Source: Nanobdellota archaeon (lineage in GTDB: Archaea > Nanobdellota > Nanobdellia > Pacearchaeales > GW2011-AR1). Taken from it: a stretch of DNA of 49,584 bases. The stretch's first letter is position 1; each line of letters starts with the position of its first letter. The DNA lies in assembly GCA_030647965.1 (NCBI GenBank), contig JAUSIT010000028.1, forward strand, positions 1 to 49,584, read 5' to 3'. The position numbers and the translations under genes are program-made. Shown in pieces: positions 1 to 49,584 of this stretch. Under the pieces are notes generated by a model. That model was not told the origin of the DNA and ran no database searches. It worked only from the letters and a program-made list of their open reading frames with translations.

Positions 1-100
1 GAAGTATTGCAAAAAGCTCTGCATCACTTAGTGCTTCTGGTCCAAGTTTAAGAAATCTTTCCCTAGGCCTGTTTTCTTTCGGGATGTCAAGGATTTTCAT
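1..100 (-). CDS. radC: RadC/JAB-domain DNA repair protein homologue, N-terminus only
   Basis: The gene runs off the left edge; only the first 33 codons are visible. The reverse strand starts with ATG at 98-100 and gives a peptide containing [19 protein letters not shown], the N-terminal helical motif of RadC-family proteins (usually R-P-R-E-[KR]-L...G-...LSDAEL). In RadC this helix-hairpin-helix-like part precedes a JAB/MPN metalloprotease-like domain, which is outside the window. RadC is common in bacteria and on mobile elements, so its presence beside the accessory region may be relevant. The family call rests on the N-terminal motif alone. Confidence 0.75.
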
Positions 101-165
101 AACTATTATAAACATTTAATAATTATAAACGTTATCAAAAATGGAGAGATAAAACTTAAACACAA

Positions 166-585
166 ATGAAAAATAGAAGATTTAACAAACCTCAAAATAA
201 GAATAGTATTCCTCTGAAAGGAAAATTTTCTTCCTATGGAATTATTATTATTGGATTAATTTTCTTAATTGTTTCAATATCTTTCCCAGATGTTAAACCT
301 CAATATGGAAGAATAATTGGAATTTTAGCAGGGGTGTATTGCCTATATTTAGGAATAAAAGGAATAAGAAAACCAGAACCTAATCCTCAACAGGTAATAA
401 AACCTCAAAGAAATGTTATTCGGGTAAAAAGTGGATTTTTTCCACTGATTGTTGGACTGCTTTTCTTGGTTGTTGGAATTTTTGTAACAACTGGCATTTC
501 TCCGCAAAATATTTTTTGGAGAATTATTTGTTTAGTAACTGGATTATTTATGATTTATATTGGAATAAAAGCAATAATCCAATAA
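166..585 (+). CDS. Small four-TM membrane protein with internal duplication
   Basis: A 139-residue protein with a basic, Asn/Gln-rich start and four hydrophobic segments at about residues 22-42, 48-66, 90-110 and 116-137. The two halves (about 22-68 and 88-138) resemble each other: each has a Gly-rich helix, a short loop, an Arg-Ile-Ile motif and a helix ending in Y[LI]GIK[GA]I. This suggests a tandem duplication of a two-helix unit. I recognise no family and no catalytic residues. It is probably an integral membrane protein of unknown role. A hairpin followed by a T-run lies just past the stop, so it looks monocistronic. Confidence 0.75.
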   Translation: MKNRRFNKPQNKNSIPLKGKFSSYGIIIIGLIFLIVSISFPDVKPQYGRIIGILAGVYCLYLGIKGIRKPEPNPQQVIKPQRNVIRVKSGFFPLIVGLLFLVVGIFVTTGISPQNIFWRIICLVTGLFMIYIGIKAIIQ

Positions 586-590
586 AAAAT

Positions 591-621
591 CCCAATCACA
601 GTAAACTGTGGGGTATTTTTT
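591..621 (+). terminator. Hairpin plus T-run after the 4-TM gene
   Basis: CACAGT (597-602) and ACTGTG (605-610) form a short stem with outer C/G pairing, followed by a run of T at 615-621. It sits 6 nt past the stop codon of the 4-TM gene. The following stretch, 622-735, holds no gene that I can support, only a weak TGGGT/ACCCA hairpin. Confidence 0.5.
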
Positions 622-735
622 AAACCTCCAAATGGGAACGTAAAAAGATAAGAACAAAAGTTTTTGGGTATAAGACCCATTTGCAGTAATCAAAACAAAA
701 TCTTAATTAATTTTCCAGCAATTTAATAACCCCCG

Positions 736-880
736 TCCCACCGCATCCACAAAACCTTTTAATCTTCTTGAAATTAGTGAGTATATCATGTTGAAAAATC
801 TTAATAAATATCAAGCAGGTAAAACCCTTATTTATCTTGTGCGTCACGGCGAGAGAATACATATTCCTAGAACTCGCCCC
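736..880 (+). repeat. Left direct repeat (5' end of phosphatase gene)
   Basis: Near-identical to 4501-4645 (right copy). By eye there are about 8 substitutions and one 1-nt indel before the copies diverge near 875-880. The repeat covers a promoter (CTTTTAAT at 756-763), the ATG at 788 and about 28 codons of a histidine phosphatase. Both copies begin at the same TCCCACCGCATCC sequence; bases upstream are unrelated. Confidence 0.85.
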
Positions 881-973
881 TACAGATCATTAGACCATTA
901 CCTTACCCATATTAATATCAAAACAACAGAATGCAAAGCTTTAAATATTACTATCATTATAATGATAGTATGA
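788..973 (+). pseudogene. Truncated histidine phosphatase 5' fragment
   Basis: The first ~28 codons match the intact histidine phosphatase at 4554-5138, including LVRHGERIHIP with the RHG catalytic motif. After about position 880 the reading frame enters unrelated sequence and stops at 971-973. The second catalytic His and the rest of the fold are absent, so it cannot encode an active enzyme. The promoter is retained, so a short transcript could still be made. This looks like the displaced 5' end of the phosphatase gene left by insertion of the 881-4500 segment, or alternatively the product of a partial duplication. Confidence 0.8.
940..970 (+). promoter_or_regulatory. TATA box and 22-bp palindromic operator of the wHTH gene
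   Basis: TTTAAATA at 940-947 is a good archaeal TATA box centred 26-27 nt before the ATG at 970, as expected for a leaderless transcript. Between TATA box and start lies a perfect 22-bp palindrome (949-970, half-site TACTATCATTA). Its last base is the A of the start codon. A regulator bound here would cover the transcription start, so autorepression by the encoded winged-helix protein is the natural inference. Confidence 0.65.
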
Positions 974-1608
974 GAATTGAGTTATTGAACCAGTATGTGA
1001 TAAAGATTTTGATTTCATGCAGGAAAGAAGATAGCATTAGCGCTATTTCAGAGAGAATTGGTTTATCTTATGGGTGGACTCATAAATGGGCGGAGGAATT
1101 AATTAAAGAAGGAGTTTTAAAAGAAAAATGGAGAGGAATTATTTTGCAGGATCAGAATCAATCTTACAAAAGAATAATCAAGTTTATTAAAGAAAATTTG
1201 AATGATGTAGTGTTTTATTATTCTGCATTGCAATTATTCGGAATAAACTACTGCTTGACAAAAACCGATGCAGTTTATTTATGGACAGAAGGAAGATATA
1301 ATATTGCCAGATACAAAAATTTTTATCCAATTTTTATTAAGATTAAAGAAGAAGACCATGCTTTATTTTTAGAATATTGCAAAAAATTAAACTTAAAGAT
1401 TAATTCAAAAAAAGGAATTTTCTATTTTCCTGAAATTGTTAAAAAGTTGGAATGCACCAAGAAAAATAATGTACCTGTTGAAACATTAGATAATACTATA
1501 GAATTTATGAAAGATAATATTTATAACTTTCAGCCAGCTTTAGAAATGATAAGTGAGATGTATCATAAAAAATTAGATATTCAATATAAAGAGGTAAATA
1601 ATTTATAA
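970..1608 (+). CDS. Winged-helix regulator, AbiEi-like partner of the nucleotidyltransferase
   Basis: A 212-residue protein. Residues 1-58 form a winged helix-turn-helix (ILISCRKEDSISAISERIGL, then SYGWTHKWAEELIKEG, then a basic wing). Residues 60-212 contain a segment (YYSALQLFGINYCLTKTDAV) and a C-terminal part resembling the domain that follows the wHTH in AbiEi-type antitoxins. An in-frame ATG exists at 931, but the ATG at 970 is preferred: the TATA box then sits at -27 and the palindrome abuts the start. The next gene is a Pol-beta-fold nucleotidyltransferase of the AbiEii/DUF6036 type. The pair therefore looks like a toxin-antitoxin or abortive-infection module, but the genes are 132 nt apart and separated by hairpins. 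The AbiEi assignment is by context and weak sequence feel. Confidence 0.7.
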   Translation: MRIELLNQYVIKILISCRKEDSISAISERIGLSYGWTHKWAEELIKEGVLKEKWRGIILQDQNQSYKRIIKFIKENLNDVVFYYSALQLFGINYCLTKTDAVYLWTEGRYNIARYKNFYPIFIKIKEEDHALFLEYCKKLNLKINSKKGIFYFPEIVKKLECTKKNNVPVETLDNTIEFMKDNIYNFQPALEMISEMYHKKLDIQYKEVNNL

Positions 1609-1609
1609 A

Positions 1610-1701
1610 AATCAAAAAAACCCTTTTGATTATTCATATGGTTTTTAGGATGAAGGAAATTCGCTCGAATTTCCTGCCCTGAAAATTAAATCAATTTTCA
1701 G
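1610..1701. repeat. Cluster of three intergenic hairpins
   Basis: Three consecutive perfect inverted repeats: AATCAAAA/TTTTGATT (1610-1631), AGGAAATTC/GAATTTCCT with loop GCTC (1654-1675) and CTGAAAATT/AATTTTCAG with loop AAATC (1679-1701). They fill the gap between the wHTH gene and the nucleotidyltransferase gene. They could terminate the first transcript or be REP-like elements. A similar cluster is at 6042-6154. Confidence 0.6.
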
Positions 1702-1740
1702 TGATCCAAAATTTAACTAAATGATAAAAAATTTATAGAC

Positions 1741-2424
1741 ATGAAAGAACTTATAAAAAAGGAAAATAGCATATTTGAAATATTGCAGAAATTTATTGAT
1801 TCTTCCTTAAATTTTATTATTGTTGGAGGTTATGCAGTCTCATCTTTTAGGCATAGATTTTCTGTTGATGCAGATATGGTCATAAAAAACCAAGATTTAG
1901 AAGAATTTGAAATTATTTTGAGAAAAGAGGGTTTTAAAAAAATAATAAGTAAAGAATTAGAGAATATTTACTCTTCGAGATTTGTAAGATATAGTAAAAA
2001 TACGGCTAGCATTGACTTAATGATAGATGCTTTAGCTTCAAGAACAACAACTGCTTCATTTAGTTATGATATATTGTCAAATAACTCTTCTAAAAGAAAA
2101 ATAATCGGAATTGAAAAAGAAATAACTGCATTTGTTCCAGACAAAGAAATCTTAATAGTAACAAAAATTCATTCAGGAAGATTAACTGATTTTAGAGATA
2201 TTGCTGCTTTAGCAAAAGATTCTGACTTAAATAAAATACAGAAATTTCTGTTTATAGGAGATATAAATGAGGTCAATAAGAATTTAAGGGAGTTAAATAA
2301 AATTGTTAATGATAAAAAATTTATAGATTCATTTAAAGGAGTATTTATGGAAAAGAAATTTGACATTGATTTAAAACAGGTTAAAAAAATAAGTGAAATA
2401 AAAAATAACTTTAGAAAAGGATGA
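1741..2424 (+). CDS. Pol-beta-fold nucleotidyltransferase, AbiEii/DUF6036-like
   Basis: A 227-residue protein with the minimal nucleotidyltransferase signature: FIIVGGYAVSSFRHR (GG at 29-30), then S-V-D-A-D (D43, D45) and the third acidic residue in ASIDLMID (D92). The C-terminal helices contain a K-x2-SGRLTDFRDIAAL segment typical of AbiEii/DUF6036-type proteins. Family members paired with a wHTH protein act as toxins that nucleotidylate tRNA or other targets. Here the partner would be the gene ending at 1608. A weak AT-rich box (about 1710-1720) could give it its own promoter, because three hairpins separate the two genes. The triad is complete, so activity is plausible. Substrate unknown. 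Confidence 0.8.
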   Translation: MKELIKKENSIFEILQKFIDSSLNFIIVGGYAVSSFRHRFSVDADMVIKNQDLEEFEIILRKEGFKKIISKELENIYSSRFVRYSKNTASIDLMIDALASRTTTASFSYDILSNNSSKRKIIGIEKEITAFVPDKEILIVTKIHSGRLTDFRDIAALAKDSDLNKIQKFLFIGDINEVNKNLRELNKIVNDKKFIDSFKGVFMEKKFDIDLKQVKKISEIKNNFRKG

Positions 2425-2595
2425 TCTATTCAAAAAAGCATAACGAACCCTATCTAATTGTCCTGAGCTCAATCCTGAACCGTCATTCGTTCAATAGGAC
2501 TTACTCGTTATAATAGTTATAGTATCGCTCATTATTTAAACTTTTGTAATAGGTTAAGTGTTAAATATTAAAACAGGTATTTCCTCTTAAAAAAT
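2425..2595. other. Intergenic spacer with inverted repeats and helicase promoter
   Basis: Contains ATAACGA (2440-2446) pairing with TCGTTAT (2505-2511), GTCCT/AGGAC inside it (2460-2464 / 2496-2500) and a TGAGCTCA palindrome (2464-2471), so a branched structure is possible. An AT box TTAAATATTA at 2561-2570 lies about 30 nt before the helicase start and is its likely TATA element. No coding sequence seen. Confidence 0.4.
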
Positions 2596-4497
2596 ATGAC
2601 TCAAAAGGAACCAATAAAATTAAATAAAGAACAGCAAGAAGCAGTTAATACTATAGATGGAAATCTTCTGATTATTGCAAGTGCTGGAACAGGTAAAACT
2701 ACAACTATAATTGAAAGGTATGTAAATCTAGTGCAAAATCACCAATATAAACCAAATGAGATAATGATGACTACTTTCACGAATAAAGCTTCAAAGGATA
2801 TGATTAGGAAGATTGTTGAAAGAACAGGTTCTGAACCGCCTTATATGGGAACAATGCACTCGCTTTTTTTAAAAATACTAAGGAGTCATGCCAGGAGTAT
2901 ATCTCTTGATCCAGAATTTACTTTAATCCATGATGAATATGACAAAAGAAAAATAATGAAAAAAATAATTATTGGGGAAGGAATTCCTAATAAACCAGAT
3001 AATGTTAATTATTTCTTATTTTGGATTAGTAAATTCAAGAATCGAGGAGTTTTAGCAGAAGATTTATCTGAAAAATCTACACTAGATGATAATATAAAAC
3101 AAGGAGTTATAGAAGAGATCTTAGATGATGATATTATTCAAGTAGATCCTAATTTAAGAAAATATGTTAATAAAATATATAAGATATATGAACAAGAACT
3201 TAAAAAAATAAATTCAATAGATTTAGATGACATTTTACTACTAACCTTTAAAATATTGGATAAAAATCCAGAAATAAAAGAAAGATATTCTCATAAATTT
3301 AAGGCAATTATGGTTGATGAAGCTCAAGATCTAAATGTTGTTCAGATTAATATTTTAGAATTATTAAAAAATAATAATATCTGTTTAATCGGAGATGATT
3401 GCCAAAATATTTATGAGTGGAGGGGGTCTTCAAATAAACTTGTTTTTGAATTTGATAAAACTGCTAAAAAAGTAATATTAAAAGAAAATTATAGATCTAC
3501 TAAAAAGATAATTACAGCAGTTAATAAAACAATAAATTCTTTTACAATTAAAATTGATAAAAATTTGATTTGCACTAGGGAAAGTGGAAAAGAGATATTA
3601 GTTGAATCATTTCATACTTTTGATTATGAAATAAAGTTTATTGTTCATGAAATTAAAAAATTAATAAAAAATAATATTCAAAAAGAAGATATTGCAGTTT
3701 TATTTAGAACAAACAATATGGGGAAACAAATAGAAAAAGAATTTAGAAGAAATAAAATCCTGTGTCACCTCTCTAAATCTAGAAGTTTTTTTGAAAGAGA
3801 AGAAGTAAGAGACATTATTTCATTATTAAAACTTAAACAAAATTATAATTCCCTTTATGACTTTGAAAGAATAATTAATTTACTTCCAAATTTCGGAGAA
3901 TCAAAAATACATAAATTAAAAGAGATATCAATAAATTATAAATGTTCTCTTGTAAACTCTTTAGATTATTCAGATGAACTAAAACTAAATGAGGATGGAA
4001 AATATAACTTAAATTTATTAAAGGATCTTTTATCAAGTAAGGAAAATCCTCTAAAACTATTTCTTAAAACTTTTAATTATCTGGGTAAGATTATTAATAA
4101 ATATAAAGATGATCCTGAAAAACTAGAAGATAAATTAGAAAATATTAAATTAATTGAAGGATTATTTGAAGAATATTCCCCTGATTTAGAAGGAATAAAA
4201 AATTTCTTAGATAGTTTAATAGAATTAGAGAAAAAAGAAAAAGATAGGGATAAAATAGTATTAACCACAATCCATAGTGCTAAAGGGTTAGAATGGAAAT
4301 ATGTATTTCTTGCAGGATGTAATGAAAAAATATTACCGTTTTATGTGCGGTCATTAACTCCTTTAAAGAGAGATAGTGAGTTAAGATTATTTTATGTGGC
4401 CATATCTAGAGCTAAGGATTTTCTTATTATAACTTATTCAGATAATCATCATTGGAAAGAACTAGATCCATCCCACTTTATAGAGATTATTAATTAA
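2596..4497 (+). CDS. UvrD/Rep-like superfamily 1 DNA helicase
   Basis: A 633-residue SF1A helicase with all core motifs: Q-motif region (LNKEQQEAV), Walker A ASAGTGKTT (about 29-37), Ia (TTFTNKAS), Walker B VDEAQD (240-245), III (GDDCQNIYEWRGS), IV (ENYRST), V (TIHSAKGLEW, about 558-567) and VI (VAISRAK, about 601-607). The length is near that of a minimal UvrD/Rep; no nuclease or other domain is fused. Family members unwind 3'-tailed duplex DNA in repair or mobile-element replication. It is the last gene inside the direct-repeat-bounded segment; the right repeat starts 3 nt after its stop codon. It could serve the element or act in defence alongside the nucleotidyltransferase pair; neither role is shown by sequence. 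Confidence 0.93.
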   Translation: MTQKEPIKLNKEQQEAVNTIDGNLLIIASAGTGKTTTIIERYVNLVQNHQYKPNEIMMTTFTNKASKDMIRKIVERTGSEPPYMGTMHSLFLKILRSHARSISLDPEFTLIHDEYDKRKIMKKIIIGEGIPNKPDNVNYFLFWISKFKNRGVLAEDLSEKSTLDDNIKQGVIEEILDDDIIQVDPNLRKYVNKIYKIYEQELKKINSIDLDDILLLTFKILDKNPEIKERYSHKFKAIMVDEAQDLNVVQINILELLKNNNICLIGDDCQNIYEWRGSSNKLVFEFDKTAKKVILKENYRSTKKIITAVNKTINSFTIKIDKNLICTRESGKEILVESFHTFDYEIKFIVHEIKKLIKNNIQKEDIAVLFRTNNMGKQIEKEFRRNKILCHLSKSRSFFEREEVRDIISLLKLKQNYNSLYDFERIINLLPNFGESKIHKLKEISINYKCSLVNSLDYSDELKLNEDGKYNLNLLKDLLSSKENPLKLFLKTFNYLGKIINKYKDDPEKLEDKLENIKLIEGLFEEYSPDLEGIKNFLDSLIELEKKEKDRDKIVLTTIHSAKGLEWKYVFLAGCNEKILPFYVRSLTPLKRDSELRLFYVAISRAKDFLIITYSDNHHWKELDPSHFIEIIN

Positions 4498-4500
4498 TCT

Positions 4501-4645
4501 TCCCACCGCATCCCCAAAACCTTTTTAATCTTCTTGAAATTAGTGAGTATATCATGTTAAAACATCCTAATAAATATCAAACAGGTAAAACCATTATTTA
4601 TCTTGTGCGTCACGGTGAGAGAATACATATTCCTGGAACTCCCCC
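4501..4645 (+). repeat. Right direct repeat (promoter and 5' end of intact phosphatase)
   Basis: Partner of 736-880. It includes the TATA-like CTTTTTAAT (4521-4529, about 29 nt before the ATG at 4554). The two copies are not identical (about 94% by hand count), and most coding differences change amino acids. The copies have therefore diverged since duplication, or one came in from a related strain. Confidence 0.85.
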
Positions 4646-5138
4646 ACCACATGATTTTGGCTTGAGCAAAAAGGGAATAAAACAAGCCAAAGATGTTGCT
4701 AAGAAATTTGTTAAAATAAAGGAGGAAGTTGATGCTCTTTATACTAGCCCAATGAAAAGAGCATTTGAAACAGCTGTTGAAATTGGTAAGAAAATAAATA
4801 AAAAACCAATAGTTATTAAGGGTTTAGAAGAGATTACTAAAATACTTGAAAAACCTAAACTTTTTAATAAAAACTATTGGGGGCAGAGAATAAAGTTTAG
4901 AAAAAAACAAAAAATATTTAATGAGCTTCTTAAAAATAATAAAGGCAAGGTAATAATCTTAGTAGCTCATGGAAGATTAAATAGGATGCTTCTTGGAAAA
5001 AAGCTTGGGCTTTCGCATAAAGCCAGCAATGTTTTTGATTCACATAACTGCCACATAACTATTGCTAGTTTTAAGGGTCAAAAGTTAGATTATATTCATT
5101 GTGTTAATAGTAAAGAGCTGATTAACATACAAGATTAA
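4554..5138 (+). CDS. Histidine phosphatase (phosphoglycerate mutase-like) family protein
   Basis: A 194-residue branch-1 histidine phosphatase. The catalytic motif LVRHGER places the phosphorylated His at residue 20. ALYTSPMKRAFETA is the second Arg-containing motif, and VAHGR (H139) supplies the second catalytic His. Family members hydrolyse phosphate esters through a phospho-His intermediate; the substrate cannot be read from the sequence. A truncated copy of its 5' end lies at 788. The ATG at 4554 fits a leaderless start with the TATA box in the right repeat. Confidence 0.9.
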   Translation: MLKHPNKYQTGKTIIYLVRHGERIHIPGTPPPHDFGLSKKGIKQAKDVAKKFVKIKEEVDALYTSPMKRAFETAVEIGKKINKKPIVIKGLEEITKILEKPKLFNKNYWGQRIKFRKKQKIFNELLKNNKGKVIILVAHGRLNRMLLGKKLGLSHKASNVFDSHNCHITIASFKGQKLDYIHCVNSKELINIQD

Positions 5139-5148
5139 GGATTTAATG

Positions 5149-5310
5149 TTACTTTTTCTTCTTTAATTTTATTTCGCCTTTTTTTATCTCTGCTTCTAGT
5201 TCATATCCTTCTAAACCAGATTCTTTAACATACATTGGAGGAATAATAACTGCATACTTATAGTATTTCTTATTTTTTCTCTTATTTGAAAGTTGTTTCT
5301 GAATCCTCAT
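5149..5310 (-). CDS. AbrB/MazE-like small DNA-binding protein
   Basis: A 53-residue, very basic protein reading from ATG at 5310 to TAA at 5149. It contains a stretch like the swapped-hairpin AbrB fold: YYKYAVIIPPMYVKESGLE followed by an alternating E/K strand (YELEAEIKKGEIKLKKKK). In this fold the pattern is a strand, I-P-x2-[hydrophobic]-x-K-x-x-G-[LI], then x-G-x-x-[LV]. The TATA box for the reverse strand (TTTTTTATA on the plus strand, 5334-5342) is centred 28 nt before the ATG, so the transcript is leaderless. It is divergent from the related-looking gene at 5419 with an 18-bp palindrome between them. The family call is by pattern only. Confidence 0.7.
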   Translation of the reverse strand: MRIQKQLSNKRKNKKYYKYAVIIPPMYVKESGLEGYELEAEIKKGEIKLKKKK

Positions 5311-5333
5311 ATAATTAATAATAAACTAAAGGC

Positions 5334-5342
5334 TTTTTTATA
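5334..5342 (-). promoter_or_regulatory. TATA box for the reverse AbrB-like gene
   Basis: Reads TATAAAAAA on the minus strand, centred about 28 nt upstream of the ATG at 5310. It supports a leaderless start. Confidence 0.55.
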
Positions 5343-5371
5343 CTTGTCGGAACCTACTACTTTAAAGTTAC

Positions 5372-5389
5372 TATGTAGGTACCTACATA
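5372..5389. promoter_or_regulatory. 18-bp palindrome between divergent AbrB-like genes
   Basis: Perfect palindrome with half-site TATGTAGGT. An extra half-site-like CCTAC lies at 5353-5357. The palindrome abuts the TATA box TATTTATAAG (5388-5397) of the rightward gene, whose ATG at 5419 is about 26 nt downstream. It therefore sits at the BRE position and is placed to block that promoter. Confidence 0.65.
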
Positions 5390-5418
5390 TTTATAAGCTT
5401 GTTTTCATATAAATCTTT

Positions 5419-5622
5419 ATGAAAAATAAATTTCTTGGAGTAGGCTGGAAGAGCAAAATTATCCTAAAAAGGGCTACTGCTTATATTTCAATAAATAAAC
5501 TTGTGGTAGATGGATGTTGCCTAGAAAAAGGGCAGGAATTATATTCTTATCTTGCTGAAGATAAAAAAGGGAGAAAAATAATAATTACTTATCTCGACGG
5601 AAAAAAGAAAGCTAAAAGTTGA
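5419..5622 (+). CDS. Small AbrB-like protein, partner of the divergent gene
   Basis: A 67-residue protein with strands and a turn reminiscent of the swapped-hairpin AbrB fold: KRATAYISINKLVVDGCCLEKG, then QELYSYLAEDK and RKIIITYLDGKKK. The pattern strand, hydrophobic-x2-[LC]-x-K-G, strand, strand matches archaeal AbrB-type proteins that lack the classic DNA-contact N-terminus. The start at 5419 fits a leaderless transcript from the TATA box at 5388-5397. The two small genes and the palindrome may form a self-regulated switch. A 10-bp hairpin overlaps its stop codon. Confidence 0.65.
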   Translation: MKNKFLGVGWKSKIILKRATAYISINKLVVDGCCLEKGQELYSYLAEDKKGRKIIITYLDGKKKAKS

Positions 5623-5645
5623 AGTTTTTGCTTACGCAAAAACTT
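5622..5645 (+). terminator. Strong hairpin at the end of the AbrB-like gene
   Basis: AAGTTTTTGC (5622-5631) and GCAAAAACTT (5636-5645) form a perfect 10-bp stem with a TTAC loop, starting within the stop codon. There is no long T-run. It could act as a terminator or a 3'-end stabiliser. Confidence 0.5.
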
Positions 5646-5687
5646 ACACATTAATTATTTAAGTTTTATAAAGTTTTAAGATATACA

Positions 5688-6032
5688 ATGAGCGAGAGCC
5701 AATCAAGATATAGTATTGTAGAAAGATTAACTCAAAAGAAACTGGATATTATTTCTCAAAAGTTAGAATTAGCTGAAGATTTAAAACTTAAACAACAGAA
5801 AGTTGAACAATTAAAAAAAGAGATTGAAGATTGGGAAGATGATATTCAGCAAGATATTGAAAGAACAAGAAGATTAAAAAAAAGAGAAACAGAAAAATCT
5901 GAAATTGGAAGTGAAAATGCAAAACAAAGAATGGCGGCAAAAGAAGCTGCACTTGATGAAAAAATTAAAGCAATTGATAAAGCATTAGAAAGAATAGAAG
6001 AAATTAGCAAAACCTCTCCAACAAATCAATAG
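5688..6032 (+). CDS. Coiled-coil protein of unknown function
   Basis: A 114-residue, highly charged protein, almost wholly helical with heptad-like spacing of Leu/Ile from residue 15 to 108 (LDIISQKLELAEDLKLK, QKVEQLKKEIEDWEDDI, then a second coil near the C-terminus). It has no signal peptide, membrane segment or catalytic motif. AT boxes TTATTTAAG (5656-5664) and TTTTATAAA (5664-5672) lie 20-28 nt before the ATG, suggesting a leaderless mRNA. It could be a structural or scaffold protein. I do not recognise the family. Confidence 0.7.
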   Translation: MSESQSRYSIVERLTQKKLDIISQKLELAEDLKLKQQKVEQLKKEIEDWEDDIQQDIERTRRLKKRETEKSEIGSENAKQRMAAKEAALDEKIKAIDKALERIEEISKTSPTNQ

Positions 6033-6041
6033 ATTATAATG

Positions 6042-6154
6042 TCAGAAATGAAAATTTCTGAGCACAAGAAAATCACTGATTTTCTGTGCCGAAAATTCCT
6101 TTATGGAATTTTCTTGCATCCCAAAAACCCAACAATAAAACCAAAGGGGTTTTT
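6042..6154. repeat. Array of four intergenic hairpins
   Basis: Consecutive inverted repeats: TCAGAAAT/ATTTCTGA with loop GAAA (6042-6061); GCAC...AGAAAAT/ATTTTCT...GTGC (6062-6089); GAAAATTCC/GGAATTTTC (6091-6113); AAAAACCC/GGGTTTTT (6123-6154). They nearly abut. The rest of the gap to 6318 shows no convincing gene; a 67-codon reverse frame there has no family features. It may be a terminator array, a REP-like element or a structured RNA. Confidence 0.55.
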
Positions 6155-6318
6155 ATGATCTCGAAAAAACAAAACTGGCCATGTGCCTGAGATGTAAACT
6201 GGAAAAAAATATGCAATGCCATGTTGCTGCATCCTTGCAGATTCAATTCTGCTAATAAAGGTTAAAAGTTTAATAATATAATTGCCTGCATAACCTGCGG
6301 GCATTTATCTTTAAAAAT

Positions 6319-6540
6319 ATGAACATGAAAAGCACAATAAAATATAAAATTGTTAATAAAAAAAGAAGACCTTTATGTGATTACTATGGAACTTGCAAAA
6401 ATCTTGCGTTCAAAGAAGTTTATCCTGATTTAGGAAAAAAGAAAAAAGGTGATGCGGGCTGGAGTTATTTATGTAGAAAACATCTTATGCAGGAACTAAA
6501 AAGATTAAAAGGAAAATTGCCATATTGCAACATAAATTAA
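6319..6540 (+). CDS. Small Cys/His protein, possible zinc binder
   Basis: A 73-residue basic protein. C20, C26, C52 and H55 (C-x5-C...C-x2-H, in LCDYYGTCKNLA and YLCRKH) could ligate one metal ion; C70 is spare. It starts MNMK, so translation may begin at 6319 or 6325. The AT-rich box just upstream (TTTATCTTTAAAAATA) is close to the start. No family recognised. It could be a treble-clef or DNA/RNA-binding miniprotein. Confidence 0.6.
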   Translation: MNMKSTIKYKIVNKKRRPLCDYYGTCKNLAFKEVYPDLGKKKKGDAGWSYLCRKHLMQELKRLKGKLPYCNIN

Positions 6541-6590
6541 CTTATTGAAAATACCCAAATAAATTTAAAGTTTAAAGGATTAATAATAAA

Positions 6591-7067
6591 ATGGAAGAGG
6601 ATACAACAAATATAGCCATATTTAATGGAAAAACAATAAGAAGAAAGCTTGTTGGAGATAAATGGTTTTTTTCTGTGATTGATGTAGTTTATGCCCTAAC
6701 AGATAGTACTATTCCTAAAAGATACTGGGCAGATTTAAAGGCAAAATTAATAGAAGAAGGATTTGAAGCGTACGATAAAATCGTACTGTTGAAATTAATA
6801 GCAGAAGATGATAAATTAAGAGAAACGGATTGTGCAGACACAGAAGGCATATTTAGAATAATTCAATCAATTCCCTCCAAAAAGGCAGAGCCATTTAAAA
6901 GATGGCTTGCTAAAATTGGTTACCTCAAAAATCTTCATGAATTTAGATTTCTGATGGTCCAAAAATTCCAAACAAATACTCAAGAATTTTTTGATGAAAG
7001 AATACAGGAGATAGAAAATCCTGAACTTGCACAAGAAAGGATGAAAAATTCAATTGAATTATGTTAG
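6591..7067 (+). pseudogene. BRO-N family protein, interrupted and truncated
   Basis: Residues 1-111 match the BRO-N domain seen in phage antirepressors and archaeal/bacterial BRO proteins: IAIFNGKTIRR...WFFSVIDVVYALTDS, the RETDCADTEGIFRIIQSIPS region and PFKRWLAKIGY. In the family, WLA.VGY is followed at once by ERIQEIENPELA. Here 24 codons (6924-6995) are inserted between GY and ERIQEIENPELAQERM. The protein then ends 7 residues later, although relatives continue with a KGYS.EWI..R segment. It is thus probably a decaying gene or a shortened variant; the frame is still open. Confidence 0.7.
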
Positions 7068-7112
7068 TTAGTTATCCTCTTTCCAACCCTTAGCCCGCCC
7101 CCATCAATAACC

Positions 7113-7270
7113 TTTATAAAGTCTTTTTTTCTCTAGAAACTATCACGAGCTTAGAACTTAACTGTCTAGGCGGTAGAATCCTAAGTTAAGAAACAGAGAA
7201 CAAGTATGGGCGACTGCTAATTGCCTGTTAGTGTTTGAAGTTTGACCATTTGGAAATGTAAATTTCCGAA
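7113..7270 (+). ncRNA. Candidate small RNA (or long leader of the uL3 operon)
   Basis: A strong TATA box CTTTATAAAG (about 7112-7121) has no ORF at the expected distance. A transcript starting near 7143 would fold a stem CTTAACT (about 7158-7164) with AGTTAAG after a 3-nt bulge and an inner TAGG/CCTA helix. It would end near a GGAAAT/ATTTCC hairpin with loop GTAA (7252-7267). No tRNA, C/D-box or SRP RNA signature was found. A second TATA-like box (about 7306-7317) sits 28 nt before the uL3 ATG, so this transcript could be independent of the operon. Prediction only. Confidence 0.35.
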
Positions 7271-7338
7271 GATAAAACTATAAATAAATGGAATATTAAT
7301 CCAAAAATAAATAGAAAATAACATAAAAATAATACAAA

Positions 7339-8289
7339 ATGCCACCACATAAAACAAAAGATGGAAGCTTGCAAATCTGGCCTAGAAAAAGGGCAGAAAA
7401 GATTTTACCTGGTGTGAACTGGAAAGAAATTGGCAAGACTTCTAATAAAAAAGGTCTTCAGGGTTTTATTGGATATAAAGTTGGAATGACTTCTGTTTTT
7501 GTTAAAGATAATACAAATCATTCAATGACAAAAGGAAAAAAGATTACTGTTCCTGCAACAATTATTGAATGCCCTGCAATGAAAATTTATTCTGTTAGAT
7601 TTTACAAAGAAGGCGTTGTAGCAAAAGATGTTATTGTTGGCTTTGATGATGAATTAAAAAATAAATTAAAAAAACCAAAAAAAATTGAAGGAAAAATAGA
7701 GGATGAAAAAGATTTTGAGGATGTGAGAATTATTGTTTATTCTAATGTAAAAACAACTAGTGTAAAAAAAACACCTGATTTAATTGAACTTGCTTTGGCT
7801 GGAACAAATGAAGAAAAAATAAAATTCATAAAAGAAAAAATAGGAAAAGAAATTTTTATTTCAGATGTATTTCAAGAAGGATTAGTTGATGTAAGGGGAG
7901 TTACAACAGGTTATGGATTTCAAGGTCCAATGAGAAGATTTGGAATTGGATTAAAAAGCCATAAGTCTGAAAAAGGAAGAAGAAGACCAGGAAGCTTGGC
8001 CCCATGGCATCCAGCAAGAGTAACTTTTAGAACAGCAATGGCAGGACAGACAGGATTTTTCACAAGAATTGTTTATAATAATTTAATATTGCAAATAGGA
8101 AAAATAAAAGATAATAATATTAACCAAAGTGGCGGATTTCATAAATATGGAAATATTAAAACAGACTTTATTATTTTAAGAGGATCTGTACAAGGATCTA
8201 CAAAAAGACCATTATTAATGACTCCTGCAATAAGGCCAACAAAAGAACAATCTAAAAAGAAATTTGAGGTAATTGAATTAAGACCATGA
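7339..8289 (+). CDS. rpl3: Ribosomal protein uL3
   Basis: A 316-residue archaeal uL3. Its N-terminus (MPPHKTKDGSLQIWPRKRA) resembles archaeal/eukaryotic uL3, followed by GFIGYKVGMT (about 43-52), VRGVTTGYGFQGPMRRFG near residue 188 and the RPGSLAPWHPARV segment of the internal loop that reaches toward the peptidyl transferase centre. It is the first gene of the S10/spc-type cluster and overlaps uL4 by 4 nt (ATGA). A TATA-like box about 28 nt upstream suggests a leaderless operon start, though a longer leader from 7143 is possible. Confidence 0.97.
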   Translation: MPPHKTKDGSLQIWPRKRAEKILPGVNWKEIGKTSNKKGLQGFIGYKVGMTSVFVKDNTNHSMTKGKKITVPATIIECPAMKIYSVRFYKEGVVAKDVIVGFDDELKNKLKKPKKIEGKIEDEKDFEDVRIIVYSNVKTTSVKKTPDLIELALAGTNEEKIKFIKEKIGKEIFISDVFQEGLVDVRGVTTGYGFQGPMRRFGIGLKSHKSEKGRRRPGSLAPWHPARVTFRTAMAGQTGFFTRIVYNNLILQIGKIKDNNINQSGGFHKYGNIKTDFIILRGSVQGSTKRPLLMTPAIRPTKEQSKKKFEVIELRP

Positions 8290-9068
8290 AAGCAAAAATA
8301 TATGATAAAACAGGGAATGCAATTAAAGAAATAGAATTACCTGTAAATTTTTCTTCTCCAATGAGATATGATATTTTACAAAAAACATTTGAAGCTAAAA
8401 AAGTAAAACAAGCAATGGGTAATTTCCCATGGGCAGGAATGCTTTATTCTGCTTCTGGTATTTTAAAACATAGAAGACATGCTTGGAAAACAGCATATGG
8501 GAAAGGAATTTCAAGAATACCAAGAAAAATAATGTCAAGAAGCGGAGATAGCTTTAATTGGGTTGGAGCAACTGTTGCAAACACAAGAGGTGGAAGACAA
8601 GCACATCCTCCAAAAGCAGAAGAAAATCAATTTAGAAAAATAAACAAAAAAGAAATGACAATTGCATTTAATTCAGCATTTACAGGAACAGCAAATAACA
8701 AATATATTGAAGAAAAATACAAAATAAAAACAGATATCTTGCCTGTAATTTTTAATTCTGAAATTTTAAATTTAAAAACAAAAGAATTTTTAGGTGTTTT
8801 AAGAAAAATTTTCAAAGATGCATCTGAAAAAATTCTAAAGAAAAGAGCAGTAAGAGCAGGAAAAGGAAAAACAAGAGGAAGAAAATACAAAAGAAATGCA
8901 GGATTGCTTTTTGTAATTGCATCTGACGAAGAAATGAAAAGAACAGGAATTGATGTTGTTAAAGTAAAAGATTTGCAATTAAGAAATCTTGCTCCAAACG
9001 GACAGCCAGGAAGATTTGCAGGATATACTGAAAAAGCAATAAAAGAAATAGGAGAAAAATTCAAATGA
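8286..9068 (+). CDS. rpl4: Ribosomal protein uL4
   Basis: A 260-residue archaeal uL4: the internal loop contains ISRIPRKIMSRSGDSFNWVG and TRGGRQAHPPKAE, the extended basic loop that lines the exit tunnel. The C-terminal half has AGKGKTRGRKYKRNAG and the RNLAPNGQPGRFAGYTEKA segment typical of archaeal uL4. Translationally coupled on both sides by ATGA overlaps with uL3 and uL23. Confidence 0.97.
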   Translation: MKAKIYDKTGNAIKEIELPVNFSSPMRYDILQKTFEAKKVKQAMGNFPWAGMLYSASGILKHRRHAWKTAYGKGISRIPRKIMSRSGDSFNWVGATVANTRGGRQAHPPKAEENQFRKINKKEMTIAFNSAFTGTANNKYIEEKYKIKTDILPVIFNSEILNLKTKEFLGVLRKIFKDASEKILKKRAVRAGKGKTRGRKYKRNAGLLFVIASDEEMKRTGIDVVKVKDLQLRNLAPNGQPGRFAGYTEKAIKEIGEKFK

Positions 9069-9310
9069 TAATCCAAAAAATAAAATCAACAGAAAAAATT
9101 GTAAGAATGATTGAAACAACAAACACTCTTGCTTTTGAAACAGACAGGCAATTTAAAAAACCAGAAATAAAAGCAGAAATTGAAAAAATGTTTAGTGTAA
9201 AAGTTGAATCTGTAAATTCACACAACAGAAAAAACAAAAAAATAGTATATGTTAAATTAAAACCTGAATTTCAGGCAGTTGATATCGCAACTAAATTGGG
9301 GTTAATCTAA
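9065..9310 (+). CDS. rpl23: Ribosomal protein uL23
   Basis: An 81-residue uL23 with the family pattern T-E-K-...-T-LAFETDRQFKKPEIKAEIEKMFSVKVESVNS and a C-terminal KKIVYVKL strand. uL23 sits at the tunnel exit and docks SRP and chaperones. Short but complete for archaea. Overlaps uL4 by 4 nt and uL2 by 1 nt (TAATG). Confidence 0.96.
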   Translation: MIIQKIKSTEKIVRMIETTNTLAFETDRQFKKPEIKAEIEKMFSVKVESVNSHNRKNKKIVYVKLKPEFQAVDIATKLGLI

Positions 9311-10005
9311 TGGGAAAGAGAATTATTCAACAGGCAAGAGGGCATGGAGGCCCTGTTTATAGAGTTAGAAGAAAAGCTTTTAGCATAAAGCCCTCATATT
9401 TAACAAACTTATCAGGGGAATTTGAAATTGTAAAATTAATACTTTCAGCAGGACACTCTGCACCAATTATAAAATTAAAAGCAGGAGACAAAGTATTTTA
9501 TAACTTGGCTGCAAATGGATTATACCAAGGACAAAAAATAAAAATCGGCGGAACAGAAAACGGAGATATTACTGAATTAAAAAATTTAAAAAATGGAACA
9601 TTTGTTTTTAATGTCGAAAATAGATCAAAAGATGGTGGGAAATTTATAAGAACAGGTGGAAACTCAGGAATTATAGTTAATCAAGGACCAGGTTATGTAG
9701 GTATAAAAATGCCTTCAAAGCAAGAAAGAAAATTTAATCCAGATTGCAGAGCAACTATTGGAATTATTGCTGGCGACGGAAGACAGGAAAAACCAATTGT
9801 AAAAGCTGGCAAGAACTTTTATATTAAAGGAGCTAAATCAAAACTTTGGCCTAGAACATCTGCAATTAAGATGAATGCAATTGACCATCCATTTGGGGGC
9901 GGTAGAGGAAAGAGAATCAAGAGCAAGATTTGCAAGACAAACTCACCTCCAGGAGCAAAGGTTGGATTGTTAAGACCAAGAAGAACAGGAAGGAAGAAAA
10001 AGTAA
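9310..10005 (+). CDS. rpl2: Ribosomal protein uL2
   Basis: A 231-residue uL2: N-terminal [19 protein letters not shown], the OB-like/SH3 core and the C-terminal AIDHPFGGG segment that contains the conserved His near the peptidyl transferase centre. The loop after GGG is shorter than usual in archaea ([10 protein letters not shown]). C-terminus PRRTGRKKK. uL2 bridges the subunits and is essential for peptide transfer. Confidence 0.97.
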
Positions 10006-10006
10006 A

Positions 10007-10426
10007 ATGGAAATAGAAAATAAAAACCCTGCAATGGAACAGAAAAAACAGAAATTGTTTAAAGGTAAGCCTATGGACGAATGGAAAAAGGTAGATGTAA
10101 GAGAATTTGCAAAATATTTGAAATCAAGACCAAGAAGAGCAATTTTGAGAAATTCAGATGTTATAAATAATTTTGTAAAAAGAACTGAAAAAAAGATTGC
10201 AAGAAACAAGCAAATAAAAACTCATAGAAGAGATATTGTTATTGTTCCTGCTTTAGTCGGATTAGCTATTCAAATTCACAACGGAAAAGAATTTGCTCCA
10301 GTAGTAATTACTGAAGAAATGGTAGGACATAGATTAGGAGAATTCGCACTTACAAGAAAAGCTGTTAAACATGGTGCAGCAGGTATTGGAGCAACTAAAT
10401 CAAGTTCAGCACTGTCTGTTAAATAA
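10007..10426 (+). CDS. rps19: Ribosomal protein uS19
   Basis: A 139-residue uS19 with an N-terminal extension of about 35 residues, as in archaea/eukaryotes, then [44 protein letters not shown], the conserved small-subunit head-binding core. It lies 1 nt after uL2 and overlaps uL22 by 1 nt (TAATG). Confidence 0.97.
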
Positions 10427-11058
10427 TGGTAGAAAAAATTAAAGAAAATAAAATGAAGAAAGAAGAAATTAAAAATGAAAAGATAGTTGAAGCTAAAGTT
10501 GAAAATAAAGAAGTTAAAACAGAAACAAACAAAGAAACAAAAGTTGAAGAAAATAAAACTGATAAAAAAACTGAAGAAAAAAAGACAGACGATAAAAAAG
10601 AAGGAAAAAAAGAAACTCCAAAAAAACAAGAAGTAAAACCAAAAGAAATAGCAATTGTTCAAGGAATTTCATTAAGAATAAGCCCAAAATATTCATGGGC
10701 AATATGCAGAGCAATTAAATGGAAATCAACTGAAAATGCAATTGCATTTTTAGAAGATGTTATAAGAAAGAAAAAAGCAGTTCGAATGAATAATTTAGAA
10801 ATTGGACATAGAAAAGGAAAAGGAATGATGGCTGGAAGGTATCCTTTAAATGCATCAAAAGAATTTATATTATTATTAAAACAATTAAAAGCAAATGCTT
10901 CTGTTAATGGAATAGACAACCCAGTAATAACTTTAATAAAAGCAAACAGAGCTTCAAGACCTCATAAAAGAGAAGGAAAGAGAGGAAAAAGAACTCATGT
11001 TTATATAGAAGCAAAAGACAGAACTAAATTCAATAGAGAAAGAAAAGGAAAGAAATAA
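10426..11058 (+). CDS. rpl22: Ribosomal protein uL22 with Lys/Glu-rich N-terminal extension
   Basis: A 210-residue uL22. About 75 N-terminal residues are low-complexity Lys/Glu/Thr (repeating KKTEE/KETKVEE patterns). The uL22 core follows: ISLRISPKYSWAICRAIKWKS, AIAFLEDVI, the GRYPLNASKEF loop and the C-terminal RPHKREGKRGKRTHVYIE beta-hairpin. Alternative starts at ATG 10453 would shorten the tail only slightly. The extension has no counterpart in a standard archaeal uL22 and is probably disordered. Confidence 0.95.
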   Translation: MVEKIKENKMKKEEIKNEKIVEAKVENKEVKTETNKETKVEENKTDKKTEEKKTDDKKEGKKETPKKQEVKPKEIAIVQGISLRISPKYSWAICRAIKWKSTENAIAFLEDVIRKKKAVRMNNLEIGHRKGKGMMAGRYPLNASKEFILLLKQLKANASVNGIDNPVITLIKANRASRPHKREGKRGKRTHVYIEAKDRTKFNRERKGKK

Positions 11059-11059
11059 A

Positions 11060-11740
11060 ATGGAAGAACAAAAATTCGTAAATGTTAGAAAGGACGAATA
11101 CAACTTAAAGCAATTTGTAAAAAAAACATTTGGAAAAGGAAAAGTAAGTAGAGTTAAAATAGAATATACTCCTGTTGGAGAAAAAATTATAATTTCAACA
11201 CACAGACCTGGATTAATCATCGGAAAAAGTGGAGAAAGCATTGCAAAACTTACAGAAGTACTTAAAAAAAGTTTTAAGATGGAAAATCCACATGTAGATA
11301 TAAATGAAATAAAATATCCTGAATTTGATGCTCAAATTATTGCAGATGAAATTGCTTTATTATTAGAAAGATTTGGTTCAATGAGATTTAAATCAATCAG
11401 CTATAAAATGCTAATGAGAATCAAAAAAGCAGGAGCTTTAGGATGTGAAATTAAAACTTCTGGAAAATTACCAAGTGATAGAGCAAAATCATGGAGATTT
11501 GCATTTGGTTATTTGAAAAAAACAGGAGATTGTTCAAAAGTTGTAGACAGAGCAATGAGTGTTGCAGAAACAAAACAAGGAGTTATTGGAATTAAAGTAG
11601 CAATTCTTGCACCTGATGCAAAGATTCACGATAAAATTGAATTAAATGAAGATTTATTAAATCAAATTAAAAGAAATGCAGCATTTACAGAAGAAGTTGT
11701 AGTAGTTAAAAAATCTAAAAAGAAAAAAATAATAAAGTAA
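11060..11740 (+). CDS. rps3: Ribosomal protein uS3
   Basis: A 226-residue uS3 with the type II KH domain (IISTHRPGLIIGKSGESIAKL, about residues 50-70) and the C-terminal domain (RIKKAGALGCEIKTSGKLPSDRAKSWRF...). It ends in a Lys-rich tail. uS3 lines the mRNA entry channel. It lies 1 nt after uL22 and 1 nt before uL29. Confidence 0.97.
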   Translation: MEEQKFVNVRKDEYNLKQFVKKTFGKGKVSRVKIEYTPVGEKIIISTHRPGLIIGKSGESIAKLTEVLKKSFKMENPHVDINEIKYPEFDAQIIADEIALLLERFGSMRFKSISYKMLMRIKKAGALGCEIKTSGKLPSDRAKSWRFAFGYLKKTGDCSKVVDRAMSVAETKQGVIGIKVAILAPDAKIHDKIELNEDLLNQIKRNAAFTEEVVVVKKSKKKKIIK

Positions 11741-11741
11741 C

Positions 11742-11912
11742 ATGGCAAAACAAAAAACAAATTTAAGTGAAAAAGAAATTGAAAGTAAATTAGAAGAATT
11801 AAAAATAGAACAATTAAAAAATCCAACTAAAAAGAAAAAGATTAAAAGGGAAATAGCAAGATTATTAACTATAAAATCAACTAAAATTGCGGAGAAAACT
11901 AAAAATAAATGA
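11742..11912 (+). CDS. rpl29: Ribosomal protein uL29 (short)
   Basis: A 56-residue protein from ATG 11742 to TGA 11912 with the two-helix hairpin pattern of uL29: LSEKEIESKLEELKIEQLK, then KKKIKREIARLLTIKSTK. uL29 binds beside uL23 at the tunnel exit. Overlaps the SUI1 gene by 4 nt (ATGA). Position between uS3 and SUI1 is the standard archaeal order. Confidence 0.93.
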   Translation: MAKQKTNLSEKEIESKLEELKIEQLKNPTKKKKIKREIARLLTIKSTKIAEKTKNK

Positions 11913-12205
11913 ACATATGTCCAAAGTGTGGTTTGCCTGTACAAGCCTGTGTTTGTGAAGAAATAGCAAAGACAAATCAACAAATTGTTGTTCAAACAGA
12001 GAAAAGGGCGTTTGGCAAAATATCCACAATAATAAGCGGATTAAAAAACGTTGACATTAAAGAAATCGCAAAAAATCTGAAAACAGAATTGGCTTGCGGT
12101 GGAACAATGAAAAACGACGTGATTGTCCTTCAAGGAAATCATAGGGGAAAAATAAAACCTGTATTAATGAGGATGGGTTTTGACGCATCCCAAATAAGAG
12201 AGTAA
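11909..12205 (+). CDS. Translation initiation factor aIF1 (SUI1 family)
   Basis: A 98-residue SUI1-family protein. The N-terminus holds a CPKCGLPVQACVC motif (C4, C7, C14, C16), a possible zinc knuckle found in archaeal aIF1. The SUI1 core then follows: KISTIISGL...IAKNLKTELACGGTMKNDVIVLQGNHR and the C-terminal LMRMGF. aIF1 monitors start-codon selection in the 30S P site. It lies in its usual archaeal place between uL29 and uS17; the RNase P subunit gene often found beside it is absent. Confidence 0.95.
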   Translation: MNICPKCGLPVQACVCEEIAKTNQQIVVQTEKRAFGKISTIISGLKNVDIKEIAKNLKTELACGGTMKNDVIVLQGNHRGKIKPVLMRMGFDASQIRE

Positions 12206-12219
12206 AAATAAAAAATAAA

Positions 12220-12594
12220 ATGGCAAAACAAAAAACAGAAACAAAGGAAAAGGAAAAAGCAGTTGTAAAAACTGGCAAAACTAGCTGTGCTGATAAATTA
12301 TGTCCATTCCATGGAATAGAACCTGTAAAATTAAGAGGAAGAATCTTTGAAGGAGAAATAATTAAAAAATTTCCAGGAAGAGTTGTTATTCAATTTGAAA
12401 GAATGTTATATGTTCCAAAATATGAAAGATATGAAAAAAGAAAAACAAAATTACATGCAAGATTGCCTGACTGCTTAAAAGATACAATGCAAGTTGGAGA
12501 TTATATAAAAATTGCAGAATGCAGACCATTGAGCAAAATTATACATTGCATTGCAACTGAAAAAATAAGAAGTAAAGGAGGAAAATTAACATGA
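12220..12594 (+). CDS. rps17: Ribosomal protein uS17
   Basis: A 124-residue uS17 of the archaeal type: a Lys-rich N-terminal tail, the CADKLCPFHG segment, then the OB-fold (VKLRGRIFEGEIIKKFPGRVVIQFERMLYVPKYERYEKRKTKLHARLPDC). It binds 16S rRNA helix 11/20 region. It starts 14 nt after aIF1 and overlaps uL14 by 4 nt. Confidence 0.96.
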   Translation: MAKQKTETKEKEKAVVKTGKTSCADKLCPFHGIEPVKLRGRIFEGEIIKKFPGRVVIQFERMLYVPKYERYEKRKTKLHARLPDCLKDTMQVGDYIKIAECRPLSKIIHCIATEKIRSKGGKLT

Positions 12595-12992
12595 AAGCAA
12601 TAAGCGCAAGAACAACACGAGGATTAAATTTAGGAAGTGTAGTTGATGCAGCAGATAACAGCGGAGCAAGAAAAGTAAGAATAGTTTCTGTAAAACATGG
12701 AAAAGGAACAAAAGGAAGACAAATAGCTGCAAAAGTTGCTGATTGGGTTAAAGTATCTGTAAGAAAAGGAGATCCAAAAATGAAAGGCGAAGTATTTGAT
12801 GCAGTTGTTGTAAGACAAAGAAGAACATGGAAAAGAAACACAGGAGAAACAGTTGGATTCATGGATAATGCTGTTGTTTTATTAAAAGACGATAAAGGAA
12901 ATCCAAAAGGCACACAGATTAAAGGACCTGTTGCAAGAGAAGTTCAGGAAAGATGGAAGGAAGTAGCTAAACTAGCTACAGTGGTGTATTAA
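12591..12992 (+). CDS. rpl14: Ribosomal protein uL14
   Basis: A 133-residue uL14: N-terminal GLNLGSVVDAADNSGARKVRIVSV, the central strands and a C-terminal GNPKGTQIKGPVAREVQERW segment. A GGAGG Shine-Dalgarno (AAAGGAGGAAAATTAAC) precedes the ATG inside the end of uS17. The gene is followed by a 54-nt spacer that carries the twin-hairpin leader of uL24. Confidence 0.97.
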   Translation: MKAISARTTRGLNLGSVVDAADNSGARKVRIVSVKHGKGTKGRQIAAKVADWVKVSVRKGDPKMKGEVFDAVVVRQRRTWKRNTGETVGFMDNAVVLLKDDKGNPKGTQIKGPVAREVQERWKEVAKLATVVY

Positions 12993-13049
12993 TATGAAAA
13001 ATAAAAATTTTTCAAATACTCGCTTGTGGAGGACAAGCTTCGTATAATG
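12991..13049 (+). promoter_or_regulatory. Twin-hairpin leader of uL24 with GGAGG in a loop
   Basis: Hairpin 1: GAAAAAT (12996-13002) / ATTTTTC (13007-13013). Eight nt later hairpin 2: GCTTGT (13022-13027), loop GGAGG (13028-13032), ACAAGC (13033-13038). The ATG follows at 13047, 14 nt after GGAGG. The same arrangement with identical spacing is at 15301-15361 before uL6. Confidence 0.75.
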
Positions 13050-13538
13050 AAACAAAAATTCAGTATGAAATGGAGATCAAGCAAGCAACCTCGAAAACAG
13101 AGGAAATTCATAGCAAATGCTCCAATGCATATTAAAAGAAAAATGTTAACAGTTACTCTTGAAAAAGAATTAAGAAAAAAATATGGAAGAAGAAATATTG
13201 AAGTAAGAAAAAATGATGAAGTAAAAATCATGACAGGAAAATTCAAGAAAAAACAAGGAAAAGTTATTGAAGTTAATGTAAAAAAAATGAAAATATATAT
13301 TGAAGGAATACAAATTACAAAAAAAGAAGGAACAAAAGTGGGAGTAGGAATCCATCCTTCAAACCTGAAGATTATTTCATTAAATACAGACGATAAAAAA
13401 AGAATGAAACAAAGAAATGAGAAGAAAACAGGAGAAAAGACTGAAAATAAAAACGAAAAGAAAATGGAAAATAAAATAAAAACAGAAAAAACTCAAACTA
13501 AACAAACTGGAGAACAAAATGCACCTAAAAAGAAATAA
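13047..13538 (+). CDS. rpl24: Ribosomal protein uL24 with charged C-terminal tail
   Basis: A 163-residue uL24. The archaeal N-terminus KFSMKWRSSKQPRKQRKF fixes the ATG at 13047; an in-frame GTG at 13026 would add MEDKLRI. The KOW core is DEVKIMTGKFKKKQGKVIEV and GTKVGVGIHPSNL. About 50 C-terminal residues are low-complexity Lys/Glu/Thr/Asn, unlike a standard uL24. It overlaps eS4 by 20 nt. It is one of the first proteins to bind nascent 23S rRNA. Confidence 0.96.
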   Translation: MKQKFSMKWRSSKQPRKQRKFIANAPMHIKRKMLTVTLEKELRKKYGRRNIEVRKNDEVKIMTGKFKKKQGKVIEVNVKKMKIYIEGIQITKKEGTKVGVGIHPSNLKIISLNTDDKKRMKQRNEKKTGEKTENKNEKKMENKIKTEKTQTKQTGEQNAPKKK

Positions 13539-14169
13539 AATGCCTATTGTTTGGCCAATAAGAAGGAAAGGAACAAAATACATAGCAGTAGCTAGTCATT
13601 CAAGAACAAAATCAATCCCAGTATTATTTATTCTTAGAGACATGCTTGGACTTGTTCAAACAAGAAAAGAAGCAAAATATTTTGTTTTAAATGGAAATGT
13701 AAAAATAAATAATAAAATAAGAAAAGATGAAAAATTCCCTGTTTTATTTTTTGATACTTTAAGTTTTGAAAAAACAAAGAAAAATTACAGATTAGAAATT
13801 GTAAACAAAAAATACAAATTAAAAGAAATTTCCGATGCAGAAGCAAACAAAAAAATTGTAAAAATCATTGGCAAAAAAATTATTGATAAAAATAAAATAC
13901 AAATGAATTTAGAAGACGGACAAAATTTCTTTATGAAAGAAAAATTCGCTTTAGGAGATTCTGTTATAGTAGATACAAAACAAAATAAAGTTGAAAAAAT
14001 ACTTGAACTTAAAATTGGAGCAAAATTATTAATTATTGGTGGAAAACATCTTGGAGAATCTGGAAAATTAAAAGAAATTATTCCATTTGAAAGAGAGAAA
14101 AAATATAAAATTCAATTAAAAGATAAGGAAGTAATTCTTCCTGGGAAAACCTTTTTGGTTGTAGATTAA
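13519..14169 (+). CDS. rps4e: Ribosomal protein eS4
   Basis: A 216-residue eS4. MHLKRNKMPIVWPIRRKG matches the conserved H-L-K-R...WPI.RKG start of archaeal eS4, so the ATG at 13519 inside uL24 is preferred over 13540. SIPVLFILRDMLGL, the S4-like RNA-binding segment (VQTRKEAKYFVLNGNVKINNKIRKDEKFPV) and a C-terminal KOW-like region follow. It is about 25 residues shorter than many archaeal homologues. Confidence 0.95.
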   Translation: MHLKRNKMPIVWPIRRKGTKYIAVASHSRTKSIPVLFILRDMLGLVQTRKEAKYFVLNGNVKINNKIRKDEKFPVLFFDTLSFEKTKKNYRLEIVNKKYKLKEISDAEANKKIVKIIGKKIIDKNKIQMNLEDGQNFFMKEKFALGDSVIVDTKQNKVEKILELKIGAKLLIIGGKHLGESGKLKEIIPFEREKKYKIQLKDKEVILPGKTFLVVD

Positions 14170-14170
14170 A

Positions 14171-14692
14171 ATGAAAGAAAATTCAATGAGGGACGTTAAA
14201 ATAGAAAAAGTGATTTTAAATGTAGGCGGGACTGGAGATAAACTTGAAAAAGGATTTATTTTACTTCAAACACTATCTGGAAAAAAACCAATAAAAATCA
14301 AAGCAAAAAAAAGAATTCCTACTTGGGGAGTAAGACCTGGATTAGAAGTTGGAACTAAGATTACTTTAAGAGGAGAAGATGCTGAAAAGATGATTAACAA
14401 AGTATTGCCTGCAATTGATAATGTATTAAAAGAAAGACAAATCAAAGATAATTTTGTTTCTTTTGGAATACCTGAATATATTGAAATTCCTGGAATGGAA
14501 TATATCAGAGAAGTTGGAATTATGGGTTTTGAAATTACTATTGTTTTCACAAGATCTGGAAAAAGAATTGAAAGAAAGAAAATAAAGAGAGGCGATGCAA
14601 AAAGACAAAAAGTAAGTGCAGAAGAAATTAAAAAAATTATGATAGATAAGTTTAAAACTAAAATTATAGCTAAGGGAGGAAGAGAACAATGA
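14171..14692 (+). CDS. rpl5: Ribosomal protein uL5
   Basis: A 173-residue uL5: [23 protein letters not shown] at the N-terminus, [23 protein letters not shown], and [39 protein letters not shown]. It binds 5S rRNA in the central protuberance. The start at 14171 adds five residues before MRDVKIEKV, as in other archaea. It overlaps uS14 by 4 nt. Confidence 0.97.
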
Positions 14693-14919
14693 CTGCAAGT
14701 GATTGGAATAAAGTAACTAAGCAGTTGAAAAACAAACCAGTTATATTAAAGAAATTTACAAAACATAATAAACCAAAAGTAAGAAAATTTGGAATCTCTT
14801 CAAAAAAATGCGAAAATTGCGGAAGATTCGGAGCCCATGTGGGACAATATGGATTAAATTTATGCAGGCAGTGTTTTAGAGAGCTTGCAGTTGAACTAGG
14901 GTTCAAGAAATATAGTTAG
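14689..14919 (+). CDS. rps14: Ribosomal protein uS14 (zinc form)
   Basis: A 76-residue uS14 with the zinc ribbon C41-x2-C44...C59-x2-C62 ([22 protein letters not shown]) and the terminal [14 protein letters not shown]. It is about 20 residues longer at the N-terminus than the usual 50-57-residue archaeal form. A GGGAGG Shine-Dalgarno lies just before the ATG in uL5. It is followed by uS8 after 8 nt. Confidence 0.95.
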
Positions 14920-14927
14920 GAGTCAAA

Positions 14928-15299
14928 ATGTCACATGATGTAATTGCTGATGCGCTAAACCAAATAATGAATGCTAAGAAAGTAGAACATAAAGAAGTTC
15001 AAATTAAAATGTTTTCCAAACCACTTATAGAACTATTAACTATAATGAAAAAAAGAGGGCATATTGATTTTACAAAAGAAGACGACAAAATTACAATTAA
15101 AATATTAAATGTAAATGAATGCAAGGCAATAAAACCAAGATATTTTGTAAGAGTAGTTGATATTGACAAATACTTAAAGAGATTTTTGCCTTCAAGAAAT
15201 TTTGGAACAATGATTATTTCTACAAACAAAGGTTTAATGGACCAATTTCAAGCTGAAGAAAATAAATTAGGAGGAAGCTTAATTGCTTATTTCTATTAA
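14928..15299 (+). CDS. rps8: Ribosomal protein uS8
   Basis: A 123-residue uS8: DVIADALNQIMNAKK at the N-terminus, the IKPRYFVRVVDIDKYLKRFLPSRNFGTMIISTNKGLM core and the archaeal C-terminus GGSLIAYFY. It binds helix 21 of 16S rRNA. A 59-nt spacer with the twin-hairpin leader of uL6 follows. Confidence 0.96.
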   Translation: MSHDVIADALNQIMNAKKVEHKEVQIKMFSKPLIELLTIMKKRGHIDFTKEDDKITIKILNVNECKAIKPRYFVRVVDIDKYLKRFLPSRNFGTMIISTNKGLMDQFQAEENKLGGSLIAYFY

Positions 15300-15300
15300 G

Positions 15301-15361
15301 AATATGAAAATTTCATTAAATTTTCAATTACTCGCTTGTGGAGGACAAGCTTTGTACCATG
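15301..15361 (+). promoter_or_regulatory. Twin-hairpin leader of uL6 with GGAGG in a loop
   Basis: Hairpin 1: GAAAATTT (15306-15313) / AAATTTTC (15318-15325). Eight nt later hairpin 2: GCTTGT (15334-15339), loop GGAGG (15340-15344), ACAAGC (15345-15350). The ATG follows at 15359, again 14 nt after GGAGG. Hairpin 2 is identical to that before uL24. Hairpin 1 differs in both arms but still pairs. Confidence 0.75.
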
Positions 15362-15904
15362 AAACGAGATATTGAAGAAATTATAGAAATCCCAGAAGGC
15401 ATTGAACTTAGTTTGAACAATTTTGAAATAATTGTAAAATCAAAGGGTAAAGAATCAAAAAAAGCATTTGTTTTGCCTAATACAATTAAAATTGTAAAAG
15501 ACAATAAAATATTAAAATTAATTGCAAAAAATTCAACAAAAAGAGAATCAAAACTAATTGGAACAACTGTTGCACATATAGAAAATATGATTAATGGAAT
15601 GAATGAAGAATTTGAATATAAATTAGAAATATGTAATGTACACTTTCCAATGAATGTCAAAGTTGAAGGAAATAGAATGATAATTAAGAATTTTTTAGGC
15701 GAAAAAGTTGACAGAATTGCAAAAATACTGCCTGGAGTTAAAGTAGAAGTTAAAGGAAACAAAGTAGATATAACTTCACATAATAGAGAAGCTGCAGGAC
15801 AAACAGCTGCAAATGTTGAAACAGCAACAAAAGTTAGAGGAAGAGATAGAAGAATTTTCCAAGATGGAATATTTTTAACAGAAAAATGTGGGAGGAAGAT
15901 ATAA
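15359..15904 (+). CDS. rpl6: Ribosomal protein uL6
   Basis: A 181-residue uL6. MKRDIEEIIEIPEGIEL matches the archaeal N-terminus and sets the ATG at 15359; an in-frame GTG at 15338 would add MEDKLCT, the same kind of extension as in uL24. The body shows two related alpha/beta repeats and the C-terminal VRGRDRRIFQDGIFL segment that contacts 23S rRNA near the sarcin-ricin loop. It ends in TAATG, shared with eL32. Confidence 0.96.
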   Translation: MKRDIEEIIEIPEGIELSLNNFEIIVKSKGKESKKAFVLPNTIKIVKDNKILKLIAKNSTKRESKLIGTTVAHIENMINGMNEEFEYKLEICNVHFPMNVKVEGNRMIIKNFLGEKVDRIAKILPGVKVEVKGNKVDITSHNREAAGQTAANVETATKVRGRDRRIFQDGIFLTEKCGRKI

Positions 15905-16287
15905 TGGCCATTAAAAGAAAAAAACCAAAATTTTTCAGAAAAGATTGGAATAAAAAATTAAGATTAGGATCAAAACAAAAGAGCAAAAGAAAATGGAAAG
16001 CTGCAAAAGGTGGAGACAATAAAATAAGATTAAAGAGAAGAGGATATGCACAAAAAGTTGCAATTGGCTGGGGCGCTGACAAAAAAATAAAAGGAAAAGT
16101 TGAAGGATTTAATGTGGCTTATATCAGTGTATTAAAAGAAGTTGAAAATGTGAAAAAAGGAGAAGCAATAATTATAAATAAAAATATGGGCAAAAGAAAA
16201 AGAAAAGAAATAATTGACAAAGCAAATCAAAAAGGAATTAAAATTTTAAATAAATACAGGAAAAAAAACGATGCAATTAGCAAATAA
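15904..16287 (+). CDS. rpl32e: Ribosomal protein eL32
   Basis: A 127-residue eL32 starting MAIKRKKPKFFRKDWNKKLRLG. The conserved KWKAAKGGDNKIRLKRRGY and VAIGWGADKKIKG segments are present. A GGGAGG Shine-Dalgarno lies 8 nt before the ATG within uL6; an upstream in-frame ATG at 15886 would only add the uL6 overlap. It overlaps eL19 by 17 nt. Confidence 0.95.
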   Translation: MAIKRKKPKFFRKDWNKKLRLGSKQKSKRKWKAAKGGDNKIRLKRRGYAQKVAIGWGADKKIKGKVEGFNVAYISVLKEVENVKKGEAIIINKNMGKRKRKEIIDKANQKGIKILNKYRKKNDAISK

Positions 16288-16675
16288 AAAAGCATTGGCT
16301 GCAAAAGTATTGAAAGTTGGAAAGTATAGAATTATCTTTATGGAAGAAAGTCTAAATGAAATAAAAGAAGCAATAACAAGACAAGATATTTCAGATTTAT
16401 ACAAGTCAGGGGCAATAAAAATAAGAGAAATTAGAGGAAGAAGAAAAGCAGTAAAAAGAAAACATAGAAGAGGCGTTGGAAAAGTAAAGAAAAAAGTCAA
16501 AAATTCAAAACAAGAATATGTAAAATTAACAAGAAAATTAAGAACATATGCAAAATTTTTGGTAAAAACTAAAAAAATAAATCCTGAAAAATACAGAAAA
16601 ATAAGAAAAATGATTAAAGCAAAAAGATTCAAGAGCAAAAGACATTTAAATGAAGGTTTAGGAGAAATTCAATGA
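16271..16675 (+). CDS. rpl19e: Ribosomal protein eL19
   Basis: A 134-residue eL19: LANKKALAAKVLKVGKYRI at the N-terminus, then EAITRQDISDLYKSGAIKIREIRGRRKAVKRKHRRGVGKVKKK and a long basic helical part. It lies at the subunit interface near the tunnel exit. Overlaps eL32 by 17 nt and uL18 by 4 nt. Confidence 0.96.
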   Translation: MQLANKKALAAKVLKVGKYRIIFMEESLNEIKEAITRQDISDLYKSGAIKIREIRGRRKAVKRKHRRGVGKVKKKVKNSKQEYVKLTRKLRTYAKFLVKTKKINPEKYRKIRKMIKAKRFKSKRHLNEGLGEIQ

Positions 16676-17166
16676 GCTTAAGAACACTAAAGAGAAGAAG
16701 ATTGGAAAAGAAAACTGACTACAAGTTAAGAATGGGATTACTAAAATCAAAAAACCCAAGAATTGTAATTAGAAAAACAAACAAATATATTATTCTTCAG
16801 GTAGTTGAAAGCAAAGAATCTCAAGATAAAATTTCAACAGGAGTTACATCAAAAGACTTATTGGAAAATGGATGGGATAAAAAATATGAAGGTTCATTAA
16901 AATCAATACCTGCAGCATATTTAACAGGATTATTATTAGCTAAAAAAGTTGGAAAAGGCAAATTTATAATTGATATGGGTATGTTAAAGAATATTGCAGG
17001 TTCAAGAATTTATGCTGCTGCAAAAGGATTAGTTGATGGCGGATTAGATATAAACATTAATGAATCTGTATTTCCTCCTGAAGAAAGATTAAACGGCGAA
17101 CACTTAAAAGATGAATTAAAATCTCTAATTAAAAAAGTTAAGGATAAATTGAAAAATGGAAAATGA
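16672..17166 (+). CDS. rpl18: Ribosomal protein uL18
   Basis: A 164-residue uL18: basic N-terminus KRRRLEKKTDYKLRMGLLKSKNPRIVIRKTNKYIILQVV, then SIPAAYLTGLLLAKKV and the GSRIYAAAKGLVDGGLDI segment with VFPPEERLNGEHL. It binds 5S rRNA with uL5. It overlaps uS5 by 11 nt. Confidence 0.96.
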   Translation: MSLRTLKRRRLEKKTDYKLRMGLLKSKNPRIVIRKTNKYIILQVVESKESQDKISTGVTSKDLLENGWDKKYEGSLKSIPAAYLTGLLLAKKVGKGKFIIDMGMLKNIAGSRIYAAAKGLVDGGLDININESVFPPEERLNGEHLKDELKSLIKKVKDKLKNGK

Positions 17167-17944
17167 AACTGAACCTTTGCTTATAGAACCTAAAGCTATA
17201 CTTGCAGAAGACAAAGAAGTACATAGAAGAAGAGACTCTAGAGGTAGAGATTCAAGAGGTAGAAATAAAGAAAGTTATAAAAGATTTGATGAAGAAAAAA
17301 ATTTAGATGGCTGGATTCCAAAAACAGAATTAGGTAAAGATGTAAAGGCAGGAAAAATAAAAAGCGTAGATGAAATTTTTGAATCAGGAAGAAAAATTCT
17401 TGAAGCAGAAATTGTAGATAGTTTATTAGATTTAAAATCAGATTTATTAAATGTTGGGCAGTCAAAAGGCAAATTTGGCGGCGGAAAAAGAAGAGCTTTT
17501 AAACAAACTCAGAAAAAAACTAAAGAAGGAAATGTACCTACTTTTTCTGTTCTTGCAGTTGTTGGAAATGAACAAGGCTATATTGGAATGGCTTATGGAA
17601 GAGCAAAAGAAACTTTACCTGCAAGAGAAAAAGCAATAAGAAAAGCAAAATTAAATATTCAAAAAATACAAAGAGGATGTGGAAGTTATGATTGTTCATG
17701 CAAAGAACCACATAGTATTCCTATGAGAGTTCAGGGAAAATGTTCAAGTGTAACTGTAAAATTAATGCCTGCACCTCAGGGAACAGGATTAGTTGCAGGA
17801 GATCAATTGAAAAAAATATTAAAATTAGTAGGAATAAAAGATATTTATACAAAAACTTCTGGCACAGTAAGAACAACATTAAATACTGCAAAAGCTTGTG
17901 TAGATGCATTAGAAAAATTAAATGATGTACAATTCAAAAAATAA
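17156..17944 (+). CDS. rps5: Ribosomal protein uS5
   Basis: A 262-residue uS5. About 45 N-terminal residues are charged and include an RRRDSRGRDSRGR repeat. The archaeal-type double-stranded RNA-binding-like domain (GRKILEAEIVDSLLDL...KGKFGGGKRRAFKQTQKKT) and the C-terminal domain with the PAPQGTGLVAGDQLKKILKLVGIKDIYTKTSG segment follow. It shapes decoding fidelity and the mRNA entry. uL30 begins 1 nt after its stop. Confidence 0.95.
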   Translation: MENETEPLLIEPKAILAEDKEVHRRRDSRGRDSRGRNKESYKRFDEEKNLDGWIPKTELGKDVKAGKIKSVDEIFESGRKILEAEIVDSLLDLKSDLLNVGQSKGKFGGGKRRAFKQTQKKTKEGNVPTFSVLAVVGNEQGYIGMAYGRAKETLPAREKAIRKAKLNIQKIQRGCGSYDCSCKEPHSIPMRVQGKCSSVTVKLMPAPQGTGLVAGDQLKKILKLVGIKDIYTKTSGTVRTTLNTAKACVDALEKLNDVQFKK

Positions 17945-17945
17945 C

Positions 17946-18362
17946 ATGATAGCAATAATAAGAATTCATGGTAGAGTCGGAGTAGACAAAGATATAGATG
18001 AAACTTTATTTAGATTGAAAATAAGAAAAAAATTAGCATGCACTTTAATTGATGAAAAAGATAAAGTAGATTTTGGAATGTTGCAAAAAATAAGACATTA
18101 TGTTGCTTTTGGAAATGTTAGTGATGATGTAATGAAACAATTAATTGAAAAAAGAGGAGAAACACTAACAGGAAAAAGAATAGATAAAAAAGAAGTTGAT
18201 AAAATTTTAGATGAAATCAAAAAAGGAAACTGGAAGATAAAAGGATTTTTCAGATTGCATCCACCAATTGGCGGATTTAAAAAATCAACAAAACTTTCAT
18301 ATCCAAAAGGAATTATAGGAAAACATGAAGATATATCTAAATTATTATTGAGGATGCTATGA
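17946..18362 (+). CDS. rpl30: Ribosomal protein uL30
   Basis: A 138-residue archaeal uL30: MIAIIRIHGRVGVDKDIDETLFRLKIRKKLACTLID, then GNVSDDVMKQLIEKRG and the C-terminal FRLHPPIGGFKKSTKLSYPKG. The ATG at 17946 is chosen because the protein aligns from MIAI; an upstream in-frame ATG at 17922 lies within uS5. It overlaps uL15 by 4 nt. Confidence 0.95.
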   Translation: MIAIIRIHGRVGVDKDIDETLFRLKIRKKLACTLIDEKDKVDFGMLQKIRHYVAFGNVSDDVMKQLIEKRGETLTGKRIDKKEVDKILDEIKKGNWKIKGFFRLHPPIGGFKKSTKLSYPKGIIGKHEDISKLLLRML

Positions 18363-18943
18363 AGCTTAAAAAAAGAACAAAAAGGTCTAGACTAAGAGGA
18401 GCTGAAACTTGCGGCTGGGGCTTTAGACAAAAGCACAGAGGAAGTGGACACAAAGGCGGAGTTGGAATGGCTGGTTCTGGAAGACATAAAAAACAAATGG
18501 CATTAAATATGGCAGATGGTGGAAAATATTTTGGTAGAAGAGGATTTACAAGCAAGCCAACTGCAAAAAAAATAAATAAAGTTTTAAATTTACAAGAAAT
18601 AAAAAATAATTATTCAACTAAAGAAATTAATTTAAAAGATTATAAAATTTTAGGCAAGGGCGAAGGATTTAATGCAATTATAACTGCAGAATCTGCTTCA
18701 AAAAGCGCAATTGAAAAAATGGAAAAAGCAGGCGGAAAAATAATTGTTAGTAAAGTAGCAAAGGTAAAAAAAGTAAAATTAGCACCTGTTGTAAAAGAAA
18801 AAGATAAGGCAAAAGATAAAGCAAAAGCTGAAAAAGCAAAAGAAAATAAAGGGAAGTTGAAGCCACAAGAAACCGAAGGTGTCTTAGGCAAAGAAGTGAA
18901 AGCTGAAAAGCCAATAAAAAAAGAAAAAGCAAAAAAAGAGTAA
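18359..18943 (+). CDS. rpl15: Ribosomal protein uL15 with Lys-rich C-terminal tail
   Basis: A 194-residue uL15. The N-terminal RLRGAETCGWGFRQKHRGSGHKGGVGMAGSGRHKK is the rRNA-binding Gly/Arg segment, followed by a short folded core (YKILGKGEGFNAIITAESASKSAIEKMEKAGGKII). The last ~60 residues are low-complexity KDKAKAEKAKENK, longer than usual. It is the last ribosomal gene of the cluster, 53 nt before secY. Confidence 0.94.
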   Translation: MKLKKRTKRSRLRGAETCGWGFRQKHRGSGHKGGVGMAGSGRHKKQMALNMADGGKYFGRRGFTSKPTAKKINKVLNLQEIKNNYSTKEINLKDYKILGKGEGFNAIITAESASKSAIEKMEKAGGKIIVSKVAKVKKVKLAPVVKEKDKAKDKAKAEKAKENKGKLKPQETEGVLGKEVKAEKPIKKEKAKKE

Positions 18944-18950
18944 TTAGGTA

Positions 18951-18990
18951 AGCTTTAAAAATACTTTTTGTTTCAATTTATCAGAGGAAT
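18951..18990 (+). promoter_or_regulatory. Internal promoter and Shine-Dalgarno before secY
   Basis: GCTTTAAAAATAC (about 18951-18963) resembles a TATA box, and GAGG at 18981-18985 lies about 12 nt before the secY ATG at 18997. SecY may therefore be transcribed both by read-through and from its own promoter. Confidence 0.4.
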
Positions 18991-18996
18991 AATGAA

Positions 18997-20382
18997 ATGA
19001 ATTTAAAAGATATACTACATAATCTGCCTGAAATTCAGGGGCCAACTGAAAAAAAATTAGGTTTTAATGTTAAGCTTAAATGGACAATTATAATTTTAGT
19101 TGCGTTTTTTGTTTTAGCAAATATTCCATTATACGGACTTTCTGAGAATAATTTATCCAGATTCAAATATCTAGCTATTTTACTTGGAACTGAATTTGGT
19201 TCAATTATTTCTTTAGGTATTGGACCAATTGTTATGGCTTCTATTATTTTACAATTACTTGTTGGAGCAAAAATTTTAGAAATTGAAACAAGCACTCCTG
19301 AAGGAAAAAGATATTTTCAGGGTTTGCAGAAATTATTAGTTTTTGCATTTATAATTTTTGAAGCAATGGTTTATGTTTTAATGAAAGGACTTACTTCAAA
19401 TTCTATTTTAGGAATTTATGGTCCAATAATTTTAATAGTTCAGCTCTGTCTCGGCGGGCTGTTAATTGTTTTTATGGATGAAGTTGTTCATAAATGGGGA
19501 TTTGGTTCTGGAGTTAGTTTATTTATCGCAGCAGGAGTTGGCTGGAGATTATTTGCATCATTATTTCAATTTTTAGGACCTGAAAAAACACTTGAACCTT
19601 CTGGAAAGGTTTTGGTTTTAATTTCGTCTTTAATAAATTCAGATCCAACAGGAGCTACAAAAGCTCTTGGTGCGATTATTATAACTGCAATAATATTTTT
19701 AGTTGTTGTATGGGCTCAATCACTAAAAGTTGAAATTCCATTATCATTTGACAGAATGAGGGGATTTGGAATGAGATGGCCATTACAATTTTTTTATGCT
19801 TCGGTTATTCCAGTTATTTTAGTTTCTGCTCTTGCAGCTAATTTGCAATTATTTGCAAGTTTAATTGAAAATTGGGTGGGGCATGCAACATTTTTAGGAG
19901 GATTTTCTGCAGAAGGAACTCCGCTTTCAGGAATATCATTTTGGATTCATTCAACTCCTTTGCTAGATGCTATTCTTACTGGAAGTTTTAGATGGGTTTA
20001 TTTATTGCAGGGATTAGGTCATATTTTATTTTATACTATATTTTCAATTTTATTTGCATTTTTTTGGGTTAATACTTCTGGAATGGATGCTGCTTCACAG
20101 GCAAAAAATATAATGAAATCAGGATTGCAAATTCCTGGATTTAGAAAAGATGAAAGAGTTTTAGAGTCTATATTAAAGAGATATATTGCTCCACTAACAA
20201 TCATGGGTGGTGCTGCAATTGGCCTTTTAGCCTCAATTGCAGACTTATTAGGAGCATTAATTGGAGGAACATCAATATTGCTTGCAGTTATGATTTTATA
20301 TCAATTATACCAAAACATTGCTCAACAACATGCACTTGATATGCATCCTGCATTAAAAGGGGTTTTTGGAGGAAATTCATAA
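18997..20382 (+). CDS. secY: Preprotein translocase subunit SecY (Sec61 alpha)
   Basis: A 461-residue polytopic protein with about ten membrane segments. Landmarks: ADNIPLYGLSEN-like N-terminal loop (ANIPLYGLSENNLSRF), the GS[GI]VSLFIAAGV segment and the cytoplasmic loop RMRGFGMRWPLQFFY. Near the C-terminus come PGFRKDERVLESILKRYIAP and GGTSILLAVMILYQL. It forms the protein-conducting channel with SecE and Sec61 beta. The downstream gene 4 nt away encodes an EMC3/YidC-like insertase, so the two membrane-insertion functions share an operon. Confidence 0.97.
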   Translation: MNLKDILHNLPEIQGPTEKKLGFNVKLKWTIIILVAFFVLANIPLYGLSENNLSRFKYLAILLGTEFGSIISLGIGPIVMASIILQLLVGAKILEIETSTPEGKRYFQGLQKLLVFAFIIFEAMVYVLMKGLTSNSILGIYGPIILIVQLCLGGLLIVFMDEVVHKWGFGSGVSLFIAAGVGWRLFASLFQFLGPEKTLEPSGKVLVLISSLINSDPTGATKALGAIIITAIIFLVVVWAQSLKVEIPLSFDRMRGFGMRWPLQFFYASVIPVILVSALAANLQLFASLIENWVGHATFLGGFSAEGTPLSGISFWIHSTPLLDAILTGSFRWVYLLQGLGHILFYTIFSILFAFFWVNTSGMDAASQAKNIMKSGLQIPGFRKDERVLESILKRYIAPLTIMGGAAIGLLASIADLLGALIGGTSILLAVMILYQLYQNIAQQHALDMHPALKGVFGGNS

Positions 20383-20386
20383 TAAT

Positions 20387-20800
20387 ATGACTATTTCAGA
20401 ACTTATAATTTCTTATCCAATTTATGCAATTATAATAATTTCATTTATTGCAACTTTTGTATCTACATTAATAACAAAATGGCTTGTTAATCAGGAAAAC
20501 TTAAAAAATATTAAAAAAAGGCAAAAGGAAATTCAAACAGAATTAAAAAACTGCAAAGATGACTGCAAATTAAAAGAATTAAATGCTGAAATGATGCAGC
20601 TAACAGCATCAATGTTCAAAGATTCATTTAAACCATTAATAATAACTATGGTTCCATTTTTAATTTTATTTTATTGGATGAGCAGTGAATTTGCACCTTT
20701 AATTTCAGGAAAATTTTTATTTCCAATGTGGATTTGGTATTATTTAGGGGCAAGCATAGTTGCAAGTATTCTTTATAGAAAGTTATTGAAGATGGCGTGA
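20387..20800 (+). CDS. EMC3/TMCO1/YidC-like membrane insertase (DUF106)
   Basis: A 137-residue protein with three hydrophobic segments: about residues 9-30, 86-106 and 112-131. A charged coiled-coil loop separates the first two (NLKNIKKRQKEIQTELKNCKDDCKLKELNAEMMQLTASMFKDSFKP). This layout is that of the archaeal DUF106 (Ylp1) insertases, distant relatives of YidC, EMC3 and TMCO1. Start at ATG 20387 is preferred; upstream in-frame codons overlap secY. In many archaea adk lies between secY and this gene; here it does not. Confidence 0.9.
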   Translation: MTISELIISYPIYAIIIISFIATFVSTLITKWLVNQENLKNIKKRQKEIQTELKNCKDDCKLKELNAEMMQLTASMFKDSFKPLIITMVPFLILFYWMSSEFAPLISGKFLFPMWIWYYLGASIVASILYRKLLKMA

Positions 20801-20803
20801 AGT

Positions 20804-20824
20804 TTCTCTTTTAGGAAAAGAGAA
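20804..20824. terminator. Hairpin between convergent transcription units
   Basis: TTCTCTTTT / AAAAGAGAA with loop AGG forms a 9-bp stem 3 nt after the insertase stop codon. It lies between it and the convergent RNase H gene, so it could serve both directions. Confidence 0.55.
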
Positions 20825-20861
20825 GCTCTCAGGTAAGAGAAAACTATTATTATAAAAAATT

Positions 20862-21251
20862 TTAGTGTTTATCCAACTCTTTATTCACAAGTAAATCTGC
20901 TTGTTCAATAAACTTGTTTTCTCGCTTGACATTTGCAAATTTTACTTTTCTATTATTTGTGAGAATATTGATTTTCTCATTTAGCTCTCTTAGATGCTCT
21001 TTGGTTATTTTATATTCGCCATTTAATTGTTTTACAACAAGCTCTGAATCAGAAAAAACTTCAACTTCATTGTCTTTAATATATTCAAGTGCTTTTATTA
21101 TTGCATTATACTCTGCTTCATTATTTGTTTTAATGCCTAAGAATTCAGAATATTTTTTTATTATTTCATTATTTTCAACAACAATAAAAGAGCATGCTGC
21201 TTTGCCAGGATTTCCTCTGCTTCCTCCATCGGTATAAATTTTTAAAACCAT
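20862..21251 (-). CDS. Ribonuclease HI family protein
   Basis: A 129-residue RNase H fold with the full DEDD set: D8 (KIYTDGGSRGNPG), E45 (TNNEAEYNA), D68 (VFSDSELVVKQLNGEYK) and D119 (EQADLLVNKE). It lacks the basic handle of E. coli RNase HI, like archaeal and Bacillus YpdQ-type enzymes. It would cleave the RNA of RNA-DNA hybrids. It lies 8 nt downstream of the eIF2B-like gene on the same strand, so the two form an operon. Confidence 0.93.
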   Translation of the reverse strand: MVLKIYTDGGSRGNPGKAACSFIVVENNEIIKKYSEFLGIKTNNEAEYNAIIKALEYIKDNEVEVFSDSELVVKQLNGEYKITKEHLRELNEKINILTNNRKVKFANVKRENKFIEQADLLVNKELDKH

Positions 21252-21259
21252 TTTAATAT

Positions 21260-22072
21260 TTAAGAAAAATCCTTTAAATTTTGTTTTGCTTTTTTTATAA
21301 AATCGTTGTAATTTAAAATTCCAAACTCAGAAACAACTCCTGAAATAAATTTTTTTTCAACTAAATCAAATGCAGGATTTAAAACTTCAATATTTTTATT
21401 ATGTTTATTCCAGATTTCTTTTGCACTTCTAAATTCTATTTTTACTTTTTTAGCGTATTTTAAACTCATTCCGCAAGAATAAGCAGGAATTTTATGTAAA
21501 TGAGATATTTCAGCATACATATTTGTTCCAACTTTATTTACAACTCCTTTTTTCAAAAAAGCATCTGCTCCAAATAAAAATAAATCACATTTTTTCAAAG
21601 AGTAATCTACTGCACTATCTGGAACATGGATTACTTTTATTCCTGCTTTTGCCAAATCATTTGCAGTTTGTCTTCCCTGAAGCAGAGGTTCTGTTTCTGT
21701 ATTATAAACAACAAAATTTTTCTTTTGCTTTTTTGCTTGTTTTAATATATTTATTACAGAAGTTGAATGGCAGTGAGTAAAAACATTCATATCATTCTTT
21801 ATTAGATTTGAACCATATTTTGAAATTTTTTCATCTGAATTTTTTAAATAAGAAAATAATTTTTTAGCTGATTTTTTCTTATCTTTGAATTTTAATAAAA
21901 ATTTTATAGAATTTTGAAGCATGGGTTCTGTAGGCCTTGCTTTTAGAATTTTTTCTGCAGAGTTTCTGTCTGGCTGAAGCAAATATGCATTTATCCCTTC
22001 TCTAGCTATATTATTTGCACCTTGTATTTTAATATCTTTAATATCTTGAATAATCCTATCAAACCTCTCCAT
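21260..22072 (-). CDS. eIF2B alpha/beta/delta-like protein, possible ribose-1,5-bisphosphate isomerase
   Basis: A 270-residue member of the eIF2B/MtnA-like family. Candidate catalytic residues for ribose-1,5-bisphosphate isomerase are present: Cys101 in FTHCHSTS and Asp170 in LFGADAFLKKGVVNKVGT. ETEPLLQGRQTANDLAKAGI and the N-terminal ARPTEPMLQN are family motifs. In archaea this isomerase feeds the AMP phosphorylase/form III RuBisCO route, often kept in DPANN genomes, but neither partner is in the window. An aIF2B-type regulatory role is the alternative. ATG 22072 (MERF) is chosen: a TATA box (22093-22101) lies 27 nt upstream. Confidence 0.75.
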   Translation of the reverse strand: MERFDRIIQDIKDIKIQGANNIAREGINAYLLQPDRNSAEKILKARPTEPMLQNSIKFLLKFKDKKKSAKKLFSYLKNSDEKISKYGSNLIKNDMNVFTHCHSTSVINILKQAKKQKKNFVVYNTETEPLLQGRQTANDLAKAGIKVIHVPDSAVDYSLKKCDLFLFGADAFLKKGVVNKVGTNMYAEISHLHKIPAYSCGMSLKYAKKVKIEFRSAKEIWNKHNKNIEVLNPAFDLVEKKFISGVVSEFGILNYNDFIKKAKQNLKDFS

Positions 22073-22142
22073 AAACAATATACTTCAAATAACTATAAAA
22101 GGTTTGCTGATGAAATGCTGAATTAAATATTCTATTAATGAT

Positions 22143-22283
22143 GCTCGCATAATTTGCACTTCGTTAAGATATTAAGTCGCCTAGCTGCTCCTAACTTTTA
22201 TTAATGATAAATCATTTTCTCATTATTTGATACAGTATTAATTATCCACATTTGCCGCCAGGCAAATCCATTTATCCTTGCAT
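22143..22283 (-). repeat. Mosaic intergenic repeat, copy 1
   Basis: On the minus strand it matches 28358-28491: TAGGAGC...GGCGACTT...AACGAAGTGCAAATTATGCGAG is shared at high identity. A more diverged part contains the hairpin ATTTGCC-TGGC-GGCAAAT (plus-strand 22250-22267). It lacks the nested 52-nt palindrome found in copies 2 and 3 and ends in GCGAGCATCA. It fills most of the 277-nt gap between two divergent genes, which holds no coding sequence that I can support. Confidence 0.75.
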
Positions 22284-22318
22284 CAGCAACATTATATACT
22301 CCAAAACGATTAGCCAAC

Positions 22319-22332
22319 ATTTAAAAATTAAA
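22319..22332 (+). promoter_or_regulatory. TATA box of the SpoIIM-family gene
   Basis: ATTTAAAAATTAAA is centred 23-26 nt before the ATG at 22349, consistent with a leaderless transcript. Confidence 0.5.
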
Positions 22333-22348
22333 TCAAACTTAAAGAAAG

Positions 22349-23206
22349 ATGATAGAGATGATAGTAAAGCCAAAAAGAGCTGAAAGAAGACCTTGGGAAA
22401 TGTTTTTTATAGGAATACTTTATGCATCTATTTCACTTTTGCTTGTAAGCTTTGTTTTTTCAAAAGATTCTGTTTTAAATCAATACGGGGGAATTTTAAT
22501 GATTACCTTTACTGTCATCTGTTCTCTACCATTTATGTATTATTTAATAAAATTAGAAGAAGGAAAAGATGTTGAAATTTCAAAAAGTGGGAGATTATTA
22601 AAAGAACATTCAAAAGCAATTAGTGCTTTAATTTGGCTTTTCATGGGTTTTGTTGTTGCATTTTCTTTTTGGTATTTGGTTTTGCCAGAATATACTCCTC
22701 AAAATTTTAATGCACAAATAAAAGTTTTTTGTGCAATTAATAATCCTGCTAATTTTGATTATTGCATACAACAACATGGAATTTCTTCTCCTGTAACAGG
22801 AAATGTTGCAAGACAGCAATTACTAATTAATATTTTTGCAAATAATATTTATGTTTTAATATTTACTGTTTTATTTTCATTAGCATTTGGAGCAGGGGCA
22901 ATTTTTGTTTTAGCATGGAATGCTTCTGTAATTGCTGCTGCAGTAGGTATTTTTGCAGAAAAAAGTTTAGTAAATCTACCTATTGGAATTTTAAGATATA
23001 TGATTCATGGAATACCTGAAATCGGAGCATATTTTATAGGGGCGTTGGCCGGAGGAATTATTTCAGTAGCAATAATTAGAAAAGACTTAGAAGGCGAAAG
23101 AATGTGGAGAATTTTACAAGATTCTTTATTACTTATGATAATTGCAATAGTAATATTATTTGTTGCAGCCTTAGTTGAAGTATATATTACTCCTAATTTC
23201 TTTTAG
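22349..23206 (+). CDS. SpoIIM (DUF95) family membrane protein
   Basis: A 285-residue protein with about six membrane segments. The first two lie near residues 20-65, a third near 88-112, then a large outside loop with two Cys (VFCAINNPANFDYCIQQHG), then three more. The core ILIFTVLFSLAFGAGAIFVLAWNASVIAAAVG and IPEIGAYFIGALAGG are typical of archaeal SpoIIM/DUF95 proteins. In Bacillus SpoIIM is part of a peptidoglycan-degrading complex; the archaeal function is unknown. Single-gene unit with its own TATA box. Confidence 0.85.
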   Translation: MIEMIVKPKRAERRPWEMFFIGILYASISLLLVSFVFSKDSVLNQYGGILMITFTVICSLPFMYYLIKLEEGKDVEISKSGRLLKEHSKAISALIWLFMGFVVAFSFWYLVLPEYTPQNFNAQIKVFCAINNPANFDYCIQQHGISSPVTGNVARQQLLINIFANNIYVLIFTVLFSLAFGAGAIFVLAWNASVIAAAVGIFAEKSLVNLPIGILRYMIHGIPEIGAYFIGALAGGIISVAIIRKDLEGERMWRILQDSLLLMIIAIVILFVAALVEVYITPNFF

Positions 23207-23250
23207 ATTTAGAATAAACTCCTATGAATTATTAATTTCTTGGGTCTTTA

Positions 23251-24243
23251 CTATCCTTCAATTCTTCTGTATGAACAGTTTCCTTTATTGTTTTCAGGCC
23301 TGTGACAAGGAAATTCCTCAAGAATTTTTTTGCTTAAATCAGATATTAAATCTCGTTTCATATTACCAACTATAGTTTCATTGCCTACACATGGGCTTAC
23401 ATCCCCGTTTCCATATATACACATATGCTCAACACACGGACTTGTTCTAAAATTACTATATATTGGGTGAATAAATCCATATTCAGAATCAACTCTTTTT
23501 ACTATCTCATTTATTCGATCAATTTCATTTTGATTTAAAACAAGACTTCTGTTAAAACTATCGCCAGTACATCTTCCTGCAGGTACATAAGTACAAAATA
23601 CAACCCAAAAATTATTATCCCGGCAATATCTTAATGTCTGTTCAACTTCATGCACATTTTTTTTGCTAACAACCATATCAAAACCTATTCTAGTTGTACC
23701 ATCTTCTTGAGTTTTATTAAAACCATGTTCAACTAGTTTTTTAATTGCTTCATTTCTTTGTTGAAAATATTTTCCAATTTTGTCTCCAACAAGCCAATTT
23801 TGATATTCAGAATTAAATAAACTGTCACATTTTGGGTATACGCTTGCACCAGAATCATATAATCTTTTTACAAATTCATCGTCTCTTAATTTTGTTGCGG
23901 CATCTGTAAATACAATCGGCACAAGGCCTGAATCTCTTGTATATTTCATTATTTCAAAAAAATTCTTATCGATTGTAGGCTCTCCTTCACCCAAATAATC
24001 AATTGCTTTTACATGAGACATTTTTGAAATCTGATTTATCGTATTTTTTATTTCACCAAAATCTAAAGTTCTTTTTTTCTTGTCAGTAAAACAATGAAAG
24101 CAATTATGAGGACATTCATGGGTCATTATTCTTGCATCTATTACTGAATTTGGCCCGAATTGCCATCCATTTAGGACTGCTCCAATTCCAATTGGAACCT
24201 TTCCTAATCCATAATATTCTTTTTCTGTAAGTTTTCTTTCCAT
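23251..24243 (-). CDS. Radical SAM protein with SPASM-like C-terminus
   Basis: A 330-residue radical SAM enzyme: the 4Fe-4S motif C44-x3-C48-x2-C51 (ECPHNCFHC), the GEGEPT segment that contacts SAM, and further Cys near the end (SPCVEHMCIYGNGDVSPCVGN, then FPCHRP...GNCSYRR). The latter look like an auxiliary cluster-binding SPASM/twitch region. Substrate unknown. It stands apart from the glycan cluster, convergent with the SpoIIM gene and divergent from the Lrp-like regulator, whose promoter region it shares (24244-24353). Peptide or nucleotide modification are possible roles. Confidence 0.85.
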   Translation of the reverse strand: MERKLTEKEYYGLGKVPIGIGAVLNGWQFGPNSVIDARIMTHECPHNCFHCFTDKKKRTLDFGEIKNTINQISKMSHVKAIDYLGEGEPTIDKNFFEIMKYTRDSGLVPIVFTDAATKLRDDEFVKRLYDSGASVYPKCDSLFNSEYQNWLVGDKIGKYFQQRNEAIKKLVEHGFNKTQEDGTTRIGFDMVVSKKNVHEVEQTLRYCRDNNFWVVFCTYVPAGRCTGDSFNRSLVLNQNEIDRINEIVKRVDSEYGFIHPIYSNFRTSPCVEHMCIYGNGDVSPCVGNETIVGNMKRDLISDLSKKILEEFPCHRPENNKGNCSYRRIEG

Positions 24244-24322
24244 TTTATTTTTAATCCTATTTATTTGTTGGGCATAGAATTATAGATAAAACCTTGCTTG
24301 TAAATTTTTATCAAAATAACAA

Positions 24323-24332
24323 AATTTAAATA
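24323..24332 (+). promoter_or_regulatory. TATA box of the double-Lrp gene
   Basis: AATTTAAATA is centred 26 nt before the ATG at 24354, a clear leaderless arrangement. Confidence 0.6.
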
Positions 24333-24353
24333 CTAAATGTTACTATGATATAA

Positions 24354-25349
24354 ATGGTTTTAAAACTTGACACAAAAGATTTAAGGATTCTAGCAGAACT
24401 AGACAAAAACGCCAGACAGTCAAACCGCAAGATTGGAAAAAAAGTTGGTTTAAGCAAAGAAGTTGTGAAATATAGAATTGACAAACTTATTGAAAATAAA
24501 ATTATAGTAAGATTTCATACTATAACTAATTATTTCAAATTAGGAATAATGAAGTTCAAACTTTATCTAAGACTTACAAATATAAATAAAAAGAAAATAG
24601 AAGAAATTGCTAATTATTTTAAGAATAATAAAACAACTGAATGGGATGTTTTTTGCACAGGACGGTGGGATATAATTATAGGTTTCCTTGTGCATAATGT
24701 TAATGAATTCGATGATGAAATACAAAATGTAATGAATAAGTACTCAAAATATATTCAAGAAAAAGCAGTTACAACTACTCTTCATCTTGTTCATCAGGAA
24801 AGAGGATTTCTGGGCAAAGGAAAAAATCCCCCTATTTTTCATACATTAAAAGATAAAAAAGAAGATATTGATAATATAGATTTGGAAATATTAAAAATTC
24901 TTGCAAATAATGCGAGAATGCCTATAATAGATATAGCTGAAATAATAAAAACCACTCCAAGAATAGTCCAATATAAAATCAAGCAATTAGAAAAGAAAGG
25001 GATAATACTTGCATATAAAGCTCATCTTAATCCAAAGCAAATTGACAGGATTTTCTGCAAAGCAATTCTTTATCTTACGAATCTTACTCAAGAAAAAGAA
25101 AAAAAATTTATTTCTTATGCGTCTTCAATTCCTGATGTAGTCTGGCCTCAGAAAGTTTTAGGAGATTGGGATTTTGAGCTTGATTGTGAAGTTGAAAGTT
25201 ATGATCATTTTCAGAATATCTTACTTGACCTAAAAGAAAAATTTCCAGAGATCATAAAGGATTACGAATTCTGCATAGTTTCAGAAGAATACAAGCTTGA
25301 TTTTTTTCCCGGGGCTTACAGAGAGAAGTTAATTAATAAAGAACTTTAG
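24354..25349 (+). CDS. Tandem Lrp/AsnC-family transcription regulator
   Basis: A 331-residue protein made of two Lrp/AsnC units. Unit 1: HTH at about 3-55 (LDTKDLRILAELDKNARQSNRKIGKKVGLSKEVVKYRIDKL) and a RAM-like domain to about 155. Unit 2: HTH at about 170-225 (IDLEILKILANNARMPIIDIAEIIKTTPRIVQYKIKQLEKKG) and a second RAM-like domain to the end. Lrp-family proteins bind amino acids or other small ligands and act as dimers or octamers. Fused double forms occur in archaea. It may control the divergent radical SAM gene or act globally. Confidence 0.9.
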   Translation: MVLKLDTKDLRILAELDKNARQSNRKIGKKVGLSKEVVKYRIDKLIENKIIVRFHTITNYFKLGIMKFKLYLRLTNINKKKIEEIANYFKNNKTTEWDVFCTGRWDIIIGFLVHNVNEFDDEIQNVMNKYSKYIQEKAVTTTLHLVHQERGFLGKGKNPPIFHTLKDKKEDIDNIDLEILKILANNARMPIIDIAEIIKTTPRIVQYKIKQLEKKGIILAYKAHLNPKQIDRIFCKAILYLTNLTQEKEKKFISYASSIPDVVWPQKVLGDWDFELDCEVESYDHFQNILLDLKEKFPEIIKDYEFCIVSEEYKLDFFPGAYREKLINKEL

Positions 25350-25408
25350 AAAAACGAGTTAAACTAAATCACCGAAACTATTTTAAATCAAACAATTTTG
25401 TATTTTTC

Positions 25409-25543
25409 ATGGCAAAATACAATTGCAGTACTTGCGGTTATTCTACAACAAGCGGCAGACAACCAAAAAAATGCCCTTATTGCAGCAGAGAAAACACAAT
25501 GGAAGAGGAAGAAAACGCAGAAGAAATTCTAAGCAGATCTTAA
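25409..25543 (+). CDS. Mini zinc-ribbon protein
   Basis: A 44-residue protein (ATG 25409, TAA 25543) with two CxxC knuckles: YNCSTCGYS and KKCPYCSRE, followed by an acidic tail EEEENAEEIL. This is the rubredoxin-like/zinc-ribbon pattern common in archaeal small proteins. A TATA-like box TATTTTAAATC about 24 nt upstream supports expression. It might be a partner or adapter of a larger complex; the sequence does not say which. Confidence 0.75.
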   Translation: MAKYNCSTCGYSTTSGRQPKKCPYCSRENTMEEEENAEEILSRS

Positions 25544-25582
25544 AATCCAGTGTTATTAAAATAGTACTAAAAACTTAGAGAA

Positions 25583-28327
25583 ATGGATAAACAAGAAAAT
25601 ATTATTGATGAGAGGAAAAAGAACTTTATTTCTTTTTTAAAAAAAGAATATGTTTGGGTAGGGATTTTATTAATTATTGCACTTATTCTTGGAATTTATA
25701 TAAGAGCCCTTCCAATGACAGACCACGGAGGAAATCCTGGCTTATGGGATATTACCACTAATAGCTGGACTTTAGGTCCTGATTTAGATCCGTTTTTATT
25801 TTTAAGATATGCAAAAATAATAGCAGAAACTGGCTCTTTGCCATCAATAGATATGTTTAGAAATGTTCCTTTAGGTTTTGATACTTCTTTAGAAACTCCT
25901 TTAATTTCCTATGGTATTTTTTGGTTATATTCTTTTTTACAAATTTTTGATTCACAAACTAGCATAGATTATGCAGCTGTTTTATTTCCAGTTATTATGT
26001 TTGGATTTACAATTATATTTTTCTTTTTGTTTGTAAGAGAAATTTTTACAAGAAAAGGAGAAAAAGAAGAAAATATTAAAGCAAATATTATTGCATTAAT
26101 TTCAACTTTTTTAATGATTGTTTCTCCTGCATTTTTATCAAGAACTGTTGCAGGAATTCCTGAAAAAGAATCAGCAGGTTTTATGTTTATGTTTTTAGCT
26201 TTTTATTTATTTATAAGTGCATGGAAATCTGAAAAATTAAGAAATACGATTATTTTAGGAGCTTTAGCAGGAATTGCAACTGCTTTAATGGGTTTATCCT
26301 GGGGGGGAGTTATGTATTTATTTATTGGAATTGGAATTGCAAGTTTAATTGCTTTTACACTAAATAAAATTCATAAAAAAGAGTTTATTGTTTATTCATT
26401 ATGGATGTTTTTTTCTTTTATAACAATATTATTATTTTCAAATAAATATCCAATAAGGTCTCTTTTAGAATCAATGGACACAGGTTTAGCATTTTTGGTT
26501 TTCTTTATACTTATTGTTCATTTTGCTTTATGGAATACTAAATTAAAAGATATTAATTTTATAAATAAAATTAAACTTCCAAAAAACATAGTTTCAGTTA
26601 TTATTGCTTTTATTTTATTATTTTTTGTTATTATTATTTTATTTGGGCCTTCATTTGTTTCTGATAAAATTAATGTAATTAATCAACTGATGTTTCAGCC
26701 AGTTACTGGAAGATGGAATACTACTGTTGCTGAAAATCGACAGCCATATTTTACAGAATGGGTTGGAAACTTTGGACCATTTTTAAAAAATATACCTGTT
26801 TTATTCTGGTTATTTGCAATTGGCTCTGTTGTTTTATTTAGAAAAATACTAAATAAAATAAATAAAAAAGATGCTTGGATTTTAACATCCTCTTATGTAT
26901 TTTTCTTTTTAGGAATGGTATTTTCAAGATATGCTGCTCATCCAAGTTTATTTGATGGAGATGGTTTATTGAGTAAATCATTTTTTTATATTTCTGCATT
27001 ATTGCTAATTGGTTTAGCAGTTTATTATTATTTAAAATATAATAAAGAAGAAAATAAGGGTTTGGAAAAAATAGATTTTGAATATATATTATTATTTTCA
27101 TTATTTATTTTATGTTTATTTACAGCAAGAAGTGCAGTTAGATTAATTATGACCTTATCCCCTATTGCAACAATTTTTGTTGGTTATCTTATAATAGAAT
27201 CTATTGACCAATTTAAAAAAGCAAAAGATAGCACCATGAAAACAATAATGGCAATAGCAGTTATAATTCTTTTATTATTAAGTATGTTTGTTTTTTGGAA
27301 TTTTTATAATTCTATAAAAGCAGAGTCTTATAATTTTGTTCCATCAGGATATACTCAACAATGGCAAAAAGCAATGGATTGGGTAAGAATAAACACTCCA
27401 ACAGATGCAGTATTTGCACACTGGTGGGATTATGGATATTGGGTTCAATCAATAGGAAATAGAGCAACTGTTACAGATGGAGGAAATGCCATTGCATACT
27501 GGAACTATTTAACAGGAAGATATGTTTTAACAGGAGATAATCAACATGATGCTTTAGAATTTTTACATACACATAATGCAACTTATTTATTAATTGATTC
27601 AACAGATATTGGAAAATATGGAGCTTATTCAAGTATTGGGAGTGATATAAATTTTGACAGATATTCATGGATACCTGTTATGGTTTCAAATCAAAATGAA
27701 ATACAAGAAACAAGTGAAGGAATTACAAGAGTTTATCAGAGCCCAAGTTATATTGATGAAGATATAAATTATAATTTAAATGGAACAAAAATATTCTTGC
27801 CTTCTGGAAAAGCTGCATTAATCGGAGTTATTTTAGAAATTAAAAATCAAAATGGTTCCATGGTTTTTAAGCAACCGGACGCAGTATTTTTTAATAATAA
27901 TCAGCAAATAAAAATTCCTTTAAGATATGTTCAGTATAAGGGGCAACTTTTTGATTATAAACAAGGATTAGAAGGAACATTTAGAGTAACTGAAAATATA
28001 ATACAAGGGCCACAAGGAGTTCAGGTAGATAGTAGTGGTGCAGGAATTTATATTTCACCAAGAATAATGAGGGGAATGTTTGCACAAATTTATCTTTTAA
28101 ATGATCCTTATAAAAAGTTTGACAGCCTTAAACTAGCTTATTCAGAACCAAGTCCTGTTGTTGCAAGTTTAAGATCCCAAGGAATGAAAGATATTGATGA
28201 TTTTGTTTATTTTAATGGAATCCAAGGACCTATAAAAATCTGGACAATTAATTATAAAGGCAATGAAGTTGTTAACCCAGAATATCTTTTAAGAGCACCC
28301 CCTGCAAATATTACTTGGCAGTTTTAA
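25583..28327 (+). CDS. aglB: AglB/STT3 oligosaccharyltransferase
   Basis: A 914-residue GT66-type enzyme. About 12-13 membrane segments fill residues 25-580. The first-loop acidic motif is LGPDLDPFLFLR (67-70); a second loop motif is SRTVAGIPEKESAGFMF. The signature WWDYG is at 614-618 (AHWWDYGYWVQSIGNRATVTDGGN) in the C-terminal domain. It transfers a lipid-linked glycan onto Asn-X-Ser/Thr of secreted proteins on the outer face of the membrane. A TATA-like box about 25 nt before the ATG suggests its own promoter. It opens the glycosylation region that runs to the window end. Confidence 0.95.
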   Translation: MDKQENIIDERKKNFISFLKKEYVWVGILLIIALILGIYIRALPMTDHGGNPGLWDITTNSWTLGPDLDPFLFLRYAKIIAETGSLPSIDMFRNVPLGFDTSLETPLISYGIFWLYSFLQIFDSQTSIDYAAVLFPVIMFGFTIIFFFLFVREIFTRKGEKEENIKANIIALISTFLMIVSPAFLSRTVAGIPEKESAGFMFMFLAFYLFISAWKSEKLRNTIILGALAGIATALMGLSWGGVMYLFIGIGIASLIAFTLNKIHKKEFIVYSLWMFFSFITILLFSNKYPIRSLLESMDTGLAFLVFFILIVHFALWNTKLKDINFINKIKLPKNIVSVIIAFILLFFVIIILFGPSFVSDKINVINQLMFQPVTGRWNTTVAENRQPYFTEWVGNFGPFLKNIPVLFWLFAIGSVVLFRKILNKINKKDAWILTSSYVFFFLGMVFSRYAAHPSLFDGDGLLSKSFFYISALLLIGLAVYYYLKYNKEENKGLEKIDFEYILLFSLFILCLFTARSAVRLIMTLSPIATIFVGYLIIESIDQFKKAKDSTMKTIMAIAVIILLLLSMFVFWNFYNSIKAESYNFVPSGYTQQWQKAMDWVRINTPTDAVFAHWWDYGYWVQSIGNRATVTDGGNAIAYWNYLTGRYVLTGDNQHDALEFLHTHNATYLLIDSTDIGKYGAYSSIGSDINFDRYSWIPVMVSNQNEIQETSEGITRVYQSPSYIDEDINYNLNGTKIFLPSGKAALIGVILEIKNQNGSMVFKQPDAVFFNNNQQIKIPLRYVQYKGQLFDYKQGLEGTFRVTENIIQGPQGVQVDSSGAGIYISPRIMRGMFAQIYLLNDPYKKFDSLKLAYSEPSPVVASLRSQGMKDIDDFVYFNGIQGPIKIWTINYKGNEVVNPEYLLRAPPANITWQF

Positions 28328-28350
28328 GTTTTTAATCTTTCAGATATAGC

Positions 28351-28566
28351 GTGCTAAGGCAAGATATATGGAATTTCTTAGCAGAAATTACGATTTATTA
28401 ATATTGAAATGAAAATGATTTTAGAGAATTAATAAAAGTCTAGGAGCCGCGAGGCGACTTTATATTCTAACGAAGTGCAAATTATGCGAGCGAGCCGTAG
28501 CGAGCGAAAAAGTTTTGCTCTTCTATCTTGCGTTACTTATGCAAGAGCAAAACTTTTTGAGCATCA
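28351..28566 (+). repeat. Mosaic intergenic repeat, copy 2 with nested palindrome
   Basis: Starts with GGCAAGATATATGGAATTT (28358 on), which matches copy 3 (43723 on). It includes the hairpin AATTTCT-TAGC-AGAAATT (28372-28389). It continues with the segment shared with copy 1 (about 28430-28491) and then carries a 52-nt palindrome (28507-28558). It ends GAGCATCA like copy 1. It occupies the 276-nt gap between aglB and the next gene. Confidence 0.8.
28507..28558. repeat. Nested 52-nt palindrome (first instance)
   Basis: Stem AAAAAGTTTTGCTCTT (28507-28522) pairs perfectly with AAGAGCAAAACTTTTT (28543-28558) around a 20-nt loop containing CGTTACTTAT. Its relative is at 43825-43876. Copy 1 of the host repeat lacks it. 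Confidence 0.8.
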
Positions 28567-28568
28567 GA

Positions 28569-28583
28569 TATAAATTTAAAAGC
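28569..28583 (+). promoter_or_regulatory. TATA region of the GlcNAc-1-P transferase gene
   Basis: TATAAATTTAAAAGC is centred about 28 nt before the ATG at 28604 and lies just beyond the end of repeat copy 2. Confidence 0.55.
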
Positions 28584-28603
28584 TATAAGTTATATTTTAA
28601 GAT

Positions 28604-29629
28604 ATGAATTCAATACTGTTTATATCAATATTAGTGAGCTTTATTGCAGCACTATTAATCATGCCAAGATGGATTAGAAAGTGCAATAAAATCGGGCTTT
28701 TATGGGAAGATATGAATAAATACAAACACCCTAAAAATGTTGCTGCTTCTGGAGGAATCGTAGTTGTAATGGCCTTTATTTTAGGAGTTTTATCTTATGT
28801 GGCAATAAGAACTTTTATTATTAATGATTTAAATGGAATAAGTTTGCAGATTTTTGCATTGCTTAGTGTTGTTTTAATTTTAGCAATTGTTGGCTTGACA
28901 GATGATTTACTTGGCTGGAAACATGGAGGATTATCTGCACAATTTAGAATTTTTTTAGTTTTATTTGCTTCTATTCCTTTAGTTGTAATAAATGCAGGAA
29001 CAAAGCTTATTGAAATTCCTTTTTTTGGAGAAATTGAATTAGGATTATTATATCCTTTAATAATTATTCCACTAGGAATAACTGGCGCAACAACGGTCTA
29101 TAATTTTTTAGCAGGTTTTAATGGACTAGAAGTTGGACAGGGAATTATAATTATTTCATTTTTATCATTTATATCCTATGTTATGGGTTCTGCATGGCTT
29201 TCTTTAGTTGGGCTATGTATGGTTGCTTCTTTGTTAGTTTTTTATTATTATAATAAACATCCTGCAAAAGTTTTTCCAGGCGATGTTTTAACATATTCTA
29301 TTGGAGCAGTAATTGCATGCATGGCCATTTTAGGAAACTTTGAGAGAATAGCTATTTTTGTGTTTATTCCATATATTATAGAATTTATATTAAAATCAAG
29401 AGGCAATTTAAAAAAACAATCTTTTGGAATTCCAAATAAAGATGGAAGTTTAGAAATGCCATATGATAAAATTTATGGACTAACCCATCTTTCAATTTTT
29501 ATATTGCAAAAATTTAAGAAAAAAGTTTATGAAAAAGATGTAACTTATTTGATATTTTCATTCCAAATAATAATCTGCTTGCTTGCTTTAGTAATCTTTA
29601 AAGAATCTTTATTTAATGTAGTTGTTTAA
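28604..29629 (+). CDS. UDP-GlcNAc:dolichyl-phosphate GlcNAc-1-phosphate transferase-like (GT4/MraY-WecA family)
   Basis: A 341-residue membrane enzyme with about ten helices. Family motifs: GLLWEDMNKYKHPKNVAASGG near the N-terminus, GLTDDLLGWKHGGLS (the Asp-Asp pair), FLAGFNGLEVGQG (N-x2-D/E-like site), FPGDVLTYSIGAVIA, and SRGNLKKQSFGIPNKDG in the last cytoplasmic loop. It would load the first sugar phosphate on dolichyl phosphate, starting the lipid-linked glycan that AglB transfers. First gene of a run of eight same-strand genes. Confidence 0.9.
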   Translation: MNSILFISILVSFIAALLIMPRWIRKCNKIGLLWEDMNKYKHPKNVAASGGIVVVMAFILGVLSYVAIRTFIINDLNGISLQIFALLSVVLILAIVGLTDDLLGWKHGGLSAQFRIFLVLFASIPLVVINAGTKLIEIPFFGEIELGLLYPLIIIPLGITGATTVYNFLAGFNGLEVGQGIIIISFLSFISYVMGSAWLSLVGLCMVASLLVFYYYNKHPAKVFPGDVLTYSIGAVIACMAILGNFERIAIFVFIPYIIEFILKSRGNLKKQSFGIPNKDGSLEMPYDKIYGLTHLSIFILQKFKKKVYEKDVTYLIFSFQIIICLLALVIFKESLFNVVV

Positions 29630-29633
29630 AAAA

Positions 29634-30605
29634 ATGAAACTAAAAATTAAAAAATATCTTCCATTAGCAGGTATTGCTATTTTTATATATTTATTATTCA
29701 AAATAAATATCTTAAATGTTTTTTCTGAAATAGAAAAAGCAGATTTAACTCTTCTTTTTATTGCAATACTACTTACTTTTGTTTATGAGATATTTCAAAC
29801 ACTAAAATGGTTTTTAATTGCACGAAAGCAAAAAATTAGTGTTTCTTTTTTAGAAGCATTTAAAATTAATTTTATGACTAATTTTTATGGCTTTGTAACT
29901 CCTTCAAAAATTGGAACAATAATAAGGGCAGATTATTTGAAAAAATATACAAAAAATATTGGAAAAGGTATAAGCAATTTTACAATAGATAAGTTGCTTG
30001 ATTTAACCTCGCTGTTTGTATTGGTTGTGTTTTTTATTTTAGTTTTTAGAAACAAATTTAATTTTATTCCATTAAATTATGTATTCTTCTTTGGATTTGT
30101 TCTTTTAACTTTATTTTTAGTATTTTATAATAAAGAAAGAAGCAAATTTTTACTAAGAATTGTTTATAGAAAATTTGTGCCTAAAAGAATGCAGGAAAAA
30201 GCTAAATTAACTTTTGAATCATTTTATGAAGACTTACCTACAAAGAAATTTTTATTTTTGGTCTTTTTAGTTAATTTAATTGATTGGATTATTATTTATC
30301 TTGTAAACTATTTTGTAGGATTATCTCTTGGAATAAATCTTGATTTAATGTATTTCCTAGCAATATTGCCTATTGCAACCTTAATTGCCCAAATTCCAAT
30401 TACAATTAATGGGCTTGGAACAAGAGAGGCAACAATGATATATTTATTTGGTTTATTTGGAATTGAAGCTGCAAAAGTATTTTCAATGTCAATTTTAGTA
30501 TTATTAATCTCGGGCGTCTTGCCATCTATAATAGGAAGTTTTTTAACTTTCAAAAACAAGGATTCTAGTAATGGAGAAGCTAAGCATAATAATACCGGCA
30601 TATAA
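29634..30605 (+). CDS. Lysylphosphatidylglycerol synthase TM-region/UPF0104 family protein, flippase-like
   Basis: A 323-residue polytopic protein with about eight membrane segments. Conserved features of the UPF0104/LPG_synthase_TM family: FMTNFYGFVTPSKIGTIIRADYLKKYTK near residue 80 and PITINGLGTREATMIYLFGLFGI near residue 250. Such proteins sit in glycosylation clusters (AglD C-terminal part, flippase candidates). ATG 29634 is chosen over upstream TTG, 4 nt after the previous stop. It overlaps the next glycosyltransferase by 35 nt. Confidence 0.85.
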   Translation: MKLKIKKYLPLAGIAIFIYLLFKINILNVFSEIEKADLTLLFIAILLTFVYEIFQTLKWFLIARKQKISVSFLEAFKINFMTNFYGFVTPSKIGTIIRADYLKKYTKNIGKGISNFTIDKLLDLTSLFVLVVFFILVFRNKFNFIPLNYVFFFGFVLLTLFLVFYNKERSKFLLRIVYRKFVPKRMQEKAKLTFESFYEDLPTKKFLFLVFLVNLIDWIIIYLVNYFVGLSLGINLDLMYFLAILPIATLIAQIPITINGLGTREATMIYLFGLFGIEAAKVFSMSILVLLISGVLPSIIGSFLTFKNKDSSNGEAKHNNTGI

Positions 30606-31356
30606 TGAAGAAGCAAGAATAGGTAGGACTTTAGAACAATACTTGGCTTTTTTTAAACAAAAGAAAAAACAAAAAATTGTTGATGTTGAGATTATAGTTG
30701 TTTTAAATGCATGTAAAGATAAAACTCTAGAAGTTTGCAATAAATTTAAATGTAAAGAGCTTAAAATTCTAAATTTTGAACAGGGCGGAAAGGGTTTTGC
30801 AGTTGTTGAAGGATTTAAAGAAGCATTAAAAGGAGATAGCAATTATATCGGATTTACAGATGCAGATATGTCTACTCCTCCCGAAGCATTTTACGATTTA
30901 TATGCAAATATAAAAGATGTAGATGGGGTAATTGCAAACAGATGGGATAAAAACAGCAAGATTAGTGTTGAACAAACTCTTTTAAGAAAAATTATGAGTA
31001 GAGGATTTAATGTTATTATAAGAACTTTATTTATTATACCTCATAGAGATACTCAGTGTGGTGCAAAATTGTTTAAAAGAGAAAAATTAATGATTGTTTT
31101 ACCAAAACTAGGTTCAAGTGAATGGAGTTTTGATGTTGATTTGCTTTTTTATATGAGAAGAGAAAAAGCAAAAATAAAATCAATTCCAACAACATGGAAT
31201 GATGAAAAAGGCTCTAAAATCAATATTAAAAAAACTCCAATAAAGATGTTTTTATCTGCAGTAAGATTAAGATTAGTGCACTCCCCATTAAAATTTATAG
31301 TAAGAGTTCATAATATAATGCCTGAAAAATTTAAGATACATAATTTGCTGAAGTGA
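30571..31356 (+). CDS. GT2 glycosyltransferase, dolichyl-phosphate glucosyltransferase-like
   Basis: A 261-residue GT-A enzyme of family 2: IIPAYNEEARIGRTLEQYL, IIVVLNACKDKT, the metal-binding FTDADMSTPPEAF, QCGAKLFKRE and SEWSFDVDLLFYMRR. This set resembles ALG5/AglD-type polyprenyl-phosphate glucosyl/mannosyl transferases. It has no C-terminal membrane helices; the adjacent UPF0104 protein may supply the membrane part, which in AglD is fused. Soluble or peripheral, acting on the cytoplasmic face. Confidence 0.88.
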   Translation: MEKLSIIIPAYNEEARIGRTLEQYLAFFKQKKKQKIVDVEIIVVLNACKDKTLEVCNKFKCKELKILNFEQGGKGFAVVEGFKEALKGDSNYIGFTDADMSTPPEAFYDLYANIKDVDGVIANRWDKNSKISVEQTLLRKIMSRGFNVIIRTLFIIPHRDTQCGAKLFKREKLMIVLPKLGSSEWSFDVDLLFYMRREKAKIKSIPTTWNDEKGSKINIKKTPIKMFLSAVRLRLVHSPLKFIVRVHNIMPEKFKIHNLLK

Positions 31357-31418
31357 GTTTTTACAAGAATATAGCACCATATACAAATCTTTAAAATAGA
31401 TATTTTCTATCTTATTTA

Positions 31419-32348
31419 ATGATTAAATTTTCATTAATTATACCTGTAGCGCCAGATAGAAATGCAGAAATAATTGAATCAATAAGTCATATTGACTATC
31501 CTAAATCTAAGTTTCAAGTAATAGTTGTAAAAGGTAAAAATCCTTCTGAAAATAGAAATAAAGGGGCTGCTCAAGCAAAAGGAGAGTTTCTTGCTTTTTT
31601 AGACGATGATGCTGTTATTGACAAAGATATTTTAAAAAATGCAGAGAATTTTTTTGGAAATAATAAAAATATTGATATTGTTGGAGGACCTCAGCTAACT
31701 CCTAAAGATGAAAAAGGCTTTGCACTAAAATCAGGGTATGCTTTAAGTTCAAAATTTGGTGCTTGGAAAATGGCCAATAGATATAGTGGAACAAAAGAAG
31801 TTTATGATGTTGATGAAACAATGCTTACTTCTGCAAATTTATTCTGTAAAAAAAGAGTTTTTGACAAGATAAAATTTGACCCTAATTTATTCCCTGGTGA
31901 AGATCCAAAATTTATTGAAGATGCAAAAAAAGAAGGATATAAAGTAGCTTATTCTCCAAATTTAATTGTTTATCATAGAAGAAGAGCAACTCTAAAAGGT
32001 TTAATAAAACAAATTTTTAATTATGGAAAAACACGACCTAAAAAAGAATCTTTAATTAACACAATTAAAAAACCATTTTTTGTTATTCCAAGCTTATTTG
32101 TTTTATATTTAGTGGGTTTGATGATATTATCTTTTATAAGTTATTCTTATATTTGGTTTATACCTTTAGGGTTATATTTACTAATGGATTTTTTATTTTC
32201 AATTTATGAATCAGTTAAAAATAATTCATTTTATTCAATTTTCTACCTGATTTTTATATTCCCAATAATTCATATAAGCTATGGCCTTGGAATGATTTTG
32301 GGCAGTCTAACTAAATTAAAACCAAAAAAGAATACAAATACACAATGA
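31419..32348 (+). CDS. GT2 glycosyltransferase with C-terminal membrane helices
   Basis: A 309-residue GT-A enzyme: FSLIIPVAPDRNAEIIESI, SENRNKGAAQAKGEFLAFLDDDAVID (D-D-D metal site), MLTSANLFCKKRVFDKI and FPGEDPKFIEDAKKEGYKVAYSP. About residues 225-300 hold two or three hydrophobic segments. A TATA-like CTTTAAAATAG (about 31390-31400) suggests an internal promoter. It overlaps the radical SAM gene by 4 nt, so the two products probably work together. Confidence 0.87.
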   Translation: MIKFSLIIPVAPDRNAEIIESISHIDYPKSKFQVIVVKGKNPSENRNKGAAQAKGEFLAFLDDDAVIDKDILKNAENFFGNNKNIDIVGGPQLTPKDEKGFALKSGYALSSKFGAWKMANRYSGTKEVYDVDETMLTSANLFCKKRVFDKIKFDPNLFPGEDPKFIEDAKKEGYKVAYSPNLIVYHRRRATLKGLIKQIFNYGKTRPKKESLINTIKKPFFVIPSLFVLYLVGLMILSFISYSYIWFIPLGLYLLMDFLFSIYESVKNNSFYSIFYLIFIFPIIHISYGLGMILGSLTKLKPKKNTNTQ

Positions 32349-33823
32349 AAATAATAATAGGTTATCCACCAACAGAATCTGCAAAAGGAACTGCATTGCT
32401 ATCACAAAATAGGCAGTTTCAGTGGTTTAGCAATCCAACTTATATATTTCCAGTAATACTTGCTTCTGCTGCAACTATTTTAAAAGCAAATGGAAATGAA
32501 GTAAAATGGATTGATTGTATTGCTGAAAAAATAAATAAAGAAAATTTTTTTGAAGAAATTGAAAGAGAAAAACCAGAATTATTTATTTTTGAAACAAAAA
32601 CTCCTGTAATAAAACAACACTGGAATTTAATAAATGAAATAAAAGAAAAATTTCCTGAATTAAAAATAGCTGTTTTAGGAGATCATGTTACATCTTTTCC
32701 AGAAGAAACAATGAAAAATTCAAAAGCAGATTTTGTTTTAACAGGGGGAGATTTTGATTTTCTCTCTTTAAACCTTGTTAATTTCTTAAGCAAAAATAAC
32801 AAGAAAGGCAAAAAAGTAAAAGAAAAATTAGATACAGGAATTTATTATAGAAAAGCTGGAAAAATTTTGAATACAGGAACTTTTCAATTGAAACATAATT
32901 TAGATGAAGCTCCATTTATAGACCGGGAATTAACAAAATGGAAGTTGTATGAAATTGAATATAATTTAATTGGAAGGCCATTTTTTTACATAATGTCTGG
33001 AAGAGATTGCTGGTGGGGGAAATGCAAGTTTTGTGCATGGCCAAGATTATTTCCAAAATTCAGATGCAGAAGTGTGAAAAATGTTTTAGATGAAATTGGA
33101 ATGTTAATTGACAAGTATGATGTTAAAGAAATATTTGATGATTCTGGGACTCTAATGGTTGGAGATTGGCTAAAAGAATTATGCAATGGATTAATTGAAA
33201 GAGGATATAATAAAAAAATAATATATTCGTGCAATATGAGATTTGGAACACTAAAGCAAGAAGATTATGATTTAATGAAAAAAGCAGGATTTAGGCTTTT
33301 AAAATTTGGATTAGAGTCTGCAAATCAGTCAACATTAGACCTATTAAATAAAGGAATTAAAGTTGAAGACATTAAAAATGGATGTGAAATGGCAAAAAAG
33401 GCAGGCTTAACTGTTCATTTAACAATGATTGTAGGTTATCCTTGGGAAACAAAAGAAGATGCCTTAAACACCTTTAAACTTGCAAAAGGGCTAATGCAAT
33501 CAGGAAGAGCAGACTTGCTTCAGGCAACTGTTTTAGTCCCATATCCAGGAACTCCTATATGGAAAGATGCTAAACAAAATGACTGGTTTTTATTTAATCC
33601 AATGGAATATGAAAGATATGATATGTCAGAACCAATTTTAAAAACAAAAGATTCAAATCCAGAAGAAATTGCAAAAATCTGTGGAAAAATTTATACAATA
33701 TTTTTAACTCCTCAGTATGTATTTGCAAGATTAAAAAGCATAAGAAGTGTTGATGATTTTAAATTTAACTTAAGAGGAGTCAAGGCAGTTGCAGGGCATT
33801 TGAAAGACTTTTTAGTTAGATAA
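32345..33823 (+). CDS. B12-binding-type radical SAM protein with CX4CX2C cluster motif
   Basis: A 492-residue protein. The N-terminal ~160 residues have the Rossmann-like cobalamin-binding fold (IIIGYPPTE..., LKIAVLGDHVTSFPEE, ADFVLTGGDFDF). The radical SAM domain follows, with C222-x4-C227-x2-C230 (DCWWGKCKFCAW) rather than the usual CX3CX2C, and then IKFGLES-like LLKFGLESANQ and a MIVGYPWETKED segment. Such proteins catalyse methylations or C-C bond changes on lipids and cofactors. Between a GT2 and a nucleotidyltransferase gene, it probably modifies a glycan or its lipid carrier. Confidence 0.87.
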   Translation: MKIIIGYPPTESAKGTALLSQNRQFQWFSNPTYIFPVILASAATILKANGNEVKWIDCIAEKINKENFFEEIEREKPELFIFETKTPVIKQHWNLINEIKEKFPELKIAVLGDHVTSFPEETMKNSKADFVLTGGDFDFLSLNLVNFLSKNNKKGKKVKEKLDTGIYYRKAGKILNTGTFQLKHNLDEAPFIDRELTKWKLYEIEYNLIGRPFFYIMSGRDCWWGKCKFCAWPRLFPKFRCRSVKNVLDEIGMLIDKYDVKEIFDDSGTLMVGDWLKELCNGLIERGYNKKIIYSCNMRFGTLKQEDYDLMKKAGFRLLKFGLESANQSTLDLLNKGIKVEDIKNGCEMAKKAGLTVHLTMIVGYPWETKEDALNTFKLAKGLMQSGRADLLQATVLVPYPGTPIWKDAKQNDWFLFNPMEYERYDMSEPILKTKDSNPEEIAKICGKIYTIFLTPQYVFARLKSIRSVDDFKFNLRGVKAVAGHLKDFLVR

Positions 33824-33832
33824 AATAATAAG

Positions 33833-34975
33833 ATGGTAAAATATACTACTTCAGTAGAGGCTGATAAAAAAATTGAACAAGATTTAGAAATAATTAAAAA
33901 GATTATTCTTGAAAAATTTAAACCAATTTCAATAGTTATGTTTGGGGGCTTTGGGCATGGTGCAGGAAGCTTTAAGAAAATAAAAAATAAGATTATACCT
34001 TTAAATGATTATGATTTATATTTAATAACTGAAAATAAAATAAGTGATGAAGAGCTTGAAAAAGCAGGAGAAGAGTGTTCAAAAGCTCTTGGAAGAGGTG
34101 GAATAGAATTCGTTGAGAATTTTGAAAAAACATATGATGAAAATAATTTCTTTCATGTTGATTTGCACTGTTTAGAGTATAAAAAATTAAAAAAATTATA
34201 TCCTACTCAAAGAAGCTTTGATTTAAAGACAAGTTTAGTAATTTATGGGGACAAAGATATTTTAAATCAAATCCCTGAAATAAAAATATCAAAATCAGAT
34301 GCAATAAGGCTTTTATTTAATAAGCTTGACCATTTTGCAATTGCAGAAAATAATTCTGAGATTATCAAATCAATTTATGCTGTAAAAGGATTTAATGATT
34401 TATGCTCTGCAATTTTGATTTCAAAAGGAATTTATGTTTCTTCATATGAAGAAAGAGCTAAAATTTTTGAAAAATTAGATGATATGTCTGGAGAATTAAA
34501 AAAATTAGTAAAAAAAGCAACAGATTCTAAATTAAATAATGGTTATGAAATAAAAGATACAGATAAATTCTTTAATGAATCAAAAAAATGGGTTGAATGG
34601 ACTTTAAAAAAAATAATCAAAGAACATTTGAGGATTGATTCTGATGATTGGAATGAAATAGCAAAAATAATGTATAAAAAATTGCCTTATAGTTATTTTA
34701 ATGATTATCTGGGAAGCAAATACTTATTTTTTGGTCAGTATTACTTAAATATTAAATTCTTTTTATCAGCAATAAGAAAAAATGAATTTTTGCCAAAATC
34801 ACTTATTAGGTGGAGAGATTCGGGATTAATAATTGCAATTTCACTTATGTTATACTCTTTTAAACAAGAAAAAGGAGCTGAAAAATATCTTAAAAAATTA
34901 ACCCGCAAAACAAATCCATTAAGGGAGAGGATTCTTAAATTATACTCAATATATTATTTACAGAAATTGGTTTAA
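33833..34975 (+). CDS. Pol-beta-fold nucleotidyltransferase with helical C-terminus
   Basis: A 380-residue protein. MFGGFGHGAGSF, then NDYDLYLI (D59, D61), then FFHVDLHCLEYK (D110) make the nucleotidyltransferase signature and acidic triad. The remaining ~260 residues look helical (KLDHFAIAENNSEIIKSIYAVKGFNDLCSAI...) with no membrane helix. It lies 9 nt after the radical SAM gene. Its role is unclear: it could activate a sugar or lipid headgroup with a nucleotide, or modify a protein. Unrelated in sequence to the AbiEii-like gene at 1741 beyond the shared fold. Confidence 0.8.
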   Translation: MVKYTTSVEADKKIEQDLEIIKKIILEKFKPISIVMFGGFGHGAGSFKKIKNKIIPLNDYDLYLITENKISDEELEKAGEECSKALGRGGIEFVENFEKTYDENNFFHVDLHCLEYKKLKKLYPTQRSFDLKTSLVIYGDKDILNQIPEIKISKSDAIRLLFNKLDHFAIAENNSEIIKSIYAVKGFNDLCSAILISKGIYVSSYEERAKIFEKLDDMSGELKKLVKKATDSKLNNGYEIKDTDKFFNESKKWVEWTLKKIIKEHLRIDSDDWNEIAKIMYKKLPYSYFNDYLGSKYLFFGQYYLNIKFFLSAIRKNEFLPKSLIRWRDSGLIIAISLMLYSFKQEKGAEKYLKKLTRKTNPLRERILKLYSIYYLQKLV

Positions 34976-34991
34976 ATAAAATAAAAAACAA

Positions 34992-36104
34992 ATGAAAATA
35001 CTAATAACCGGAGCAACAGGATTTATTGGAAGCCATTTAGTTGAAGAGCTGAAAAAAGATAAGAAAAATAGTATAAGATGTCTTGTTTTGAAAAATAGCC
35101 CTATTTTTAAAAAAAATAGAGAAAAAAGAGAATTAGAGCTTAAAAATTTAGGTGTTGAAATATTTTATGGGGATTTACTTGATAAAGATTCTTTAATTAA
35201 TGCACTTAAGGGTGTTGAAAAAGTATATCACTTAGCTGCAATAAGCAGGCCTATGAATGTTGAAAAGCATGTTTATTATGATATTAATGTAATAGGAACA
35301 AAAAATTTATTTGAGGCTTGCAAAATAAAAAAAGTCAAGAAAATAATACATGTTTCTACAATGTCTGTTTTTGGATTTTCAAGAAATGGAAATCCTTTAA
35401 ATGAAAACTCCCCAAAACTTCCTGTAAGTGATTATGGAGAAAGTAAAAAACAGGCAGAGGATTTTGCTTTTGATTTTTGCAAAAAAAATAAAATTCAACT
35501 AGTTGTTATAAGACCTCCAATGGTTTTTGGGCCAAGAGATTTTCAATTTTTAAGATTGTTTAAATTAATTAATACTGGATTTTTTCCTTTATTAAAAAAA
35601 GGAAGAGCAAAATTAGAATTTTGTTATGTTAAAAATTTAGTTAATGGAATAATTCTTGCAGATAAATATGGTAAAAATCTAGAAGCTTATGATATTTCTG
35701 ATGGCCAGACATATACTATAAAAGAAGTTTTTGGAAAAATTGCAGAAGTAGAAGGGAAAAAATTATTTCCTTTTTCTGTTCCTGTTTTTTCTGTAAGAAT
35801 TATAGGATGGATATTTGAAAAAACATATGGCTTATTTGGTAAAAAAGCACCTTTTAATTCAGGAACAGGATTATGGATGAGTAAGGACAATGTAATGGAT
35901 ATTTCAAAAGCTAAAAAAGAGATTAAATATTCAAATAAAATTAATCTTGAAGAAAGTATAAAAGAAACAGTTAAATGGTATCAAAAAAACAATATGCTAC
36001 CTACACCTAAAGGCGGGAATTTAAAAAGCAGTAGCACTTGTTTTTTGGATGATCCGAAATTAAAACCAGTAAATTTCGGACATAAAAGTGAGGGTTTATT
36101 ATGA
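34992..36104 (+). CDS. NAD-dependent epimerase/dehydratase (extended SDR)
   Basis: A 370-residue SDR protein: GATGFIGSHLVEEL (nucleotide-binding, about 7-20), YHLAAISRPMN, HVSTMSVFG and the catalytic Y148-x3-K152 (DYGESKKQAED). VIRPPMVFGPRD follows. Downstream residues 330-370 form an unusual tail (PTPKGGNLKSSSTCFLDDPK...). It probably acts on a nucleotide-sugar or an isoprenoid/steroid-like substrate; substrate not deducible. It overlaps the next gene by 4 nt (ATGA). Confidence 0.9.
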   Translation: MKILITGATGFIGSHLVEELKKDKKNSIRCLVLKNSPIFKKNREKRELELKNLGVEIFYGDLLDKDSLINALKGVEKVYHLAAISRPMNVEKHVYYDINVIGTKNLFEACKIKKVKKIIHVSTMSVFGFSRNGNPLNENSPKLPVSDYGESKKQAEDFAFDFCKKNKIQLVVIRPPMVFGPRDFQFLRLFKLINTGFFPLLKKGRAKLEFCYVKNLVNGIILADKYGKNLEAYDISDGQTYTIKEVFGKIAEVEGKKLFPFSVPVFSVRIIGWIFEKTYGLFGKKAPFNSGTGLWMSKDNVMDISKAKKEIKYSNKINLEESIKETVKWYQKNNMLPTPKGGNLKSSSTCFLDDPKLKPVNFGHKSEGLL

Positions 36105-37318
36105 AAACACTAATATTGTTTATTGATGCATTCAGCTTTACAGATTTAAATGAAAAAAATGCTCCTTTTATTTTTAATCTTGCAAAAAATGGAAGTTATG
36201 GGCCCTTAACAACAATTCCTGCAGGATACCATATTGAATATAGTATGCTTTCAGGTTCTCTTCCACTAAAACATAATGTATGGACATGGTATTATCTTAA
36301 AAAAAATTCTTCATTTTCAAAAATAAAATATATTAAGCCATTAATAAAATTACTGAACAAAAATGAAAAAATGCAAAGAAAATTAATTGATGTTTATATT
36401 AATCTATTAAGACTTTTATCAGGAAAAACAAGATTTTTAAAAACAAACAAGATTCCAATAAATTTGCTTGAAAAATTTGAAATTGCAGTTGACAAATCTT
36501 ATGTTGATCATAATCCATTGAATGTTCCAACACTATTTGATATTTTTAGAAAACAAAATATAAATTATGTTGCAATGGAATATCCAACAATATCAAATAA
36601 AAATAAAACATGGTTTTATTCTGGAAAAGATGATTTCAAACAGCTGGAAAAAACAGAAAAATTGCTTGAAAAATACGATGTTGTTTATAACCATATATGG
36701 AATTTAGATTCAATTGAACATAAATATGGCTTACATAGTGCTGAAGCATTAGAACATATTAAAAAAATTGATTCTTATGTTGAAAAAATAGTATTGAGTC
36801 AAAGAGAACCAATTAAAATAGTAATTTTTTCAGACCATGGCGGATGCAATGTTAATCAAACAAAAAATATACTAGATATTTTAAAAGGATTTAATGTAGA
36901 TTATTTTATTGGTTCAACAACATGCCAGATTTGGTTTAAAGAAGATAACTTAAAAGAAAAAGAGAGACTTAAAAATATTTTAAAAGATCATGATTATTTG
37001 ATTTATGATAAGAAAAATATTGAAAAAGAGCTAAAAATACCATATAAAAGAGAGTTTGTAGGGGATATTTTAGCCTGGGTAAAGCCAGGGGAGCAAATAT
37101 ACCCTGATTTTTTCAGAGATACAGATAAGGTTAAGTCAATGCATGGATATACTCAAAAAGTTCCTGAAATGGCAGGTATTTTTATTATGAATGGGTTTGA
37201 CAAAAAAGATAAAAAAAATAAAATAAAAGAAATGATGCTATATGATATCGCGCCTACAATTTTAAAAGGATTTAATATGGAGATTCCTAAAGAGTGGGAT
37301 GGAAAAGCGAGAGTTTAA
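36101..37318 (+). CDS. Alkaline-phosphatase superfamily phosphodiesterase
   Basis: A 405-residue enzyme of the type I phosphodiesterase/nucleotide pyrophosphatase fold. FIDAF (D9) supplies a first metal ligand, LTTIPAGYHIEYSML the nucleophile region, and WNLDSIEHKYGLHS and IFSDHGGC further metal sites. SMHGYTQKVPEMAGIFIMNGF and MLYDIAPTIL complete the pattern. It may remove or transfer a phospho-group on the lipid-linked glycan. Last gene of the rightward run; it converges on a GT39-like gene after 28 nt. Confidence 0.87.
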   Translation: MKTLILFIDAFSFTDLNEKNAPFIFNLAKNGSYGPLTTIPAGYHIEYSMLSGSLPLKHNVWTWYYLKKNSSFSKIKYIKPLIKLLNKNEKMQRKLIDVYINLLRLLSGKTRFLKTNKIPINLLEKFEIAVDKSYVDHNPLNVPTLFDIFRKQNINYVAMEYPTISNKNKTWFYSGKDDFKQLEKTEKLLEKYDVVYNHIWNLDSIEHKYGLHSAEALEHIKKIDSYVEKIVLSQREPIKIVIFSDHGGCNVNQTKNILDILKGFNVDYFIGSTTCQIWFKEDNLKEKERLKNILKDHDYLIYDKKNIEKELKIPYKREFVGDILAWVKPGEQIYPDFFRDTDKVKSMHGYTQKVPEMAGIFIMNGFDKKDKKNKIKEMMLYDIAPTILKGFNMEIPKEWDGKARV

Positions 37319-37346
37319 GTTAGTATTTAATTGAATTTATTTTCAT

Positions 37347-38936
37347 TCAACCGCTTACACTTCTATTAAATTCATAAATTACTAAGACAGGAGATTGCTG
37401 GCCTTGTATTGTTTGACTATATGCTTGAACAGGGACTAGTAAATCTTGGTGATTTTGAGGGTATTCTAAAACCCATTGAGGATGACTTTCAAAAACAGAG
37501 AGTATGAAAAATCTTGGATTTAATTTTTCTAATCTATTAATTTCAAAATCAGATTCATTTACACCAAAATCATATGAAGACCTTTCTGAATAGTATTGAA
37601 TTTGAGGCATTGAAGCAGTTATTACAATATCTTGAGGATTTGAATTTTGTTTTAACCATAATCCTGCTTCTTTTACTTCTGCATAAGAAGTTAACTTATT
37701 GTCAATTAAGCCATTTCCAAAAGTATAGTTTGAATAAAATAAAAATATAACTAATACAAAAATAATAAATCCTGCAACTTTTTTGCTTTTAATAAATTTC
37801 TCAGACATATTTTCAAGGGTCATGATGGGGGAAAGTGCAATTAAAAATAAAAATGGAAGACAGGGAATAACATATCTTTGTTCAACATAATCTGTAATTC
37901 TTCCTAAAATTAAAAATGAAGCAACAATCCATACTAAAATAAATAATTTCTTTTGAAGCTCTTGATTTTGAAATATTTTATCAAAACCTAAGACTAAATC
38001 TGAAAAAAAGATGAAAATACCTAGAATAAATAAAATAAATATAATTGGGAACTTATCTGCAGAAAGAATATATGGAAGATTTTTGAAATAATCTAACATT
38101 GTTGAAAAAGATCTTTGATCAGCAGCAGTTTGTTCAATGCCTTGTTTTCCAAATCCAAAATAGTGAGCCATAATGTCTGTAACAGGATTTCCGAAATGCC
38201 CCCAGTATAAAAATAAAAGAGGAAGTAAAACAAGTGCGAAAATAGCTATAGAAATCCATAATTGCTTATTTTTAACAAATTTGAATTTTTCTTTTGTAAA
38301 AGCATAAACTAAAAAAGCAGGAGCAAACATTAAACTCTGCATTCTTGTTAAAGCAGCAAGGGCTAAAAATAATCCAAACAAGTAAATATACTTATTTCCC
38401 TGATTTTTAACATATCCTTTCCAAAAAAACAAAGTTGCTGTTAAAAGAAAAAAAGCAGCAGGAATTTCTGTTAAAGTTCTTCCTGTAAAAAATAAAATTG
38501 TCCAGGATAAAACCATGCCTATACTTACATATAAAGAAATTTTTTTATTAAACATTTCACTAATTAATAAATAGGTAACTAAAACCAATCCTGTTGAAAA
38601 TAAAACTGCTACAAATCTTATTCCTGTTTCTCCAAATCCTAATTTAAATAAAAATGCGCAAATTAAAGGAAATAAAAAACCCCTCCTATAGTACCATATA
38701 TCTAAAAGATTAAGACCAAGACCCCATTGTTTTGCAGTTGCTAAATAACTTGCCCCATCATACCATAGTGGCTGATTCATTGTTTTAAGAAAAATTAAAA
38801 ATCTAATGACAAAAGCTGCGATTAAAATTAAGATAAAAACTCTGGTATAAGGATCTTTAAACCATGAAGAAATTTTATCTTTAAATTTGTTTTTTCTCTG
38901 CTCAATTATTTCGTTAGATTCACTTGAATTTTCCAT
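37347..38936 (-). CDS. GT39/ArnT-like membrane glycosyltransferase
   Basis: A 529-residue polytopic protein with about 11-12 membrane segments. Near the N-terminus LWYDGASYLATAKQWG carries the acidic residue expected in the first outside loop of PMT/ArnT-type (GT-C) enzymes. FFTGRTLTEIPAAFFLL and DYVEQRYVIPCLPFLFL follow. The C-terminal ~90 residues form a soluble domain. It would use a polyprenyl-phosphate sugar donor outside the membrane. Likely monocistronic. Confidence 0.85.
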   Translation of the reverse strand: MENSSESNEIIEQRKNKFKDKISSWFKDPYTRVFILILIAAFVIRFLIFLKTMNQPLWYDGASYLATAKQWGLGLNLLDIWYYRRGFLFPLICAFLFKLGFGETGIRFVAVLFSTGLVLVTYLLISEMFNKKISLYVSIGMVLSWTILFFTGRTLTEIPAAFFLLTATLFFWKGYVKNQGNKYIYLFGLFLALAALTRMQSLMFAPAFLVYAFTKEKFKFVKNKQLWISIAIFALVLLPLLFLYWGHFGNPVTDIMAHYFGFGKQGIEQTAADQRSFSTMLDYFKNLPYILSADKFPIIFILFILGIFIFFSDLVLGFDKIFQNQELQKKLFILVWIVASFLILGRITDYVEQRYVIPCLPFLFLIALSPIMTLENMSEKFIKSKKVAGFIIFVLVIFLFYSNYTFGNGLIDNKLTSYAEVKEAGLWLKQNSNPQDIVITASMPQIQYYSERSSYDFGVNESDFEINRLEKLNPRFFILSVFESHPQWVLEYPQNHQDLLVPVQAYSQTIQGQQSPVLVIYEFNRSVSG

Positions 38937-39022
38937 TAATATTCTTGTATAATTGGGTTTTTATTTATTACTTATATGAGAAAAATTCATTTAAAAGAAT
39001 TTATGTAGGGGATTTTAGGTGA

Positions 39023-39910
39023 TTATTTTGTGCTTTCTACCCTATCCCATGCATCCACTTTATAGTCTTTTTTTACATATAATTTAAAGAAACTAACTAG
39101 CCAGATGTATAATCTAAAAGGAAATAAGCTTAGTGTCCAATAAAACTCTTTAAAACTTTTATGATATGAAAATATTTTATAGCTTTCAAGAATTTCATTT
39201 TTCAGTGTTTTCATTCTTGGAACATTTTTTAAATCTGCATATTGAGAAAGAGTTTCATGAGCTTTAGCTGTTCTCTTTTTTTGATCTAAAAAATCTTTTA
39301 AATTAGAGGGATATTTAACATAAACTTCTGCTTGAGGAACATATTTTATTTTATAGCCTTTTTGATAAAATAATATCGGGACAATTGTATCTTCTGCTGT
39401 TTCCTGAGGAATAGACTTAATAACATTATTTCTAAATGCCCATAAATAACCTGAACATTCTAAAAATTTTCCTTTTTTATTTCTGTCAAATCTTAATCTA
39501 TGAGCTGCATAGCATAATAAATGAGCCCAGTACCCATATTTATTATCTTTAGAATTTGATGGAACTGGCTGGCCTGTAACACATCCAACTTCTTTATTTT
39601 CAAATTCTTTTAAGATTTCATTTATTGAATTTTCAGATGCATAAACATCCCCATCAGTCAAAACAATTATATTTCCTTTTAACTTTGGCAATAGCAAATT
39701 TAAAGCAAAAGTTTTGCCTTTTCCAGGGTCTTGAAAAACCTTTATTTTTTTGTTCTTTTTTGCATAGCTTTTTGCAACATCTATTGTTTCTTTATCTGGA
39801 GCAGAAACTATTAATTCGTATTTTTCTTTAATATTCTGGCGTGTTATTGCAGATATTGCCTTGCCTATTGTTTCTGGCTCCTTATAGGAGGTTATGATTA
39901 TTGAGATCAT
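39023..39910 (-). CDS. GT2 glycosyltransferase
   Basis: A 295-residue GT-A enzyme: MISIIITSYKEPETIGKAI, LIVSAPDKET, PGKGKTFALNLLLPKLKGNIIVLTDGDVYA (D-G-D metal site), and QETAEDTIVPILFYQKGYKIKYVP. A hydrophobic segment near the C-terminus could be membrane-associated. The ATG at 39910 is chosen over an upstream TTG at 39919: it places the shared TATA box 24-25 nt upstream. Confidence 0.88.
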   Translation of the reverse strand: MISIIITSYKEPETIGKAISAITRQNIKEKYELIVSAPDKETIDVAKSYAKKNKKIKVFQDPGKGKTFALNLLLPKLKGNIIVLTDGDVYASENSINEILKEFENKEVGCVTGQPVPSNSKDNKYGYWAHLLCYAAHRLRFDRNKKGKFLECSGYLWAFRNNVIKSIPQETAEDTIVPILFYQKGYKIKYVPQAEVYVKYPSNLKDFLDQKKRTAKAHETLSQYADLKNVPRMKTLKNEILESYKIFSYHKSFKEFYWTLSLFPFRLYIWLVSFFKLYVKKDYKVDAWDRVESTK

Positions 39911-39930
39911 AATCAACAAACTACCGATAG

Positions 39931-39938
39931 ATTTAAAT
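39931..39938. promoter_or_regulatory. Palindromic TATA box shared by two divergent genes
   Basis: ATTTAAAT is centred 26-27 nt before the rightward ATG at 39961 and 24-25 nt before the leftward ATG at 39910. Both genes would be leaderless and share a single box. Confidence 0.6.
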
Positions 39939-39960
39939 ATGTTTTTAGAAAGTTTATTTT

Positions 39961-40350
39961 ATGAAATACCCATTAGATGAGCTAATTGACAAGAAGTCAA
40001 TAATTCAGCTTAAAACAGAAAGAATTGAAGATAGTACTGACAGGGAAAGATTAAAGGGGGAGTTAAAAGATTATTCTCAAGCTATTGAAGAGTATATTCT
40101 AGGGGAGGTTTGCAATCCTGAACAAGTTCAAAATTGGTATAAAAGACTTTATGAAGCAAATGGAAAAACATGGGATTTAGAAGTAAATATAAGAAAAGGC
40201 CAGCTCGGGACAATGAGCTTAGAAGAAGTTGGAAGAACTGCAATTAAAATAAGAGAATCAAATGGAGTAAGAGTTAAAATAAAAAGTGAGATTGTAGAAG
40301 CAACAGGAATTGGATATAAAGATATTAAGATTAATCATGCTTCTCAATAG
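39961..40350 (+). CDS. Hypothetical protein, possibly DUF6165-like
   Basis: A 129-residue soluble protein. The start YPLDELIDKKSIIQLKTERI recalls the L-[IL]-DK-.-[ST]-I-.-.-[IL]-K-.-E-[KR]-I helix of DUF6165 proteins seen in surface-polysaccharide loci; the rest is predicted helical followed by two strands. No catalytic motif is obvious. It stands between two reverse-strand glycan-region genes and has its own (shared) TATA box. Family call tentative. Confidence 0.6.
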   Translation: MKYPLDELIDKKSIIQLKTERIEDSTDRERLKGELKDYSQAIEEYILGEVCNPEQVQNWYKRLYEANGKTWDLEVNIRKGQLGTMSLEEVGRTAIKIRESNGVRVKIKSEIVEATGIGYKDIKINHASQ

Positions 40351-41718
40351 TTATAGATCAAAACCATAAAGTTCTTTATCTGCTGTTTTTCTAAAATTTT
40401 TATACATTCTTGAATAAGTTTCATTTACTTCTTTGTTTGGAATTTCTAAAAGTTCAATTAATCTTTCTTGAGTATAGACTTCAGGATATTTAACTGCTAA
40501 TGCAAATAATTTCTGAAGATTTACTCTTTCATTTTTATTTGGAATTTCAATAACAGACTGATCAAAAAAATTATTTCCTATATCTGAAAAATCTCCTTTG
40601 TAAACTCCTTCCTTAACACATCTTTCACCTAATTCTGTTTTTGGATAGGGCTGAAATAAACTAACCCAAGAATAATTTGGCTGGCACTGCCTATTTAATT
40701 CTAAAGTTTCTAAATCATCTTCTAAACTAGTGAACGGCAAGCCGATTATATTTTGAAGCATTACTTTAATCCCTTTTTCTTTTAATTTTTTAACAGAATC
40801 TATTATTTGTTCATTAGTCATATTTCTATTTAATATATTTCTTCTTACATAGTCAGAGCCTGCTTCAGAAGCTATATGAACACTATAACATCCTGCATCT
40901 GAAAGAGAATTAATAATTTCATCATTTACTAAATTTGCTCTTAAGTGTGAATGAAATGGCAAATTTATTTTTTGTTTATATTTTTCTGAAAATTCTTTAA
41001 CCCATTCTTTATTTAAAATAAAAGTATCATCTTGAAAATAAATAAATTTTGTAGGAGATTCTTCAACTACTTGTTTAACTTCGTCTAAAAGATTATCAAC
41101 AGATCTAAATCTTACTCTTTTTCCTTTATCTTGATATATTTCTGAATAAGATGCATTAAAACAATAAGAACAATTAAATGGGCATCCCCTTGAAGCAATA
41201 AAATGTTTTATAGGCCCATCACCAATATTAGGATATTTAAAAACAAGTTCTCTATCTGGAAATGAAATTTCATCAAGATTAGCAATTAAATTTCTAGGAG
41301 GATTAGAATAAATTTTATTATCTTTTTTGACCCATAAATTTTGAATATTAGTAATATCCTGTTTTTTTTCAAGTTTATTACATAACTCTGAAAAAGAAAG
41401 TTCTCCTTCTCCAATATTTATTGCATCAAAACTTGAATCTTTAAACCATTCTGGAAAAAATGTAGGGTGAGGCCCCCCTGCAATTGAAAATTTATCATAT
41501 TTTTTTAGTTGGCGATTAGTATTATCAAAAAATTGATGGTCTCCTGTAATCAAGCTATAAGCCAGTATATCTGGAGAAAACTCTTCTACCTTATTTTCTA
41601 AATTTTCTGTTGTTAGTACTAAATCTGTTGAATGGCCCTGTTTTTTTAGTGAAGATGAAAGGTACATCACCCCTAAAGGTTCGATATTAAAAGGCTTTGA
41701 AATAAATAATACCTTCAT
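40351..41718 (-). CDS. B12-binding-domain radical SAM protein
   Basis: A 455-residue protein: cobalamin-binding-like N-terminus (LFISKPFNIEPLGVMYLSSSLKKQGH, FSIAGGPHPTFFPEWF, AINIGEGELSFSEL), then the radical SAM core with CX3CX2C in ASRGCPFNCSYCF. YFQDDTFILNKEW, HIASEAGS and NIIGLPFTSLEDD follow. It lacks a DxHxxG B12 motif, as many relatives do. Its TATA box AATTTATAAAC (41741-41751, reverse) lies 28 nt upstream. Function unknown; likely modifies a lipid, glycan or cofactor. Confidence 0.9.
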   Translation of the reverse strand: MKVLFISKPFNIEPLGVMYLSSSLKKQGHSTDLVLTTENLENKVEEFSPDILAYSLITGDHQFFDNTNRQLKKYDKFSIAGGPHPTFFPEWFKDSSFDAINIGEGELSFSELCNKLEKKQDITNIQNLWVKKDNKIYSNPPRNLIANLDEISFPDRELVFKYPNIGDGPIKHFIASRGCPFNCSYCFNASYSEIYQDKGKRVRFRSVDNLLDEVKQVVEESPTKFIYFQDDTFILNKEWVKEFSEKYKQKINLPFHSHLRANLVNDEIINSLSDAGCYSVHIASEAGSDYVRRNILNRNMTNEQIIDSVKKLKEKGIKVMLQNIIGLPFTSLEDDLETLELNRQCQPNYSWVSLFQPYPKTELGERCVKEGVYKGDFSDIGNNFFDQSVIEIPNKNERVNLQKLFALAVKYPEVYTQERLIELLEIPNKEVNETYSRMYKNFRKTADKELYGFDL

Positions 41719-41793
41719 GCTAAATGCACAATAATAATGTTTATAAATTTAATAATCTATTTTCGTAATTGTATAAAGGTAACAAAATAACCA

Positions 41794-43671
41794 ATGAAAG
41801 CACTAATACTCGCTGGCGGAAGAGGAAGCCGGTTAAACGAATTAACAAAAGACAAAAACAAAAGCATGTTAGAACTATTTGAAAAACCCCTTATTGAGTA
41901 TAATTTAGGGCATGCTTTTGAAGCAGGTGTTGGCGAGATTATAATTGTTGTGGGTTATAAAAAAGAAGATATTATCAAATATGTAGGAAATAGCTATAAG
42001 GGGATAAAAGTCAGCTATGTTGTTCAAAAAGAGCAAAGAGGGGTTGTTAATGCTATTGAAAGTGCAAGAAAAGCAATTGGAAAAAGTGATTTTATTCTTA
42101 TGCTGGCTGATGAAATAGTTGTTGATGCAAAATTAAAAGAAATGGCTGAAAAATTTAAAAAACAAGAGCTTTTTGGAATTTGTGGAGTAACTTTTGAAAC
42201 AGATAAATCCAGCATTGGAAAGACTTATTCTTCAATGGTTAATGAAAAAGGAAGAGTTTTCAGGTTAATAGAAAAACCAAGATTCCCAATAAATAACATT
42301 AAAGGAACAGGGCATTGTATTTTGAAAAATGAAATTTTAGATTATATTGAAAGAACCCCTATAAATGCAAACAGGGGAGAAAGAGAGTTAGTTGATTTAA
42401 TTCAGTGTGCTGTTGATGAAGGAAAAAAAGTTTATGTTTATCCTATAACAAAAGCTTATGTTAATGCAAATACACAAGAAGATTTTGATTTAGCAAAAGA
42501 AATGATTAAAAAATCAAATCCAAGAGTTTTAATTGTTCATACTCAAATGAAATATTTAGGTGGAGCTGAATTGCTTATTGTAGAATTATGCAACTGGCTG
42601 ACAAAAAAAGGAGTAAAAAATGACATATTAGCTTTATCAAAATCAAAAGAAGTTGAAAATTCTCTAATTAATACAAATATAATTATCCCAAAGCACAATA
42701 TTGATTTGTCTCCCCCTGGATTTAAAAATTCTAAAGATATTTTAGATTTTATAAAAGTATATAGAGGAGAATTAAGAAAATTAGCAAAAGAATATGATGT
42801 TATTAATTTTCATAATTTTCCTGCAACTTGGACATTATTTCCAAGAAAAAAACCTTGTGTCTGGATGTTAAATGAACCTCCAAATTTATGGAGCAAGCCA
42901 AATGCAAGCTTTTCATTGAAAATGCTAAATAAAATAAGAAATTATGTAGATAGAGAAATTATTAGAAATTCAGTAGATATTATTTGTGTTGCAGACGATT
43001 TTAACAAAGAAAGAGCAAAAATAAGATATAAGAAAAATCCAAGACTTTTTTATTATGGTGTTAATTATGATTTTTTCTCTAAAGGAAATGCTGAAAAAGC
43101 AAGAAAAAAATTTAATTTAAAAAATAAATTTATAGTTATTCAATCTGGAATGCTTACTGAACAAAAAAATCAACTAGAAAGCATAAAAACAATTAACCAT
43201 GTAAAAAAAGAAATTCCAAATATCTTGCTAGTTTTAGCTGGAAAAGCAGATGAAGATTATAAGAAAAAATTAAATAATTATATTTTAAAAAATAATTTAG
43301 AAAAATATGTTTTATTTACAGATAATTTAAACAGAGAAGACTTAAGAGATTTATATGAGGCAAGTGATGTAGGTTTATTTCCTATTGGAAAGCAAGGAGG
43401 ATGGCTTGCACCATTTGAAATGCTTTGTTCTGAAAATCCAATAATTGTTTCAGAAGATTTAGGTGCTGCTTCTATAATTAAGAAAAATGAATTAGGTAGT
43501 GTAACAAATAATTATACAGATGCACTAATTAAAATTTATAAAAATAAACAAGAATATAAAGATCAGGCAAAAAAAGCTGCATTATGGATTAGTAAAAATC
43601 TTGGATGGAATGTTTTTGCAGACAAAATGATTAAGGCATATAAAGATGCATGGAAGATGCATCGGGGATAA
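41794..43671 (+). CDS. Fusion: nucleotidyltransferase domain plus GT4 glycosyltransferase
   Basis: A 625-residue two-domain protein. Residues 1-240 are a sugar-phosphate nucleotidyltransferase (ILAGGRGSRLNELTKDKNKSMLELFEKPLIEY, FILMLADEIVVD, GTGHCILKNEIL). Residues 245-625 are a GT-B glycosyltransferase of family 4 (MKYLGGAELLIVELCNWL, IQSGMLTEQKNQLESI, and the E-x7-E region FEMLCSENPIIVSED). The first domain makes an NDP-sugar and the second could use it, so donor synthesis and transfer may be coupled. TATAAAGG at 41772-41779 lies about 20 nt upstream. Confidence 0.9.
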   Translation: MKALILAGGRGSRLNELTKDKNKSMLELFEKPLIEYNLGHAFEAGVGEIIIVVGYKKEDIIKYVGNSYKGIKVSYVVQKEQRGVVNAIESARKAIGKSDFILMLADEIVVDAKLKEMAEKFKKQELFGICGVTFETDKSSIGKTYSSMVNEKGRVFRLIEKPRFPINNIKGTGHCILKNEILDYIERTPINANRGERELVDLIQCAVDEGKKVYVYPITKAYVNANTQEDFDLAKEMIKKSNPRVLIVHTQMKYLGGAELLIVELCNWLTKKGVKNDILALSKSKEVENSLINTNIIIPKHNIDLSPPGFKNSKDILDFIKVYRGELRKLAKEYDVINFHNFPATWTLFPRKKPCVWMLNEPPNLWSKPNASFSLKMLNKIRNYVDREIIRNSVDIICVADDFNKERAKIRYKKNPRLFYYGVNYDFFSKGNAEKARKKFNLKNKFIVIQSGMLTEQKNQLESIKTINHVKKEIPNILLVLAGKADEDYKKKLNNYILKNNLEKYVLFTDNLNREDLRDLYEASDVGLFPIGKQGGWLAPFEMLCSENPIIVSEDLGAASIIKKNELGSVTNNYTDALIKIYKNKQEYKDQAKKAALWISKNLGWNVFADKMIKAYKDAWKMHRG

Positions 43672-43688
43672 AAATTTTCTAATAATTT

Positions 43689-43910
43689 GATGCTCGCTTC
43701 GCTCGCATATGATGTGCCTGATGGCAAGATATATGAAATTTTCTAGCAAAAATTACGATTTATTAATAATTCTGATACAGAATTTCTGGGTAGGATTTTT
43801 ACTAATAAATCGTTAGGAGACGCCAAAAAGTTTTACTCTTACAATAAGTAACGATAATAGAAGAGTAAAACTTTTTCAGTCGACTTAGTATTATCACAAA
43901 GTGCTAAATT
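43689..43910 (+). repeat. Mosaic intergenic repeat, copy 3 with nested palindrome
   Basis: Begins TGATGCTCGC, the reverse complement of the end of copy 1. GGCAAGATATATG...TTACGATTTATTAATA (43723 on) matches copy 2, including the hairpin AATTTT(C)-TAGC-(A)AAAATT (43737-43754). The 52-nt palindrome (43825-43876) interrupts the part that reads ...GGAG-CGACTT... in copies 1 and 2. The rest matches copy 2 up to GTGC near 43903. It fills the gap between two convergent genes. Confidence 0.78.
43825..43876. repeat. Nested 52-nt palindrome (second instance)
   Basis: Stem AAAAAGTTTTACTCTT (43825-43840) pairs with AAGAGTAAAACTTTTT (43861-43876). The 20-nt loop reads ATAAGTAACG in the middle, the reverse complement of the loop core CGTTACTTAT of 28507-28558. 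One stem pair is A-T here and G-C there. Confidence 0.8.
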
Positions 43911-43914
43911 CTAG

Positions 43915-45054
43915 TCAATGATTTAATTTTTTACACTCACCTAATTCATAAGCAGGGCATAATGTGCATTGTTTTGGAACTTTGTTTTCTCTGATTAATT
44001 TTCTCATTTGCTTGTATTCATCTGAATACCAGATTTCTTTAAATGGTTTTTCAAAAACATTTCCCAGAGCAAGATTTTTCTGCCACTCTCTTGCATTTGC
44101 TTCATTTTGGCCACAGCAAGGAGTTACATGACCTGTAACAAAAATAAATGGCATTATGTACTCTTTACAATTTCTTATTGGAGGTTTGCATGAAAGGCCT
44201 TCTGCGTCTTGTTTTGCAGACATATTAACTGTTATTGGAATTTTGTATTGTGCAGCCCTTTCATTAATTTTTCTTACATATTCCTGATCAATTTTAACTT
44301 CATATTTTTTTGCTTCTTTATATCCATGAAGCAAAGGAGTTACTAGTATCTCTCCAACTTCTGTATCTAAAGAATGAACCATATCAATAAAATCTAGTAT
44401 TTCATCTTTTGATTTACTTGTAACAATATAATGAAAATTAATTATTGGAAATCTTTTTTTCATTTGTTTTTTCAACTGAACAAATGTTTTAAGATTTTTT
44501 ATTAATTTATCATAATCACTTCCAACACAAATTGATTCAAAAGATTTTTTTGAAGCACCATATACTGAAAGAAATTGAAAGTCAGGCCCAACTTCAATTA
44601 ATTCTTTTATTTGCTCATCATTTTTAAAATGAGAAAAGTGGTCAAAGACTTCTATTATTGTTCCTCTTGATTTTGCATAGGCCATCATTTTATGATAGTC
44701 TGGATTTAAATAAGAAGAACCTATTCCGGTTAAGCCCAACCATTTTGGTCTTCCAAAATCATCCATTATTTTTCTAAATTGTTCAAAAGTCATATTTTTT
44801 GAAGGCTCTTTCCAATAAGTATGCTCGCAGCACCGACAACGGAAATTACAAACTGTTGTTGGTTCTATTTCTAAAAAAGGAAGAAATAAATCAATTCCTA
44901 ATTTTGGAAAAAGTTTGTTTAATAAAAAAGAAGAGGATTTTCTATTCCACCATAATGGATAAACCCAAAACATATTATATATTTCTCTGAATTTTCGCTC
45001 TAATATAAAATTAGACAGCATTTTCATTTTATGTGTAAAAGACATTGATGGCAT
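43915..45054 (-). CDS. Radical SAM/SPASM protein
   Basis: A 379-residue protein: EIEPTTVCNFRCRCCEHTYW carries C69-x3-C73-x2-C76. LGLTGIGSSYLNPDYHKMM and the C-terminal SPASM cysteines (LSCKPPIRNCKEY, GHVTPCCGQNE, CTLCPAYELGECKKL) fit an enzyme with auxiliary Fe-S clusters. Members modify peptides or sugars. The first 60 residues are a basic, partly hydrophobic extension. TTTATAAAC (about 45074-45083, reverse) lies 25 nt before the ATG at 45054. Confidence 0.88.
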   Translation of the reverse strand: MPSMSFTHKMKMLSNFILERKFREIYNMFWVYPLWWNRKSSSFLLNKLFPKLGIDLFLPFLEIEPTTVCNFRCRCCEHTYWKEPSKNMTFEQFRKIMDDFGRPKWLGLTGIGSSYLNPDYHKMMAYAKSRGTIIEVFDHFSHFKNDEQIKELIEVGPDFQFLSVYGASKKSFESICVGSDYDKLIKNLKTFVQLKKQMKKRFPIINFHYIVTSKSKDEILDFIDMVHSLDTEVGEILVTPLLHGYKEAKKYEVKIDQEYVRKINERAAQYKIPITVNMSAKQDAEGLSCKPPIRNCKEYIMPFIFVTGHVTPCCGQNEANAREWQKNLALGNVFEKPFKEIWYSDEYKQMRKLIRENKVPKQCTLCPAYELGECKKLNH

Positions 45055-45142
45055 AAAAGAAATAAAAAAAAGATGTTTATAAAGATAATTGAACTATTAT
45101 GAATATCTAAATATTTTTAAAGAGAAATATACATTTTTTTCC

Positions 45143-46189
45143 ATGGAAAATACACAATCTAATAAGGTTTTGGTAACTGGTGGATGTGGCTTTTTAGGAA
45201 GTCATATTTGTGAAATGTATATAAAAAAAGGCTGGGAAGTTATTGCTTATGACAACCTTGCTAAACATGAATTTGCAAGAAACACATATATGAAGCCAGA
45301 AGCAAGATATCATAATCAAAAGCTATTGGAAAAACTTGGTGTAAAAGTTGTTGTTGCAGATATAAGAGATAAAGAAACTTTAATGAAATGGGCTGAAGGA
45401 TGCAATTATATATGTCATACTGCTGCACAACCAACAATGACTATGTCTTGGGAAGATCCTGTTTTAGATTTTACAACAAATGTTGTTGGGACTTTTAATG
45501 TTTTAGAAGCAGCAAGAAAATTTAATATTCCAATTGCATCATGTAATTCTGTTCATTGTTATGGGCCTGATAAAATTAATTCTGAACTAACAGAAAAAGA
45601 AACAAGATATGTAAGAAACCCAGTTACAATAAATGAAAAAGAGCCTTTATTACAAGGAGTTGTTACACCACTTCATGCTTCAAAATCTTCTGCAGAGCAT
45701 TATATTCAGTGTTATATTGATACTTTTAAATTAAAAGCAGCTAGTTTTAGATTAACAGGAATTTATGGGCCAAATCAGTTTGGTGGAGAAGACCATGGAT
45801 GGGTTGCAAATTTTGCAATTAGAAATGTTTTAGATATGCCCTTGACAGTTTTTGGAACAGGAAAGCAATTAAGAGATATTCTTTATGCAACCGATGTTGC
45901 AGAAGCTTTTGATGCTTTTTATGAAAATCAAAAACCAGGAATTTATAATATTGGTGGCGGAGAAAAAACAATGATTTCCCTGATAGAATGTATTAAAATG
46001 ATTGATGAAATAACAGGCAAAAAATCAAATGTAATTTTTGATAAAGACAGATTTGGAGATTTAAGATATTATGTTTCAGATATAAGCAAAGCAAAAAAAG
46101 AGCTTGGATGGGAGCCAAAAGTTCTTCCAAGAGAAGGTATTGAAAATCTGATTAAATGGATTAATCAAAATAGAAATTTATTTATCTGA
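45143..46189 (+). CDS. NAD-dependent epimerase/dehydratase resembling CDP-tyvelose epimerase; catalytic Tyr missing
   Basis: A 348-residue extended SDR: VLVTGGCGFLGSHICEMY, YICHTAAQPTM, TNVVGTFNVLEAARKF and FRLTGIYGPNQFGGEDHGWVANF (a segment typical of RfbE-type CDP-tyvelose epimerases). IYNIGGGEKTMISL follows. Where Y-x3-K should stand, the sequence is TPLHASKSS: Leu177 takes the Tyr position, His178 follows, and Lys181 is kept. ATG 45143 is chosen over an upstream TTG; an AT-rich TATA-like stretch (about 45108-45123) is centred 28 nt before it. Confidence 0.87.
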   Translation: MENTQSNKVLVTGGCGFLGSHICEMYIKKGWEVIAYDNLAKHEFARNTYMKPEARYHNQKLLEKLGVKVVVADIRDKETLMKWAEGCNYICHTAAQPTMTMSWEDPVLDFTTNVVGTFNVLEAARKFNIPIASCNSVHCYGPDKINSELTEKETRYVRNPVTINEKEPLLQGVVTPLHASKSSAEHYIQCYIDTFKLKAASFRLTGIYGPNQFGGEDHGWVANFAIRNVLDMPLTVFGTGKQLRDILYATDVAEAFDAFYENQKPGIYNIGGGEKTMISLIECIKMIDEITGKKSNVIFDKDRFGDLRYYVSDISKAKKELGWEPKVLPREGIENLIKWINQNRNLFI

Positions 46190-46202
46190 ACTAAACCGGA
46201 TT

Positions 46203-46213
46203 AATTTATAAAC
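46203..46213 (+). promoter_or_regulatory. TATA box of the third B12-type radical SAM gene
   Basis: AATTTATAAAC is centred 26 nt before the ATG at 46234, again a leaderless arrangement. Confidence 0.55.
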
Positions 46214-46233
46214 TAAAAATTCTGAAATTATCT

Positions 46234-47613
46234 ATGGCTAAACTAGTGTTAGTAAATGCTGGCAAAAAATATGAATATGGGGTTCATGAACCATTGCACT
46301 TGTTAGGATTAGCTGCTTATGCAAAAAAGTTTGGACATGAAGTGCATATTCTTGACCAAATAGCAGGAGAAAATGTTTTTGAAAAAATTCAAAAACTAAA
46401 TCCTGATTTTGTAGGAATTACTGCAACAACTGCAGTTATAACTGATGCATATGAAATAGCAGATTGGTGCAAGAAAAATAATTTTAAAACAATTATTGGC
46501 GGAGTTCATGTAAGTGTTATGCCTGAAGAAGCAAAAGAACATGCTAATTTTGTAGTTAAAGGAGAAGGAGAAGAAGCCTTAGTAAGTATTATTTCTGGAA
46601 AAGAGAAAGAAGGAATAATTCCCGGAAGTTGTATTAAAGATTTAGATTCTTTGCCTAAAATAGATAGAGATTTAATAGACATGAAATACTATCAAAAAGG
46701 AAAAGATAGGACTCCTGGAACACATCTTCATTTTGTTCCACCAAATACAAAATTAAATTCAATAATTGGAACAAGAGGTTGTCCTTTTAATTGTATTTTT
46801 TGCCATAATAGCTGGAGGGGGCTTCCAGTAAGAATGAATTCTGCTAAACATATAATTGAAGAAATGAAAGAACTAGAAGAAAAATACCAAACAGAAGCTG
46901 TTTTTTTTATGGATGATGATTTTTTATTTAGCAAGCAAAGAGTAAATGAATTTTGTGATCTTTACAAAAAAGAAGGATTAAAAATAATTTGGGGATGCCA
47001 ATCAAGAGTAACTGCTGTTGATGAAGAAATTTTAAAAAAACTAAAAGAAGCAAATTGCAAACAAATTACATTTGGCTTAGAATCAGGTTCTCAAAGAATT
47101 CTTGGAATTTTAAAAAATAATAGAACAACTGTTGAACAAAATAAAAATGCAATAAAACTGGTAAAAGAAGCTGGAATTCTTGCTTGTGGATCATTTATGA
47201 TAGGAAATCCTGGAGAAACAGAAGAAGAAATTTTAGAAACTAAAAAATTCATTATTGAAAATGATTTAGATGGTTTTGGCGTAAGTGTTACAACCCCTTT
47301 CCCAGGAACTAAATTATGGGAAATGTGCAAAGAAAAAGGAATTATCCCTCAAAAAATTGATTGGGCTAATTTTAATCTTTCTAAGCTTACATTTGCACTA
47401 AATGATATTCCTCCTGAAAAAATGGAAAAAATAAACCAAGATTTTCTTAATCTTGTTTTAGAAAGAAATCCTGGAATGGCTCCAAAAAATATTTTAAAAG
47501 TTGCATTAAGACATCCTAAAAAAGCAATTACTAGGCTAATTAAAAATCCAAAAGCAGTTATAACTATTTTTAAAAGAATATTTAAGAAAAATGGAAAGAC
47601 TCAAACTAATTAA
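46234..47613 (+). CDS. B12-binding-domain radical SAM protein
   Basis: A 459-residue protein. The N-terminal cobalamin-binding fold (EPLHLLGLAAYAKKFGHEVHILDQ, TIIGGVHVSVMPEEA, VKGEGEEALVSI) precedes a radical SAM core with C183-x3-C187-x2-C190 (TRGCPFNCIFC). FFMDDDFLFSKQRV, QITFGLESGSQ and MIGNPGETEEEI follow. The C-terminal ~80 residues are basic and helical. It overlaps the next GT4 gene by 23 nt, tying the modification to a glycosyltransferase step. Confidence 0.9.
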   Translation: MAKLVLVNAGKKYEYGVHEPLHLLGLAAYAKKFGHEVHILDQIAGENVFEKIQKLNPDFVGITATTAVITDAYEIADWCKKNNFKTIIGGVHVSVMPEEAKEHANFVVKGEGEEALVSIISGKEKEGIIPGSCIKDLDSLPKIDRDLIDMKYYQKGKDRTPGTHLHFVPPNTKLNSIIGTRGCPFNCIFCHNSWRGLPVRMNSAKHIIEEMKELEEKYQTEAVFFMDDDFLFSKQRVNEFCDLYKKEGLKIIWGCQSRVTAVDEEILKKLKEANCKQITFGLESGSQRILGILKNNRTTVEQNKNAIKLVKEAGILACGSFMIGNPGETEEEILETKKFIIENDLDGFGVSVTTPFPGTKLWEMCKEKGIIPQKIDWANFNLSKLTFALNDIPPEKMEKINQDFLNLVLERNPGMAPKNILKVALRHPKKAITRLIKNPKAVITIFKRIFKKNGKTQTN

Positions 47614-48778
47614 AATTGCACACTGTTCACATTCTTACTTTTTAGGAGAAGGTGAAAGGGATTTGAAAAAACTTGTTTTAAATGATTGGTATGCAAAAAC
47701 TGCAAGGCAGATAAAAAAATATAATCCTGAAATAGAAATTGAATGCTGGGCTCCTGAAAAAATCTACAAAAAAGATGAAGAGTTCATTGATGCAGAGATA
47801 AAATATAGATTTTTTCCTGTAACTTTTTCTCCTGTTTATGCTCTTGATTTCTCAATACCTATGCTTAAAGAACTTAAAAAAGAAATAGAAAAAAGCAAAA
47901 AAGAAAATTATAAATTAATTATCCATATCCATGAAATCCATAATTTGCATGGGCTTTTAATTGCAAGTTTTTTTGGCAAAGAAAAATTGATTGTTCAGCA
48001 CCATGGTGGAAGCTGGCCCATGAAACATTTAATGCAAACAAAAAGATACAAACTGTTCTTTCCATTATTTATTTTAGGTCAGATTTGGGAAAATATTGTT
48101 TTAAAAAATATAAAATGCTTTTTTGTGCTAAGTAAGGATGAAATGAATTATCTAAACAAAGTTGCTCCTAAATCTAAAGTTATATTTCAAACAATGGGAA
48201 TTGAAGATGAATATTTTAAAACAATTGATAAAAAAACAGCAAGAAAAAAATTGCATTTAAAACAAGATAAAAAAATATTATTATTTCTAGGAAGAATTAA
48301 TCAGGTAAAGGGAGTTGGAACATTACTTGAAGCAATGCTTAAATTAAAAGATAAAAAAGATATTGAATTAAAAATTGCAGGATTTGGGCCAGAAGAAGAA
48401 AAATTCAAAAATTATGTTAAAGAAAATGAATTGAAAAATGTTGAATTTTTGGGCGGAGTTTTTGGAGATAAAAAGTTGTTATATTTAAGCGCAGCAGATG
48501 CTTTAGTTCTTCCTTCATCAAAAGAAGGTGCTCCTGTTTCTGTTATGGAAGCAATGGCTAAAAATCTGCCTTCAATTGCAACAAATGTTGGAGGAGTTTC
48601 TTTAATGATTGAAAATGGGCAAAATGGCCTAGTAATAAATCCAAGAAAACCTGATGAAATAGTTAATGCAGTAAATGAAATACTGGCTTGGAAAGGCAAA
48701 AACATAAGAAAATACGCTGAAAAATATAAATGGAAAGAAATTATAAAAAATACTGTTGAAAATTACAAGATCATATAG
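47591..48778 (+). CDS. GT4 glycosyltransferase
   Basis: A 395-residue GT-B enzyme: IVQHHGGSWPMKHLM, KTARKKLHLKQDKKILLFLGRINQVKGVGTLLEAM, FGPEEEKFKNYV, and the E-x7-E donor site in LPSSKEGAPVSVMEAMAKNLPSIATNVGG. The domain linker is at about residue 200. It shares the DKKTARKKL motif and neighbouring pattern with the convergent GT4 gene at the right edge, so the two look like paralogues. They end 1 nt apart. Confidence 0.92.
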   Translation: MERLKLIKIAHCSHSYFLGEGERDLKKLVLNDWYAKTARQIKKYNPEIEIECWAPEKIYKKDEEFIDAEIKYRFFPVTFSPVYALDFSIPMLKELKKEIEKSKKENYKLIIHIHEIHNLHGLLIASFFGKEKLIVQHHGGSWPMKHLMQTKRYKLFFPLFILGQIWENIVLKNIKCFFVLSKDEMNYLNKVAPKSKVIFQTMGIEDEYFKTIDKKTARKKLHLKQDKKILLFLGRINQVKGVGTLLEAMLKLKDKKDIELKIAGFGPEEEKFKNYVKENELKNVEFLGGVFGDKKLLYLSAADALVLPSSKEGAPVSVMEAMAKNLPSIATNVGGVSLMIENGQNGLVINPRKPDEIVNAVNEILAWKGKNIRKYAEKYKWKEIIKNTVENYKII

Positions 48779-48779
48779 A

Positions 48780-49584
48780 TTAATTAAAAAGCTTATTGAT
48801 AAATTCTTTTTTCAAGTTTTCTTCACTATACTCTTTTATAATAAATTTTCTTGATTCTAAAGAGATTTTTTTCTTTTGTTTTTCAGAAATTTCAAAGAAT
48901 TTTTTAATTTCATTATTCATGGATTCATAATTTAGTTTGCTTTTGATTGCAGATTCTAATGTTCTTAATGATTTAATATCAGAAACTAAGGTTGGAAGGC
49001 CACAAGACATTGCCTCTCTTGGAACAAATCCAAATGATTCTATTCTGCTTGGAAAAATACACAAATCAGCAGAATTATAATAATCTACAAGTTCTTCATG
49101 TTTTTTTGAATTTAAATGAATTAAATTCTGTAAATTCAAATTCTTAAAATGATTATCATTAATCTCTCCAATTAAAACAAAAATTTTGTTAGGATTATTT
49201 TTAATTAATTCTAATGATATATCAGAACCTTTCATATATTCTATTCTCCCAACATATAGAATAATTTCTTTATTTATGGGTAAACCTAATTTTTTTCTTG
49301 CTGTTTTTTTATCTTTTGGAACAAATAGTTTAGTATCTATTGTTAGAGGAAGATAATCTAAATTTTTAATTAAATAAGAAAAATTCTTTTTATAAAATTC
49401 ATAAATGTCTTTTGAACAAAATAAAATTTTTTTAGGTAAAAAGCTTAATGGTAAAAAAAACAAGGCTTCAAAAAAAGATTTTATTTTATATTTCTTATTG
49501 CTTACTTTAAAAGATTCAATAGGATCTCCTACTTGAAAACAAATAAAATCTCTTTTATTAAAAAGTGATGAAAAAGACATAGCA
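48780..49584 (-). CDS. GT4 glycosyltransferase, 5' end cut off by window
   Basis: At least 266 residues of a GT-B glycosyltransferase: KILFCSKDIYEFYKKNF, KKTARKKLGLPINKEIILYVGRIEYMKGSDISLEL, and FPSRIESFGFVPREAMSCGLPTLVSD with the E-x7-E site. The frame stays open to the window end upstream of Met at 49580. Relatives are about 370-400 residues long, so roughly 100 N-terminal residues should lie outside. Convergent with the previous GT4 gene. Confidence 0.88.
   Translation of the reverse strand, partial: AMSFSSLFNKRDFICFQVGDPIESFKVSNKKYKIKSFFEALFFLPLSFLPKKILFCSKDIYEFYKKNFSYLIKNLDYLPLTIDTKLFVPKDKKTARKKLGLPINKEIILYVGRIEYMKGSDISLELIKNNPNKIFVLIGEINDNHFKNLNLQNLIHLNSKKHEELVDYYNSADLCIFPSRIESFGFVPREAMSCGLPTLVSDIKSLRTLESAIKSKLNYESMNNEIKKFFEISEKQKKKISLESRKFIIKEYSEENLKKEFINKLFN

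Follow-up and report, generated by a model that had tools for sequence, protein, structure and literature searches.

What is a hairpin-forming repeat that recurs in three intergenic gaps of one archaeal contig, its stem still paired while its letters have changed: a functional RNA, or a piece of mobile DNA? The contig (C16; "the window", 49,584 nucleotides) belongs to a 982-kb genome assembly that is 85% complete. The host SecY is at most 74% identical to its counterparts in Candidatus Pacearchaeota and related uncultured archaeal MAGs, and this ~1 Mb genome most closely resembles Pacearchaeota (DPANN) MAGs.

Three window copies of a dispersed intergenic repeat

A first-pass annotation of this DNA had claimed that the three gaps are homologous. 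A similarity search bears this out: positions 28340–28570 match 22143–22288 on the minus strand (E 5e-21) and 43723–43768 (E 3e-12), and 107 stretches of the genome match the same query. Direct reading of the sequence found the three hairpins (H1) where they had been reported (Table 1). As had also been described, copies 1 and 2 have different letters on both sides of three pairs (2, 5 and 7), and copy 3 departs at a fourth, pair 6.

The repeat, here called element A, is indeed a dispersed intergenic family of about 80 copies. Pieces of the three window copies match 81 clusters in the genome, the H1 module occurs at 61 places and the module of a second hairpin, H2, at 79; among 65 copies tested, 62 lie wholly between ORFs. 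All copies were analysed on the stretches around matches, which cover ~245 kb of the genome. Within these, GCGAGCATCA, which had been proposed as an element end, is present only at the window copies; it is not a feature of the family and was rejected as the end of element A. Copies 2 and 3 also contain what resembles a second, long hairpin; this is a distinct palindrome nested in the element, here called B.

Table 1. Element A copies in the window, with their hairpins, nested palindromes and neighbouring genes
Feature	Position	Strand	Description
Element A copy 1	22143–22288	-	Belongs to the subfamily that lacks the long outer inverted repeat
Copy 1 H1	22250–22267	-	ATTTGCC-TGGC-GGCAAAT
Copy 1 H2 region	22174–22191	-	GGAGCAGCTAGGCGACTT; one stem pair mismatched
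Copy 1 neighbour	21260–22078	-	IF-2B-family gene
Copy 1 neighbour	22349–23206	+	SpoIIM-family gene
Element A copy 2	28351–28566	+	Includes nested palindrome B; lies between STT3-like and glycosyltransferase-4 genes
Copy 2 H1	28372–28389	+	AATTTCT-TAGC-AGAAATT
Copy 2 H2	28443–28458	+	G-GA-GCC-GCGA-GGC-GA-C
Palindrome B in copy 2	28507–28558		52 bp, nested; G..G flanks
Element A copy 3	43689–43910	+	Includes nested palindrome B
Copy 3 H1	43737–43754	+	AATTTTC-TAGC-AAAAATT; loop-closing pair is C-A
Copy 3 H2, 5' part	43816–43824	+	GGAGACGCC; hairpin split by B
Palindrome B in copy 3	43825–43876		52 bp, in the H2 loop; C..C flanks
Copy 3 H2, 3' part	43877–43884	+	CAGTCGAC
Copy 3 neighbours			Convergent glycosyltransferase/NTP-transferase and radical-SAM genes

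Element ends and target-site duplication

Full-length copies of element A measure 169–194 bp when nested palindromes are subtracted, and they are bounded by terminal inverted repeats, TGTTAAGTAAAC...GTTTACTTAACA. No such repeats were seen in the window copies, which form a shorter subfamily without the long outer repeat and with less clear ends. Evidence for a 5-bp target-site duplication comes from the full-length copies only: in 17 copies, chosen by end similarity and total length with the flanks ignored, there are 47 matches among 85 bases where 28.5 are expected, a value reached in 1 of 50,000 permutations. When all 49 offsets were scanned, none of 2,000 permutations reached the observed maximum, and an earlier list of ends gave the same register. 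With a looser, automatically drawn list of 29 ends, which took in internal ends called in error, the signal was weaker (60/145; 377 of 20,000 permutations as high). Four or five of the five target bases match in only 7 of the 17 full-length copies, and exact duplications were found in two copies (ATAAC and GTATC). Together, the inverted ends and the duplication support the link to transposition that had been suggested for the hairpin-bearing repeat.

A few copies of element A carry additional inserts. The same extra insert occurs in two of them, between TATAATCAAAAA and ACGAAGTGC (contig C6, 37315–37422; contig C34, 37685–37824).

Pairing and covariation of the hairpins

Stem maintenance extends to many additional copies, and the first-pass annotation thereby withstands the refuting test that it had set for itself. 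Across 50 copies of H1, 94.0% of the pair cells hold standard pairs, compared with 77.0% after shuffling. Changes on both sides occur at all seven pairs, in 59 cells where shuffling gives 15.1 on average; these cells are inherited and hence not independent. Because none of 500 shuffles gave as many, and controls in which the partner was slid by one to three columns gave at most five, chance is excluded as the origin of the H1 covariation. The copies contain 14 distinct well-paired H1 stems, if stems with one of the seven positions unpaired are included. H2, which has the form GCC-GNNA-GGC inside tandem G·A, covaries like H1: its 41 copies are 96.3% paired, with 17 both-side cells against 3.1 after shuffling. 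For both alignments nested B had been excised from some sequences, while the majority were free of B.

Conservation is not confined to the paired letters. The H1 loop (TNGC) and the GNNA loop and tandem G-A of H2 are also conserved, and TAT and GAAGTGC are invariant within element A. Compared with shuffled sequences, a hand-made full-length consensus folds with z-scores of −6.6 as RNA and −5.6 as DNA. A third small hairpin was recognised by eye between the left end and H1, and the mirror symmetry of the inner halves is weak (17.5 versus 2.3, sd 5.8).

The stem has therefore been kept through compensatory change, as the first-pass annotation had stated. Its further step, that the structure must have been selected, goes beyond the data, because template-switch correction of hairpins can also yield paired changes (PMC8794818).

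A second palindromic family nested in element A

Palindrome B is ~52 bp long (AAAAAGTTTTGCTCTT...AAGAGCAAAACTTTTT) and was called 65 times genome-wide. It lies mostly inside element A, in the H2 loop, beside or within H1, or between AACG and AAGTGC. The bases flanking B are identical in 37 of 65 cases, compared with 23.2 expected, which fits a 1-bp duplication. Where B recurs at the same position of element A, this may reflect one insertion that later spread with its host element. The arms of B show paired changes too, with the sixth position changing from G-C to A-T, and covariation therefore extends beyond element A. One copy of B (contig C28, 18513–18692) itself holds an insert of ~128 bp, which takes the nesting to a third level.

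Search for a transposase and for relatives of the element

Four transposase families were searched in the 85%-complete assembly. Y1_Tnp (PF01797), the family expected if an IS200/IS605-type enzyme acted in trans as had been proposed, has no match there, while 5 of 14 control genomes match. DDE_Tnp_1 and rve are absent from the assembly, and TnpB gave a single weak match below the cut-off. This assembly offers no convincing partner of the IS200/IS605, TnpB, DDE_Tnp_1 or rve kind; the 5-bp duplication signal also speaks against the IS200/IS605 mode of insertion, which proceeds without target duplication. A search with the end pattern for a longer paired, autonomous element returned just the copy ends and scattered weak matches.

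Among 200 genomes of the order, the family was found in this one and in none of the other 199. A search of 36 relatives gave nothing beyond weak matches at E ~0.006. A degenerate pattern of element A had no match in GTDB, nor did the B pattern in viral contigs. The gap holding copy 1 is 270 bp long here, and the syntenic gaps of the closest relatives measure 63–212 bp (computed from match ends); a model of the element run over 52 loci of relatives gave no match. These results point to a lineage-specific insertion.

Origin of element A and of its maintained pairing

We read element A as a MITE-like, non-autonomous DNA transposon, present at ~80 intergenic sites, moved in trans and with its fold kept for mobility; we assign this reading a probability of roughly 0.62. 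MITE-like describes it because it is intergenic and multicopy, has inverted ends, a target duplication and a stable fold, and is absent from relatives. Dispersal, ends, target duplication, maintained hairpins and the nesting of B are the steps observed. A transposase supplied in trans would have moved the element, and a DNA hairpin, single-stranded or extruded, may matter for mobilisation, so that pairing would be retained. Diverging active lineages would then have kept the fold while their letters drifted, and palindrome B appears to have entered element A repeatedly, often into hairpin loops. The pairing is probably maintained by DNA-level selection for mobility.

The covariation could also arise without selection in an element that is nevertheless mobile, if template switching during replication at quasi-palindromes copies one arm onto the other, a mechanism known to make and repair hairpin stems (PMC8794818). 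Several H1 stems are set apart by two or three pairs at once, and the unrelated palindrome B has paired arm changes as well, both of which fit such copying. The number of broken pairs is flat with copy divergence (Spearman 0.02), which agrees with template switching, though it does not discriminate it from selection. We consider this account a serious rival, though rather unlikely: template switching alone predicts no constraint on the TNGC and GNNA loops, the tandem G-A, TAT or GAAGTGC, yet all are conserved, and an excess of G-T over A-C mismatches is no simple prediction of arm copying. That excess is seen on the strand that carries the GNNA loop, with 16 G-T to 5 A-C mismatches in H1 and 12 to 3 in H2 over all copies, and 6 to 0 and 8 to 1, respectively, in a stricter B-free set. 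It also bears on whether the hairpins act as RNA. For H1 the GNNA-loop strand is minus, for H2 it is plus, so that a single transcript would gain in one hairpin only. The asymmetry helps a little in favouring DNA over RNA, but the counts are few, the copies are related and C-to-T change with a strand bias could produce the same pattern. If the copies had spread as a structured RNA family with a regulatory or trans-acting role and been retained for that RNA function, this would account for the strong covariation and the stable RNA fold, and H2, with its GNNA loop and tandem G-A, is RNA-like in appearance. However, the wobble asymmetry would require H1 and H2 to function on opposite strands, copies show no orientation bias towards genes (17 on the same strand, 19 on the opposite) and no preference for any gap class, and Rfam 15 left the element unmatched at the gathering cut-off over the window and at E ≤ 1 over 22000–28700. 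The inverted ends and target duplication fit DNA insertion, and other genomes of the order are without the element. A functional RNA in cis, one of the two roles first suggested for the hairpin, is thus not supported, and we regard an RNA family as an improbable explanation.

REPINs, paired REP sequences that depend on RAYT (Y1) transposases, are a model for single-stranded hairpins moved by a Y1 (HUH) enzyme; like element A they are extragenic, dispersed, hairpin-forming mobile units with compensatory changes, and they insert into existing copies (PMC3116915). An origin of this REPIN or IS200/IS605 type is very improbable here, since the 85%-complete genome is without a Y1_Tnp match while five control genomes have one, and since element A has inverted ends of the ordinary type and duplicates 5 bp, which points to staggered-cut, DDE-like insertion. 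Within the MITE-like reading, element A may combine these ends and this target duplication with DNA hairpins that are strand-specific, each half holding one and the two lying on opposite strands, and that its transposase must read, with B targeting hairpin loops. We hold this to be quite unlikely; if true, it would make this a DPANN transposition system intermediate between classical cut-and-paste and hairpin-reading systems.

Comparison with known repeat families

Bacteria carry intergenic repeats of modular build and conserved fold, the ERIC, BOX and Correia elements, some of which hold internal insertions. Compared by description only, element A differs from them in its archaeal host and in its modules. 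MITEs are described from bacteria and several archaea in passages of a review, where prokaryotic examples resemble element A in being short, non-coding, AT-rich, intergenic and multicopy, with a stable predicted fold, inverted ends and a target duplication that wanes with age; among the archaeal hosts named in these passages there is no DPANN archaeon (PMC10969869). Element A differs from MITEs in that no parent insertion sequence was found in the 85%-complete assembly, in its strongly covarying internal hairpins and in the second palindromic family nested inside it. A literature search returned no paper joining MITE with DPANN, and none joining Pacearchaeota with intergenic repeats and transposases.

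For a reduced DPANN genome of ~1 Mb, some 80 MITE copies and about 65 B palindromes weigh heavily, and they raise the question of what transposase mobilises elements of this sort in DPANN. With many covarying copies in one genome, the family is a good case for weighing selection against template switching in mobile hairpins.

Other features of the window

Near one end of the window, a direct repeat of ~145–150 bp (736–885 and 4501–4650; 92% identity over 129 bp) holds the 5' end of a gene; judged by eye, the beginning of this gene resembles a histidine phosphatase (LVRHGER). The two repeats bracket ~3.6 kb with a UvrD-like helicase gene and a nucleotidyltransferase-like gene, a segment that looks like an integrated island. 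Inside it, positions 2441–2510 on the minus strand match the Rfam family RF02984 (DUF3800-X RNA) with 58.4 bits, above the gathering threshold of 38.2.

A shared leader, TTACTCGCTTGTGGAGGACAAGCTTCGTA, forms a perfect hairpin with the ribosome-binding GGAGG in its loop. It was not found by a regular expression run over the loci of relatives. In this genome it lies at 13006–13053 and 15318–15365 on the plus strand of the window, and also at contig C15, 8377, and contig C28, 23132. Three of the genes that it precedes, at a distance of 5–8 nt from the ATG, encode proteins that by eye resemble ribosomal proteins L24, L6 and L10e/L16. A near-copy, the fourth occurrence, precedes another gene, and the arrangement could be a shared translation control.
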